IMG/VR virus record: IMGVR_UViG_3300030328_002328
Span: 1-45,931 of that record
Origin: a virus
DNA length: 45,931 nucleotides
Strand: one strand, 5' to 3'
Within the stretch, counting starts at the first letter, position 1; every line of letters starts with the position of its first letter. Positions 1 through 45,931 of this stretch are shown one piece after another. The position numbers and the translations under genes were made by a program. The notes beneath the pieces are model-generated. The model saw only the letters and a program-made list of their open reading frames with translations. It was not told where the DNA came from and made no database searches.

Positions 1-2
1 CA

Positions 3-86
3 ACTACAGGTTCTCCAACCGTTACAACAATAGGCGAAGAAACAGTATTAACTTATACAGGTAGTGGAACGTATGTCCACTCATAA
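3..86 (+). CDS. 3' end of a structural (tail-type) protein, truncated by window edge
   Basis: Only the last 27 codons are present; the reading frame runs from base 3 to the TAA at 84-86. The peptide is rich in Thr, Gly and Ser (TTGSPTVTT, TYTGSGTYVHS) with no hydrophobic or charged segment, which suits a beta-rich tail or fibre protein. It ends just before a promoter-like box and a small virion-type gene on the same strand, so it belongs to the late region. The start lies outside the window, so function cannot be assigned. Confidence 0.5.
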   Translation, partial: TTGSPTVTTIGEETVLTYTGSGTYVHS

Positions 87-98
87 ATAAAATTTAAT

Positions 99-106
99 TA
101 ACTTTG
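99..106 (+). promoter_or_regulatory. Bacteroidota-type -7 promoter box (TAACTTTG)
   Basis: TAACTTTG matches the TAnnTTTG -7 consensus of the Bacteroidota primary sigma factor and lies 13 nt before the ATG at 120, right after the preceding stop codon. No clear TTTG -33 element is visible at the expected distance, so the call rests on the -7 box, its position and its recurrence before other genes here. Confidence 0.55.
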
Positions 107-119
107 TAAAAAATAAATT

Positions 120-488
120 ATGGCACATTTTGCAGAACTTGACGAAAACAATATAGTACAACAGGTGATAGTGGTACACAATAATGAGGTAGAAGATGAT
201 GAAGGAAATGAGGTAGAACAAAAAGGAATAGACTTTTGCGAAACCTTATTAGGTCATTCAAGGTGGATACAAACCTCATATAATAATAATATGAGAAAAC
301 AATTTGCTGGAATAGGGTTTACTTACGATTCTGACAATGATGTTTTTATTTCACCTCAACCATACCCAAGCTGGTCATTAGACGATAACTTTGATTGGCA
401 AGCGCCTACACCAATGCCAGAGGATGATAAAAAATATTCTTGGAATGAGGAAACTCAAAGCTGGGATGAAATAACAACTGAAGAATAA
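120..488 (+). CDS. Small conserved phage protein of marine phages (probable virion/tail accessory)
   Basis: 122 aa, acidic. It opens MAHFAELDENNIV and carries aromatic-rich blocks such as IGFTYDSDNDVFISPQPYPSW and WNEETQSWDEI. I recognise this layout from small proteins common in marine phage genomes (cyanophages, pelagiphages), usually near tail genes and without an established function. There is no signal peptide or membrane segment. A -7 promoter box sits 13 nt upstream. The stop overlaps the next start (TAATG at 486-490), so it is coupled to the small membrane protein and the lysis cluster. Family resemblance is from memory; a structural role is inferred from context. Confidence 0.6.
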   Translation: MAHFAELDENNIVQQVIVVHNNEVEDDEGNEVEQKGIDFCETLLGHSRWIQTSYNNNMRKQFAGIGFTYDSDNDVFISPQPYPSWSLDDNFDWQAPTPMPEDDKKYSWNEETQSWDEITTEE

Positions 489-643
489 TGTCAGATTTTG
501 AACCTACATTTCTGGGAGTTATTGTTTACGTTATAAGTATATCAGAAATAAATCAGGTTCTACAAGGCTTATTAATTATAGCCACCTTAATCTATACAGT
601 AATCAAAATTTGGCAACTACTGGAAAATGGAAAAAATAAGTGA
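488..643 (+). CDS. Small membrane protein, possible holin or lysis accessory
   Basis: 51 aa, starting on the ATG that overlaps the previous stop. After a short acidic N-terminus there are two hydrophobic stretches (about residues 8-18 and 27-45, including LLIIATLIYTVI), then a charged Lys-rich tail ending ENGKNK. This small membrane layout with a basic C-terminus is common in phage holins or lysis accessory proteins. Its 3' end overlaps the M15 peptidase gene by 17 nt, which places it directly in front of the probable endolysin. There is a second, more convincing holin at 1181, so this one could be an antiholin or a paired subunit. No motif proves the function. Confidence 0.5.
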   Translation: MSDFEPTFLGVIVYVISISEINQVLQGLLIIATLIYTVIKIWQLLENGKNK

Positions 644-1088
644 ACACATATCATTTAAAGAAGGGATAAAATCCAACACTGCTTTACGATTAAACATAGA
701 TAACAATCCTGATGCTTATGAGCTTGGAAATATGAGAACTATTGCTCAAGCAATCTTTGAACCATTAAGAGAATGGGTAGGAGGCCCAATTAAAATAAAT
801 TCATTTTTTAGATGTAAAGAATTAAATTCTGCTATAGGAGGAAGTGAGCGTTCACAGCATTGTCAAGGAAAAGCTATAGATATAGATGACACGTATGGGC
901 ATAAAACTAACGCACAAATGTTTGACTATATAAAGAATAACCTTAACTTTGACCAGTTGATATGGGAGTTTGGCAATGACGTAAACCCTGATTGGGTACA
1001 TGTCTCTTATGTCAATAACAACGAAAACAGGGGTAGGTGTTTAAAAGCGTATAAGAAAAACGGCAAAACACACTACGAGCAAATTTAA
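627..1088 (+). CDS. M15-type peptidase, probable endolysin
   Basis: 153 aa, close to the usual length of single-domain M15A (D-Ala-D-Ala carboxypeptidase-like) phage endolysins. The zinc site is readable: H78 in SQHCQGKAIDID, D85 in the same block, and H125 in WVHVSY, with E114 in LIWEF as likely catalytic base. The block INSFFRC before the first histidine is also typical. The role would be cleavage of cross-linking peptides in host peptidoglycan at lysis. It lies between a small membrane protein and a 3TM holin, as expected of a lysis cassette. There is no signal peptide, so access to the wall should need a holin. Confidence 0.85.
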   Translation: MEKISEHISFKEGIKSNTALRLNIDNNPDAYELGNMRTIAQAIFEPLREWVGGPIKINSFFRCKELNSAIGGSERSQHCQGKAIDIDDTYGHKTNAQMFDYIKNNLNFDQLIWEFGNDVNPDWVHVSYVNNNENRGRCLKAYKKNGKTHYEQI

Positions 1089-1091
1089 TGT

Positions 1092-1205
1092 ATGGGTTTA
1101 AAAAGAATAGAGAAAATGGCTAGGCGCTATATGCTTAACGGGTACAAGCAGGCAGCCGGAAGAAAAACAAAAAAAATCAAATGGGCAAAGAAAAGAAAAA
1201 GTTAA
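1092..1205 (+). CDS. Very small basic protein (37 aa), hypothetical
   Basis: 37 codons from the ATG at 1092 to the TAA at 1203-1205, overlapping the holin gene by 25 nt in another frame. The product is strongly basic (MARRYMLNGYKQAAGRKTKKIKWAKKRK at its core, without acidic residues after residue 7), suggesting nucleic-acid or membrane-surface contact. The gap between the peptidase and holin genes would otherwise be empty, and tight overlap is the local habit, which favours a real gene. A chance reading frame in A-rich sequence remains possible. Confidence 0.35.
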   Translation: MGLKRIEKMARRYMLNGYKQAAGRKTKKIKWAKKRKS

Positions 1206-1639
1206 AAGACACTGCGGTAGGTAAATTCTTACTAGGAGCAGGCTCTGGAATCATTTCCAATATGGGAGATGTATTGCCAGATAGAGGGATAATGGGAGTT
1301 GTTAAAAACCTCATTAAAAAAGACCCTGAGCTCCCGCCAGAGGACAAGGAGAAAGCTCTCAAGCTTTTAGAACAAGATACTGTAGAGATGCAGGAAGTTT
1401 CTAAAAGATGGGCCAGCGACATGAAGTCGGATTCTTGGATGTCCAAGAACACTCGTCCAATGGCGTTAATATTCTTAACTATATCTATGGTTTTACTAAT
1501 CTTTATTGATAGCACCGGTTTAGAGTTTGATGTAGATAGCGGTTGGGTTGATTTACTAAAAAGCTTGCTTATTACCGTCTATGTAGCATACTTCGGTTCG
1601 AGGGGAGCGGAGAAGTTTAAGACTATTCAACAAAAATAA
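1181..1639 (+). CDS. Holin of the 3TM superfamily
   Basis: 152 aa. The N-terminal half is soluble and charged, with a proline/acidic block (PELPPEDKEKALKLLEQD). Then comes SWMSKNTRPMALIFL, the start of the first of two strongly hydrophobic segments (about residues 92-108 and 125-140), and a short basic tail. The SW-S-(K/R)-NTRP entry to the membrane region is what I associate with the GTA/3TM phage holin family. The role would be timed permeabilisation of the inner membrane so that the M15 peptidase reaches the wall. The stop overlaps the next ATG (TAATG at 1637-1641). Confidence 0.75.
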   Translation: MGKEKKKLKDTAVGKFLLGAGSGIISNMGDVLPDRGIMGVVKNLIKKDPELPPEDKEKALKLLEQDTVEMQEVSKRWASDMKSDSWMSKNTRPMALIFLTISMVLLIFIDSTGLEFDVDSGWVDLLKSLLITVYVAYFGSRGAEKFKTIQQK

Positions 1640-1776
1640 TGGCTAGAAGAAATATTCTTTTTGTTTATCTAGAAAAGCCTAAAAAAAGAAGACCGGGTGT
1701 TCATGCTAAAACTAAATCTTCTAAACTTAAATCTTCTAAAAATTATCTTAAAAGATACAAAGGTCAAGGCAGATAA
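1639..1776 (+). CDS. Small basic protein (45 aa) with KTKSSKLKSSKNY motif
   Basis: 45 aa from an ATG overlapping the holin stop. The product is highly basic and contains RRPGVHAKTKSSKLKSSKN and ends KRYKGQGR. I recall very similar short proteins with this RPG-HAKTK-SKLK-SKNY-GQGR pattern in phages of Bacteroidota and marine phages, so it is likely a real conserved gene rather than noise. Function is unknown; a nucleic-acid-binding or virion-packaged role would fit its charge. It closes the lysis cluster; the next gene has its own promoter-like box. Confidence 0.6.
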   Translation: MARRNILFVYLEKPKKRRPGVHAKTKSSKLKSSKNYLKRYKGQGR

Positions 1777-1784
1777 ATAATTTA

Positions 1785-1792
1785 TATCTTTG
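1785..1792 (+). promoter_or_regulatory. Bacteroidota-type -7 promoter box (TATCTTTG)
   Basis: TATCTTTG fits TAnnTTTG and lies 22 nt before the ATG at 1815, in the only gap between the lysis cluster and the packaging genes. The leader that follows (TTAAATTTAATCTAATACA) resembles the A/T leaders before the scaffold, 276-aa and oxygenase genes. A -33 box is not obvious. Confidence 0.55.
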
Positions 1793-1814
1793 TAGTTAAA
1801 TTTAATCTAATACA

Positions 1815-2039
1815 ATGGATATAAGAAAAATCTCTATAGGCTCTAACTATAAGTCGGATGCCATGCACTACATAGTAGGGCAAGAAGTGTTAGGAGGGAA
1901 ATACACCATTCATCTTATTCAGTATGTACAGCAGTCTAATAGTGTAAAAATATGGATACAGCAAAATGATGAAATACTATTATGGAAAGAGTTTAATTCA
2001 AATATGCCAGTCTCAATAGAATATAATATAAATTTTTAA
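1815..2039 (+). CDS. Hypothetical protein (74 aa), first gene of the packaging operon
   Basis: 74 aa with no motif I recognise. It is a mixed, beta-prone sequence with several Ile/Trp/Tyr residues (YTIHLIQYVQQSNSVKIWIQQND) and no membrane segment, signal peptide or cysteine. It follows a -7 box and an A/T leader, and its TAA overlaps the next ATG (TAATG at 2037-2041), so it is translated with the GroES-like protein and the terminase genes. A packaging or head-assembly role is only a guess from position. Confidence 0.55.
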   Translation: MDIRKISIGSNYKSDAMHYIVGQEVLGGKYTIHLIQYVQQSNSVKIWIQQNDEILLWKEFNSNMPVSIEYNINF

Positions 2040-2602
2040 TGAAGTCACCTTTTTATTTTATCGTTAAACCTGTAGATGATAAGCGTTATAAAAATACTAA
2101 GACCATAGAAGGAATGGAAATTATAACCAGCACCTCAGAAGAAAACCATAAAGCTGCTAACCGAGAGGCAGAAGTGGTAGCAACTCCTATAGGATATAAC
2201 GGACAAATAGAAAAAGGAGACATTCTTTTAGTTCATCATAACGTGTTTAAGTTTTACAACGACATGAAGGGAAGGCAAAAAAGCGGAAAGAGTTTTTTTA
2301 AAGACAATTTATTTTTTATTGAAAACGACCAGTTCTTTATGTATAAGCACAAAGGTGAGTGGTACTGTCATGATAGGTATTGTTTTGTAAAACCTATACC
2401 TAAAGAAGAATCTTTTGTATCTAAACTAGGAACAGAAGAACCTTTGATAGGAATTATGAAATACCCTAATAAATACTTATCTTCTAAAGGAGTTGAAAAG
2501 GGAGATAGAATTTGTTTTAAACCCGACAGTGAATATGAGTTTACTGTAGATGATGAAAAACTATATCGTATGTATGACCATCAAATAACATTAAAACTAT
2601 GA
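2039..2602 (+). CDS. GroES-like co-chaperonin-type protein (tentative)
   Basis: 187 aa. Two halves each look like a GroES-type beta barrel: an early block with VVATPIGYNGQIEKGDILLV (about residues 46-65) and a late block with GVEKGDRICFKPDSEYEF and DEKLYRMYDHQITLKL (about 149-187). The paired V-KGD-(I/V)-L/F signature followed by a closing strand is what GroES and viral relatives (T4 gp31 type) show. Its place ahead of terminase and capsid genes fits a co-chaperonin for capsid protein folding. It is nearly twice the length of GroES, with an insertion rich in Phe/Lys in the middle. No search was possible, so this could be an unrelated beta protein. Confidence 0.45.
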   Translation: MKSPFYFIVKPVDDKRYKNTKTIEGMEIITSTSEENHKAANREAEVVATPIGYNGQIEKGDILLVHHNVFKFYNDMKGRQKSGKSFFKDNLFFIENDQFFMYKHKGEWYCHDRYCFVKPIPKEESFVSKLGTEEPLIGIMKYPNKYLSSKGVEKGDRICFKPDSEYEFTVDDEKLYRMYDHQITLKL

Positions 2603-2877
2603 ACTCAGAAGAATTAAAAAAAAGTATTATACAAGCAGGACGTAGAGCTGTAGAGCAATTAATAAAGGTAGCTAAAGAAGATATAATTAAACCTGACCCA
2701 GAAGATGAGCTGGCAGCTGATAGATTAAAAAATGCAGCAGCCACAAAGAAGCTCGCTATATTTGATGCCTTTGATATACTTAATAAGATAGATGCAGAAG
2801 AAGAGGTTTTAGAGTCAGGAGATAAAATAGAAAAAACTAATACAAAACAAGGATTTGCAGAAAGACGCTCAAAATAA
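2599..2877 (+). CDS. Probable terminase small subunit
   Basis: 92 aa, mostly helical and charged, with AADRLKNAAATKKLAIFDAFDILNKIDAEE in the middle. It overlaps the preceding stop (ATGA) and runs 23 nt into the TerL gene. Size, helix content and position directly in front of TerL match a small terminase subunit, which would recognise the packaging site and recruit the large subunit. There is no clear HTH motif, so the assignment rests mainly on context. Confidence 0.55.
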   Translation: MNSEELKKSIIQAGRRAVEQLIKVAKEDIIKPDPEDELAADRLKNAAATKKLAIFDAFDILNKIDAEEEVLESGDKIEKTNTKQGFAERRSK

Positions 2878-5101
2878 TTTATATCACGTCATTAAAGATT
2901 ATGTGCCTAAAGCTGTTTTTACTAAAAAGAATCGAGCTCGCACTTGGCTATATGGGTATAACGAAAAATATGATTTTGTAGTAATCTCTAAAAGTGGACA
3001 AGTAGGAGAGATAATAAATGTTAATGGATTAGCGATTGGATTACCCCCTACGCCCAAAGATACTTATAAACGTTCAGATAAAAAAGAAAAACAATACTGG
3101 GAAAGAGATGAGCTTCCAAGAGAGCTTAGTAGAATTAACTCTATATTTCAGTGGAACGAACACCCTCCTCAGTTTAAATCTAAATGGGTGGATTATATAG
3201 AGGCAGAGTTTGATAAAAGAGAGTTTGGTTTTTGGTTTTATAATAATGGCAAACCTACCTATATAACAGGTTCTCATTATATGTACTTACAGTGGACAAG
3301 TATTGATGTTGGATATCCTGATTTTAGAGAAGCTAATAGAATATTTTTTATTTATTGGGAAGCGTGTAAAGCCGACAAAAGATGTTTTGGGTTAGACTAT
3401 TTAAAAATAAGACGTTCTGGATTTTCTTTTATGGGGTCTTCTGAATGTATAAACACAGGAACATTAGTTAGAGATTCAAGAGTAGGTATTTTATCTAAAA
3501 CAGGAGCGGATGCAAAAAAAATGTTTACTGATAAGGTTGTGCCTATTGCTAATAGGCTTCCTTTCTTTTTTAAACCTATTCAGGACGGGATGGATAAACC
3601 TAAAACAGAACTAGCGTTTAGAGTTCCAGCTTCTAAGATTACTAAAAAAAATATGTATGATGAAGTAGACGAAGAATTAACAGGGCTAGATACCACTATT
3701 GACTGGAAAAATACTGACGACAACTCTTATGATGGAGAGAAGTTATTATTATTAGTTCACGATGAATCGGGTAAATGGATAAAACCTAACAATATTCAAA
3801 ACAACTGGAGGGTAACTAAAACTTGTTTGAGATTAGGAAGTAAAATAATTGGAAAATGTATGATGGGCTCTACCTCTAATGCGTTAAGTAAGGGTGGTGA
3901 TAACTTTAAGAAACTATTTGAAGATTCTAATATAGCTAACCGTAATGCAAACGGACAAACTAAAAGCGGACTATACTCTTTGTTTATCCCAATGGAATGG
4001 AACATGGAAGGTTTTATAGATAAATATGGAATGCCTGTTTTTAGAACTCCTGAGAAACCGGTATTAGGAGTTGATGATGAAATGATTACCGTAGGAGCAA
4101 TAGATTATTGGGAAGCAGAAGTAGAGTCTTTAAAAAAAGATGCAGATGCGCTTAATGAATATTATAGACAGTTTCCTAGAACTGAGTCTCACGCATTTAG
4201 AGACGAGAGTCAGTCATCTTTATTTAATTTAACTAAAATATACAGTCAAATAGATTATAATGATTCTCTTATTATGGAGCATCACGTAACAAGAGGAAGA
4301 TTTTATTGGAAAGATGGACAAAAAGATTCAGAAGTAATCTGGACGCCAGATTCCAGGGGAAGATTTAAGATAACTTGGACTCCTAAAAAAATATTAACTA
4401 ACAAAAAAATACAAAAACACGGGATGTATTTTCCTGTTAACGAACATATAGGGGCATTTGGATGTGACTCTTATGATATATCGGGAACTGTAGGTGGAGG
4501 AGGTTCTAACGGGGCTTTGCATGGATTAACTAAATTCAGCATGGAAGAAGCTCCTAGTAATGAATTTTTTTTAGAATATGTAGCACGCCCTCAAACAGCT
4601 GAGATATTTTTTGAAGAAGTATTAATGGCGTGTGTGTTTTATAGTATGCCGATACTTGTGGAAAACAATAAACCTAGATTGCTTTACCACTTTAAAAATA
4701 GAGGATACAGGGGGTTTTGTATGAACAGGCCAGATAAACATTATAATAAATTATCTAAAACAGAAAAAGAATTAGGAGGAATACCCAACACCTCTGAAGA
4801 TGTTAAGCAGTCTCACGCAGCGGCTATAGAATCATATATAGAAAAATATGTCGGAATGGATTTAGACGCTACCTATAGACCTATAGGAGAAATGGGCTCT
4901 ATGTATTTCACCAGAACTTTAGAGGACTGGGCAAGATTTGATATAAGTAGCAGAACGAGATTTGATGCTAGTATTAGTTCAGGGTTAGCTATAATGGCTA
5001 ATCAAAAGAATTTGTATTTACCTGAACAAAAACAATCAAAAATAAACCTTAACTTTGCAAGATATAATAATAAAGGAATTTTAAGTGAATTAATGAGATG
5101 A
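2855..5101 (+). CDS. terL: Terminase large subunit (TerL)
   Basis: 748 aa, starting on TTG; no in-frame ATG is available upstream of residue 143, and an in-frame TAG at 2828 limits any extension. The ATPase domain has a deviant P-loop, RRSGFSF (186-192), lacking GK[ST]. It also has Walker B LLLLVHDESG with D303-E304, and a coupling motif GSTSN (338-342). The nuclease domain begins about 530, with D538 and D541 in CDSYD and a later VENN block and C-terminal acidic/His segment. It would translocate DNA into proheads and cut concatemers. Overlaps TerS by 23 nt and the portal gene by ATGA. The deviant P-loop resembles TerL of several Bacteroidota phages. Confidence 0.85.
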   Translation: MQKDAQNNLYHVIKDYVPKAVFTKKNRARTWLYGYNEKYDFVVISKSGQVGEIINVNGLAIGLPPTPKDTYKRSDKKEKQYWERDELPRELSRINSIFQWNEHPPQFKSKWVDYIEAEFDKREFGFWFYNNGKPTYITGSHYMYLQWTSIDVGYPDFREANRIFFIYWEACKADKRCFGLDYLKIRRSGFSFMGSSECINTGTLVRDSRVGILSKTGADAKKMFTDKVVPIANRLPFFFKPIQDGMDKPKTELAFRVPASKITKKNMYDEVDEELTGLDTTIDWKNTDDNSYDGEKLLLLVHDESGKWIKPNNIQNNWRVTKTCLRLGSKIIGKCMMGSTSNALSKGGDNFKKLFEDSNIANRNANGQTKSGLYSLFIPMEWNMEGFIDKYGMPVFRTPEKPVLGVDDEMITVGAIDYWEAEVESLKKDADALNEYYRQFPRTESHAFRDESQSSLFNLTKIYSQIDYNDSLIMEHHVTRGRFYWKDGQKDSEVIWTPDSRGRFKITWTPKKILTNKKIQKHGMYFPVNEHIGAFGCDSYDISGTVGGGGSNGALHGLTKFSMEEAPSNEFFLEYVARPQTAEIFFEEVLMACVFYSMPILVENNKPRLLYHFKNRGYRGFCMNRPDKHYNKLSKTEKELGGIPNTSEDVKQSHAAAIESYIEKYVGMDLDATYRPIGEMGSMYFTRTLEDWARFDISSRTRFDASISSGLAIMANQKNLYLPEQKQSKINLNFARYNNKGILSELMR

Positions 5102-7533
5102 AAGAAGTTACAATAAATATTTCATCTGTAGGATTTCCTAGTCAATTTGTCTCAGACGCAGAAAAGGAAACTTACGAGTTTGGATTACAAATTGGACAAG
5201 CAATACAATACGAATGGTTTAGAAAAGACTCTACTGGTTGTAGATACTATCAACAGTGGAGAGATTTTAATAGACTGCGCTTATACGCACGAGGAGAACA
5301 ATCTATAGCAAAATATAAAAATGAGTTAGCTGTAGATGGAGATTTATCTTACCTTAACTTAGACTGGACACCTGTGCCTATAATTCCAAAATTTGTTGAT
5401 ATAGTGGTAAATGGAATGTCTGACAGGCTTTTTAAAGTAAACGCCTATGCTCAAGACGCCTTGTCTCAATCTAAAAGAAATAAATATCAAGAAATGATTG
5501 AGGGGCAGATGGCGGCTAAGGATGTGTTAAGCGTTATTCAAGAAGGGACAGGCTTTGACCCTTTTATTATGAATCCCGATGAATTACCTGCAAGCGATGA
5601 AGAGTTAAGTCTTTATATGAACTTAAACTACAAGCCTGCTATTGAAATTGCGGAAGAAGAAGCTATTGACACAATGTTTGCTGAAAATCATTATGATGAT
5701 ATACGTAAAAGGTTAGATTACGATATAATGGTAACAGGAATGGCAGTAGCTAAACATGAATTTTTACCAGGCGCAGGAGTAGATATATCTTATGTTGACC
5801 CAGCAAATATTGTATATAGCTATACAGAAGACCCTCACTTTAAAGATTGTTTTTATTGGGGCGAAATTAAAACTGTTCCAATTACAGAGCTTAATAAAAT
5901 AGACCCTACATTAACCAGAGAAGATTTAGATAAAATATCAAAGTACAGCCAAACTTGGTTTAACTATTTTAATGTAGCACAGTTTTATGAAAACGATATT
6001 TTTTACAGAGATACATGTACGTTAATGTATTTTAATTATAAGACAACTAAAAAAATAGTTTACAAAAAGAAAGTTTCCGATAATGGTAATATGAAGATGA
6101 TAGAAAAGGATGATGGATTTAATCCTCCAGAAGAAATGATGGAAGAAGGAAATTTTGAAAAAATTGAAAAAACGATAGACGTGTGGTATGAAGGCGTGAT
6201 GGTAATGGGGACTAACATTATACTTAAGTGGGAGCTTGCTAAAAATATGGTAAGACCTAAGTCAGCTTCTCAGCATGCAATACCAAACTATGTTGCAGTT
6301 GCGCCTAGAATGTACAAAGGAGTAGTGGAGTCCTTAGTAAGAAGAATGATTCCTTATGCAGACTTAATCCAAATGACTCATTTAAAACTTCAACAAGTAA
6401 TAGCTAGAACAGTTCCAGATGGAGTATATATTGATGCAGATGGTTTAAACGAAGTAGATTTAGGAACAGGTGCGGCGTATAATCCGCAAGACGCATTAAG
6501 ATTATATTTCCAAACTGGTAGTGTAATTGGTAGAAGTTATACGCAAGAAGGAGATTATAACCAAGGTAAAGTTCCTATACAACAGCTCACAAGCAATTCA
6601 GGCGCTTCTAAGACACAAATGCTTATAGCAAACCTTAACCACTACCTAGATATGATTCGAGCTGTAACAGGCTTAAATGAAGCTAGAGACGGTACTATAG
6701 CTAATTCAGATGCCTTAGTAGGTGTTCAAAAATTAGCTGCATTAAGTTCTAACACTGCTACCCGTCATATATTAGATGGAAGTCTTTACATATATAGAAC
6801 GTTAGCAGAAGCGCTGACTTATAGGGTAGCAGATGTATTAGAATATTCTGACTTTAAAGAAGATTTTATAAATAAAATTGGAAAATATAATGTAAGTATA
6901 CTTGGAGATATAGCAGAGTTATATATTTATGACTTTGGAATATTTATTGAACTTTCTCCTGATGAAGAGCAAAAAGCTATGCTTGAACAGAACATACAAA
7001 TGGCATTATCTAAAGGGGATATTAACCTGGAAGACGCTATTGATATAAGAGAGATAAAGAATTTAAAATTAGCTAATCAATTATTAAAAGTAAAACGAAA
7101 AGCTAAAGAGGAGGCTGATGAAAAGAGAGAGCTTCAAAAGCAAGCTGTAATATCTCAACAACAATTACAGTCTCAACAAATGGCTGCTCAAGTAGCTGCA
7201 CAAAAAATAGAAATGGAAACTCAAGCTAAAATGAAGTATAGGCAGGCAGATATAGCTTTTGAAATTGAAAAACAAAAAACAGAAGCTCAATTAAAATCTC
7301 AATTAATGGCGCAGGAGTTTCAATATAACCTTCAACTACAAGGAATAACTCAATCGCAAATTAGTGACAGGGAAGATGAAAAAGAAAAAGCTAAAAGCGA
7401 TAGAATTAGTCAACAAAATACACAACAATCTGAGTTAATAAATCAGCGTAAAAACAATTTACCTCCTAAAAACTTTGAGTCTAACGAAGATTCTTTAGAT
7501 GGGTTTGACTTAGCTGAATTTGAGCCTAGATAG
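5098..7533 (+). CDS. Portal protein
   Basis: 811 aa, directly after TerL with a 4-nt ATGA overlap. The body is a mixed alpha/beta protein with acidic patches and many aromatics. From about residue 650 it becomes a long Lys/Gln/Glu/Ala-rich coiled coil (AKEEADEKRELQKQ, QQQLQSQQMAAQ) that ends in a flexible acidic tail. Long helical C-terminal barrels are known from P22-like and crAss-like portals. The gene should form the dodecameric ring at the capsid vertex that docks TerL and, later, the neck. Length and position are typical; I see no alternative that fits. Confidence 0.8.
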   Translation: MKEVTINISSVGFPSQFVSDAEKETYEFGLQIGQAIQYEWFRKDSTGCRYYQQWRDFNRLRLYARGEQSIAKYKNELAVDGDLSYLNLDWTPVPIIPKFVDIVVNGMSDRLFKVNAYAQDALSQSKRNKYQEMIEGQMAAKDVLSVIQEGTGFDPFIMNPDELPASDEELSLYMNLNYKPAIEIAEEEAIDTMFAENHYDDIRKRLDYDIMVTGMAVAKHEFLPGAGVDISYVDPANIVYSYTEDPHFKDCFYWGEIKTVPITELNKIDPTLTREDLDKISKYSQTWFNYFNVAQFYENDIFYRDTCTLMYFNYKTTKKIVYKKKVSDNGNMKMIEKDDGFNPPEEMMEEGNFEKIEKTIDVWYEGVMVMGTNIILKWELAKNMVRPKSASQHAIPNYVAVAPRMYKGVVESLVRRMIPYADLIQMTHLKLQQVIARTVPDGVYIDADGLNEVDLGTGAAYNPQDALRLYFQTGSVIGRSYTQEGDYNQGKVPIQQLTSNSGASKTQMLIANLNHYLDMIRAVTGLNEARDGTIANSDALVGVQKLAALSSNTATRHILDGSLYIYRTLAEALTYRVADVLEYSDFKEDFINKIGKYNVSILGDIAELYIYDFGIFIELSPDEEQKAMLEQNIQMALSKGDINLEDAIDIREIKNLKLANQLLKVKRKAKEEADEKRELQKQAVISQQQLQSQQMAAQVAAQKIEMETQAKMKYRQADIAFEIEKQKTEAQLKSQLMAQEFQYNLQLQGITQSQISDREDEKEKAKSDRISQQNTQQSELINQRKNNLPPKNFESNEDSLDGFDLAEFEPR

Positions 7534-7550
7534 TGTGTCTATATTTTACG

Positions 7551-7558
7551 TAACTTTG
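7551..7558 (+). promoter_or_regulatory. Bacteroidota-type -7 promoter box (TAACTTTG) before scaffold/capsid
   Basis: TAACTTTG sits in the 48-nt gap after the portal gene, 23 nt before the ATG at 7582, followed by an A/T leader of repeated AAAT(C/T)AAAT units. It would drive scaffold and major capsid genes as a unit ending at the terminator at 10271-10303. A TTTG occurs at 7519-7522 but is too far upstream for a usual -33 element. Confidence 0.55.
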
Positions 7559-7581
7559 CAAAATAAATTAAATCAAATCAA

Positions 7582-8769
7582 ATGGATATAAAAGTAAGAG
7601 AAGTAACTGATGTAGAAGAGAAATCTACTCAACAAATAGAGCAAGAGCTTTTAGAAAAGCACGAGCAAAAACAAGAAGCTACTGAACAGCCTGTTGAGGC
7701 TGAGCAGGTGAAAGAGGAAGAAAAAGTACAGGAAGATGTACAGGAAGATATAAAAGAAGAGGAGGGAGTACAAGAAGAAATAAAAGAAGAGGCTGAAACG
7801 CCTCCAGTTGAAGAAGAGCCTCCGGCGTTTACACAGCCACCAGAGGTTAATGAAGAAGATGTTCTTTCATTTATTGAAAAAAGGTATGGTAAGGAAGTTA
7901 ACTCCATGGATGAGTTAATTAGCAAACGTGAGGAGGCAGAAGATTTGCCTGAAGATGTAGCGGCTTACCTAAAATATAAACAAGAAACTGGAAGAGGAAT
8001 GAATGATTACGCTCGTTTACAGCAAGATTATTCAGACTATTCGCCAGACGCTTTGCTTAGAGAATATTTAACAATAACAGAAGAAGGTTTAGATTCTGAT
8101 GATATTGATTCTTTGATGGAAGAGTTTACTTTTGATGAAGAAGTACATGAACCAGCGGAGATAAAAAAAATAAAGCTAGCAAAGAAAAAAGAGATTGCTA
8201 AGGCAAGAAAGTTTTTAAAACAACAGCAGCAACAATACAAACAGCCTCTTGAGTCAAGAGAAAGTTCTGCCACTGCTAATAACCAAGAACTTATTGAGTA
8301 TAGGCAATATTTAGAGAATGCTAAAACCCAGCAGGAACAAGCATCTCAAAAAAGGGAATGGTTTGTCAAAAAAAGCGACGAATTATTCACTCCTGAGTTT
8401 AAAGGTTTTAAATTCAAAATAGGAGAAGATGAGATGGTTTATTCCCCCGGTACAGCTGCGGAAATTAAAAAAACTAACGCCACTCCATTAAATTTAATTA
8501 ATAAATATTTGGACAGCAACGGTTTTATAAAAGATGCAGAAGGTTACCACAAGGCTTTAGCTCTCGCAATGAATCCTGAAAAATTTGCTCAGTTTTTTTA
8601 TGAACAAGGCAAGTCGCAGGCAACAGATGAAGTAATACGTAAAACTAAAAACGTCAATATGACAGAACGTAATGCTCCAGAGGTTTCTGTAAAATCAGGT
8701 TTTCAAGTTAAATCAGTCTCTCAGCCTTCAAGCCGAGGATTGAAAATAAAGAGTATAAAGAAAACTTAA
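7582..8769 (+). CDS. Scaffolding protein (probable)
   Basis: 395 aa. Residues 12-80 are an extreme Glu/Gln/Lys/Val stretch (EEEKVQEDVQEDIKEEEG), followed by an acidic helical middle and a Gln run near 212-218 (KQQQQQYKQP). The C-terminal ends basic (SSRGLKIKSIKKT). Acidic, coiled-coil, low-complexity proteins with a basic C-terminal capsid-contact tail between portal and capsid genes are characteristic scaffolds that direct prohead assembly. Short near-identical repeats in the acidic region suggest internal duplication. There is no protease motif, so I do not call a fused maturation protease. Confidence 0.7.
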   Translation: MDIKVREVTDVEEKSTQQIEQELLEKHEQKQEATEQPVEAEQVKEEEKVQEDVQEDIKEEEGVQEEIKEEAETPPVEEEPPAFTQPPEVNEEDVLSFIEKRYGKEVNSMDELISKREEAEDLPEDVAAYLKYKQETGRGMNDYARLQQDYSDYSPDALLREYLTITEEGLDSDDIDSLMEEFTFDEEVHEPAEIKKIKLAKKKEIAKARKFLKQQQQQYKQPLESRESSATANNQELIEYRQYLENAKTQQEQASQKREWFVKKSDELFTPEFKGFKFKIGEDEMVYSPGTAAEIKKTNATPLNLINKYLDSNGFIKDAEGYHKALALAMNPEKFAQFFYEQGKSQATDEVIRKTKNVNMTERNAPEVSVKSGFQVKSVSQPSSRGLKIKSIKKT

Positions 8770-8796
8770 TAATAAATTTTAAAATAAATAGAAATT

Positions 8797-10260
8797 ATGG
8801 CAGGACAAGTGAAAGCAACGCCAACGTATGCGTTGACACCGAGTTCAGAAAGAACTCCGACAGCTCAAAATTATTTAACTAATGCGGATTTCGATTGGTT
8901 AAATCAATACTTACCTGACACTTACGAGAAAGAGTTTGAGAGATATGGAAATAGAACTATATCTTCATTCTTAAGAATGGTAGGTGCAGAGATGCCTACG
9001 AACTCTGACCTTATTAAATGGGCAGAGCAAGGTAGATTACACACAAAATATACAAGTGTGGGAAGTGGTGCTTTGGTTAATGCTGACCAAGCAACTTTTC
9101 AAGTAAATGATGTATTAGACCCAGCTGCTGCTGAGCAGGTTATTAGAGTAGGACAAACAATTATGGTTGTTCAAAATGATGGCTCTGGTTCAAACAAAGC
9201 AGTAGTTAGTGCAGTAAATAATGCCGCTGGTGGTAGAGGACAGTTCACAGCTGACTTTTACGAAGCAGGTGGTTTAGTTACAGCAGGAACAGGGGTAGGT
9301 AACGCAGATGTTACTGTATTCATTTACGGTTCAGAATTTAAAAAAGGTACAGCAGGAATGACAGGTTCATTAGAAGCTAATGACTTCATTTTTGACAACA
9401 AGCCTATTATCATTAAAGATACTTACAATGTATCTGGTTCTGATATGGCTCAAATTGGATGGGTAGAAATTACTACTGAAGATGGAGCTACAGGATACCT
9501 TTGGTATTTAAAATCTGAGCACGAAACAAGACTTAGATTTGATGATTATTTAGAAACAGCAATGATTGAAACTGTGCCAGCTGAGCAAAACTCAGGTGCA
9601 GCTGCTATCTTAGGTAGCGCTGGTGGGGCAGCAGACCCAGGTGCTGGTTCTGATGGAATTTTCTACGCAGTTACGCAAAGAGGAAACATCTGGGATGGTG
9701 GTAACCCAACTACTTTAGCAGATTTTGACTCTATTATTAGTAGATTAGACAAGCAGGGAGCTATAGAAGAAAATGTAATTTTCGCAAACAGACAATTCAT
9801 TTTTGATATGGACGACATGTTAGCTGCTCAAAACTCTTATGGAGCGGGCGGTACTTCTTACGGTCTATTTGACAATGACGAAGAAATGGCTTTAAATCTA
9901 GGATTCTCTGGATTTAGAAGAGGTTATGACTTCTACAAAACTGATTGGAAATACTTAAACGACCCTACAATGAGAGGTGGTTTACCATCAGGTGCAGGTT
10001 CTGGTAAAATCAATGGACTATTAGTTCCAGCTGGTTCTACAAGTGTTTACGACCAAATTCTTGGTAAAAACGCTAAAAGACCTTTCTTACATGTTAGATA
10101 TAGAGCTTCAGAAACTGAAGACAGACGTTACAAAACGTGGATTACTGGTTCTGCTGGTGGTGCTGCGACAAGTGATGTGGATAACATGCAAGTAAACTTC
10201 TTGAGTGAAAGAGCTGTATGTACTTTAGGTGCAAACAACTTCTTCTTATTTCAAGATTAA
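8797..10260 (+). CDS. Major capsid protein
   Basis: 487 aa, between scaffold and decoration-type genes. The N-terminal segment (SSERTPTAQNYLTNADFDWLN) is followed by a helical block, then a long Gly/Ala-rich beta body typical of an HK97-fold shell protein. A probable insertion rich in GAGGTSYG and GSGGAA elements lies around residues 270-350. Codon use is noticeably GC-richer and more regular than in neighbours, as in highly expressed genes. A strong terminator directly follows the gene. No signal or membrane segment. The fold call is from layout, not structure. Confidence 0.8.
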   Translation: MAGQVKATPTYALTPSSERTPTAQNYLTNADFDWLNQYLPDTYEKEFERYGNRTISSFLRMVGAEMPTNSDLIKWAEQGRLHTKYTSVGSGALVNADQATFQVNDVLDPAAAEQVIRVGQTIMVVQNDGSGSNKAVVSAVNNAAGGRGQFTADFYEAGGLVTAGTGVGNADVTVFIYGSEFKKGTAGMTGSLEANDFIFDNKPIIIKDTYNVSGSDMAQIGWVEITTEDGATGYLWYLKSEHETRLRFDDYLETAMIETVPAEQNSGAAAILGSAGGAADPGAGSDGIFYAVTQRGNIWDGGNPTTLADFDSIISRLDKQGAIEENVIFANRQFIFDMDDMLAAQNSYGAGGTSYGLFDNDEEMALNLGFSGFRRGYDFYKTDWKYLNDPTMRGGLPSGAGSGKINGLLVPAGSTSVYDQILGKNAKRPFLHVRYRASETEDRRYKTWITGSAGGAATSDVDNMQVNFLSERAVCTLGANNFFLFQD

Positions 10261-10270
10261 TACTTAATTC

Positions 10271-10303
10271 AATAGGGGTACATAATAATGTGCCCCTATT
10301 TTT
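10271..10303 (+). terminator. Rho-independent terminator after the major capsid gene
   Basis: A 12-bp stem pairs 10271-10282 (AATAGGGGTACA) with 10289-10300 (TGTGCCCCTATT), with one T-G wobble and a 6-nt loop TAATAA, followed by more T residues. It sits 10 nt past the capsid stop codon and should end the scaffold-capsid transcript. Confidence 0.8.
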
Positions 10304-10333
10304 AAATTTTAAATTAAATTAAATTAAATAACA

Positions 10334-11164
10334 ATGGAAAAAGAAAAAGATATTCCTACACAGGAAACCAAAGAGGCGGTTAAAAAAAAGAAAAAAACTA
10401 AGCCTCAACCAAAAAAGTCTACTCCAAAATACGTAGACAAATCATATAAACTTACTAGAGAAACTGCTCCCTTATCGCTTATATTAGCGTCAAGACACAC
10501 GAACAGATTCCCTTTACTGCATTTCGATGAAGAAACAGGTATTAATAGGCCACTTCGATATGCAAGAAATCAAAACTCTCCTTTTCAGGATGAGCAAGAT
10601 GATAATGCAATTTTAGAACCTATCGTTTTTGAAGATGGGTTTTTATATGTGCCTAAAAACAACCAAGTCCTACAGCAATTTTTAGCTTTACACCCAGGTA
10701 ATGGGAGAATTTTTGTAGAAATAAATAAGGCTAAAGAAGCGGCTGAAATAGTGAGTGACCTTAATACAGAGGTGGACGCATTAATTGAAGCTAGACAATT
10801 AGACGTAGAGCAAGTAGAAAATGTAGCTAGAGTTTTATTTCAAAGAGATGTTACCACTGTAACTACATCTGAATTAAGACGTGATATATTAATCTTTGCT
10901 AAAAAAGACCCTGGAGGGTTTATGAGATTGCTTAAAGACCCTATGCTTAAGCTTAATGCTTCTATTCAAAACATAATAGATAAAGGTTTATTGCAGTTAA
11001 GAAATCAAAAACGTGAAGTGTGGTTTAATACCCCGTCTAACAAAAAGAAAATGTGTAATGTGCCTTATGGTGAAGACCCTATGTATATAATAGCATCGTT
11101 CTTTCAAAGCGATGATGGGCTTGAGTCGTTTAAACATTTAAAATCGTTAGCAAAAAATTCGTAA
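10334..11164 (+). CDS. Virion-associated protein following the capsid gene (276 aa), unassigned
   Basis: 276 aa. The first 35 residues are Lys-rich and disordered (VKKKKKTKPQPKKSTPK), then a mixed domain with FEDGFLYVPKNNQVLQQFL and a helical C-terminal half (about 130-276). I recognise no catalytic motif. Position after the capsid gene and before the neck genes suggests a head or head-tail joining protein. It starts after an A/T leader (repeated TTAAA units) with no visible -7 box, downstream of a terminator, so it may depend on read-through. Its TAA is the first three bases of the next promoter box. Confidence 0.55.
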   Translation: MEKEKDIPTQETKEAVKKKKKTKPQPKKSTPKYVDKSYKLTRETAPLSLILASRHTNRFPLLHFDEETGINRPLRYARNQNSPFQDEQDDNAILEPIVFEDGFLYVPKNNQVLQQFLALHPGNGRIFVEINKAKEAAEIVSDLNTEVDALIEARQLDVEQVENVARVLFQRDVTTVTTSELRRDILIFAKKDPGGFMRLLKDPMLKLNASIQNIIDKGLLQLRNQKREVWFNTPSNKKKMCNVPYGEDPMYIIASFFQSDDGLESFKHLKSLAKNS

Positions 11165-11169
11165 CTTTG
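11162..11169 (+). promoter_or_regulatory. Bacteroidota-type -7 promoter box (TAACTTTG) overlapping a stop codon
   Basis: TAACTTTG starts on the TAA stop of the 276-aa gene and lies 29 nt before the ATG at 11199. With the terminator at 11513 it would define a transcript carrying only the 93-aa protein gene. Confidence 0.55.
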
Positions 11170-11198
11170 CGATAAGTTTAACTATTAATTTTTTTACA

Positions 11199-11480
11199 AT
11201 GCAAAAATTTTTAAATATCCCAGTAACCGGAGAGCAATACCAGTTGGTAGCGATTACCGGAATTGTATTAATAGAGCAAGCATCTACTACTACAGTAACA
11301 ATTACATATAGAGGTGGTCAAGTAACCACTGTTACTCACGCAACAGCAGGTGCGGGAGATGAAACGCAAAGAGACACTATTGAATCCGCAGTTGTAGCAG
11401 CTTTAACTACTTCTTGGACAAACCCAGCGTATGATGTAGATAACCTACCTTATGCTGTAAGTGGAATTGCAGTCGCATAA
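11199..11480 (+). CDS. Small abundant virion protein, probable decoration protein
   Basis: 93 aa, rich in Thr, Val, Ala and Gly with alternating beta pattern (VAITGIVLIEQASTTTVTITYRGGQ) and no Cys. It is bounded by its own promoter-like box upstream and by a perfect terminator 33 nt downstream, so it is probably expressed alone and at high level. Small beta-rich proteins encoded just after the capsid gene are often capsid decoration or cementing proteins. No specific family was recognised. Confidence 0.6.
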   Translation: MQKFLNIPVTGEQYQLVAITGIVLIEQASTTTVTITYRGGQVTTVTHATAGAGDETQRDTIESAVVAALTTSWTNPAYDVDNLPYAVSGIAVA

Positions 11481-11512
11481 AGAAATATCCTTCCTTTACT
11501 ATCGACAGCGAG

Positions 11513-11544
11513 AAAGCACCCAAATCAGGGTGCTTTTTTATTTT
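11513..11544 (+). terminator. Rho-independent terminator after the decoration-like gene
   Basis: A perfect 9-bp stem pairs AAAGCACCC (11513-11521) with GGGTGCTTT (11528-11536) around the loop AAATCA, followed by a T-rich tail to 11544. A new -7 box begins 4 nt later at 11548, so this is a clean transcription-unit boundary. Confidence 0.85.
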
Positions 11545-11547
11545 GCT

Positions 11548-11555
11548 TATCTTTG
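11548..11555 (+). promoter_or_regulatory. Bacteroidota-type -7 promoter box (TATCTTTG)
   Basis: TATCTTTG directly follows the terminator T-tail and lies 16 nt before the ATG at 11572. It would restart transcription for the connector, ring and nozzle genes, and supports 11572 rather than any upstream start. Confidence 0.6.
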
Positions 11556-11571
11556 TATAAAACAAATTCAA

Positions 11572-12303
11572 ATGATAAATTCTGTTAGAAATACTGTGTT
11601 ATCTATCATAAATAAGAATAACTATGGGTATATATCTCCTAGTGATTTTAACTTATTTGCAAAACAAGCACAGCTGGATATTTTTGATGAATATTTTATA
11701 AGATATAATGAGCAAATCAATGAAGAGAACATGCGCTTGTCAGGTACAGGCTATGCGGATATAAAGCTCAGCTATGAAGAAGTTATTGATACATTTTCTA
11801 TTACTTCTTTTTTAACTCAAAAAACACAAAATGTTTTTTTCCTTCCTTCTGAAGCAACAACAGGTTCTGATTATTATTTACTAAATAAAGTTCTTTGTTT
11901 TTCAGGAGGAGTCTTAAAGGGGGAAGCGGAGAAAGTCACGCATAACAAGATAACGCTTCTTAATAGTTCACTCTTAACCACTCCCTCGACTACTTATCCA
12001 GCTTATACACAAGAGGCTAACGCTATATCAATATTTCCTAACACATTTAATGGAGTTAATGATGTGCAGGCTCAATATATTAGATATCCAAAAGACCCGA
12101 AGTGGACGTATGTAACTCTTTATGGGGGAGAGCCTTTGTTTGACCAAACACAAAATGACTTTCAGGACTTTGAGCTTCCTAAAGATGACGCAAACAATTT
12201 AGTAGCTAAAATATTGCAATATGCAGGGGTATCAATAAGAGAGGCTGATGTTTTTCAATTTGGACAAGCATCAGAACAACAACAAAATCAAACTAATATT
12301 TAA
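11572..12303 (+). CDS. Head-tail connector/adaptor-type protein
   Basis: 243 aa from the ATG at 11572. The frame stays open back to 11461, but that extension would cross the terminator and promoter, so the shorter form is chosen. The N-terminus (MINSVRNTVLSIINKNNYGYISPSDFNLFAKQ at about 1-32) is helical and followed by a beta-rich middle with a Cys-containing segment. The tail is Gln/Asn rich (EQQQNQTNI). The short N-terminal helical bundle plus beta domain, ahead of a tail-tube-type gene, suits a neck/ring protein of podoviruses. No motif fixes which ring it is. Confidence 0.55.
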   Translation: MINSVRNTVLSIINKNNYGYISPSDFNLFAKQAQLDIFDEYFIRYNEQINEENMRLSGTGYADIKLSYEEVIDTFSITSFLTQKTQNVFFLPSEATTGSDYYLLNKVLCFSGGVLKGEAEKVTHNKITLLNSSLLTTPSTTYPAYTQEANAISIFPNTFNGVNDVQAQYIRYPKDPKWTYVTLYGGEPLFDQTQNDFQDFELPKDDANNLVAKILQYAGVSIREADVFQFGQASEQQQNQTNI

Positions 12304-12305
12304 TT

Positions 12306-13220
12306 ATGGCATATATAAATCAAAAGAAATATTATACAAATGATGGTGTAAATCCCACCGATGCAAATTGGGGGTCATATCAGTACGTAAGTTTAGAGAA
12401 TATAGTTAAAAACTTTCAATTAATGTACGAGGGAAACCACGAGTTAATTAATAATATCAATAGATATCAGATATTATTTCACGCTAAACGTGGTATTCAA
12501 GAGCTTAATTACGACGCTTTTAAACAAATAAAAGCTTTAGAGCTTACAGTGTATGATGACCTGCGCTTTGTTTTACCTCCGGATTATGTAAACTGGGTTA
12601 AGCTTTATCTACTTAAAGATAATGTGCTAAGAGAGCTTACAGAAAATATACAAGTTCAATCAGCTACATCTTATCTTCAGACAGGGGCAGCCGATTTTAC
12701 TTATGACGGAGATAATAATGCAACAGTTATAGAGTCTACATTAGATACAGAAAGAAAAGATGGTTCATTAGAAAGTATTTATTTAAACGAGATAAATGAC
12801 CAAACTGTAAATCCTGAGTGTATCAACTGTAATAACGACTTATACAGAATTGGAGCTCGATACGGTTTAAATACAGAAACAGCTAATTTTAATCCTACTT
12901 TTACTATTGATAAAAAAGCGGGGGTAATAAATTTTGACTCTACTATGGCTAATCAAGATTGTGTGCTTCAGTATATTTCAGACGGAATGGAGAATGGTGA
13001 TGATAGTAGTGTTAATGTAAATAAACTTTTTGAAGAATACATTTACGCTTATATTAAATATGCTATATTAAACGGGAGGTTTGGTGTTCAGGAATATATA
13101 GTTAATAGAGCAAAAAAAGACAAGCAAGCTTTATTAAGAAACGCAAAAATAAGGTTAAGTAATATTCACCCAAGCAGATTATTAATGAACTTGAGAGGTG
13201 AGAATAAGTGGTTAAAATAA
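12306..13220 (+). CDS. Tail tubular/ring protein (T7 gp11 or crAss ring-like)
   Basis: 304 aa. The block RYQILFHAKRGIQELNYDAFK (about 54-74), then the segment LRFVLPPDYVNWVKL (about 86-100), and a C-terminal helical segment (about 230-290) with a basic end form a layout I associate with podovirus adaptor or ring proteins between portal and nozzle. A ring of such subunits would join the portal to the tail nozzle. It starts 2 nt after the upstream gene and ends 1 nt before the nozzle gene, so the three are co-translated. Specific homology to T7 gp11 or crAss ring proteins is inferred. Confidence 0.6.
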   Translation: MAYINQKKYYTNDGVNPTDANWGSYQYVSLENIVKNFQLMYEGNHELINNINRYQILFHAKRGIQELNYDAFKQIKALELTVYDDLRFVLPPDYVNWVKLYLLKDNVLRELTENIQVQSATSYLQTGAADFTYDGDNNATVIESTLDTERKDGSLESIYLNEINDQTVNPECINCNNDLYRIGARYGLNTETANFNPTFTIDKKAGVINFDSTMANQDCVLQYISDGMENGDDSSVNVNKLFEEYIYAYIKYAILNGRFGVQEYIVNRAKKDKQALLRNAKIRLSNIHPSRLLMNLRGENKWLK

Positions 13221-13221
13221 A

Positions 13222-16200
13222 ATGGCAAACATTCAAAGAAATTTTATAAGGGGACGTATGAACAAGAGCCTTGATGAAAGGCTCGTTCCTAATGGAGAAT
13301 ATGTAGATGCTTTGAATGTAAGGTTAGGTTCTACAGAAGAAACTGAAATAGGAGCTGTAGAAAATAGTAAAGGAAACATTCCTTTAACCACCCTTCAATA
13401 TGTAGATGGAACTGCTTTAAGCTCTCAAGCAAGATGTATAGGCGCTTTTGAGGATGGAGCGAATTTAGTGATATACTGGTTTGTACATGACCCCGCTTTC
13501 ACCCAAGGAGCTACAGGAAAATTAGATTTAGTTATTTCTTTTGATGTCGAAACAGGAGAGCTTATTTATCACGTAATAAGTATTGACAATGGAAATGGGA
13601 TAGACACTACTTTAAACTTTAATCCGAATTATTTAATAACTGGTGTTGACAAGATTGATAATCTTTTATTTTTTACTGACAATTACAATCCTCCAAGGGT
13701 TGTAAATATAAACCAAAACTATGGAGACCCAGCCTCTGGTACGGACTTAGACACTTTTAATCAAGATGAGATTTTAGTTGTTAAAAAACCTCCAACTAGC
13801 GCCCCTACGATTGAGCCATATTATGTATCCACAATAACAGATGCTTACTTAGAAGATAAAATGATTTGTTTTGCATATAGGTATAAATATGCAAACAACG
13901 AATATTCCGCTACCTCACAGTTTAGTGAGCCAACCTTTAATCCAGGGAATTTTGATTTTAGCGCAAATAGTTATTTAAATGAGGGGATGGTAAATCAAGA
14001 TAATGCGTGTAATATAACTTATAATACTGGAGGTAGTAGTGTGACTGATATACAATTATTATTTAAAGAGTCTGACAGCACTAGTATAAAAGTAATAGAA
14101 ACTTTTAATAAAAAAGAGCTTGGATATACAGACAACTCTCTTAGAACTTTTGCTTTTACCAACCGAAAAATATTTACGGTTCTTCCTAGCTCCGAGATTT
14201 TAAGATTATATGATAATGTGCCTCAAGTAGCTAAAGCTCAAACTTTAATGGGTAATAGGTTGATGTATGGGAACTATAAAGAAGGTTATGATTTAGTAGC
14301 CTCTGATGGAAGTAAGGTGTTGCTTGATTTTACAGCGGATTATAAGTCGGATGAGATATCTATACTCACCATCCCAGCTCATACAAGCGAAGGAGCGTTT
14401 ACTTTCACTCCCACTTCGGCTTCCAAATCTATTGCTAATAGTGTTTTAAATTTAGATTTAAGTAGTTTGGTGGCGGGGAGTTCTAAATTAAAAGCTGGCA
14501 CAGAGATTACAATAAATTTTGGGGTAACTTATTTTGCTAATGAGCTTAGCTCCGGGCTAGCACCAACTCCAACCCCCAGTGCTGCGGTGTACGAGTTAAC
14601 CTGGTCTTACACTCTAATAGAGGATTACGCCAATGTTGCTGCTTTTGTAAATAGCACCGATTTTCAAGAAAAAATAGGAACAGCTTCTACTATTCAAACA
14701 GTAACCAATGCGCAAGCAGGGATTGGGAATACTTTAACAGATGTTTTTAACAGAGCTATTCCTGAGGTCTTTGATGCTACATATAATGATTTACTCCAAA
14801 CCGGAATAACATCCTCCACAGCTAGCTCCCCCGCTAAAGGAGAACCTTTAACAGCATCTATAAGTAGTACCGCACCAAATACCGTTCAGATACATAACTT
14901 AGCTGCGCAATATACTGATAGCACTTTTACTTTATACTCTTATTATGGTATAGTAAATGAGACATGTAGTTTTAGGGAGAGCCTTAGTATTAAAAGTTTA
15001 CATAGTAACAGGGGATATGAGTTTGGGATAGTTTATATGGATGATTACAATAGAGCCTCTACAGCTTTAGTGAGTCCTTATAATGCTATAAACATCCCTT
15101 GTAGTAAATCAACTTCTCAAAATTATGCTCAGATTACTATTCCTACGAATCAAAAGCCTCCAAGCTGGGCAACCAAGTATAAGTTTGTGATTAAACCAAC
15201 AGCAGAAGCCTATAACACTATTTATAGTAATGTAGTATATAGAGACACTGTATCCAATGCAAGTTACTTTTTATTAGAAGGAGAGAATGCTAATAAAGTT
15301 GAGGCTGGAGATAGGTTGATAGTAAAAGCCGATTCTACAGGCCCGATGACTCGATGTATAACAGCGACAGTATTAGAAAAAGAAGCTCAATCAGCAGGGT
15401 TTATTACTATTTATGATGCGGCAGGGGCGTCAATTGAAGTTATAGGTGGGGTTTATATGAAAATGAATGCTTCTAATTTCACCTCTATTCAAGACCCTGA
15501 TGCAGTTATAGCTGTTGACCCCGTGAAAGCAACATGTGGTACATCAGACGATATATCTGTGGTATCCTTTCCTTTTTTTACCACAGTAAATAGAGCTTCA
15601 CCTTTGACATCTACTTACGATGTTTATGACGTGCCAGTAGGAACAAGAATAGTAATGAAGGTGGAGATGCAAAGAAATGGAACAGGTACAGGTGAAGGTA
15701 CAGGTAGACGTAATTATATATTAGAACAAACCCTTACTGCATCTACAAGCTATACCAATATGGCGGACTGGTTTGTGGGAGACAATGTAGCTAGTATATT
15801 AAATAATGGAGTAAAAAACCCAGGTGAACTGCAAACAATAAACAACGTTTTTATTACACCTCAAGTTACAACCGGAGCAGTGCCTTTTACGACTCAAGGA
15901 AGAAATTTTGCGTGTAAAACAACAACAGAATTAAACGCTTCTACATATTTTGGTGGAGGGTCTACCTCTCCTTTAAATTTTAATGATGATTTTTATTATA
16001 GAATCTACGAGGACAGTAGCACTCAAGATACAAATGGAAACAATTTAATTTATCTTTTAGTCTCTGGTTCTAAAGCTATAGGGGATACTCCTAATGGTAA
16101 ATCTATAGTAGATGTTTCTTTTACAGTATACCGAGGAGATTCCGCTACTTATATATTTGAAACAGAGCCCGAGGATGCCCTGCCTGATGTATGGTATGAA

Positions 16201-18150
16201 AACAATGAATCTTTTAATATTAGTGGAGGATATCATTTAGGAAACGTGCAAGACCAAACAGGCTTTCAGAATGCAATTGTCAATCCCGACTTTATTAATT
16301 GTTATACGTTCGGTAATGGGGCGGAAAGTTATAAAATAAGAGACTCTATAAAAGGGAAGGCTTTAACTTTAGGAAATAGAATATTTACAACTTCTAATGA
16401 AGAGTATAAGCAGGCTCATAGGTTTGCTGACATTACATATAGTGGGGTGTATAATGATGAATCTAACGTTAATAGATTAAATGAATTTAATTTAGGTTTA
16501 TTAAACTTTAAAGCGCTAGAAGAAACCTATGGAGATGTAGAGATATTATATGCTAGAGAAACTGATATTTTAACTCTACAAGAAGATAAGATTTCTTATG
16601 TATTAGCTGGCAAAAACTTATTATCCGATGCCGTGGGCGGAGGAGCTGTTACTTCAGTTCCAGAGGTGTTAGGGACACAGATTGCGAGAATAGAAGAGTT
16701 TGGTATTAGTAATCACCCAGAAAGTTTTGCTGCATTTGGGGAAAATAAATATTTCTCGGATGCTAAGAGAAATGTTATTATTAAGCTAACAGGCTCATCA
16801 GCGCAAAATGAACAGTTAACCCTTATTTCTAATGAAGGGATGAGAAGCTGGTTTAGAGATTTATTTGCAGACGCTTCAGCTACTCAAAAATTAGGAGGAT
16901 ATGACCCTTATATGCACGAATACATTTTTACTTCTAACACTATTATAAAACCGGAAACGGAATTATGTACAGCTTGTGGTGTTACTAAAAATATTACAGT
17001 AGTGGCAACCCAAGAGTTTGTTTATTGTGTAGATATTACAGAGGAGACAGGCACGGTATACATAGATTATGTTATACCATTTGAGAATAGCGATTTAATA
17101 ATTACAGAAGGAACAGAACAGCAGGTGATAACAGAGGGAGGAGACGATATAGAAACTGAAGCACAATCTTCAGGAACAGGCTATACAATACAAGCTATAT
17201 ATAATGGCGTTACCTATACCACTGGGGTTGTTTATCAAAGCGGAACATTAAGCTTCTTAAAAGAAACTCCAGTTCCTACAGAGGTAGTTTTAATTATATC
17301 TACAGACGCAAGTGTCGATGATACTATTCAGGTTACGGTGAAATGCCCTGGCCCACTTCTGTTTAATGTATACAGTATAACTTTGTCTACTAACGCAAAT
17401 GCAGGACAATTTATTCACACTGAATATTTATGGACAAAAGGAACAGTTACATCTCCAACGCAATCTGATTTAGTTACTTTAGCAGCCAGCCCTAACGACC
17501 CTATTGTTTCTCAATATAGGGAATCAGAAGGGGGTCAAGGCTCTGGTGTTATACCAGCAGATGGGGCTGTTATAACTATGAGGTCTAACAAAATTAATTT
17601 CGATGATTTTGTCTTTAACACTACCGATAATGCGTTTAGGTATTTAAGAACCGACGCTCTGTATGAAAACAACTCTACAGATATGAACATACTTTTAGCA
17701 GCATCGGTAGCAGCAACTCCAATAGTAACTTCAGGTGCTCCTAATTTATATTCCGCAGGGTTTACGCTTCCAGCTGGAGGGGATAAGCTTTATTTGGTAT
17801 ATGATTTAAGAAGCTCCCTAGGAGAGCAGTTATGTTTTTCTACATTAGATGGATATGATTCTTGTTGTAGTTGTACTTTCCCTCCAACGCCTACACCAAC
17901 GCCGGTTGCTCCGAGTCCGACACCAGCGCCAACTTATGACTACTTTATTGGGATTGACTGCGTTAATTTACAAGCAGTATACCTTAAGGCAGTATCAAGC
18001 TTAGGAATTGTTGTGGGTGATGAAGTTCAGTATTCCTTTGGAGGAGCGGTTGTTGGATGTGCATCATTGTACGCAATAGGAGGAACGGGGACAAACGGAG
18101 AGGTAACGGTGCAAGTAACAGGATGTGGAGATTCAAGATGTTCAGTATAA
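13222..18150 (+). CDS. Large tail nozzle/muzzle-type protein with C-terminal fibre module
   Basis: 1642 aa. The N-terminus has the pattern I know from podovirus nozzle or muzzle proteins: RGRMNKSLDERLVPNGEYVD (10-29) followed by ALNVRLGSTEETEIGAVENSKG. A long beta-rich body follows, with blocks such as LLFFTDNYNPPRVVNI that suggest beta-propeller-like repeats. A short AP-TP-TP linker occurs near 448-455. At about 1553-1572 there is a Pro/Thr-rich linker preceded by a Cys cluster (CCSC). The last 70 residues form a Cys-rich module like those of the next gene. The protein would close the tail tube and anchor fibres. The terminal module looks recently joined by the linker. Confidence 0.7.
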   Translation: MANIQRNFIRGRMNKSLDERLVPNGEYVDALNVRLGSTEETEIGAVENSKGNIPLTTLQYVDGTALSSQARCIGAFEDGANLVIYWFVHDPAFTQGATGKLDLVISFDVETGELIYHVISIDNGNGIDTTLNFNPNYLITGVDKIDNLLFFTDNYNPPRVVNINQNYGDPASGTDLDTFNQDEILVVKKPPTSAPTIEPYYVSTITDAYLEDKMICFAYRYKYANNEYSATSQFSEPTFNPGNFDFSANSYLNEGMVNQDNACNITYNTGGSSVTDIQLLFKESDSTSIKVIETFNKKELGYTDNSLRTFAFTNRKIFTVLPSSEILRLYDNVPQVAKAQTLMGNRLMYGNYKEGYDLVASDGSKVLLDFTADYKSDEISILTIPAHTSEGAFTFTPTSASKSIANSVLNLDLSSLVAGSSKLKAGTEITINFGVTYFANELSSGLAPTPTPSAAVYELTWSYTLIEDYANVAAFVNSTDFQEKIGTASTIQTVTNAQAGIGNTLTDVFNRAIPEVFDATYNDLLQTGITSSTASSPAKGEPLTASISSTAPNTVQIHNLAAQYTDSTFTLYSYYGIVNETCSFRESLSIKSLHSNRGYEFGIVYMDDYNRASTALVSPYNAINIPCSKSTSQNYAQITIPTNQKPPSWATKYKFVIKPTAEAYNTIYSNVVYRDTVSNASYFLLEGENANKVEAGDRLIVKADSTGPMTRCITATVLEKEAQSAGFITIYDAAGASIEVIGGVYMKMNASNFTSIQDPDAVIAVDPVKATCGTSDDISVVSFPFFTTVNRASPLTSTYDVYDVPVGTRIVMKVEMQRNGTGTGEGTGRRNYILEQTLTASTSYTNMADWFVGDNVASILNNGVKNPGELQTINNVFITPQVTTGAVPFTTQGRNFACKTTTELNASTYFGGGSTSPLNFNDDFYYRIYEDSSTQDTNGNNLIYLLVSGSKAIGDTPNGKSIVDVSFTVYRGDSATYIFETEPEDALPDVWYENNESFNISGGYHLGNVQDQTGFQNAIVNPDFINCYTFGNGAESYKIRDSIKGKALTLGNRIFTTSNEEYKQAHRFADITYSGVYNDESNVNRLNEFNLGLLNFKALEETYGDVEILYARETDILTLQEDKISYVLAGKNLLSDAVGGGAVTSVPEVLGTQIARIEEFGISNHPESFAAFGENKYFSDAKRNVIIKLTGSSAQNEQLTLISNEGMRSWFRDLFADASATQKLGGYDPYMHEYIFTSNTIIKPETELCTACGVTKNITVVATQEFVYCVDITEETGTVYIDYVIPFENSDLIITEGTEQQVITEGGDDIETEAQSSGTGYTIQAIYNGVTYTTGVVYQSGTLSFLKETPVPTEVVLIISTDASVDDTIQVTVKCPGPLLFNVYSITLSTNANAGQFIHTEYLWTKGTVTSPTQSDLVTLAASPNDPIVSQYRESEGGQGSGVIPADGAVITMRSNKINFDDFVFNTTDNAFRYLRTDALYENNSTDMNILLAASVAATPIVTSGAPNLYSAGFTLPAGGDKLYLVYDLRSSLGEQLCFSTLDGYDSCCSCTFPPTPTPTPVAPSPTPAPTYDYFIGIDCVNLQAVYLKAVSSLGIVVGDEVQYSFGGAVVGCASLYAIGGTGTNGEVTVQVTGCGDSRCSV
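17881..17934 (+). repeat. Pro/Thr linker coding tract in the nozzle gene
   Basis: Coding repeat of CC(T/A/G)AC(N) type units giving PTPTPTPVAPSPTPAPT. The dipeptides TP, AP, SP and VP are those modified in hydroxyproline-rich glycoproteins. It joins the nozzle body to a C-terminal Cys module. Confidence 0.7.
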
Positions 18151-18156
18151 AATGGT

Positions 18157-18164
18157 TAACTTTG
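18157..18164 (+). promoter_or_regulatory. Bacteroidota-type -7 promoter box (TAACTTTG)
   Basis: TAACTTTG lies between the nozzle stop and the fibre ATG at 18176, with only 11 nt from box to start codon, implying a very short 5' leader. It would drive the 875-aa fibre gene. Confidence 0.6.
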
Positions 18165-18175
18165 TAAAATTATAA

Positions 18176-20803
18176 ATGGCAGCATTAGGAACATATTATT
18201 ATAGCTCAGCAAGTTTTTCAACTGCCACAGCTTTATATACTGATGCTGACTTAAACACTTTTGCTCCAGATGGATGGTATTCAGATGAAAGTATATACAG
18301 ACAGCAAGCAGCTGGAGTTTTATTTGCTGAAAGCACATGCCCTAACTGTGCTTCACCAGCGCCAGTACCAACACCAATCGTTTATGATTATAGGCAATAT
18401 ACAGAATGTGGAGGTGCTACAACTCAAGTGTTTAGAGTAGTATCAGGAGGGAGCTGGCCAGCTTCAGTAGAATATGATTCAAAATGTTGGGAAAATCCTG
18501 TAGTTACAGGTTCTACATCTACAGTTAATGTTAATGGTCTTCCTAGTTATCCTGATTGTGCTACATGTACAGGCACTCCAACCCCAACCCCGATACCAAC
18601 CCCTGTACCAGCTATTACTTATGACTATAAAGAATATACAGAATGTGGAGGTTCAACAACCCAGGTATTTAGAGGGGTATCAGGATATGTTTTTCCTTCT
18701 TTCTTAGGATATAGTGGAAATTGTTGGGAAAACCCGTTAGCTACAGGGTCTACTTCAACAGTAGATGCAGCAGGTTTAACCACTTATGCAAACTGTGCAG
18801 CTTGTACGCCAACACCAACACCTGTACCAGTGCCTGTAGCACCAGTGCCTACTGCTACTGGAACACAAATATTTTCTACCTATACAGTGGGTAATGGAGT
18901 TGGAAATTCCGCAGCTGCTTGTGCAGCGCAAGCTACAAACAGTATGTATACATCAAGAGCTAACGTAGCTTCAATACAAGTGAATGATATAATTTATACA
19001 AATGTAGGCCTTACAAATGTGTGGAATGGGGCAACAAATTATTACGGTGTAACTAATGTAAATGGTCATTATCCTGATTTAGATAGTGGGTTTGCTTTAC
19101 TAATAAATGCTTCAGGTGTGGTAAATACAATAGTAGACTGTACCGCTCCAACACCAACGCCAGTAGTACCTTCTACTCCTACCCAAGATGTAACAATAAG
19201 AGAGTGTGGAACAACAACGCCAACTTATGATATAAGAATCTCAGGAACAGGAGGATACTTTGTAGGGCAAGCGCTAAGAATAACCGGAGCAGCAAGTAGT
19301 CCAAATCCAGAATTTACAGGAGCAACTTGTTGGGAGATAACCGATGCAGCTGCCATCTCTTATGATTCAACTGTTACAGTAGATAGTGCAGACTCTAGTT
19401 GTGGAGGATGTACACCAACGCCAATATATGAATATAAAGAGTATACAGAATGTTACACTTCTACTACGCAAGTATTTAGAAAACTAACAACAACATCTAG
19501 TTGGCCAAATGTAATAAAGTATAATGTAAGTGGTAATGATTTATGTTTCTCTAATGCTCAAACAACAACCGCAACATCAAGCGTAAGTATTGAAACTTTA
19601 ACTAATTATGTAAACTGCTTTGATTGTGAAAGCCCTTCTACTTACAGTACAGGGTTTGCTCAAAACGGAGAAGCAAATGAAGCCACAGCATGTGGTAAGC
19701 CGACTAACGACTATATATTTACAAGTAGAGCGAATGTGGGATTAATTCAAGTGGGAGATACTATGTATGCGAACTCATCTGAATCTACAGTATTTGATGG
19801 AGCATTAGAATGGTACGGGGTATCAAATGTTTTAGGTCAAGTAACACCTGATTATGTTTTATTAATTAACTCTTCAGGTACGGTTAATGCTAAAGTAAGT
19901 TGTCCTGTTCCTTCTCCTTCTCCTAGCCCAGTAGCACCTAGCCCAGTAGCTACAACAAATGTTAGAGTTGTAGATTGTAATGATGCTACTGAAGATGCTT
20001 ATGTAACATTAGTAGGAACATACGGTTCTAGTACAATAGGATTGGCTCTTAAACTTAGTGGTGGTTCAGGTGGTTCATGTGAAAGTGGTTTTGATGCAAC
20101 TAAATGTTGGGAAATTGTAGCGGTAGGCACGGCATCTGATTGTAGCGTAACTACAGTAGAGGTAAACACTAACTGTGCTTCCTGTACTCCTGTAACACCT
20201 ACCCCTACGCCTACACCTACGCCTACACCATCGCCAGTAGCGCCTACACCTACGCCTACTCCAACACCTGTACCGGTAACTTCTAATTACTACTACGCAG
20301 TTACTAGATGTGATGGAGGCGTTGATACTTACACTGAAATAGTATCTACTATTGTCCTTTCAGTAGGAGCGTCAGTATTTATGCCTGACAATAATTGTTA
20401 TGAAATTCAAGATGTGCCTGCGGGAATAAACTCTAATAGCTATAGCGCTAATTATAGTGATTGTTCAGCTTGTAGCGCTGCATCACCTACCCCTACTCCA
20501 GTAGCGCCGACACCTACTCCAGCGCCGACACCTACTCCTACTCCCGTGCCTACACCTGTGCCATCAGCAAGTTGTTTTGCTTTAACAGGAACGCAAGGAG
20601 CGTCTGCAACAATAGCATGTGCGGGCTCAAGAGTTGAAGACCTATACTTCAATACAGGAGATTTATGTACAGCAACTGTTTATTATGGAAATATCCCTGG
20701 ATGTTCCACCCCTTACTCTTCAGCAATCTATGTAAGTGTAGGAGGGAATCAGAGATACTGGAACGGGTCTGCCTTTACTTACTTCTGTACAGGATGTCCT
20801 TAA
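18176..20803 (+). CDS. Modular Cys-rich tail fibre with Pro/Thr-rich linkers
   Basis: 875 aa built from repeated modules of about 65-95 residues separated by Pro-rich linkers. Type A (YxYxEYTEC...TQVFR...CWENP...CAAC) occurs near 70-135, 150-215 and 418-485. Type B (TSRANV...IQV-D...YYGV-NV...LLIN-SG-VN) occurs near 230-325 and 487-580. Type C (CWEI block) occurs near 335-410 and 590-665. Further modules fill 695-875. Most modules close with a CxxC (CATC, CAAC, CGGC, CASC, CSAC), followed by PTP, APTP, VPTP or SPSP linkers. There is no signal peptide or enzyme motif. It probably forms an extended, flexible receptor-binding appendage. The downstream oxygenase/glycosylation genes suggest its linkers are modified. 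Confidence 0.7.
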   Translation: MAALGTYYYSSASFSTATALYTDADLNTFAPDGWYSDESIYRQQAAGVLFAESTCPNCASPAPVPTPIVYDYRQYTECGGATTQVFRVVSGGSWPASVEYDSKCWENPVVTGSTSTVNVNGLPSYPDCATCTGTPTPTPIPTPVPAITYDYKEYTECGGSTTQVFRGVSGYVFPSFLGYSGNCWENPLATGSTSTVDAAGLTTYANCAACTPTPTPVPVPVAPVPTATGTQIFSTYTVGNGVGNSAAACAAQATNSMYTSRANVASIQVNDIIYTNVGLTNVWNGATNYYGVTNVNGHYPDLDSGFALLINASGVVNTIVDCTAPTPTPVVPSTPTQDVTIRECGTTTPTYDIRISGTGGYFVGQALRITGAASSPNPEFTGATCWEITDAAAISYDSTVTVDSADSSCGGCTPTPIYEYKEYTECYTSTTQVFRKLTTTSSWPNVIKYNVSGNDLCFSNAQTTTATSSVSIETLTNYVNCFDCESPSTYSTGFAQNGEANEATACGKPTNDYIFTSRANVGLIQVGDTMYANSSESTVFDGALEWYGVSNVLGQVTPDYVLLINSSGTVNAKVSCPVPSPSPSPVAPSPVATTNVRVVDCNDATEDAYVTLVGTYGSSTIGLALKLSGGSGGSCESGFDATKCWEIVAVGTASDCSVTTVEVNTNCASCTPVTPTPTPTPTPTPSPVAPTPTPTPTPVPVTSNYYYAVTRCDGGVDTYTEIVSTIVLSVGASVFMPDNNCYEIQDVPAGINSNSYSANYSDCSACSAASPTPTPVAPTPTPAPTPTPTPVPTPVPSASCFALTGTQGASATIACAGSRVEDLYFNTGDLCTATVYYGNIPGCSTPYSSAIYVSVGGNQRYWNGSAFTYFCTGCP
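20196..20274 (+). repeat. Tandem 6-nt CCTAC(N) tract encoding PTP linker
   Basis: Near-perfect hexanucleotide repeat (CCTACG/CCTACA/CCTACT units) interrupted once by CCATCGCCAGTAGCG. It encodes a run of TP dipeptides plus SPVAP. Such tracts are prone to unit gain or loss in multiples of six, which would keep the frame and change linker length. Confidence 0.75.
20482..20570 (+). repeat. Second tandem PTP-coding tract in the fibre gene
   Basis: Repeats of CCTACTCC and GCGCCGACACCTACTCC (the latter unit twice) encode a linker of the type PTPVAPTPAPTPTPVPTPVP between the D-type module and the last module. Same composition and likely slippage behaviour as the tract at 20196-20274. Confidence 0.7.
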
Positions 20804-20831
20804 TATAATAGGCATCATAAAAAATATTTAT

Positions 20832-20839
20832 TACCTTTA
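20832..20839 (+). promoter_or_regulatory. Near-consensus -7 box (TACCTTTA) with A/T leader
   Basis: TACCTTTA differs from TAnnTTTG only at the last base and is followed by the repeated leader TTAAATTAAATTAAATCAA up to the ATG at 20860. The same kind of leader precedes the scaffold (7582) and 276-aa (10334) genes. It may be a weak start for the modification cassette. Confidence 0.35.
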
Positions 20840-20859
20840 GTTAAATTAAATTAAATCAA

Positions 20860-22161
20860 ATGCAAGAAATTAAAAATTTTCTGACAGCAAAAGAATGTAA
20901 GGAATTAATTAAAATGATAGACGCTAATCATACCCGTTCATCGGTAGTGGTAGGTGGAACAGATAGGAGTGATGTTACTGACCATAGAACTTCAAGCACT
21001 TCAAATTTAGAAATACACAATCCTTTAATTCAAGATATAAAAGACAGAGTAGGGAAGATGTTAGGCATTGACACCAACAAAGGAGAGGCATTACAAGGAC
21101 AACTGTACGAACCTGGTCAATATTTTAAACCTCATAATGATTTTTTTGGAGGTGTAGCTTATGACATGCACTGTAAAGCTTCAGGGAATAGAACTCACAC
21201 TTTAATGATATATCTAAATGATGATTTTGAAGGGGGAGGAACAAGATTTCCTCAACTAAACACTACAGTACAACCTGAAACAGGTAAAGCTTTGTGGTGG
21301 GAGAACATGGTGGACGGAAAAGTGCAAGAGCAATATTTACATGAAGGCGTGACGGTAGATGAAGGGAAAAAATATATTGTCACTTCGTGGTGGAGAGAAA
21401 GAAATTGGGATGGGAGTGGAGATGAAAATATGTATCGCCAATCTACAAAAGAAAATAAGGTAACTAAAATGGAAGAGCCTCAGATAGTTGAAGGGATGCA
21501 AAATAAATCTTATATAGTAAAAGCCTCCCAGGCACAAGGCCTTAAAGAGCCTGAAGAAAAAAAAGAATTTACATCTGTAGAGGATTTCCCTCGTTTTTCC
21601 GATAATGGTTTTATGTTAATGAAATGCCCAACAGAAACCTGGAATTTAATAAAGGAGTCTTATGAGTTATTGAAAGATAAAAAAGAGAATGAAGAGTTTG
21701 TTGGAAAAGATGAGTTTATAAAAGGAGGAGGCTCGGAGATAATGTCTTTTGACCATCTTCCTTCTGTGCGTACATTAATTCATAATCAATTATTAAAACC
21801 TCACGAGGATTGGATTAAAGAAAAATTAGCCCCTTCATTCATATATGGTATTCGTTCTTATACTAAAGGAGCAACATTAACTCCTCATGTAGATAGAATA
21901 GCAACACACCACATAAGCTCTATTATAATAGTAGATAAAGATTTAGCTTGCGGGTGTGCTAATAAACCAAATGCAGATGACTGGCCTTTAGATATACAAG
22001 GTCATGATGGAGAGTGGTATAAAGTATATGCGCAGCCTGGGGATATGATACTTTATGAATCAGCTACTTGTGAACACGGAAGAAAAGAAACTTTTGGGGG
22101 CACATATTTTAGAAACTTTTATGTTCATTACAACCTTAAAGATTGGGTATATAAACAATGA
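20860..22161 (+). CDS. Tandem double 2OG-Fe(II) oxygenase, prolyl 4-hydroxylase-like
   Basis: 433 aa with two oxygenase-like domains. Domain 1 (about 1-180) has the full prolyl-4-hydroxylase pattern: RTSSTSNL, QLYEPGQYFKPHND with iron ligands H92 and D94, LNDDFEGGGTRFP, then H161 and 2-oxoglutarate ligand K171 (HEG...GKKYIVTSWW). Domain 2 (about 245-430) again has PHVD (H343, D345) and CEHGR (H406), with R418 as possible 2OG ligand. Both metal triads look intact. The enzyme would use O2 and 2-oxoglutarate, most simply to hydroxylate prolines. It lies between two genes for proteins with Pro/Thr linkers and is coupled by overlap (ATGA) to sugar genes. Other substrates cannot be excluded. Confidence 0.85.
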   Translation: MQEIKNFLTAKECKELIKMIDANHTRSSVVVGGTDRSDVTDHRTSSTSNLEIHNPLIQDIKDRVGKMLGIDTNKGEALQGQLYEPGQYFKPHNDFFGGVAYDMHCKASGNRTHTLMIYLNDDFEGGGTRFPQLNTTVQPETGKALWWENMVDGKVQEQYLHEGVTVDEGKKYIVTSWWRERNWDGSGDENMYRQSTKENKVTKMEEPQIVEGMQNKSYIVKASQAQGLKEPEEKKEFTSVEDFPRFSDNGFMLMKCPTETWNLIKESYELLKDKKENEEFVGKDEFIKGGGSEIMSFDHLPSVRTLIHNQLLKPHEDWIKEKLAPSFIYGIRSYTKGATLTPHVDRIATHHISSIIIVDKDLACGCANKPNADDWPLDIQGHDGEWYKVYAQPGDMILYESATCEHGRKETFGGTYFRNFYVHYNLKDWVYKQ

Positions 22162-23174
22162 GTAAAAATATTTTAATTACTGGAGGAGCTGGCTTTATAG
22201 CCCATCACGCTATAGAATATATATTAAACCATACGGACTGGAATATTGTAAGCTTAGATAGATTAGATTTTAGTGGCAACCTGAATAGGATACAGGAAGT
22301 GGTGGGAACACGAAAAGATAAAGGTAGAGTTAAAGTAGTTCACCACGACTTAAAAGCTCCATTAAACTCCCAAATAATAACTGCTATAGGTTCAGTAAAC
22401 TATATTGCTCATTTAGCGGCAGGCTCTCACGTAGACCGAAGCATATACTATCCGATGGAGTTTGTTTTAGACAATGTAGTAGGTACGGCAAATATTTTAG
22501 AATATGCAAAAAGCTTAAACGCTTTAGAGAAGTTCGTTTACTTTAGTACAGATGAAGTGTTTGGCCCTGCTCCAGGAGATGTAAAATACAAAGAGAATGA
22601 TAGATACAACTCAACGAATCCTTATAGCGCTAGCAAAGCTGGAGCAGAAGAATTGGTTGTAGCATTTGAAAACACTTATGGTATGCCTAATATTATTACA
22701 CATACTATGAACGTGTTTGGAGAACGTCAACATCCTGAAAAATTTATTCCAATGTGTATTAAAAAAGTATTGAATGAAGAAAAGATTTTAATTCATGGGA
22801 ATAAAGAAAAAACAATAGCTGGCAGTAGGCATTACATACACGCAAAAGATGTAGCAAGCGCCCTGGTTTTTCTAATCAACACCCCTACCCCATCCGTACC
22901 AGATGAGACGGGTATTAAATGTCCTAAATTTAATATAGTAGGAGCAGAAGAGATAGATAATTTATCTTTAGCTTCAGCTATTGCAGGGGTTTTAGATAAA
23001 AAACTACATTATGAAATAATTGATTTTCATTCTTCAAGACCTGGTCATGATTTAAGATATGCTTTAGATGGGAAAAAAATGAAAAACTTAGGATGGACTC
23101 CAAGCGAAGTGTATAACAAGCTTAAAGAAACAGTAGAGTGGAGTTTGGAAAATAAGCGATGGTTACTCTCATAA
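22158..23174 (+). CDS. NDP-sugar 4,6-dehydratase-type extended SDR enzyme
   Basis: 338 aa, usual length for the family. The Rossmann motif is TGGAGFIA (8-15; the third glycine is Ala). The dehydratase triad STDEVFG gives T131, D132 and E133, and NPYSASK gives Y156 and K160. RHYIHAKDVASAL and LGWTPS near the C-terminus are also typical. TDE rather than TSE favours a dTDP-glucose 4,6-dehydratase (RmlB-like) over a UDP-xylose synthase, making a 4-keto-6-deoxy sugar nucleotide in the cytosol. The start overlaps the oxygenase stop (ATGA); the next gene follows after the TAA with no gap. It probably supplies the donor for the two glycosyltransferase-like products that follow. Confidence 0.8.
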   Translation: MSKNILITGGAGFIAHHAIEYILNHTDWNIVSLDRLDFSGNLNRIQEVVGTRKDKGRVKVVHHDLKAPLNSQIITAIGSVNYIAHLAAGSHVDRSIYYPMEFVLDNVVGTANILEYAKSLNALEKFVYFSTDEVFGPAPGDVKYKENDRYNSTNPYSASKAGAEELVVAFENTYGMPNIITHTMNVFGERQHPEKFIPMCIKKVLNEEKILIHGNKEKTIAGSRHYIHAKDVASALVFLINTPTPSVPDETGIKCPKFNIVGAEEIDNLSLASAIAGVLDKKLHYEIIDFHSSRPGHDLRYALDGKKMKNLGWTPSEVYNKLKETVEWSLENKRWLLS

Positions 23175-23996
23175 ATGAACTCTTTTAACTTTTTAATAAC
23201 CGCTCACTCTAACAACAAAACACGTTTAGACCTGCTTATTGATTGTATAAAGTCAATAAAAAAATTCGGATACAAAGCTATTGTTGTTGACCATTACTTT
23301 AATCATGAAGCTTTTGATTTAGCAGATGGATTTGTGTGGGTAGAAGATAATGATATTGTTACTCCGGCGCAGTGGGATAAATATAACCTCTTTCACGCTA
23401 GTCAAACAGCGTATGAGAGGTACGACACCTTTACTCCTTATGATAGCTTTGCTCCCTACGCTATCATCAATCAGTTTAAAAAAGGATACAGGTTAGTGGA
23501 GGGTGAAGGAGTGTTTAGTATTCATTATGATTTTTTGTTAAAAAAAGATGTAGCTGAATTAATAAACAAATACCCAAATAGAGATGGTATTTTTTTTAAA
23601 TATCCTCCAGATAATATGTCATTATTTAGCAGTTGTTTTTATTTGAAAAAATCTTTATGGCACAAGTTTGAAAGAATAAAATCTTTAGACCACTATATGC
23701 AGGAGATTAATAAGTATATGGAGTGGTATTTTTACCAAGAGTTTAAAGAGGAAAATGTAGAGATTCTTCCTCTTCATCCTAGGGATTATTTTATTAATGA
23801 TTTATATTACAGGTCTAACCAGCTGAATTTAAACTGCAACCTTTATGCTTTACAAGATGAGGTTTTATTTAACTTTAAAGATTCGTTTGAAATAACTGAA
23901 AAGAAAAGGGATTATTATTTTCAAAAAGAAAACAAGCCCCTTAATATTCATTTAAGTAAAGACCATTTTAAGTACCACACATTTAGAAAGAAATGA
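23175..23996 (+). CDS. Glycosyltransferase-like protein (tentative)
   Basis: 273 aa, soluble, aromatic-rich. The N-terminus (FNFLITAHSNNKTRLDLLIDCIKSIKKFG, about 4-32) followed by KAIVVDHYFNHEAFDLADGFV resembles the first strands of a GT-A fold. VEDND (about 55-59) may hold the metal-binding acidic residues. No full family signature is visible. It begins right after the dehydratase stop and overlaps the next gene by 4 nt (ATGA), so it is locked into the modification operon. The likely role is transfer of a sugar to a virion protein or glycan; it could also be a non-enzymatic partner. Confidence 0.45.
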   Translation: MNSFNFLITAHSNNKTRLDLLIDCIKSIKKFGYKAIVVDHYFNHEAFDLADGFVWVEDNDIVTPAQWDKYNLFHASQTAYERYDTFTPYDSFAPYAIINQFKKGYRLVEGEGVFSIHYDFLLKKDVAELINKYPNRDGIFFKYPPDNMSLFSSCFYLKKSLWHKFERIKSLDHYMQEINKYMEWYFYQEFKEENVEILPLHPRDYFINDLYYRSNQLNLNCNLYALQDEVLFNFKDSFEITEKKRDYYFQKENKPLNIHLSKDHFKYHTFRKK

Positions 23997-24826
23997 TTAG
24001 ATTTATTCCCAGCGCCATCGTAGACATAAGATATAGGTGGAAAGCTAGTTTTTGGGCTTATTGTCAAAAAAAAGTCTATGGATTAGAGTCTTACACTAAT
24101 AGCTTATTAACTATTGTTAAACAAAACAACACCACTAGTCCTGTATATAATACTATAGATTGGGATATAAAAGGACTGCCTCATTATATGAGCCCCCCGG
24201 TTTGGGAGTATGTAAAAAGTAGAAATGAAAACTGTGTTGTAATAAATGTTTTTTCTTCTATTAAACCTTTGCTTGACACGTATAATGATAATGATGTTAT
24301 TGTGCTTTGCGATATGGATATTATCTCATTAAAAAAGTATGACCATATAATGCCAACGGATGACACTGTTGTGTGTTATAATGGATATGAAGATTGGCAC
24401 ATGTTTATTTCCAATGACACACAGAAAAATTATCCCAAGATACAAGAGTATCTTACTCATGCTTCTGGTGGATTTATGAATGGAGGTTTTGTTCCTATTC
24501 TAATTAAAACCAAATGTTTAAAATTAATTATAGATGATGTTATCTCTATAGCAGAGAAGATAGTAGAGTCAGATTGTGAGCCAAACTGGAAGTGGTGGGC
24601 ATGTATGAGCTCCTTTTCAATCGCTTGCCATAATCATAAAATAAAAATGATAGGACAGGACAATACTTACATACCAGGGTTTAATGAGTTTGATGAGTAT
24701 AATCATTTCTTTGCACACTACAGTGTTGACCCTTTATTTAATAAAGCTACGTTTCCTAATCACGATATAACTAAATACCCTAACAATAAGTTCTATAACT
24801 TAGTTAAGGAATGGATGGTTAGTTAA
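23993..24826 (+). CDS. Glycosyltransferase, hydroxyproline/serine O-glycosyltransferase-like (HPAT/SGT-like layout)
   Basis: 277 aa. It has a GT-A DxD motif, DVIVLCDMDII with D107 and D109, after a strand-helix region. It resembles my memory of plant/algal hydroxyproline O-arabinosyltransferases and peptidyl-serine galactosyltransferases. Shared traits are an N-terminal W-x-C/YxKK element (FWAYCQKK, 20-27), PPVWEYV before the DxD, a GN/GG-x-PILI segment after it (about 163-171), a W-rich helix (NWKWWACMSSFSIAC, 198-212) and FFAHYSVD near 239-246, where that family has IIHYTYG. There is no membrane anchor. It ends the modification operon. Sugar-transfer activity is likely; a hydroxyproline acceptor is inferred. 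Confidence 0.55.
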   Translation: MIRFIPSAIVDIRYRWKASFWAYCQKKVYGLESYTNSLLTIVKQNNTTSPVYNTIDWDIKGLPHYMSPPVWEYVKSRNENCVVINVFSSIKPLLDTYNDNDVIVLCDMDIISLKKYDHIMPTDDTVVCYNGYEDWHMFISNDTQKNYPKIQEYLTHASGGFMNGGFVPILIKTKCLKLIIDDVISIAEKIVESDCEPNWKWWACMSSFSIACHNHKIKMIGQDNTYIPGFNEFDEYNHFFAHYSVDPLFNKATFPNHDITKYPNNKFYNLVKEWMVS

Positions 24827-24838
24827 AAGACTTAACTA
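24820..24838 (+). terminator. Weak terminator-like inverted repeat at the end of the modification operon
   Basis: Perfect 7-bp stem TAGTTAA (24820-24826) and TTAACTA (24832-24838) around a 5-nt loop, overlapping the stop codon. There is no T-run after it, so termination would be poor; it may only be an mRNA 3' hairpin. A new -7 box follows at 24848. Confidence 0.3.
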
Positions 24839-24847
24839 TTAAATTCG

Positions 24848-24855
24848 TAAATTTG
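24848..24855 (+). promoter_or_regulatory. Bacteroidota-type -7 promoter box (TAAATTTG)
   Basis: TAAATTTG lies in the 46-nt gap after the glycosyltransferase gene and 17 nt before the ATG at 24873. It would drive the second Cys-rich tail protein separately from the modification genes. Confidence 0.55.
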
Positions 24856-24872
24856 TAAATAATTATTGACTT

Positions 24873-26681
24873 ATGGCGTGTAATACCTACAAATTTGTCT
24901 GCCCTATAGATGGAGGGGGTGGAAATATAGACGGAAGTTTATCGGATTCTAATAATTGTGCATGGAATGTAACTTGTTGTGATGGAACAAAATTAGTGTA
25001 TGAGTTAGGCGCTAACAAAACAGAAGAGCTATGCGTGTTAGAAGGAACAACGCCTAGAAAAAATTCATTAAGAGGTTCGTATAATGTGGTAGGCGCTGAG
25101 TGTTTAACTAATTGTGGAGCTGCCGACAATACTCCTATTCCGGGTTATGATTACAAGGAGTATGAGAATTGTACCAACCCTGCTGAAAAGCAAGTATTTA
25201 GAGCTCCTGCTGGGTATTCTTCTTGGCCTACAACAATGCTATATAGTTCTATTTGTTGGCAAAATGGAACAACAGTTAGCACCACCAGCAACATAGATGT
25301 TTCTAGTTTACTCACTTATGTAGATTGTGCGGCATGTGCAGCTGTTCCAACTCCACCAACACCTCCAACTCCACCAACACCGTCTACTATACCTGAGTTT
25401 TGTTTAATACAAACCAATACAGTTGAGGTGGTGGAATTAGATTTAGCCAGCTTATTGCCTTATCCTAGCGACATCCCTAAGTCAACCACTTATGTTTTTA
25501 ATGGGTCAACTTTAGGTGCTTATGGAGTCTATAACGTACAATTAGGACAATACACCTTATCTAATGTGCCTCAAGCCCACCCTATAGCTATACTTAATAA
25601 TGGCTTAGAGTCTTTAATATCCTATAGCGGTCAGTATAATGCAGGTACAAAAGTAGCTTTAGACGGGAATACATATACTTTTTATTGGGGAGATGTAGAA
25701 ATAAATGTGAATGGAGACTTTTCGGTAGTAAGTTATGAAGGATTTTTTGAGGGGTATATGGGAGGAGAAAACAATTTAAGATATAACTCTGGATGTGGCT
25801 CACCTGTAACTCCGACACCGGCAGCGCCCAGTCCTACACCAGTGCCAACAAGTGTAGTGCCTCCGATTCCGTCCCCAGTAAATACTGAATGGACATTATC
25901 TTACAGTAACAATGCCCAAGGATGGCCTTCCTTCTATTCGTTTAACCCTGACTATATGATAGGAATGAACAATTATTTCTACACTTTTAAAGGAGGAAAT
26001 TTATTCAGACACAACTCTAACGAACTAAGAAATAATTATTATGGAGTACAATATAACTCCCAAATCTCTAGTGTATTTAATGCTGACCCTTTACAAAATA
26101 AAGTGTTTAAAACTTTAAACTTAGAATCAGACACTGCGTGGGAAGCTTACTTAGAAACAGATATACAAACAAATGGCAATATAGAGGATGGCTGGTTTGA
26201 AAAAAAGGAAGGCGCATGGTTTGCTTATGTAAGACAGGAAGGAAAAATTCCCGCCCTTACAAGTGAATATGCTATGAGGTCGGTTAATGGTATAGGAAAA
26301 ACAACCAACGTAGCTGTGGATGGAGGATTAACAATATTAAGTTTTTCAACTGACCCTCTAGTTTCGATAGGAAGTATAATAAGTATTGGTGATTATGTTT
26401 ATCACTCAGAACCAGCATATACCACTTTAGGATTTGGAGGAGTAGTAACTAATATTGAAGTAGATTTACAAAATGGTTTAAACAATCTATATGTCAGCAC
26501 TAGTGATGCTTCGGCTGTAGCTTTTCCTACAAACGACCCATATATAATGTATATCAAGAGCTCAGAAGCAGAATCACATGGGTTACTTGGTCACTACTGT
26601 TTATTTACAGTGACTAATTTTAACACGAATAAGACAGAACTCTTTGCAGTAGAGAGTGATGTTATGAAAAGTTATCCTTAA
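24873..26681 (+). CDS. Second modular Cys-rich tail protein with conserved virion C-terminal domain
   Basis: 602 aa in four parts. Residues 1-85 are Cys-rich (CAWNVTCCDG, CLTNC). Residues 91-157 are a type A module like those of the 875-aa fibre (YDYKEYENC, QVFR, CWQ, DCAAC). A Pro linker PTPPTPPTPPTPST follows, then a beta region to about 305. A second linker (about 310-335, TPTPAAPSPTPVPTS type) leads to a C-terminal domain (336-602) with MIGMNNYFYTFKGGN, NNYYGVQYNS and GWFEKKEGAWFAYVR. I know that last pattern from tail proteins of marine phages. So it is probably attached to the virion through its C-terminus and exposes the Cys module. The PTP linkers again lie beside the hydroxylase/glycosylation genes. 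Confidence 0.65.
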   Translation: MACNTYKFVCPIDGGGGNIDGSLSDSNNCAWNVTCCDGTKLVYELGANKTEELCVLEGTTPRKNSLRGSYNVVGAECLTNCGAADNTPIPGYDYKEYENCTNPAEKQVFRAPAGYSSWPTTMLYSSICWQNGTTVSTTSNIDVSSLLTYVDCAACAAVPTPPTPPTPPTPSTIPEFCLIQTNTVEVVELDLASLLPYPSDIPKSTTYVFNGSTLGAYGVYNVQLGQYTLSNVPQAHPIAILNNGLESLISYSGQYNAGTKVALDGNTYTFYWGDVEINVNGDFSVVSYEGFFEGYMGGENNLRYNSGCGSPVTPTPAAPSPTPVPTSVVPPIPSPVNTEWTLSYSNNAQGWPSFYSFNPDYMIGMNNYFYTFKGGNLFRHNSNELRNNYYGVQYNSQISSVFNADPLQNKVFKTLNLESDTAWEAYLETDIQTNGNIEDGWFEKKEGAWFAYVRQEGKIPALTSEYAMRSVNGIGKTTNVAVDGGLTILSFSTDPLVSIGSIISIGDYVYHSEPAYTTLGFGGVVTNIEVDLQNGLNNLYVSTSDASAVAFPTNDPYIMYIKSSEAESHGLLGHYCLFTVTNFNTNKTELFAVESDVMKSYP

Positions 26682-26688
26682 AAATTAG

Positions 26689-26696
26689 TATCTTTG
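26689..26696 (+). promoter_or_regulatory. Bacteroidota-type -7 promoter box (TATCTTTG), almost leaderless
   Basis: TATCTTTG ends only 7 nt before the ATG at 26704, so a transcript starting at the usual distance would have a leader of a few bases or none. It would serve the GNAT gene and the internal virion genes after it. Confidence 0.55.
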
Positions 26697-26703
26697 TGGG
26701 AGA

Positions 26704-27114
26704 ATGGAATTTAATATAAAAGAATTAAATCCTTCAGATTATGAAGATGTTTTGGTAGGATGGTGGAAAGATTGGGGATGGCAACCGCCTCCCATAGATT
26801 TTTTACCAGATGAAGGAAGAGGAGGATTGATGATTTTACATGAAGAAAAGCCTATTTGTGCTGGATTTATGTATATGACCAACTCAAAAGTTTCGTGGGT
26901 AGACTGGATTATCTCCGACAAAAAAATAGAGGATACCAAACTAAAACACGAGGCAGTAAAGTTTTTGATAGCTGTTTTAACAAACATTTGTCAAGACAAT
27001 GGAAGCGTTTATATTTATGCGCTTTTAAAAAATGACAATTTAATTAAAACCTACGAAGAATTAGGATATACAAAAGGAGACATCAACGCAACAGAAATGA
27101 TAAAAAAAATATAA
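26704..27114 (+). CDS. GNAT-family N-acetyltransferase-like phage protein
   Basis: 136 aa. WWKDWGWQPPPIDFLPD (19-35), then PICAGFMYMTNSKVSWVDWIISD (about 55-77), a central helix, and a YEELGYTKGD end are the pattern of small GNAT-like proteins common in marine phages, placed near tail genes. In GNATs the Y-LGF/Y end contacts acetyl-CoA; here it reads LGYTKGD. The canonical Q/RxxGxG/A loop is not obvious, so catalytic competence is uncertain. Substrate unknown; a virion protein or host wall component are possible. It begins right after a promoter-like box and is followed 1 nt later by the first internal virion gene. Confidence 0.65.
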   Translation: MEFNIKELNPSDYEDVLVGWWKDWGWQPPPIDFLPDEGRGGLMILHEEKPICAGFMYMTNSKVSWVDWIISDKKIEDTKLKHEAVKFLIAVLTNICQDNGSVYIYALLKNDNLIKTYEELGYTKGDINATEMIKKI

Positions 27115-27115
27115 T

Positions 27116-27901
27116 ATGCCAGCATTTAGTACAATCGCTTTAACAACTATATCCGCCGCAGGAGCGGGGTTTAGCTTTGCCGAGGCAAACAAACAAAATA
27201 AATTAGCAAGAGACGCTCAAAGAGACGCAGCTAATGCGTTAGAAAAAGCAAGAAAACAATTAGACGTGAATATGATGAGGGGGATTTCTTTAGCTAAAGA
27301 ACCTTACGCATTAGAAAGGGAAGCTTTGCTTAGCCAAGGGGCAGCAGCTTTAGAGGCTGGTGTACAGGGAGACCCAAGAGGGGCAGCAGCTACTGCTGGT
27401 AGAGTAATGCAAGCTCAACAGCAGGCGCAGAGACAACAGCGTGCAGATATGGCTAGCGAGATGCAAAGACTGGATGAATTAGCTGCTCAAGAAGACGTTA
27501 ACCTACAAAAAGAAAAAGCGAGTTTAGATTTAGCAGAAGCTACCGGACAACAGATGATGGCAGCAGATGCAAGAAGAGCAGCAGCCGCAGCCACGACAGC
27601 GGGGGTTCAAGGCTTGGTAGATATGGGGACAACGCTGTTTGAGGGGTCAGATTTATATGCAGGACAAAGAACAGATGCTGAAAAAGCGGCAAGAAAAAGT
27701 GGAAGACAAACTAAAAGACTAGACAGAATAGAAGCAAACAGAGGTTTAGATGCTCGAAATAGAGTTGGAGCTAGAATGTTTAAAAGAGATACTAGACAGA
27801 TGCGTAGAGATAATCCTGATATATATGACTTGATTACTGACCCCAATTTAATCTCAAGTATCAGCGGGATTCCTTATGGGTCTTTATTTGAAATAGATTA
27901 A
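27116..27901 (+). CDS. Internal virion (ejection) protein, T7 gp14-like in character
   Basis: 261 aa. A short hydrophobic Ala/Gly N-terminus (TIALTTISAAGAGFSFAEA, about 6-24) is followed by a long Ala/Gln/Arg-rich helical body (AEANKQNKLARDAQRDAANAL, RVMQAQQQAQRQQRAD) and a basic C-terminal part. This is the usual look of the smallest ejection protein of podoviruses, which can form a pore in the outer membrane during DNA entry. It is followed 2 nt later by a 512-aa and then a 1663-aa protein, the expected trio order. Sequence homology to T7 gp14 itself is not claimed. Confidence 0.6.
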   Translation: MPAFSTIALTTISAAGAGFSFAEANKQNKLARDAQRDAANALEKARKQLDVNMMRGISLAKEPYALEREALLSQGAAALEAGVQGDPRGAAATAGRVMQAQQQAQRQQRADMASEMQRLDELAAQEDVNLQKEKASLDLAEATGQQMMAADARRAAAAATTAGVQGLVDMGTTLFEGSDLYAGQRTDAEKAARKSGRQTKRLDRIEANRGLDARNRVGARMFKRDTRQMRRDNPDIYDLITDPNLISSISGIPYGSLFEID

Positions 27902-27903
27902 TT

Positions 27904-29442
27904 ATGCCACTAGGATACGGATACATAAGAGACGATGAGCCAGCTATTGTTGACTGGGCGGCTATAACTAAAGACGCTAGGGAGTCTATCAAAAAGATAG
28001 AGGAGGATAGGCAAAAGAAAAGAGAAGGTGTTGACCAGGCTATCAGAGACCAGTCAGAAGCCTTGCTTAATAGGCCTAAGAGTCAGAACGTTCAGTATAA
28101 TACTGCGATGTCTAATATGACCTCTCAGATAGAAGCTAGAATGTTACAAAATTATAATGACCTTCGTCTAGGTAATATAAATCTTAATCAATTTAACGCT
28201 ACTAAAAATACTATGATGAGTGAGACTAAAGGAGTGCTCGCTATCGCTAAGACCTATGCAGAGCAGTACGATGCAAATGTAGAGGGAGCGCAGAACGGAA
28301 CATTATCAGGGTATTCTAACTGGACAAATGCCATGACTCAAGAAATGATGGACTTCCAGGGGGTAGAAACTTATGTTGGCCCTAACGGTAAGATATCTTT
28401 TGTAAAGAAAAGAGAAGATGGTACAACAGAGACTCTGGATACATCCGAGCTGTTTACCCTTGCTAATATGAAGCAACAGAAGTATGATTTAAACCAAGGT
28501 ATAGAAGACGCTAAAGCAAATGTAGCTTTTAGTTATAAAGACGAGTTTGGAAAAACAGTTACAGGATATTTTATTGACCCCACTACAGGAGAAATAAACA
28601 ATGATGAGTTAGATAAAAGTGCAGCCGCTATGGTCACACAAGATTCTAACGCTTATGGGATATTATATGATTACATTGGTGGATATGATTTTGAAAGATT
28701 ATCTGATGATTTTTATACCCAAAATCAAACAAGGGAAGAACAAGAGGCCGCTTTAAAAGAGTTACACAAAGATAATCCTAATACTATTTATGTAGATATT
28801 AATGGGATGCCGGCGGTATCAGATAAGCAAAGAGAGATTGCCAAAGATTATGTAAGAGACAAGTTAGAAACAGTAGCTATAACTTCTCAAACAGAAGCAG
28901 AGTATGGAATAGAAGATAAACTTCAAGAGGAAATAGACAACCTTGTTGCTAGAACAGCTAACACGAAAGCTTCTACTAATTTAATCAACGCAAGAATAGG
29001 AGAAATTGAGGGAGAGACAGAAACAAGTATTACCTTAAACATGCCTGCTATAGAAGAATTTATACGTAAAGAAATAAGTGGACCTATTGCCGCAGGGTTT
29101 GAAAGAGGAGAGGGTATGAGATTCCCGTTTACCAAAGGATGGTTAACTGATAAGGATAATCAAATAACTAAAAGGCTTAAAGATATTTTAGGAAACTTTG
29201 GCATTACAATAGATTCTCAAAGATTATTAAAACAACAAATAGAGTTAAGAGTTCCTAAGCCGGGGGGTACTTATTCAACAGTTGAGATAGATATAAGAAA
29301 TCTAACCCCTGAACAGATTGTTAACGAAATTACTGAGGCAGTTATTTATGTGCCCGATGAAAACTTAGAATTTATTTACAACAGGTTTATCAAAGGAAGT
29401 GATGAAGACAGTTCCTCTGGTGACACCTCAATGGGCAACTAA
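27904..29442 (+). CDS. Internal virion protein, T7 gp15-like position
   Basis: 512 aa, mainly helical, acidic, with no membrane segment. It starts MPLGYGYIRDDEPAIVDW, has an early Lys/Glu coiled-coil section (about 23-50) and later charged helices, with a short Ser/Asp-rich tail (DEDSSSGDTSMGN). Its place between the small Ala-rich ejection protein and the giant 1663-aa protein matches the middle ejection protein of podoviruses, which forms part of the periplasmic conduit. The stop overlaps the next start (TAATG at 29440-29444). No motif is conclusive. Confidence 0.5.
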   Translation: MPLGYGYIRDDEPAIVDWAAITKDARESIKKIEEDRQKKREGVDQAIRDQSEALLNRPKSQNVQYNTAMSNMTSQIEARMLQNYNDLRLGNINLNQFNATKNTMMSETKGVLAIAKTYAEQYDANVEGAQNGTLSGYSNWTNAMTQEMMDFQGVETYVGPNGKISFVKKREDGTTETLDTSELFTLANMKQQKYDLNQGIEDAKANVAFSYKDEFGKTVTGYFIDPTTGEINNDELDKSAAAMVTQDSNAYGILYDYIGGYDFERLSDDFYTQNQTREEQEAALKELHKDNPNTIYVDINGMPAVSDKQREIAKDYVRDKLETVAITSQTEAEYGIEDKLQEEIDNLVARTANTKASTNLINARIGEIEGETETSITLNMPAIEEFIRKEISGPIAAGFERGEGMRFPFTKGWLTDKDNQITKRLKDILGNFGITIDSQRLLKQQIELRVPKPGGTYSTVEIDIRNLTPEQIVNEITEAVIYVPDENLEFIYNRFIKGSDEDSSSGDTSMGN

Positions 29443-32400
29443 TGAATGATGAAATATTAAATAATATTTGGACTTATTTAACCTCACAAGGGCAGGTACA
29501 AGTTTCTTTTGAGGAGTGGAAAAATAATGTGTCTAATAGTCCAGAAATACAAATTACAATACATGAATACTTAACAAAGAAAGGTAAACTTACCAATACC
29601 CTTGAAGAGTGGCAAATTAAGACAGGGTTAAAAAAAAAAGAGGAAGAAGAAATTATTACGGAATCCGACTCGGAAAGTGGTTCTTCGGACTTGCCAGAGT
29701 ACGAATCAGTGCTTCCAAGCGTAATAGCTGAAACCGAAAAAGACACAGCTATTGAGAGAACCTTAGGGAAAAATTTTATTACAGATTTTTTTGGAGACAT
29801 ATATAGGGCGGCTGAACAAGGTCAAGTTCAAGGAGCGGCTGTAGATGATGCTTTAGAATTAATGGACTTAATAGCGGGTGGTAAAAATGTTACTCAGGAA
29901 GATATTCAAAATTTTATTGCAGCTCAGAATGAATTAGCTAACACTCCTGAGTCAGATGAAATGCGTAAGTTTAACCAAGACTTTGAGTTAGCTGGAGGTG
30001 GGATGTTTGGGTTTTTAAAAGCGTTAGTGAAAAATAGAGGGCAAATTATACCTCAGTTATTTGTCAGCTCTGTATCCGCTATGGCAAATCCAGCTTCTTT
30101 AAGAAATGCGGGAGCTGCTATCGCTACTGGGACAGGAGCGGGAGCTGCCGCTGGGGCATTCGCAGGAGGTATTGGTGCAATACCTGGGGCTATAGGGGGT
30201 TTTATTAGCAGTTTGCCTTATGCTTTAGGATTAGCAGGAGGAACATTAGAAACCGCTTTATCTTTTGGAGAATTTCTACAGGAAGAGATAGAAGCTAATG
30301 GAAAAGAATTTACTAAAGAAGCAGTAATGGAAGTAATAAATGATGAAGAAGCCTACGGCAGAATTAAAGGGAGAGCAGCAAGGAGAGGTTTAACTATTGG
30401 TGCTATTGACGCTCTAACAGCAGGTATCGCTGGTAAAGCGGTTCAATCTTTAAAAGGGGCAGCTAAAAAGGCTGGTAAATTTAATCGTGCCACCCAAGCG
30501 GGGAAAGAATTGATAGTCGCTGGAGGTATAGAAACAGTAGGGGGGTCAGCTGGAGAAGCTGCTGCTAGAGCGGTTGTTGGACAAGAAATGGATGTAAGGG
30601 AAATAGGTTTTGAGGGAATAGCAGGAACGGCTACTGCCCCCGGTTCATTTGTATATGGACAATTAATCTCCAGACCTAAATATAGAATAGGAAAAGAACC
30701 GGTAAAGAGAAGTGACATTGAAGATGCTATAAAAAATTATACCGATTCAGACTTTGCAAAGGTAGATATTACCATTAAAAATGACCCCCAGCTCTTAGAA
30801 TTAGCAAAAAAAAGAAAAGAAGATTTAAAAATTAAACAGCAAGTTTTAATAGAGGGACAAACAACGCTCCCACAATTACCTGTTAATATCAGGGAACGAG
30901 TAATTGAGTTAGAGATTGAAGCTAAAAAATTACAAAATAATACCGATAAAGGTTCAAGGATAAGGAGAGTAGAAATTGAAAAAGAACTTTCCTCTTTATA
31001 TGGAGTGGACACAGATGAATCTGTAACTATAGATTTAGATGAAACTATAGAGGAAACTCCCAGCAGAACAGCAGAGATAAAAGAAAAATTAAAGATAGAA
31101 GAGAAAGAAAAAGGCCCAGTTACTACAGAGGGACAATTAAGTGAACAGCCACGAGGTGAAGAAGTAAAGGTGGCAGTTGAAAACAAAATTACCGAAGTTA
31201 TAAATAACACTACAAATGAAAATTTAATAGAACAAAAAGAGGAAGTATTTAAGAGTATTGCTAAACCTTTAAATACTAATGAGGCCCGTAAAAAGGGGTT
31301 TTTAGATTTGGTAGAAAAGCTTTCGGAAAACACTGACGTGTCTAAAGCAGTTATTGGAAGACTCAAGGCCAGTATACAAAAATCTACTTTTGATAATGCG
31401 GGGAAAGTAAGAAATACATTAGAGAAAGTGATAAGAACTTTTGACACCCCTGAAAGAAGAGAGCTATATACCGAAGGAAATACTCTGGTAAAGAAAATTA
31501 AAAGTCAAATTAAAAGAGGAAGAAAAAAATTAGACGCCAACCTGATAGTTGCCGCTGAAGAATTTTTAAACATAAATCCATTAGAGGTGTCAGATTTACA
31601 AGAATATGTAAATAAAGCTAATCAAATAACGGAAGGCTTAAAACCTACAAGGCTAACTAAAAAAGGAGCTGATGTTGGTTCTCCATTTGTTATTAAAGAT
31701 ATAACGGAGTATACACAACAAGAACTAGAAGCAGAAAAAATAAAGGTTGCGCAGCTTAAACAAGATGCTTTCCAAGAATTGACCGGTGTTTCAGCTGAAG
31801 AGCTATCAATGAATGAAGTAAACGAGGTTTTAAGAAACGCATACAACGAAGAGGTTGGAAGTCCTGATGACTTTATAACTAATGAGATTAGTAGGGTGAC
31901 TGGTAAAGAACAAATTATAAATACAGCAGCCGATAATGCTTTTAAAACTTACAAAACTATTATTCAAAATCAGTTAGATACGGGTGTAGATACATTTTCG
32001 CCTAGCGGACAAAAGATTAATCTTACTCCACGTCAAAAAAGAATTGTTAAAGATTTTATGGAAATAGATGTTACAAAGTTGTCAACTCCAGATAAAGTAA
32101 AAGCAATTGATGCAATAGTAAATTTTGCAGTGAACGGAGAGTCTGGTGGTATGCTAGCTACAACCTCTAAATATAAAGGAGGAGAATTAGCTATAATTGA
32201 TAGCGCTAATAATTTAAGGTCAAGTGAGGTTAAAAACTTTGTAGACAAGATACTCCCTACAAGAACAGGTTTGTATTGGAGTAAAAACATTGCATCTCTA
32301 CCTGTTATGTCTGAGTTTATGTTTGGTAACCAACGAGATTCACGTACGTTTTTTGAAAATAGTGGGTTACAAAAAGTAATTAATGGGGCGGCAAATGGTG

Positions 32401-34433
32401 AAAGAATAGCTACCGCTATTGGTGACTTGTATCACGATAAATTTTATAAGAAAAAAGCTAATGACCAAGATTTTTATTCAGCGGAAAATGTAACTGAAAG
32501 AGGAATGTACGGTTTTATAAATAGAACTATTGAGGGAACACCTTCGGAACAACAAGAATATTTTCAGGATAGAAAAAATTTAATAGAAGAATCTATAGTA
32601 GAATTAAGAAATGGCACTCCTTTAGAGCAACAAAAAGCGGAGGATTATCAAAAGGTTTATGACCGTATATTAAAAGATGCCGTAACAATCCAAGATGTAA
32701 AAAATAACGTCGATGGTGTTAATATTGATGCGGTAGATTTTATAATAAATGAGTGGTCACAAATATATCCTGATTTAAAAAACCATGCTTTAGATATATA
32801 TAATGTTTCATTAGATAGTGACCCTAATTATGTTTCGGATACCTATAGTTTGCTAGAAGATGTTCAAGCTCCTGATTTAGATGGTATGATATTTGACAAC
32901 CCAAATCTAAATAAAAGAAAAATATATGACAAAAAAACTGGGGTGCTGGAAAAAAACCAAAGATTAAGGTCTTTGAAACAAACATCAAAAAAGCGTTATG
33001 TTAATTTAGATTTTGATTCACAACAGATGTTTAAAATCAGGAAAGCAATAACCGATATGGATACCGCCGAAGGCATACAGCAACTCAAGGGATATACAGA
33101 TTCGGATGCTTTTGTACAAATCATTCCCGACCCCACAGTCAGGGAGGCTTTTTTAAATAGAATTAAAGAATATGTAAATGATAAAAGAGGAAATAAATTT
33201 ATTTCAGAGGAGGCTAGAAGAGGGGCTCGGATTATGAATAGGATTATAACTTTTGGGGTATCAAGAACTTTGGGTAGTGTTGGTCAGTATCCCAAGCAGT
33301 TAGTTCCACTTTCAAACACCGCTGTTAATGCTGGAGGTAGAAATACTTTTGATGCAGTTAGACAGTTTACCTCTAACAAAGCTTTAAGGGAATGGATAAA
33401 AAAGCTTCCATACGATATCGCTAACAGGGGTATTGAGGCAGAAGCCTTACTTGATTCGTATAACACTAAATTAGAAAAACAAGCAAGAACTAAAAGCGGT
33501 AAGATGGTTGGGGAGTTAGACAAACTACAAAATTGGTGGCTAAAACAAATGCTTATAAATCCCGATAAGATAGCGGCAAACGCATCGTGGGTAGCTTACT
33601 ATGGAAGAGAAATGAAAAGAAAAGGTGTTGATGTTTTTGCAGAGGGGTTCGATTGGGCTAATCATGAAGTAGATACAGAGGCTGGTAACTATGCTCAACA
33701 ACAGGTAGATAGACAACAAAACGTTTCACAAAGAGATTTACAAGGAGCGTGGTTTAGAAGTGATGATACAACAACCAGAATACTGACAAAACTTTTCATC
33801 CCTTTTTCTAACTTTTTATTAAATCAAAAAAGCAGAATGTATTCTGATTTAAATACTATGACTAATAAAAATTCCGAAACACAAGACAGACTCACAGCGG
33901 CTCGTTCTCTTGGAGGGCTGGCTGTAGAAACTGCTGTGTTTAATTCTATAGGTTTAGGGCTTACAATGGGTACAGCTGCTCTTTCAAATATGCTGGGTGC
34001 ACCAGAAGAAGACCCCGAAAAACTTGAACAGCAAACAGCTAACAGGTTAAAGGGTAGGCTTGGAAATGTTGCATCTGATATATTAAGTCCCCTACCACCT
34101 CTTGATGATGGAGTAAAGATAGCTTTAAACGGTCTTATTGCTTCTATATCAGATGACGAAAATCCATTTGAGTTTTACACTAGCAGTGAAACATTATTAG
34201 AAGATTTAGGTTTAGGGAGTATTGTTGTTGAAAAAGCTACGACCCAACCCTTTCAACTTTTAAAAACTATGTTATCAGGAACTTACAATGGTAAAGAGTT
34301 GGATGCAGACCACTACGAATTAGCACAAACTACAGCAGTGTTGTGGCCCTTATATATATCAGGAGCTTTACCAGCAGAGGTCGGTTCAATTATTAACTAT
34401 AACTTAAGAAGAATTAAAGACAGCGTTAAATAA
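29442..34433 (+). CDS. Giant internal virion/ejection protein (1663 aa)
   Basis: The first 65 residues hold two copies of a short module: IWTYLTSQGQVQVSFEEWK, then IHEYLTKKGKLTNTLEEWQ. I have seen this arrangement in large virion proteins of Bacteroidota phages. A Gly/Ala-rich hydrophobic segment (about 220-275; AGAAAGAFAGGIGAIPGAIGG) could insert into membrane. The remainder is long, helical and highly charged, with aromatic islands near the C-terminus (about 1300-1500). There is no obvious lytic transglycosylase motif. Size, membrane-active segment and gene order suggest the largest ejected protein, which would help DNA cross the cell envelope. It ends 2 nt before the 64-aa gene. Confidence 0.6.
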   Translation: MNDEILNNIWTYLTSQGQVQVSFEEWKNNVSNSPEIQITIHEYLTKKGKLTNTLEEWQIKTGLKKKEEEEIITESDSESGSSDLPEYESVLPSVIAETEKDTAIERTLGKNFITDFFGDIYRAAEQGQVQGAAVDDALELMDLIAGGKNVTQEDIQNFIAAQNELANTPESDEMRKFNQDFELAGGGMFGFLKALVKNRGQIIPQLFVSSVSAMANPASLRNAGAAIATGTGAGAAAGAFAGGIGAIPGAIGGFISSLPYALGLAGGTLETALSFGEFLQEEIEANGKEFTKEAVMEVINDEEAYGRIKGRAARRGLTIGAIDALTAGIAGKAVQSLKGAAKKAGKFNRATQAGKELIVAGGIETVGGSAGEAAARAVVGQEMDVREIGFEGIAGTATAPGSFVYGQLISRPKYRIGKEPVKRSDIEDAIKNYTDSDFAKVDITIKNDPQLLELAKKRKEDLKIKQQVLIEGQTTLPQLPVNIRERVIELEIEAKKLQNNTDKGSRIRRVEIEKELSSLYGVDTDESVTIDLDETIEETPSRTAEIKEKLKIEEKEKGPVTTEGQLSEQPRGEEVKVAVENKITEVINNTTNENLIEQKEEVFKSIAKPLNTNEARKKGFLDLVEKLSENTDVSKAVIGRLKASIQKSTFDNAGKVRNTLEKVIRTFDTPERRELYTEGNTLVKKIKSQIKRGRKKLDANLIVAAEEFLNINPLEVSDLQEYVNKANQITEGLKPTRLTKKGADVGSPFVIKDITEYTQQELEAEKIKVAQLKQDAFQELTGVSAEELSMNEVNEVLRNAYNEEVGSPDDFITNEISRVTGKEQIINTAADNAFKTYKTIIQNQLDTGVDTFSPSGQKINLTPRQKRIVKDFMEIDVTKLSTPDKVKAIDAIVNFAVNGESGGMLATTSKYKGGELAIIDSANNLRSSEVKNFVDKILPTRTGLYWSKNIASLPVMSEFMFGNQRDSRTFFENSGLQKVINGAANGERIATAIGDLYHDKFYKKKANDQDFYSAENVTERGMYGFINRTIEGTPSEQQEYFQDRKNLIEESIVELRNGTPLEQQKAEDYQKVYDRILKDAVTIQDVKNNVDGVNIDAVDFIINEWSQIYPDLKNHALDIYNVSLDSDPNYVSDTYSLLEDVQAPDLDGMIFDNPNLNKRKIYDKKTGVLEKNQRLRSLKQTSKKRYVNLDFDSQQMFKIRKAITDMDTAEGIQQLKGYTDSDAFVQIIPDPTVREAFLNRIKEYVNDKRGNKFISEEARRGARIMNRIITFGVSRTLGSVGQYPKQLVPLSNTAVNAGGRNTFDAVRQFTSNKALREWIKKLPYDIANRGIEAEALLDSYNTKLEKQARTKSGKMVGELDKLQNWWLKQMLINPDKIAANASWVAYYGREMKRKGVDVFAEGFDWANHEVDTEAGNYAQQQVDRQQNVSQRDLQGAWFRSDDTTTRILTKLFIPFSNFLLNQKSRMYSDLNTMTNKNSETQDRLTAARSLGGLAVETAVFNSIGLGLTMGTAALSNMLGAPEEDPEKLEQQTANRLKGRLGNVASDILSPLPPLDDGVKIALNGLIASISDDENPFEFYTSSETLLEDLGLGSIVVEKATTQPFQLLKTMLSGTYNGKELDADHYELAQTTAVLWPLYISGALPAEVGSIINYNLRRIKDSVK

Positions 34434-34435
34434 TT

Positions 34436-34630
34436 ATGCCTTTTAAAAGTCAAGCACAAAGAAGATGGATGTACGCTAATAAACCTGAGATGGCTAAGCA
34501 GTGGGAAGATGAAACTCCTTCAGGGAGATTACCTTCTCGTATTCATTCTAAGTCCACTTCTAAAACTCGTTTAGCTAAAAGAGCCCAAAGGCGGGCTCGC
34601 AGAGCTGCTAGAAGAGCCAAGCGTAGATAG
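34436..34630 (+). CDS. Small Arg-rich phage protein (64 aa)
   Basis: 64 aa opening MPFKSQAQRRWMYANKPEMAKQWEDETP, a pattern I know from small, widely shared phage proteins, and ending in an extreme Arg/Ala/Lys tail (RAQRRARRAARRAKRR). The tail should bind nucleic acid, so a virion-packaged or DNA-associated protein is plausible. It is the last rightward gene before the convergent junction with the early region. Function is not established. Confidence 0.65.
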   Translation: MPFKSQAQRRWMYANKPEMAKQWEDETPSGRLPSRIHSKSTSKTRLAKRAQRRARRAARRAKRR

Positions 34631-34664
34631 CGTATAATATTAAAAAATTCAATATAATTACTAC

Positions 34665-34685
34665 AAAAAAGTCCTGTTGAGGATT
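34665..34685 (-). terminator. Probable terminator of the leftward early operon
   Basis: Read on the minus strand, AATCCT-CAAC-AGGACT forms a short 6-bp stem (one G-T pair), followed by a run of six T (34670 down to 34665). It lies 15 nt after the metallophosphoesterase stop, in the 69-nt gap between convergent genes. The stem is short, so efficiency may be modest. Confidence 0.45.
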
Positions 34686-34699
34686 ATCAGTATTAAACA

Positions 34700-35419
34700 T
34701 TATAAGTGCATTAAACAGTTAATTGCCGTGTGCCCCCCTATAACAACACCACATCCTATAGCTTGTCTCTTAAAGTTTTTAGCGTATGCAGCAGCATAGC
34801 TTTTAGCGTCTATTCCACACCCTACCTGCATACCAAATACTCTAAACCTTTTCCCTACATACCACTGCACATAAGCAGAGGTGTGAGTGTGTCCACAAAC
34901 AGAAGACATCATATTGTTCCTGGCTTTCGTAGCCGCTTGACCACCCTCTCCATGCTCGTAAAGCACATCATCATATACTACGTTTTCTAACCAGTTCCAA
35001 TCTGGTGTACCTAACACGTCATTATAACTTTTAATCCATCTCTGAGGTATTTGGGAATCAAAAGCTCTACGCATTATCATCCTATCGTGATTACCAATCA
35101 TCACATCAGCAACAGGGAATTGACTGTACCATCTAGCCACATCCTCTACTGCTAAATCTAACTCATCACCTCCTCCTAATCCGTCAGGGTCTGTTGTGTG
35201 AAAGCTGGAGTAGTGGTTATCAATAATATCTCCAATAAAAATTACTTGATTACAGTTGTATTTAGCATATACATCTATGCAGAAATCTAAATAATTAGGT
35301 AATGTAAAGGGAGCGTGTAGGTCTCCGACAACTAAAATTCTTTTCTCATTTTTAGTTATATTTTCATAAGCGGCTTTTCTATTACCTCTAAGCCGTGGTC
35401 TAAAGTCACTATATGTCAT
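34700..35419 (-). CDS. Calcineurin-like metallophosphoesterase
   Basis: 239 aa. All core motifs of the two-metal phosphoesterase superfamily are readable: VVGDLHAP (D33, H35), FIGDIIDNH (63-67), MIGNHDRM (GNHD at 109-112) and VCGHTHTS (GHTH at 176-179). The enzyme should hydrolyse phosphoesters; the substrate could be DNA ends, RNA or a nucleotide. It is the last gene of the leftward early operon, overlapping the preceding small gene by 11 nt. It is shorter than SbcD and no SbcC-like partner is present, so an SbcCD role is unlikely. Confidence 0.85.
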   Translation of the reverse strand: MTYSDFRPRLRGNRKAAYENITKNEKRILVVGDLHAPFTLPNYLDFCIDVYAKYNCNQVIFIGDIIDNHYSSFHTTDPDGLGGGDELDLAVEDVARWYSQFPVADVMIGNHDRMIMRRAFDSQIPQRWIKSYNDVLGTPDWNWLENVVYDDVLYEHGEGGQAATKARNNMMSSVCGHTHTSAYVQWYVGKRFRVFGMQVGCGIDAKSYAAAYAKNFKRQAIGCGVVIGGHTAINCLMHL

Positions 35420-35597
35420 GGCTTATTGATTCGTTAATACTTTTAAGTTTGTGGTTAAGAGATATAATTGACTCTCTTGTAGAGTCATAGTCTTGGTCTA
35501 CTAAACTTTCGTATATATTACTAACGGAGTCGTGAATGTCATCCATTATGAAGTTAATATTCTGGATGCGTTTCTTTTCTATAGGCGTTATGTGCAT
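35409..35597 (-). CDS. Hypothetical helical protein (62 aa)
   Basis: 62 aa, with no recognised family. The sequence is charged and helical throughout (IQNINFIMDDIHDSVSNIYE, SIISLNHKLKSINESI) with heptad-like spacing, suggesting a small coiled coil. It sits 10 nt after its upstream neighbour and overlaps the phosphoesterase start by 11 nt, so co-translation is likely. Nothing points to a specific function. Confidence 0.5.
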   Translation of the reverse strand: MHITPIEKKRIQNINFIMDDIHDSVSNIYESLVDQDYDSTRESIISLNHKLKSINESISHDI

Positions 35598-35607
35598 ACC
35601 ATTCGGT

Positions 35608-35835
35608 TTATTGTTCTCTTAACAAAAGACCTCCCTGATAACTATCTATTTTTTTTATTGCTCTATAAATCTTCCTTGACTGTCGCTTGACGTTTTCAAC
35701 TTCTGTCTTACTTGATTCACTTCCTAGATTACAATACAAGTCAGCGTCTATCTCTAAAAGTTTATCAATCTTTTTAGAAGTTGTCCAGCTTGTGAACTCC
35801 ATAATCTTGTCTATATCATCATAAGTGTAAGACAT
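35608..35835 (-). CDS. Hypothetical conserved-looking phage protein (75 aa)
   Basis: 75 aa. The pattern KKIDKLLEIDADLYCNLGSESSK followed by VENVKRQSRKIYRAIKKID is one I recall from small proteins of marine phages. It is helical, with no catalytic motif, one Cys and no membrane segment. It lies in the leftward replication operon, 23 nt after the DnaA-domain-like gene. A regulatory or replication accessory role is possible but unsupported. Confidence 0.5.
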   Translation of the reverse strand: MSYTYDDIDKIMEFTSWTTSKKIDKLLEIDADLYCNLGSESSKTEVENVKRQSRKIYRAIKKIDSYQGGLLLREQ

Positions 35836-35858
35836 ATATAAAAATCCTTACCCTAAAG

Positions 35859-36260
35859 TTAAGTAATTTTTTCTAATCTTGTTTTTAATTTAGCGTGTTT
35901 TTCTTTAAGAAGAATATGTTTAAACAGAAGCTGTTGGTATTTTTGTTTGTAGGTTTTACGTAAATATCCGTTTGTTTTAGTGAGCTGGTCTGTAATTTTA
36001 TCTCTTGCTTCACTGTATACTTCCAGGTATTTTTCCTCTTTCCATAAAGTAAGGTTTAAAAAAAGTTTTAACCCATGTAAGACAGTAGCATGGTCACGTC
36101 TAATTGATTTGCCTATATCTATAGTGGAAGAGCGGGTAAAATCACGACATAACTTATAATATACCGCACGCTGATAAACATTATTTCTGTCTCTGCCCGG
36201 CAAAGTAAAGTCATTATCAAATAGTTTTATTAATAGTTTTTGGATTTGTATCATTTCCAT
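35859..36260 (-). CDS. DnaA domain IV-like DNA-binding protein with coiled-coil tail
   Basis: 133 aa from the ATG at 36260 (a TTG two codons upstream is also possible). Residues about 28-70 carry the DnaA domain IV signature: RAVYYKLCRDFT, a serine/threonine turn, IDIGKSIRRDHATVLHGL. The block RDHATVLH (55-62) matches the family motif whose Asp, His, Thr and Val contact the DnaA box. There is no AAA+ ATPase domain. The C-terminal 60 residues are a Lys/Leu-rich coiled coil. It could bind DnaA boxes on phage or host DNA, recruit replication proteins, or compete with host DnaA. It overlaps the preceding gene by 44 nt. Confidence 0.65.
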   Translation of the reverse strand: MEMIQIQKLLIKLFDNDFTLPGRDRNNVYQRAVYYKLCRDFTRSSTIDIGKSIRRDHATVLHGLKLFLNLTLWKEEKYLEVYSEARDKITDQLTKTNGYLRKTYKQKYQQLLFKHILLKEKHAKLKTRLEKIT

Positions 36261-36591
36261 GGTCAATAGTTTGATTTAAGTTAATATAATCTAAGTAATC
36301 ATCCACATCAATTATTTCAAATTTATAAAATAAAGGGTGCATAGACTTAGAGTTTAAAAATTCTACGCTAAAATATAAAGGGTTGTGTTTAGCTATTACT
36401 CCAGCTACCAGACCAAATCTCTTAAAATTTTTAGACTCTCTGTTCTCTTTATATATCTGAGTGGCTAACATATCGAGTTTCATTATTATAGCCGCACTAT
36501 ATATAGGAGGCAATAGCTCTAGTTCTTCTAAAAAAGTTTCCTCCATTTCGTAGTAATATTCATTCCCTGATAATTTGCGTGGTATATCCAT
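36217..36591 (-). CDS. Hypothetical protein (124 aa)
   Basis: 124 aa with no family recognised. The N-terminal part is acidic and helical (YYYEMEETFLEELELLPPIYSAAIIMKLDMLATQIYKENRES). The middle is beta-prone with many aromatics (PLYFSVEFLNSKSMHPLFYKFEIID), and the C-terminus is polar. It overlaps the VRR-NUC gene by 32 nt and the DnaA-like gene by 44 nt, an unusually deep overlap on both sides that argues for co-regulation. Function unknown. Confidence 0.5.
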   Translation of the reverse strand: MDIPRKLSGNEYYYEMEETFLEELELLPPIYSAAIIMKLDMLATQIYKENRESKNFKRFGLVAGVIAKHNPLYFSVEFLNSKSMHPLFYKFEIIDVDDYLDYINLNQTIDHGNDTNPKTINKTI

Positions 36592-36799
36592 ATTCTTTTA
36601 ATTCTTTTATACGGTATTCTTGAAGGGCAGATACTTTTCCTTTTGGAGTTTTAACCTCGTAAAACTTCACCCCCTCGGTCGGATGCAGAGCAACTAAATC
36701 CGGGATACCATTTTTGTTTGTCTTTATTAATTTTATAACATAATAACCTAACATTTCTAACTCATCAATTTTCTTTTTTTGAATTTGCTGTTCGGTCAT
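36560..36799 (-). CDS. VRR-NUC domain nuclease
   Basis: 79 aa, essentially only the nuclease domain. The PD-(D/E)XK core is clear: NGIPDLVALHP (D34), then FYEVKTPKGKVSALQ (E48, K50, Q60), ending with the usual YGYTTQII strand. The stand-alone VRR-NUC fold occurs in phages and in FAN1-type proteins, with structure-specific nuclease activity such as junction or flap cleavage. In this operon it could resolve recombination or replication intermediates before packaging. An in-frame TAATTTTG box lies only 4 nt before its ATG, which may be chance. Confidence 0.8.
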   Translation of the reverse strand: MTEQQIQKKKIDELEMLGYYVIKLIKTNKNGIPDLVALHPTEGVKFYEVKTPKGKVSALQEYRIKELKEYGYTTQIIRE

Positions 36800-36808
36800 T
36801 ATACAAAA

Positions 36809-37114
36809 TTAATCTTTTAATTTATTATATAAATCTAGTTGGCTGTATTTTCTATAAGCTTTTATTATTGCTTGTCTCGAGGCTTGAGCTACATTTGACA
36901 ATCCCTCTTCCGCTTCCGTTAAAACAGCTATATAATTTTGGATTCGCATTTTTAATGACTCTGGGGTCGTGTCGATATCCGAAGATATCCTTTCTAATAA
37001 CGAGTCTGTCTTTTCATAACTATATCGATTCATTAACTCTTCAATTACATAGACATCATCAACGATAGTCCATTTCTTTTTAGGAGGCTTTCTTTTATTT
37101 TCCATATTAATCAT
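36809..37114 (-). CDS. Small protein with GLSN-x-S-R type (Myb/SANT-like) module
   Basis: 101 aa from the ATG at 37114, with a second ATG at 37105 (MENKRK) that would avoid overlapping the preceding stop. WTIVDDVYVIEELMNRYS (about 15-32) then ESLKMRIQNYIAVLTEAEEGLSNVAQASRQ (about 53-82) resembles the helical module found beside HNH and other nucleases in bacterial restriction and homing systems (N-x-x-A-L...GLSN-S...R). Here it stands alone, with no nuclease fused. DNA binding is plausible. It sits in the replication operon right before the VRR-NUC gene; a partnership is possible but unproven. Confidence 0.5.
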   Translation of the reverse strand: MINMENKRKPPKKKWTIVDDVYVIEELMNRYSYEKTDSLLERISSDIDTTPESLKMRIQNYIAVLTEAEEGLSNVAQASRQAIIKAYRKYSQLDLYNKLKD

Positions 37115-37235
37115 TTATAATTTCAAAACTTGTCCCCTCGTGACAGTGAGAACATCTTCCTGTGTTATACTTATCGATTTCGCCAATAGGATAATAACCA
37201 CAGCACACGGAGAGTAATTCGTTTTTATTTATCAT
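37107..37235 (-). CDS. Tiny zinc-ribbon-like protein (42 aa)
   Basis: 42 aa filling an otherwise empty gap. It contains SVCCGYYPIG (two Cys at 11-12) and RCSHCHEGTSFEI (Cys28, His30, Cys31, His32), a compact Cys/His arrangement suggesting one zinc site. The ATG overlaps the stop of the gene before it (ATGATAAATAA) and its stop overlaps the next start, so it fits the tiled operon. A chance frame is possible, but clustered Cys/His and tight tiling favour a real gene. Confidence 0.5.
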   Translation of the reverse strand: MINKNELLSVCCGYYPIGEIDKYNTGRCSHCHEGTSFEIIND

Positions 37236-37446
37236 CTTTAGTTGTTTTAGTTGCTTCTTTTTTTTGTTTCTCTGATTCTTTTTTTAGCTTATCTAAAGCT
37301 TTATCATACTGGGGCATTCTTTTAATTGTTTCTAATGTTCCTACTGATAGGTTTTTAAGGTTGTACATTTCCTGTATTACTTGTTGCATGATTTCGTCAA
37401 GCTTGTTAAGCTTGTTCATCATCTCTATTAATTTTTGTTCTTTCAT
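37225..37446 (-). CDS. Small coiled-coil protein (73 aa)
   Basis: 73 aa, almost entirely charged helix. MMNKLNKLDEIMQQVIQEMYNLKNL shows heptad spacing of Leu/Met/Ile, and the second half is Lys/Glu rich (KLKKESEKQKKEATKTTKDDK). This suggests an oligomeric coiled coil. It lies 2 nt after the SF2 helicase stop and overlaps the tiny zinc-ribbon gene. No specific family or function recognised. Confidence 0.5.
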   Translation of the reverse strand: MKEQKLIEMMNKLNKLDEIMQQVIQEMYNLKNLSVGTLETIKRMPQYDKALDKLKKESEKQKKEATKTTKDDK

Positions 37447-37448
37447 AA

Positions 37449-38675
37449 TTATAAACTTAATAAATCTTTTTTAAAGTGTCGCAGTGTGTAATCCTTTTTT
37501 TTAGACACAGCCTTATATATCCTATCTTCTATCCCTCCCTCTGCAAATATCCAATATACTTTATTTGTTTTAGTGTCTTTGGTTGTCATTCTATCACGAG
37601 ATTGCCAATAACTTAATGCACTAAAATCAATATTATAATAGATTAAGCATTCTGCTTCCTTTAAACTTATCCCCTCTCTTCCGCTGACAATTTGCAAAGC
37701 TATAGACTTATCGCTTTCTTTAAACTCTTGTATATCATTAGTGAGTTTGTCTCCATAGATATCCTTTAGAGCTTTATACTCTGCGGTAAACTTATAAAAA
37801 ATACCCACCTTTTTATTCTTAAACTCTGAAGCTATATAATTAGCTTTGGTATGGTCTAGCACCTGAGCTTTATTGCTTTCAAATATAATAGTCCCTGAAC
37901 ATAGCTGATGAATTTTAGACATTAACTTTACTCCTGTGTCTGCCAATATTACTTCTTCTCTCCCTTCAAACACTTTATCTTTCTTTAACTTTTTAATTAT
38001 ATCATAAGTTAAATCACTCATCTTTACTTTTTTAATTTGCTCTATTGTCTCTACTTTAAAGCCCGCTTCTTTTTGAGTATAAGAAATCATATAGGGTTGT
38101 AGTGCGTGCAATATGGATTCTTTACCGTGCGAATAATCATTATGAGTCAAGCTCCCAATCTTAACAGGCATTACATCTACATACACCCTAGCGAATGAAT
38201 AAAAGTTAGTGAATACATTAAAAGGATTGTGAGGACATCCATACACCTGATGATAAAGCTGACTAAATGATTCAGGAGAAGGAGTCCCTGACATTAAAAC
38301 TACATAAGGTTTGTTTTTAGATATAATATCTTTAACCATTTTAGTTCTTTTACTAGGTTTAGGATAAGCCCCCATACTATGAGCTTCATCTAACACTATA
38401 AAATCAAATTTCCCTTCAATCTTGTGTAGACTTTCGTAATTAATAACAACTAACTCATATTTAGGATTGAGCTTCGTGTAGTCTAGCTCTATAGAGGAGA
38501 TAGCTTTTTTCTTTGTTACAAAAAGCATACGCTTAATCTTTAGTTTTTGAGCCACCCCCATAGCTGTTAAAGTTTTACCTGTTCTAACCTGCATAGATAG
38601 ATAAACGAACTGATAACGATTAAGAACGCTGACTGCATTTTTTATAATTTTTACTTGATATTCTCTAAAATTCAT
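37449..38675 (-). CDS. SF2 (SNF2-like) DNA helicase/translocase
   Basis: 408 aa. Readable motifs: a Q-like start FREYQVKII (3-11), motif I MQVRTGKTL (28-36; P-loop without the leading Ala/Gly), and motif II VLDEAHS (DEAH at 96-99). Further on come motif III LMSGTPSPES (about 133), motif V/IV around LQIVSGREGISLKEA and motif VI YWQSRDRM. The order and spacing fit phage SNF2-type helicases of Bacteroidota viruses, which remodel forks or recombination intermediates. It is shorter than cellular SNF2 proteins, with minimal insertions. It lies 75 nt after the primase-helicase gene. Confidence 0.8.
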   Translation of the reverse strand: MNFREYQVKIIKNAVSVLNRYQFVYLSMQVRTGKTLTAMGVAQKLKIKRMLFVTKKKAISSIELDYTKLNPKYELVVINYESLHKIEGKFDFIVLDEAHSMGAYPKPSKRTKMVKDIISKNKPYVVLMSGTPSPESFSQLYHQVYGCPHNPFNVFTNFYSFARVYVDVMPVKIGSLTHNDYSHGKESILHALQPYMISYTQKEAGFKVETIEQIKKVKMSDLTYDIIKKLKKDKVFEGREEVILADTGVKLMSKIHQLCSGTIIFESNKAQVLDHTKANYIASEFKNKKVGIFYKFTAEYKALKDIYGDKLTNDIQEFKESDKSIALQIVSGREGISLKEAECLIYYNIDFSALSYWQSRDRMTTKDTKTNKVYWIFAEGGIEDRIYKAVSKKKDYTLRHFKKDLLSL

Positions 38676-38750
38676 ATATTTTTTAAAATTTGACCTCGTA
38701 GGAAGCGTTCTAAGAGACTTTCTCCTACCTCCTAATACCTATACACCCCC
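38676..38750 (-). other. Intergenic gap with a possible hairpin before the SF2 helicase
   Basis: The 75-nt gap between primase-helicase and SF2 helicase genes is among the longest in the leftward operon. On the minus strand it has a purine-rich TTAGGAGGTAGGAG segment whose GTAGGA can pair with a later TCCTAC. The region ends in an A/T-rich stretch before the ATG. No -7 box was found. It may be a processing or translation-control element. Confidence 0.25.
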
Positions 38751-41174
38751 TTAAAACGGCATTTCTTCTTGGTCTATCTCTTGTTCCGCCTCATCCTTGT
38801 ATGTAATAGTAAACCATCTCCCTGTTGTATCCCTCCCCTCTAAAGCTGGCTGACCTGTCTTGTAAATACAATAAGAGTGTAGCCATTTATAAAACCTAAT
38901 TCTACTGATAGTCATTTTGGATTTAGGTGCGTAATCAGGGTATTCATTAATAAAATCAAAATACATTTCGTTTTTATATATCCTCATCTCAGGTTCTAAT
39001 TTTTGATTTGGCTCTCCACCTTCTAATAGTCCACACCATTCTATAAAATCGTGAGATGTCTCTGCGGATAGTTGTCTTATCTTTAAATTAACAAACTCGC
39101 TTTGTATCAATCCTTTTTTTAGATATAATTGTAAGCAACCTATCATATAATTATCAAACACACACCACTCATCATCATCCCAATCGCCAAAGAATAATCT
39201 CCCAAATTCATCTTGTGGTGTATATTTTTTTGTATAGTGCTGATGTAACTCTAACTCCCACTTTCTTCTCGCAAAAGAATTTCCCGCTCCTTTAATAGCA
39301 TAGTTTGTTGTTATAGCAATCTTTGGAGATTTATGAAAGGGAATTTTAATAGCGTCTTTATTTTTCTTTTCCAATGTTAGCCCCTCTGTAACCACACTAA
39401 ACAATCTTTCGAAATCAAAATATTTTTTAACATCATCAAAGCATAGTATTTGAGTGTCGGCAGAAACTAATTGATAAGCAAACGCTCTTTCAAAAGTAAA
39501 TGCTTTTCCGTCTATGGTTACTAATTTTTTTAAATGAGAAAGTGCGTTCATAAATATTCCTTTTCCCGTTCCACCTTCAGGATTGTCTGAGATAACTTCA
39601 TCGTTCAAAATTACTGCTGGGCAATAAGATAAATTCTTGTGTGCGTGCATTAAAAACCCTATAGTTGACTCCATAGAGGTTACACGAGTATCGTCTTGTG
39701 CACATATATTTCTTATAAACTTACTATAATCGCACTCAATTATCTCACATTCTTTATACACTCTATCTATCACATGGTCTTTCCACACATACCCACCTAA
39801 ATCTAGATAGTCTATTGCTCTTACTTCGTTCTTTGTAACTTGAACAGCACAATTTCTATAATATAAGTATGATGAGCTCTTCGTGTCGGCTATAAAATAT
39901 ATATCAATAGTAGACAAAAGAGTTAAAAATTCCTCTCTAAACAGGCGTGTTTGGTCTGCAAAGTAATTATATATTGACACATCTTCAAATGAATACAGGT
40001 GGTCTAAAACATAATCTTTTATCTCTTTTTCACTTGTGTGGTCTATTAAGTTGTTTGTTACTTTTACAAACACATAGTTCTTGCTAGCTTCAGGGCAATA
40101 TTTATAGAAACCATTATCCTCTAGGTATTGTTTAAACAGGATGGGTATAATTTTAATTGTTCCCTTTTCATTTTTAAACCAAAACTTTAGGTCTCCGTCC
40201 TCATCTGCTTTTTCCACTACCGCATCAATGGTCTCTCCGTCTAGTTCTCCCTTTTTTAAATCTTTTTTTATTTGCTTTTTAGTCTCCCCTCTTTTTAGTC
40301 TTTGCTTTATTTCATTTATTGTTTCGCTATCTTCGTAAAATTTAGTATTAAAATTTTGCGTATTACTATACGCTGAGTTTATAGTTGTTTCAATTTCTTT
40401 TTGAGAAAAGTCTTGCGATGAATACTGATTACATATAAATGAAGCTAAATTTTTTCCTATTCCAAAATCATTAAACGCCATTGCTAGAATATATACATGA
40501 TGATTTCGCTGTCCCTCTGTCATAGGGTACTTCTCTTTCCACCATTTAACTAATATGTCTACAATTTTATTTTCATCTTGTATTTTTAATATTGGGGTAT
40601 CTTTTATAGTGCTTTTTTCTTTATACTCTTCCTCTTCTATTTCTTCCCATACTGAAGAAGTTTCATTTACAAAAAGCAAAGGGTCATAACTTTCATAACA
40701 AACTCTTGAAATGTTTTTGGTGGTAGTGTCAAAGTAAATAGAATTAAATTCTTTCTTTAAAGAGTTAAAATATTTAGTATGGTTTTCTATATCGTGGGGA
40801 ATTTTTACCAATACTTTCAACCCATTCCCTGATGGCGAAACAAAAACGGAAAACACAAATTTATTTTTTTGAAAATTCTCCTTGTCTTCAAGTAAATCTT
40901 TTTTCTTTTTATACCCGTCAAAATCTAAACATATTAATCCGCTATGCTCTTCAATAGAATTGTCCGCTCTTTTTTTAAACTTACCTGAAAAACAAATAGC
41001 GGGTAAACTTTTTTTCAACTCATTTCGTTGGGTCTTATCTTTTTCATTCCTTATTTTTTTAACTAAATCTTTAGACCTACCCTCTTTTATCCTATTCAGT
41101 ATATATAATACACTCTTATAAAAAGGTGTATCGGTTGTCTTAATGTTCTGAAAAATTGTTACTTGTGTCTCCAA
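38751..41174 (-). CDS. Primase-helicase fusion (BT4734-type primase, PriCT-like, SF3-type ATPase)
   Basis: 807 aa with a TTG start at 41174; no ATG serves the N-terminal domain. Residues about 1-200 are a BT4734/VirE-type primase domain: SGLICLDFDGY (D84, D86) and SPSGNGLKVLVKI (about 113-125). A PriCT-like helical part follows (about 210-280, GQRNHHVYILAMAF), then a linker rich in Lys/Glu. The ATPase domain has a P-loop PEGGTGKG (about 530-540) and an ILCFDDVKK Walker B (about 580), followed by ITTNYAIKG, typical of SF3/D5-type primase helicases. It should prime and unwind at the phage origin. No phage polymerase is seen, so host polymerase is probably used. Confidence 0.85.
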   Translation of the reverse strand: METQVTIFQNIKTTDTPFYKSVLYILNRIKEGRSKDLVKKIRNEKDKTQRNELKKSLPAICFSGKFKKRADNSIEEHSGLICLDFDGYKKKKDLLEDKENFQKNKFVFSVFVSPSGNGLKVLVKIPHDIENHTKYFNSLKKEFNSIYFDTTTKNISRVCYESYDPLLFVNETSSVWEEIEEEEYKEKSTIKDTPILKIQDENKIVDILVKWWKEKYPMTEGQRNHHVYILAMAFNDFGIGKNLASFICNQYSSQDFSQKEIETTINSAYSNTQNFNTKFYEDSETINEIKQRLKRGETKKQIKKDLKKGELDGETIDAVVEKADEDGDLKFWFKNEKGTIKIIPILFKQYLEDNGFYKYCPEASKNYVFVKVTNNLIDHTSEKEIKDYVLDHLYSFEDVSIYNYFADQTRLFREEFLTLLSTIDIYFIADTKSSSYLYYRNCAVQVTKNEVRAIDYLDLGGYVWKDHVIDRVYKECEIIECDYSKFIRNICAQDDTRVTSMESTIGFLMHAHKNLSYCPAVILNDEVISDNPEGGTGKGIFMNALSHLKKLVTIDGKAFTFERAFAYQLVSADTQILCFDDVKKYFDFERLFSVVTEGLTLEKKNKDAIKIPFHKSPKIAITTNYAIKGAGNSFARRKWELELHQHYTKKYTPQDEFGRLFFGDWDDDEWCVFDNYMIGCLQLYLKKGLIQSEFVNLKIRQLSAETSHDFIEWCGLLEGGEPNQKLEPEMRIYKNEMYFDFINEYPDYAPKSKMTISRIRFYKWLHSYCIYKTGQPALEGRDTTGRWFTITYKDEAEQEIDQEEMPF

Positions 41175-41182
41175 TGATAAAT

Positions 41183-41237
41183 AAAAAAAAGGGGGGTTAC
41201 AATATGAAAACTAACTTATAAACCACTTCCCCCCTTT
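41183..41237 (-). terminator. Long-loop G6/C6 hairpin with T8 tail before the primase-helicase
   Basis: On the minus strand AAAGGGGGG (41237-41229) can pair perfectly with CCCCCCTTT (41196-41188), with a 32-nt loop, followed by a T-run to 41183. It lies between the SSB-like stop at 41252 and the primase start at 41174. The stem and T-run are terminator-like, but the long loop and the operon position suggest attenuation or mRNA processing instead. Confidence 0.5.
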
Positions 41238-41251
41238 AGTTAAACTAAAAA

Positions 41252-41512
41252 TTAAAAAGGATTATCTTCTTCCTCTTTCTTATTATACCACCCATTTCCT
41301 AAATAGGTAGTAGGCGTATCACTTTCTCTTTCTTCTTTCGTTTTAGAAACGACAGCAGTAGAGTTTTTACCATACTCGTCATCACTATCAAAGTTAAGTA
41401 TAGTTATGTTTGCATAACTTCCTTTTTCTCCTTTGACAATTTTGTCTTTTGGTATCTTGTCTATGTTGATACTTATGTTAGTAGTGCTAACTACTTTTCT
41501 TGTCTTTGACAT
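41252..41512 (-). CDS. SSB-like mini-protein with acidic PF tail (tentative)
   Basis: 86 aa. The start has beta character (VVSTTNISINIDKIPKDKIV), then KGEKGSYANITILNFDSDD, and it closes with EEEDNPF. An acidic tail ending in Pro-Phe is the hallmark of bacterial SSB C-termini, which recruit partner proteins. The length is too short for a full OB fold plus linker. I have seen similar small proteins in Bacteroidota phages beside recombination genes. It lies 15 nt after the RecE-like gene. ssDNA binding is likely but not proven; a tail-only SSB mimic is the alternative. Confidence 0.5.
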   Translation of the reverse strand: MSKTRKVVSTTNISINIDKIPKDKIVKGEKGSYANITILNFDSDDEYGKNSTAVVSKTKEERESDTPTTYLGNGWYNKKEEEDNPF

Positions 41513-41527
41513 TGTTATTAATTTATG

Positions 41528-42319
41528 TTAAACTTCTTTTTTAATTACCGCTTCCTCTATATTAGAGTCAGCATTCTCCCCATAATATTTATCATATATT
41601 AATAGGGCTTCTTGCACCTTTTGTTCCCCGCTTTGTAGCGTGGACTCAGATGGATTTATGATGGCTACATCATAATAAAACTCTTGTGGCTTTGTGCCGT
41701 AATATTTTTTTGTTTTGCCTATAAACACAAAACATATTGGCATGCCGAAAAGTTTTTGATACACATACGCTTGAGAGCTATATCCATACTCATCAAATGT
41801 ATATCTATTTATATTCGCAACATTTTTACTTGTTGTTTTAAGGTCGATAATAATATCCTTACATATTACATCTGCTTTCGCTTTAAATTTATGACCATGT
41901 AGCTCAGCTATGGTTGGCTCTTCGTGTAATGCTTCAAAGCTAAATATTAATTCTCTTAAGGATTTTGTAGCGTTATTATCTTCATTCATAAACCAATCTG
42001 CACATTCTTTTATTAAATCGGCTTCTGATTTTTTTAAACAAAAATCTAGTTTATTTTTCTCTAAATAATCTTTATAGTCCTTAGAGTTGCGTGTGCTAGC
42101 TTCAACCATTGGAAAGTCTTTTGCCTTATGTGGCTCTAATATAAGCTGATGAAAGTATCTGCCCTCTTCAAGTGCGTTATTAGTTTCCACTTTGGCTCTA
42201 AACCTTTTTGGCTCACTAGTTAACACTTTGATATCGGAGTTAGATAAATACTGCTGACCAAACTTTCCGTAGTAGTGTTCATCAATTCTTAACTTCTCTA
42301 TAATTTTTTTATTTTCCAT
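41528..42319 (-). CDS. RecE-like exonuclease (DUF3799-type PD-(D/E)XK)
   Basis: 263 aa. YLSNSDIKVLTSEPKRFR (24-41) and EEGRYFHQLILEP with H57 are typical of RecE/DUF3799 nucleases. The core is FKAKADVI (D150), IIIDLKTTS (D159, K161) and SSQAYVYQKL (Q183). The enzyme would degrade 5' strands of double-stranded DNA to leave 3' tails for annealing by the neighbouring Sak3-type protein. It overlaps that gene by 11 nt, as expected for a two-component recombinase. The lack of a helicase domain matches phage versions. Confidence 0.85.
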   Translation of the reverse strand: MENKKIIEKLRIDEHYYGKFGQQYLSNSDIKVLTSEPKRFRAKVETNNALEEGRYFHQLILEPHKAKDFPMVEASTRNSKDYKDYLEKNKLDFCLKKSEADLIKECADWFMNEDNNATKSLRELIFSFEALHEEPTIAELHGHKFKAKADVICKDIIIDLKTTSKNVANINRYTFDEYGYSSQAYVYQKLFGMPICFVFIGKTKKYYGTKPQEFYYDVAIINPSESTLQSGEQKVQEALLIYDKYYGENADSNIEEAVIKKEV

Positions 42320-42962
42320 ACAAATCCTTTCTTAAATTTTGAACATACTTTTGGTCGGGCAGATATACTTCAAATAATTTATTTAGAATCTCATCTTCTT
42401 TTAATCCTTCTTTTTGGTATTGCTTTGCACCTTTTAATATCTTCGGATACTCTTCGTCAGTCATTGTTTTTTTAGAGGGCTTAGTAGCTACCGCTTTCTT
42501 TTTTACAACGGGTGGTGCTGTTGTTAAATTGTCAGCACTAGAGTTAGGTAAATCTTCTCCCGCATATATGTAATGACCAAGACCAAACATTGCTAAGTTT
42601 TTAGTTAAACATCTCATTAAGGTTTTATTTATATCAAATGTCGTGGCGTTCGAAAGCATAGATTTATTTCTAAAGTCCATAACAGGAAGCCACATCTCTA
42701 ATGTTTCTTCTTTTATTGTTACGCTAGTTGAACACATATACCCCACACCCTCTTGATAATCCCATTGTTGATTGGTATGAGGGTTTCTATATATAGTGTA
42801 GGTTGCACTAGGGAATCGTTTTTTAACCTCTGCCCACGCCCACGCCCAAGACAAGTAAGTCAAATTACCTTTTTTTTCGGTGTGCTGACTCACATCTACG
42901 GCAGACAATACTTCCCAAGTAGTTTGCACTTTTGCTTTGGTTGTTGTTTTAGATTTATTCAT
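42309..42962 (-). CDS. Sak3-type single-strand annealing protein (DUF1071)
   Basis: 217 aa. NLTYLSWAWAWAEVKKRFP (33-51) followed by TYTIYRN, CSTSVTIKEETLEMWLPVMDF and TFDINKTLMRCLTKNLAMFGLGHYIYAGEDLP (about 108-140) is the DUF1071/Sak3 pattern. A disordered Ala/Lys tail follows, then a helical C-terminal part. It should anneal complementary ssDNA during phage recombination, paired with the RecE-like nuclease encoded just downstream. An AACAACTAAAACTAT leader element precedes its ATG, as in the small-gene cluster at the right end. Confidence 0.85.
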   Translation of the reverse strand: MNKSKTTTKAKVQTTWEVLSAVDVSQHTEKKGNLTYLSWAWAWAEVKKRFPSATYTIYRNPHTNQQWDYQEGVGYMCSTSVTIKEETLEMWLPVMDFRNKSMLSNATTFDINKTLMRCLTKNLAMFGLGHYIYAGEDLPNSSADNLTTAPPVVKKKAVATKPSKKTMTDEEYPKILKGAKQYQKEGLKEDEILNKLFEVYLPDQKYVQNLRKDLYGK

Positions 42963-42983
42963 AATTATAGTTTTAGTTGTTGT

Positions 42984-43385
42984 TTATTTTTGTAAGAGCT
43001 TATAATACTTTCTTAAAATCTGCTCTCTTGATTCTTTTAATATCCTTAATCTTTTAGGGCTTCTATTTCCATTCATCTCCCTTCCTATTGACTCTTTAAT
43101 TCTATCTAACTTATCTTTGTATTTCAAAAGAGATAAATCTATTACTGCTTTTCTCCACCCAAGTTGTTTAAACGATTCATACTGCTCTTCTTCTATCTCT
43201 ACATAATAATTTATACTTTTAATTGGGTCGTATATCTTAACTTCCCCGCTTAAATTATCTCTCGAAATTTTAACCCCTAAAAAGATTGACGCCTTATAAC
43301 CTAAGCCGTCTAGCTTTACACTTCCTTGTTCTTTTCGAGCTTGTTTAAACACCTCGTCTAATGTATTATAATTGGATTTCTTCAA
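42984..43385 (-). CDS. Hypothetical protein (133 aa), TTG start
   Basis: 133 aa, starting on TTG because no ATG precedes residue 100; GTG in DEVFKQ is a weaker alternative. It is basic and charged, with VKISRDNLSGEVKIYDPIKSINYYVEIEEEQY in the middle (beta-prone), and an Arg/Lys-rich helical C-terminus (NRSPKRLRILKESREQILRKYY). No family recognised. It overlaps the degenerate DnaA-like gene by 20 nt and precedes the annealing protein. A DNA-binding accessory role is plausible from charge and context. Confidence 0.45.
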   Translation of the reverse strand: MKKSNYNTLDEVFKQARKEQGSVKLDGLGYKASIFLGVKISRDNLSGEVKIYDPIKSINYYVEIEEEQYESFKQLGWRKAVIDLSLLKYKDKLDRIKESIGREMNGNRSPKRLRILKESREQILRKYYKLLQK

Positions 43386-43668
43386 GTTTCTTTATAATAT
43401 ATACATAGTCAGGGTCATCACTTAGTTTCTCCTTTACTTTTTCTATTGCTCTTCGCACATTACTTGCGTCCTCATTTAACCCTAACTTCTCTGCGTAAGA
43501 AGAAATCTCAGTTAATCCCATTTGTCTTTTTATATTACAAAGAAAATATAAGAGCTGTCTCCCTTCTACTACCTGCGGTTTTTTCGTTCTAGCAAACAAT
43601 TCTTCCGTGTCTATATCTAAATGCTCACATATATTGTCAGCGTATTGTTTGAATATATAATTTTTCAT
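43366..43668 (-). CDS. Degenerate DnaA domain IV-like protein
   Basis: 100 aa. Its layout follows DnaA domain IV: ADNICEHLDIDTEELFARTKKPQVVEGRQLLYFL (about 10-43) matches the helix-turn, V-x-x-x-RQ helix. LTEISSYAEKLGLNEDASNVRRAIEKV (about 52-78) matches the second half, but the box-contacting DHTTV block is replaced by EDASNV. So it may keep the fold and lose DnaA-box specificity. It overlaps the next gene by 20 nt, and its start overlaps the stop of the 56-aa gene (ATGA). Together with the 36260-35859 gene the operon has two such proteins. Confidence 0.5.
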   Translation of the reverse strand: MKNYIFKQYADNICEHLDIDTEELFARTKKPQVVEGRQLLYFLCNIKRQMGLTEISSYAEKLGLNEDASNVRRAIEKVKEKLSDDPDYVYIIKKLEEIQL

Positions 43669-43835
43669 TGTGTTTCTTTTAGTAAGTTAATTGCTTTTTC
43701 TAAAACCTCTTTTTGTTTAGAGGTTAAGTTTAAAGAATCCTCTTGGATTATCTCTAATTCTTTTAAGACCTCATCACATCTTTTGCGTAAAGCCCCAATT
43801 TCATGTCGATATACTTCTGCCATTATTCCTTCCAT
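43665..43835 (-). CDS. Small coiled-coil protein (56 aa)
   Basis: 56 aa from the ATG at 43835 (a second in-frame ATG at 43823 gives 52 aa). The product is one long amphipathic helix with Leu/Ile heptads (ALRKRCDEVLKELEIIQED, KQKEVLEKAINLLKETQ). It ends in an ATGA overlap with the degenerate DnaA-like gene and nearly touches the preceding gene, filling a gap exactly. Codon use matches neighbours. No function recognised; partner of the adjacent DNA-binding-like protein is possible. Confidence 0.55.
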   Translation of the reverse strand: MEGIMAEVYRHEIGALRKRCDEVLKELEIIQEDSLNLTSKQKEVLEKAINLLKETQ

Positions 43836-43837
43836 AT

Positions 43838-44140
43838 CTAAGTGTTAAGTAAAATTAATCTTCTCCTATATTTTTTGACTAGCTTCATTTTGCTTTTAGT
43901 CTCGGTAAGTAAATGTAAATCTTCCTCTGATATTTTGCAAATTATAAACTTATTTTTTTCCCCTTTGCGTCTTCTTAAATTTCGCTGGACTTCGATTGGG
44001 GTCTCCAAATTTATCGAGAGTAATGAACGGACGATATTATTATGTATCTCATAAGTGCGGTCGGATATAAAGTTTTTATGCGACCCTTTCCTTTTGATTC
44101 TTTTTATAAAAGGCGTGAGTATTGGTATATTTAATGTCAT
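43838..44140 (-). CDS. Basic hypothetical protein (100 aa)
   Basis: 100 aa, strongly basic (KRIKRKGSHKNF, RRRKGEKNKFI, KLVKKYRRRLI). A helical N-terminal half (IHNNIVRSLLSINLETPIE) is followed by a charged second half. No family recognised; nucleic-acid binding is likely from charge alone. Its start lies 119 nt inside or near the preceding zinc-ribbon gene (overlap about 65 nt), one of the deepest overlaps in the window, so one of the two frames may be shorter than given. Confidence 0.45.
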   Translation of the reverse strand: MTLNIPILTPFIKRIKRKGSHKNFISDRTYEIHNNIVRSLLSINLETPIEVQRNLRRRKGEKNKFIICKISEEDLHLLTETKSKMKLVKKYRRRLILLNT

Positions 44141-44258
44141 AATAGTTGGTTGTTTTATAATTGCAATCTAAACATTGATAGGTAATAACCGCATACTCTC
44201 CTTTATAGTCATCTTGGAGTGTCTCTAGGTTTTTACTATCACAATTCTTGCAATTCAT
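44076..44258 (-). CDS. Zinc-ribbon protein, first gene of the replication operon
   Basis: 60 aa from the ATG at 44258; an upstream TTG at 44279 is rejected because it lies in the promoter box at 44277-44284. MNCKNCDSKNLE and YQCLDCNYKTTN give two CxxC knuckles, about 30 residues apart, which should bind one zinc, as in transcription-factor-like ribbons. It is the first gene after a terminator and a -7 box, so it is well placed to be a small regulator of early expression. The C-terminal region overlaps the next gene. Confidence 0.65.
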   Translation of the reverse strand: MNCKNCDSKNLETLQDDYKGEYAVITYQCLDCNYKTTNYYDIKYTNTHAFYKKNQKERVA

Positions 44259-44276
44259 TATTAATTTTTTAATAAG

Positions 44277-44284
44277 CAAATGTA
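44277..44284 (-). promoter_or_regulatory. Minus-strand -7 promoter box (TACATTTG) for the replication operon
   Basis: On the minus strand TACATTTG fits TAnnTTTG and ends 18 nt before the ATG at 44258. It directly follows a terminator-like hairpin, giving a clean start for the leftward replication/recombination operon. It is the clearest minus-strand match in a gap. Confidence 0.6.
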
Positions 44285-44299
44285 TGGATAATATTTGGT

Positions 44300-44329
44300 A
44301 AAAAAAAATATTTAATCCGTTAATTATTT
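44300..44329 (-). terminator. AT-rich terminator-like hairpin ending the small-gene cluster
   Basis: On the minus strand AAATA-A-TTAA, loop CGGA, TTAA-A-TATTT forms a symmetrical stem with one internal A-A mismatch and runs into about nine T. It lies 17 nt after the stop of the last small gene and just before the promoter box at 44284. All-A/T stems are weak, so it may be leaky. Confidence 0.5.
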
Positions 44330-44345
44330 AGAGTATGTTTAAACG

Positions 44346-44642
44346 CTATTCCCACTCTAAATTCTCTCTTGTAATATTGAAATTCTCTAGCAAATCTTTA
44401 GAAATCTCGTGCAGAGAGTCAAATAACGGGTTGCTTTCATTGACCTCTCCCCCGTTAATTAAGTCCACTCCATAGCTATCGCCTAGTTCTCCACCCCATT
44501 CAAGTATTCCCCAAGCCATATATTCTTTTCCTTTGTATTCAAAGAGTATGTTGGCAGTAAATTTTGTTGCACAAACACTTTCAGCTTTTACTTCGTATTG
44601 GCTATCCTCTCTTTGTTTTAATTCGTAGTCGTGTCTTTCCAT
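44346..44642 (-). CDS. Hypothetical acidic protein (98 aa)
   Basis: 98 aa, acidic, one domain. ILFEYKGKEYMAWGILEWGGELGDSYGVDLINGG in the middle is beta-prone with many Gly and Trp; the ends are helical and charged. There are no membrane segments, and a single Cys. It is the last gene of the small-gene cluster, followed by the terminator-like hairpin. Its ATG follows the short leader AAACTATGG seen in other genes of the cluster. Typical of small early phage proteins that act on host functions, but nothing specific can be claimed. Confidence 0.5.
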   Translation of the reverse strand: MERHDYELKQREDSQYEVKAESVCATKFTANILFEYKGKEYMAWGILEWGGELGDSYGVDLINGGEVNESNPLFDSLHEISKDLLENFNITRENLEWE

Positions 44643-44646
44643 AGTT

Positions 44647-44859
44647 TTAATCTTTATAAATATATTCTGCCCCTACTTCTTCTATGTCAAACATCCATAA
44701 TTCTTCAGCTTCATTTCCTTCAGCTATTCGGCTTTCATTATGTTCCTCTAACCACTTCTCAGGGTTATTAGTTATTGCTTCAAATTCTCTTGGTGCAGTC
44801 CCCCAACACGCTTTTTGATAGTTAAAATATATTGCATATTTAATTTGTTTTTTTTCCAT
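44647..44859 (-). CDS. Hypothetical acidic protein (70 aa)
   Basis: 70 aa, Glu/Asn/Trp rich. YAIYFNYQKACWGTAPREFEAI then EAEELWMFDIEEVGAEYIYKD are beta-alpha-like with an acidic C-terminus. No family recognised. It has the cluster's start context (AAACTATGG) and is spaced 4 nt from the next gene. Small acidic proteins of this kind in early phage regions are often inhibitors of host proteins or DNA mimics, but that is only context. Confidence 0.5.
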   Translation of the reverse strand: MEKKQIKYAIYFNYQKACWGTAPREFEAITNNPEKWLEEHNESRIAEGNEAEELWMFDIEEVGAEYIYKD

Positions 44860-44863
44860 AGTT

Positions 44864-45034
44864 TTACCAATTTAAGTTTCCATTTGTATTCTCTCCTATT
44901 AAATCGTGTTTATCGGAGTTCTCTATAAAGTCCCACACCTTTTGGGCTAACTTGTGAGGTAATCTTATTTCATAAGTTTCTAGTTGTTCGTTCTCCACAA
45001 ACACTCCCCAATTATCTATTCTTTTTTCTTTCAT
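44864..45034 (-). CDS. Small hypothetical protein (56 aa)
   Basis: 56 aa, filling the gap between two neighbours exactly. It begins MKEKRIDNWGVFVENEQLETYE, then KLAQKVWDFIENSDKHD, and ends polar (NTNGNLNW). Its ATG follows the leader element AACAACTAAAACT at 45035-45047, exactly as for the neighbours, which supports it as a real gene despite its size. No function recognised. Confidence 0.55.
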   Translation of the reverse strand: MKEKRIDNWGVFVENEQLETYEIRLPHKLAQKVWDFIENSDKHDLIGENTNGNLNW

Positions 45035-45038
45035 AGTT

Positions 45039-45305
45039 TTAGTTGTTTAGGTTATTGTTTTCTTCTATCCAATCGTATTGAATGTCTTGTTTGTCCTCAA
45101 TAAATCTTTCTAATACCAAATCGTAGTTAACATTATTTTTGTCTAATATTTCTAAGGTAGAGTTTAAATCAATTAATTCTTGTGGGTGTATGTTGTAATA
45201 TACATCAGTATCTTCAAGATATTTTTTATAATCTTTTTGGTCGCACATAATTCTAAACTGAATTTTAGTATTACATTTATCTAGTTTTTTTATTAAGTTT
45301 TCCAT
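45039..45305 (-). CDS. Small hypothetical protein (88 aa)
   Basis: 88 aa, charged, helical-looking with Lys/Asp/Asn (MENLIKKLDKCNTKIQF, KKYLEDTDVYYNIHPQELIDL). The start is preceded by the repeated leader AAAAACAACTAAAACT. The stop TAA falls inside the leader of the next gene, so stop and start are 4 nt apart. The C-terminus reads ENNNLNN because it is encoded by the leader. No function recognised. Confidence 0.5.
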   Translation of the reverse strand: MENLIKKLDKCNTKIQFRIMCDQKDYKKYLEDTDVYYNIHPQELIDLNSTLEILDKNNVNYDLVLERFIEDKQDIQYDWIEENNNLNN

Positions 45306-45330
45306 AGTTTTAGTTGTTTTTGTTTTTATT
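45301..45330 (-). repeat. 30-bp direct repeat, leader of start codon (copy 1)
   Basis: Identical to 45569-45598 over 30 bp. Read on the minus strand it ends AACAACTAAAACTATGGA, covering the stop codon of the upstream gene, a 4-nt spacer and the start codon of the gene ending at 45039. Shorter copies occur at other starts in this cluster. Confidence 0.8.
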
Positions 45331-45573
45331 AATCTCTAATGCTTTGTAATCTTGTATTACTTCAATTATATCTTCATCTTTCCAATGCTCAATTACATCT
45401 GACCAACACCAATCTTCATTACTAAAATGTCTTGAACAAATATCGGCTAGAATATTCCAAGCATTTATTTTGTAATTAAACCTTATGCTTGTCTTATCGC
45501 TAGTTGCCCAATCCATTATTTTTTCACATTTTTTTAAATCTCCATTAAAATATCTTTGTAATTTTGTTTCCAT
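45310..45573 (-). CDS. Small hypothetical protein (87 aa)
   Basis: 87 aa. A Trp-rich middle (WATSDKTSIRFNYKINAWNIL, NEDWCWSDVIEHWKDED) is followed by a short Lys/Asn tail INKNKNN. That tail is encoded by the leader repeat of the next gene at 45301-45330. Its own start has a 30-bp identical copy of the repeat upstream (45569-45598). This pattern of leader-encoded C-termini is shared with the 37-aa gene. No known family. Confidence 0.5.
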   Translation of the reverse strand: METKLQRYFNGDLKKCEKIMDWATSDKTSIRFNYKINAWNILADICSRHFSNEDWCWSDVIEHWKDEDIIEVIQDYKALEINKNKNN

Positions 45574-45598
45574 AGTTTTAGTTGTTTTTGTTTTTATT
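45569..45598 (-). repeat. 30-bp direct repeat, leader of start codon (copy 2)
   Basis: Second full copy of the leader repeat, before the gene 45310-45573. The core AACAACTAAAACTATG also occurs at 45689-45704 and 45032-45047, with partial forms at 44640, 44857 and 42960-42982. Confidence 0.8.
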
Positions 45599-45691
45599 GT
45601 TTATTGCTTTCCAATAAATCTTTTCATAAGATTTTTCTTTTTTTAATATTTCTTGTATTGTTTTCCAAACATCTTTTTCCCAATTATCCAT
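45578..45691 (-). CDS. Very small protein (37 aa), hypothetical
   Basis: 37 aa (MDNWEKDVWKTIQEILKK, then EKSYEKIYWKAINNKNKNN). It is helical with Trp/Lys/Glu and its last residues are again written by the leader repeat (NNKNKNN). Its ATG has the leader AACAACTAAAACT at 45692-45704. The gene lies exactly between neighbours at 4-nt and 13-nt spacing, which favours expression despite the small size. Confidence 0.5.
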   Translation of the reverse strand: MDNWEKDVWKTIQEILKKEKSYEKIYWKAINNKNKNN

Positions 45692-45704
45692 AGTTTTAGT
45701 TGTT

Positions 45705-45923
45705 TTAAATTTTATTATATACATAACCATTTGCACAAGTAATTAATTTATCTACTTGCCATAGTTCATATTCTTTTTTTGTCCATATCTTATCATTAAA
45801 TCTATTTTCTGCACAAGTAGAACAAACTCCACTACCACTATCCATAGGAATATAATCCCATTGACAAATGTTACAAACTCTTTCGTTATCTTCTTTTAAA
45901 AATATTATATCGCTTACTTCCAT
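45705..45923 (-). CDS. Zinc-finger-type small protein (72 aa), first gene visible at the right end
   Basis: 72 aa. It has CNICQWDYIPM (Cys17, Cys20) and GVCSTCAENRF (Cys33, Cys36), two CxxC knuckles 13 residues apart, so a small zinc-binding domain is likely. The N-terminal is short and acidic; the C-terminal part is helical with a late Cys. The start ATG follows the truncated leader (AAAAC) at the window edge. A regulatory or host-interacting role is plausible for a small early zinc protein. The promoter must lie outside the window. Confidence 0.6.
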   Translation of the reverse strand: MEVSDIIFLKEDNERVCNICQWDYIPMDSGSGVCSTCAENRFNDKIWTKKEYELWQVDKLITCANGYVYNKI

Positions 45924-45931
45924 TGTTTTAG

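Follow-up and report, generated by a model that had tools for sequence, protein, structure and literature searches.

Glycans linked to hydroxyproline have been described in plants, green algae, and protists (PMC8724618, PMC8012813). The plant extensin pathway combines a prolyl 4-hydroxylase, hydroxyproline O-arabinosyltransferases (HPAT1-3; GT95, PF23452), and Ser-Hyp repeats as acceptors. In the Skp1 pathway of Dictyostelium and Toxoplasma, a cytosolic hydroxylase (PhyA) works with the hydroxyproline transferase Gnt1; its family, GT60, contains the Skp1 hydroxyproline GlcNAc transferase and includes Ser/Thr enzymes as well (PMC8724618). Viruses also encode prolyl 4-hydroxylases, among them PBCV-1 and marine phages that carry P4HA auxiliary genes. 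The role of the marine-virus enzymes was called cryptic in work on Baltic Sea viruses (PMC9301287), and the PBCV-1 hydroxylase is active, yet hydroxyproline was not detected in the virions (PMC7019647). In crassviruses, the muzzle protein is located at the tail tip, where it probably makes contact with the cell (PMC10172136).

In this work, we analyzed a window of 45,931 bases, which is a full virus record. Its structural genes are crassvirus-like, and the record is from a marine crAss-like phage. The genes for a hydroxylase, a sugar dehydratase, an unknown 273-aa protein, and a transferase follow each other in this order and are flanked by two proline-repeat virion-type proteins:

17881..17934, + strand: pair of short proline-repeat tracts close to the end of a 1642-aa virion structural protein (13222-18150), a possible further acceptor (P[TSVA]P enrichment)
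18176..20803, + strand: proline-repeat virion-type protein, proposed acceptor (P[TSVA]P enrichment)
20860..22161, + strand: putative prolyl-4-hydroxylase-like 2OG-Fe(II) oxygenase with two complete sites (PF13640, PDB matches, invariant motif residues)
22158..23174, + strand: putative nucleotide-sugar dehydratase/epimerase, closest to dTDP-glucose 4,6-dehydratase, optional in the cassette (8du1, TIGR01181)
23175..23996, + strand: 273-aa protein of unknown family, optional, with a 4-base overlap with the transferase start (no family match)
23993..24826, + strand: HPAT-like glycosyltransferase of predicted GT-A fold, 277 aa, ATG start (PF23452, invariant motifs, GT-A model)
24311-24319, + strand: DMD of the transferase, residues 107-109 (HPAT-like gene 23993..24826)
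24716-24721, + strand: H242-Y243 of the transferase (HPAT-like gene 23993..24826)
24873..26681, + strand: muzzle-type tail-tip protein with proline-rich linkers, proposed acceptor (PF25729, P[TSVA]P enrichment)

This cassette has three component kinds in common with the extensin pathway. However, the phage repeats alternate Pro-Thr/Pro-Val instead of forming Ser-Hyp4, the proposed acceptors are phage virion proteins, and no homologues of the chain-extending RRA, XEG113, or ExAD were recognized in the cassette. With plant and algal HPAT1-3, the window transferase has in common a PF23452 match that clears the cut-off, a colinear set of motifs and, as far as the alignment described below shows, an acidic-x-Asp metal motif and a C-terminal HY; it also stands beside a prolyl-4-hydroxylase-like enzyme and proline-rich proteins. 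Unlike the plant enzymes, it is phage-borne and begins at the transferase domain without their type II Golgi anchor; roughly the final fifth of the profile remains unmatched, and use of a UDP-arabinofuranose donor is not shown. The likeness to the Skp1 pathway lies in the pairing of a hydroxylase with a putative Hyp transferase and in the GT60-family (PF11397) genes that many sister loci carry in place of the HPAT-like gene, whereas the window transferase itself is HPAT-like rather than GT60 and the proposed acceptors are repeats rather than a single Skp1 proline.

The original prediction described 23993-24826 as a glycosyltransferase resembling hydroxyproline O-arabinosyltransferases, based on a DMD and a series of spaced elements. 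The reading frame is intact, and every quoted element was found in the order claimed: FWAYCQKK (residues 20-27), PPVWEYV (68-74), DMD (107-109), GGFVPILI (164-171), NWKWWACMSSFSIAC (198-212), and FFAHYS (239-244). Most of these are conserved parts of the phage family, as judged from 25 diverse phage homologues in which D107, D109, Y132, W135, H136, G164, G165, W201, W202, M205, C212-H213-N214, H242-Y243-S244, and D246 are invariant. The resemblance to HPAT was also supported by profile searches. PF23452 is the sole Pfam match of the window transferase up to E = 1 (1.3e-5, 25.2 bits, profile positions 59-220 of 307), with a margin of 1.3 bits over the curated cut-off of 23.9. This score is thin alone, but the family assignment is settled because relatives match PF23452 clearly: the profile was matched by nine of the 12 members of a first homologue set (best 4.3e-8), by the L027 homologue, which is 42% identical to the window transferase (3e-12, 47 bits), and by the L031 homologue (4.2e-12, 46.5 bits, profile 7-249 of 307). 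The match of the window transferase to the HPAT family, a result of sequence comparison, is thus not due to chance, although it gives no proof of the acceptor. Profile positions beyond about 257 are unmatched in every phage protein scored, and some homologues (L166, L159, L200, and L202) have no HPAT match in Pfam; all of these align throughout with the other homologues. The competing families named in the prediction, GT2 and GT32, gave no Pfam match. Neither did PF11397 (GT60) up to E = 1, nor GT8, GT6, and GT24 up to the same limit, with which the fold alone is in common.

For comparison with plants, we used a sequence that is presumably a plant HPAT; in a Pfam check it matched all 307 positions of PF23452 (1.5e-126). 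The hhalign alignment of the phage family to this presumed plant sequence spans 173 columns (E 5e-5, probability 67%). It places the phage DxD on the plant E-P-D-H, so that the metal motif would be acidic-x-Asp in both, the W-M-IAC stretch on FGWVLEMYGYAIAS, and HYS-CD on HYTYGCD. The DxD and the C-terminal HY, whose coincidence the original prediction had named as a check, thus appear to coincide, but because the plant sequence is a presumed one, the alignment is a checked lead and not a full test. Searches with the transferase against annotated phages, plasmids, and bacterial genomes returned nothing, and hence no isolate or host is known. No HPAT-like gene was found in 14 control genomes, and sequence searches of the PDB found no relatives and no HPAT structure. 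In one other locus (L009:5001-5830), frameshifts break the HPAT-like reading frame, which may reflect sequencing error or decay.

An AlphaFold model built with the 25 phage sequences (pLDDT 94.5, pTM 0.91), which replaced an earlier one built with 12 sequences (pLDDT 73), indicates that the window transferase has a predicted GT-A fold. In the model, strand 102-107 ends at the DMD, which is where GT-A enzymes usually bind the metal. The closest solved structure is the GT8 glycogenin (Z 14.9, 218 residues, 3.4 A), followed by LgtC (Z 14.8, 233 residues, 3.9 A) and then by GT24 UGGT and GT6. The searches of the structure library gave no match named HPAT, which says nothing either way. An earlier prediction assigned GT95 to the GT-A type (PMC8476585), and a relationship to GT8 and GT96 has been described for the Hyp arabinosyltransferase (PMC8724618), such that the two lines agree.

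The hydroxylase that the original prediction had noted next to the transferase exists, and its link to the transferase is far stronger than could be known from a single sequence (34 of 35 homologues; see below). The protein (20860-22161) matches PF13640 (3.4e-15), and its PDB matches are exclusively prolyl 4-hydroxylases (best 5iax, 7.9e-39; Chlamydomonas 2jig, 1.3e-25). It has the HxD...H iron site and the 2-oxoglutarate-binding Lys of these enzymes, with a first site at H92xD94..H161..K171 and a second at H343xD345..H406..R418; the motif residues of both Fe/2-oxoglutarate sites are invariant in seven homologues. It is classified as prolyl-4-hydroxylase-like, and the formation of 4-hydroxyproline in peptides is inferred from sequence alone. 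It is virus-encoded like the other viral prolyl 4-hydroxylases, whose role has been called cryptic or unknown (PMC9301287, PMC7019647), but it differs from them in having two oxygenase domains in one protein and in being tied to transferase and repeat genes.

The dehydratase gene (22158-23174) has matches to 8du1 (2.6e-53) and to TIGR01181 (4.6e-75, under the equivalog cut-off of that model), and is missing from L004, L007, L024, and other loci. The 273-aa protein (23175-23996) has no match in Pfam, PHROGs, or NCBIfam and was found in only some of the HPAT loci. Arabinose as the donor is not supported; the sugar gene of the cassette is dTDP-glucose-dehydratase-like, and no arabinose-specific gene was recognized in the cassette. 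On homology alone, this gene points to a deoxy-hexose over arabinose, and the sugar itself is unknown.

Three virion-type proteins are enriched in proline repeats. The protein at 18176-20803 contains 42 P[TSVA]P motifs compared with 3.1 expected (1000 shuffles, maximum 9), with tracts at 18356-18379, 18578-18613, 18809-18838, 19904-19933, 20198-20239, 20243-20278, and 20507-20566. The muzzle-type protein (24873-26681) has nine such motifs compared with 0.9 in shuffles, and proline-rich linkers at 25347-25385 and 25827-25880. It matches the crassvirus muzzle C-terminal domain (PF25729, 3.1e-19), which is also present in crAss001 gp44 (PMC10172136), but it is shorter (602 aa, compared with a ~1 MDa hexamer of large subunits) and has the added linkers. 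The virion structural protein at 13222-18150 (phrog_14478, 1.6e-220) has nine motifs compared with 1.0 in shuffles.

Gene context provides the strongest evidence. Among 35 distinct phage HPAT-like proteins, all have a proline-repeat protein in the same locus or record and 34 are accompanied by the hydroxylase. All 34 of these HPAT-like genes lie downstream of the hydroxylase on its own strand, at a distance of no more than 1.85 kb, and 14 are adjacent or overlapping. The exception is L031, an 83 kb fragment with T4-like genes in which the transferase and a repeat protein occur without a hydroxylase. The trio of hydroxylase, HPAT-like gene, and repeats was also found outside crAss-like phages (L025, L027, and L185, with no muzzle gene in the locus); the repeat protein of L025 has 60 Pro-Thr/Thr-Pro steps. 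Furthermore, 11 muzzle relatives without hydroxylase or HPAT-like/GT60 genes have a short muzzle and a short upstream protein, both repeat-free. These relatives form one clade and represent one event rather than eleven, such that the Fisher value of 4e-12 for the hydroxylase-repeat association is not independent evidence. Within the muzzle phages, the presence of hydroxylase and repeats is almost invariable, and their link there thus amounts to one or a few events. A strict hydroxylase-repeat law was rejected, since L133 and L134 have repeats and a GT60 gene but no hydroxylase.

In the muzzle phages, the slot behind the hydroxylase is occupied by HPAT-like, GT60-like, or other genes. A hydroxylase-based scan found that where the HPAT-like gene is missing, the slot often contains a PF11397 (GT60) gene (7e-27 to 1.5e-40), and the GT60-like genes identified by this profile include L046:7346-8170, L050:7356-8180, L073:8729-9547, and L086:3668-4504. 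Further genes in the slot are GT32-like, O-FucT-like, carbamoyltransferase, epimerase, and radical SAM genes; carbamoyltransferase, O-FucT-like, and radical SAM/SPASM genes were observed in other phages at L059:7336-8769, L048:6301-7359, and L079:2619-3518. In a tree built from 84 muzzle domains, the type switches between HPAT and GT60 at least nine times, and no locus there has both. HPAT-like genes were gained or lost at least 10 times on this tree, with the hydroxylase present in 21 of 21. These patterns suggest that the transferase is exchanged beside an almost constant hydroxylase, and point to frequent exchange of the tail-glycan type among phages. Strict exclusion between HPAT and GT60 was rejected, since L027 and L185, both outside the muzzle group, carry both genes.

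We propose, with a probability of roughly 0.6, that the cassette equips the phage tail with a glycoprotein whose sugar is linked to hydroxyproline; activity, hydroxyproline, and sugar are unmeasured. The prolyl-4-hydroxylase-like enzyme would hydroxylate prolines in the Pro-Thr, Pro-Val, and Pro-Pro repeats of 18176-20803 and 24873-26681. The HPAT-like GT-A enzyme would then bind a metal and a nucleotide-sugar through its DxD and transfer a sugar to the new hydroxyl, and the glycosylated repeats may form stalks at the tail tip that are stiff, protected, and exposed on the surface. The homology of both enzymes, the GT-A fold of the model, the co-location of the genes, and the repeat enrichment were observed directly, whereas hydroxylation of the repeats, Hyp as the acceptor, transferase activity, the sugar, and the biological role are inferred. 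Several observations count against the proposal, namely, the marginal Pfam score in the window, the homologues without an HPAT match, the lack of a hydroxylase in the L031 fragment, and the failure to detect hydroxyproline in PBCV-1 virions (PMC7019647).

The main rival explanation, which we consider unlikely but serious, is that the transferase glycosylates Thr/Ser of the repeats in a mucin-like or GT96-like manner while the hydroxylase merely stiffens the repeats or readies a recognition motif, such that both enzymes act on one protein but on different residues. Its standing comes from L133 and L134, whose records of 52 and 33 kb lack a hydroxylase but encode GT60, a two-domain GT32-like protein, and Pro-Thr repeats; in these, GT60 may glycosylate Thr/Ser directly. 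Thr is also abundant in the repeats, the Ser-acting family GT96 is a relative of GT95 (PMC8012813), and Ser/Thr enzymes occur in GT60, the alternative in the slot (PMC8724618). Against this explanation, the hydroxylase accompanies HPAT-like genes in 34 of 35 cases. Moreover, the Ser/Thr fraction of the repeats is 0.53 beside HPAT-like genes and 0.76 beside GT60 genes (Mann-Whitney 2.6e-5), and Val and Pro-Pro are tolerated in the repeats next to HPAT-like genes, as expected if Hyp rather than Thr is the acceptor; the Ser/Thr shift is not significant with kinship considered (independent tree pairs 2.5 to 0).

Hydroxyproline as the acceptor would also be wrong if the target of the transferase were instead, for example, a glycan on the host surface, a lipid, or DNA, and its adjacency to the hydroxylase only reflected a tail-gene hot spot for exchangeable genes. 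The many sugar genes exchanged in the slot and the lack of a hydroxylase in the L031 fragment are compatible with this scenario, but the trio recurs in unrelated phages with the genes often overlapping, and the whole set is missing from the repeat-free muzzle relatives, albeit these are one clade; we regard it as improbable. Least credible, with only a slim chance, is that the HPAT resemblance reflects shared GT-A ancestry alone, in an otherwise ordinary transferase of the GT8 or GT6 kind. The 1.3-bit margin and the GT8, GT6, and GT24 enzymes as best solved structures would fit such an origin. Against it, homologues reach 46-47 bits on HPAT while no GT8 or GT6 Pfam model matches, the presumed plant sequence aligns from the DxD-region motifs to the C-terminal HY, and no HPAT structure that could compete with GT8 was found.

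With odds only slightly better than even, we further infer that bacteriophages encode a complete hydroxyproline O-glycosylation pathway, consisting of a hydroxylase, exchangeable HPAT-/GT60-type transferases, and extensin-like acceptors, that decorates tail tips, and that the HPAT family is thus also found in viruses of bacteria. The chemistry is known from plants and protists; the phage setting and the exchangeable cassette are new relative to the literature searched, in which we found no earlier reports of phage hydroxyproline glycosylation (open-licence literature only). If true, this would be the first such pathway in bacteriophages as far as that literature shows, and it raises the question of the origin of HPAT and its exchange between plants/algae and bacterial viruses. 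The cassette also gives a testable answer to the function of the abundant marine-virus prolyl hydroxylases that have been called cryptic (PMC9301287). Furthermore, the phage transferases offer biochemistry small HPAT relatives that lack a membrane anchor, and no solved structure of the family was found by sequence.

Some loci show additional variation. GDSL/SGNH-hydrolase-like genes are located between the hydroxylase and the HPAT-like gene in L025 (2501-3109) and L027 (4367-5029), and possibly function in glycan acetyl transfer or removal. In L148 (833-1432 and 161-796), the second oxygenase domain occurs alone, and the repeats are Pro-Val/Ala-Pro instead of Pro-Thr.
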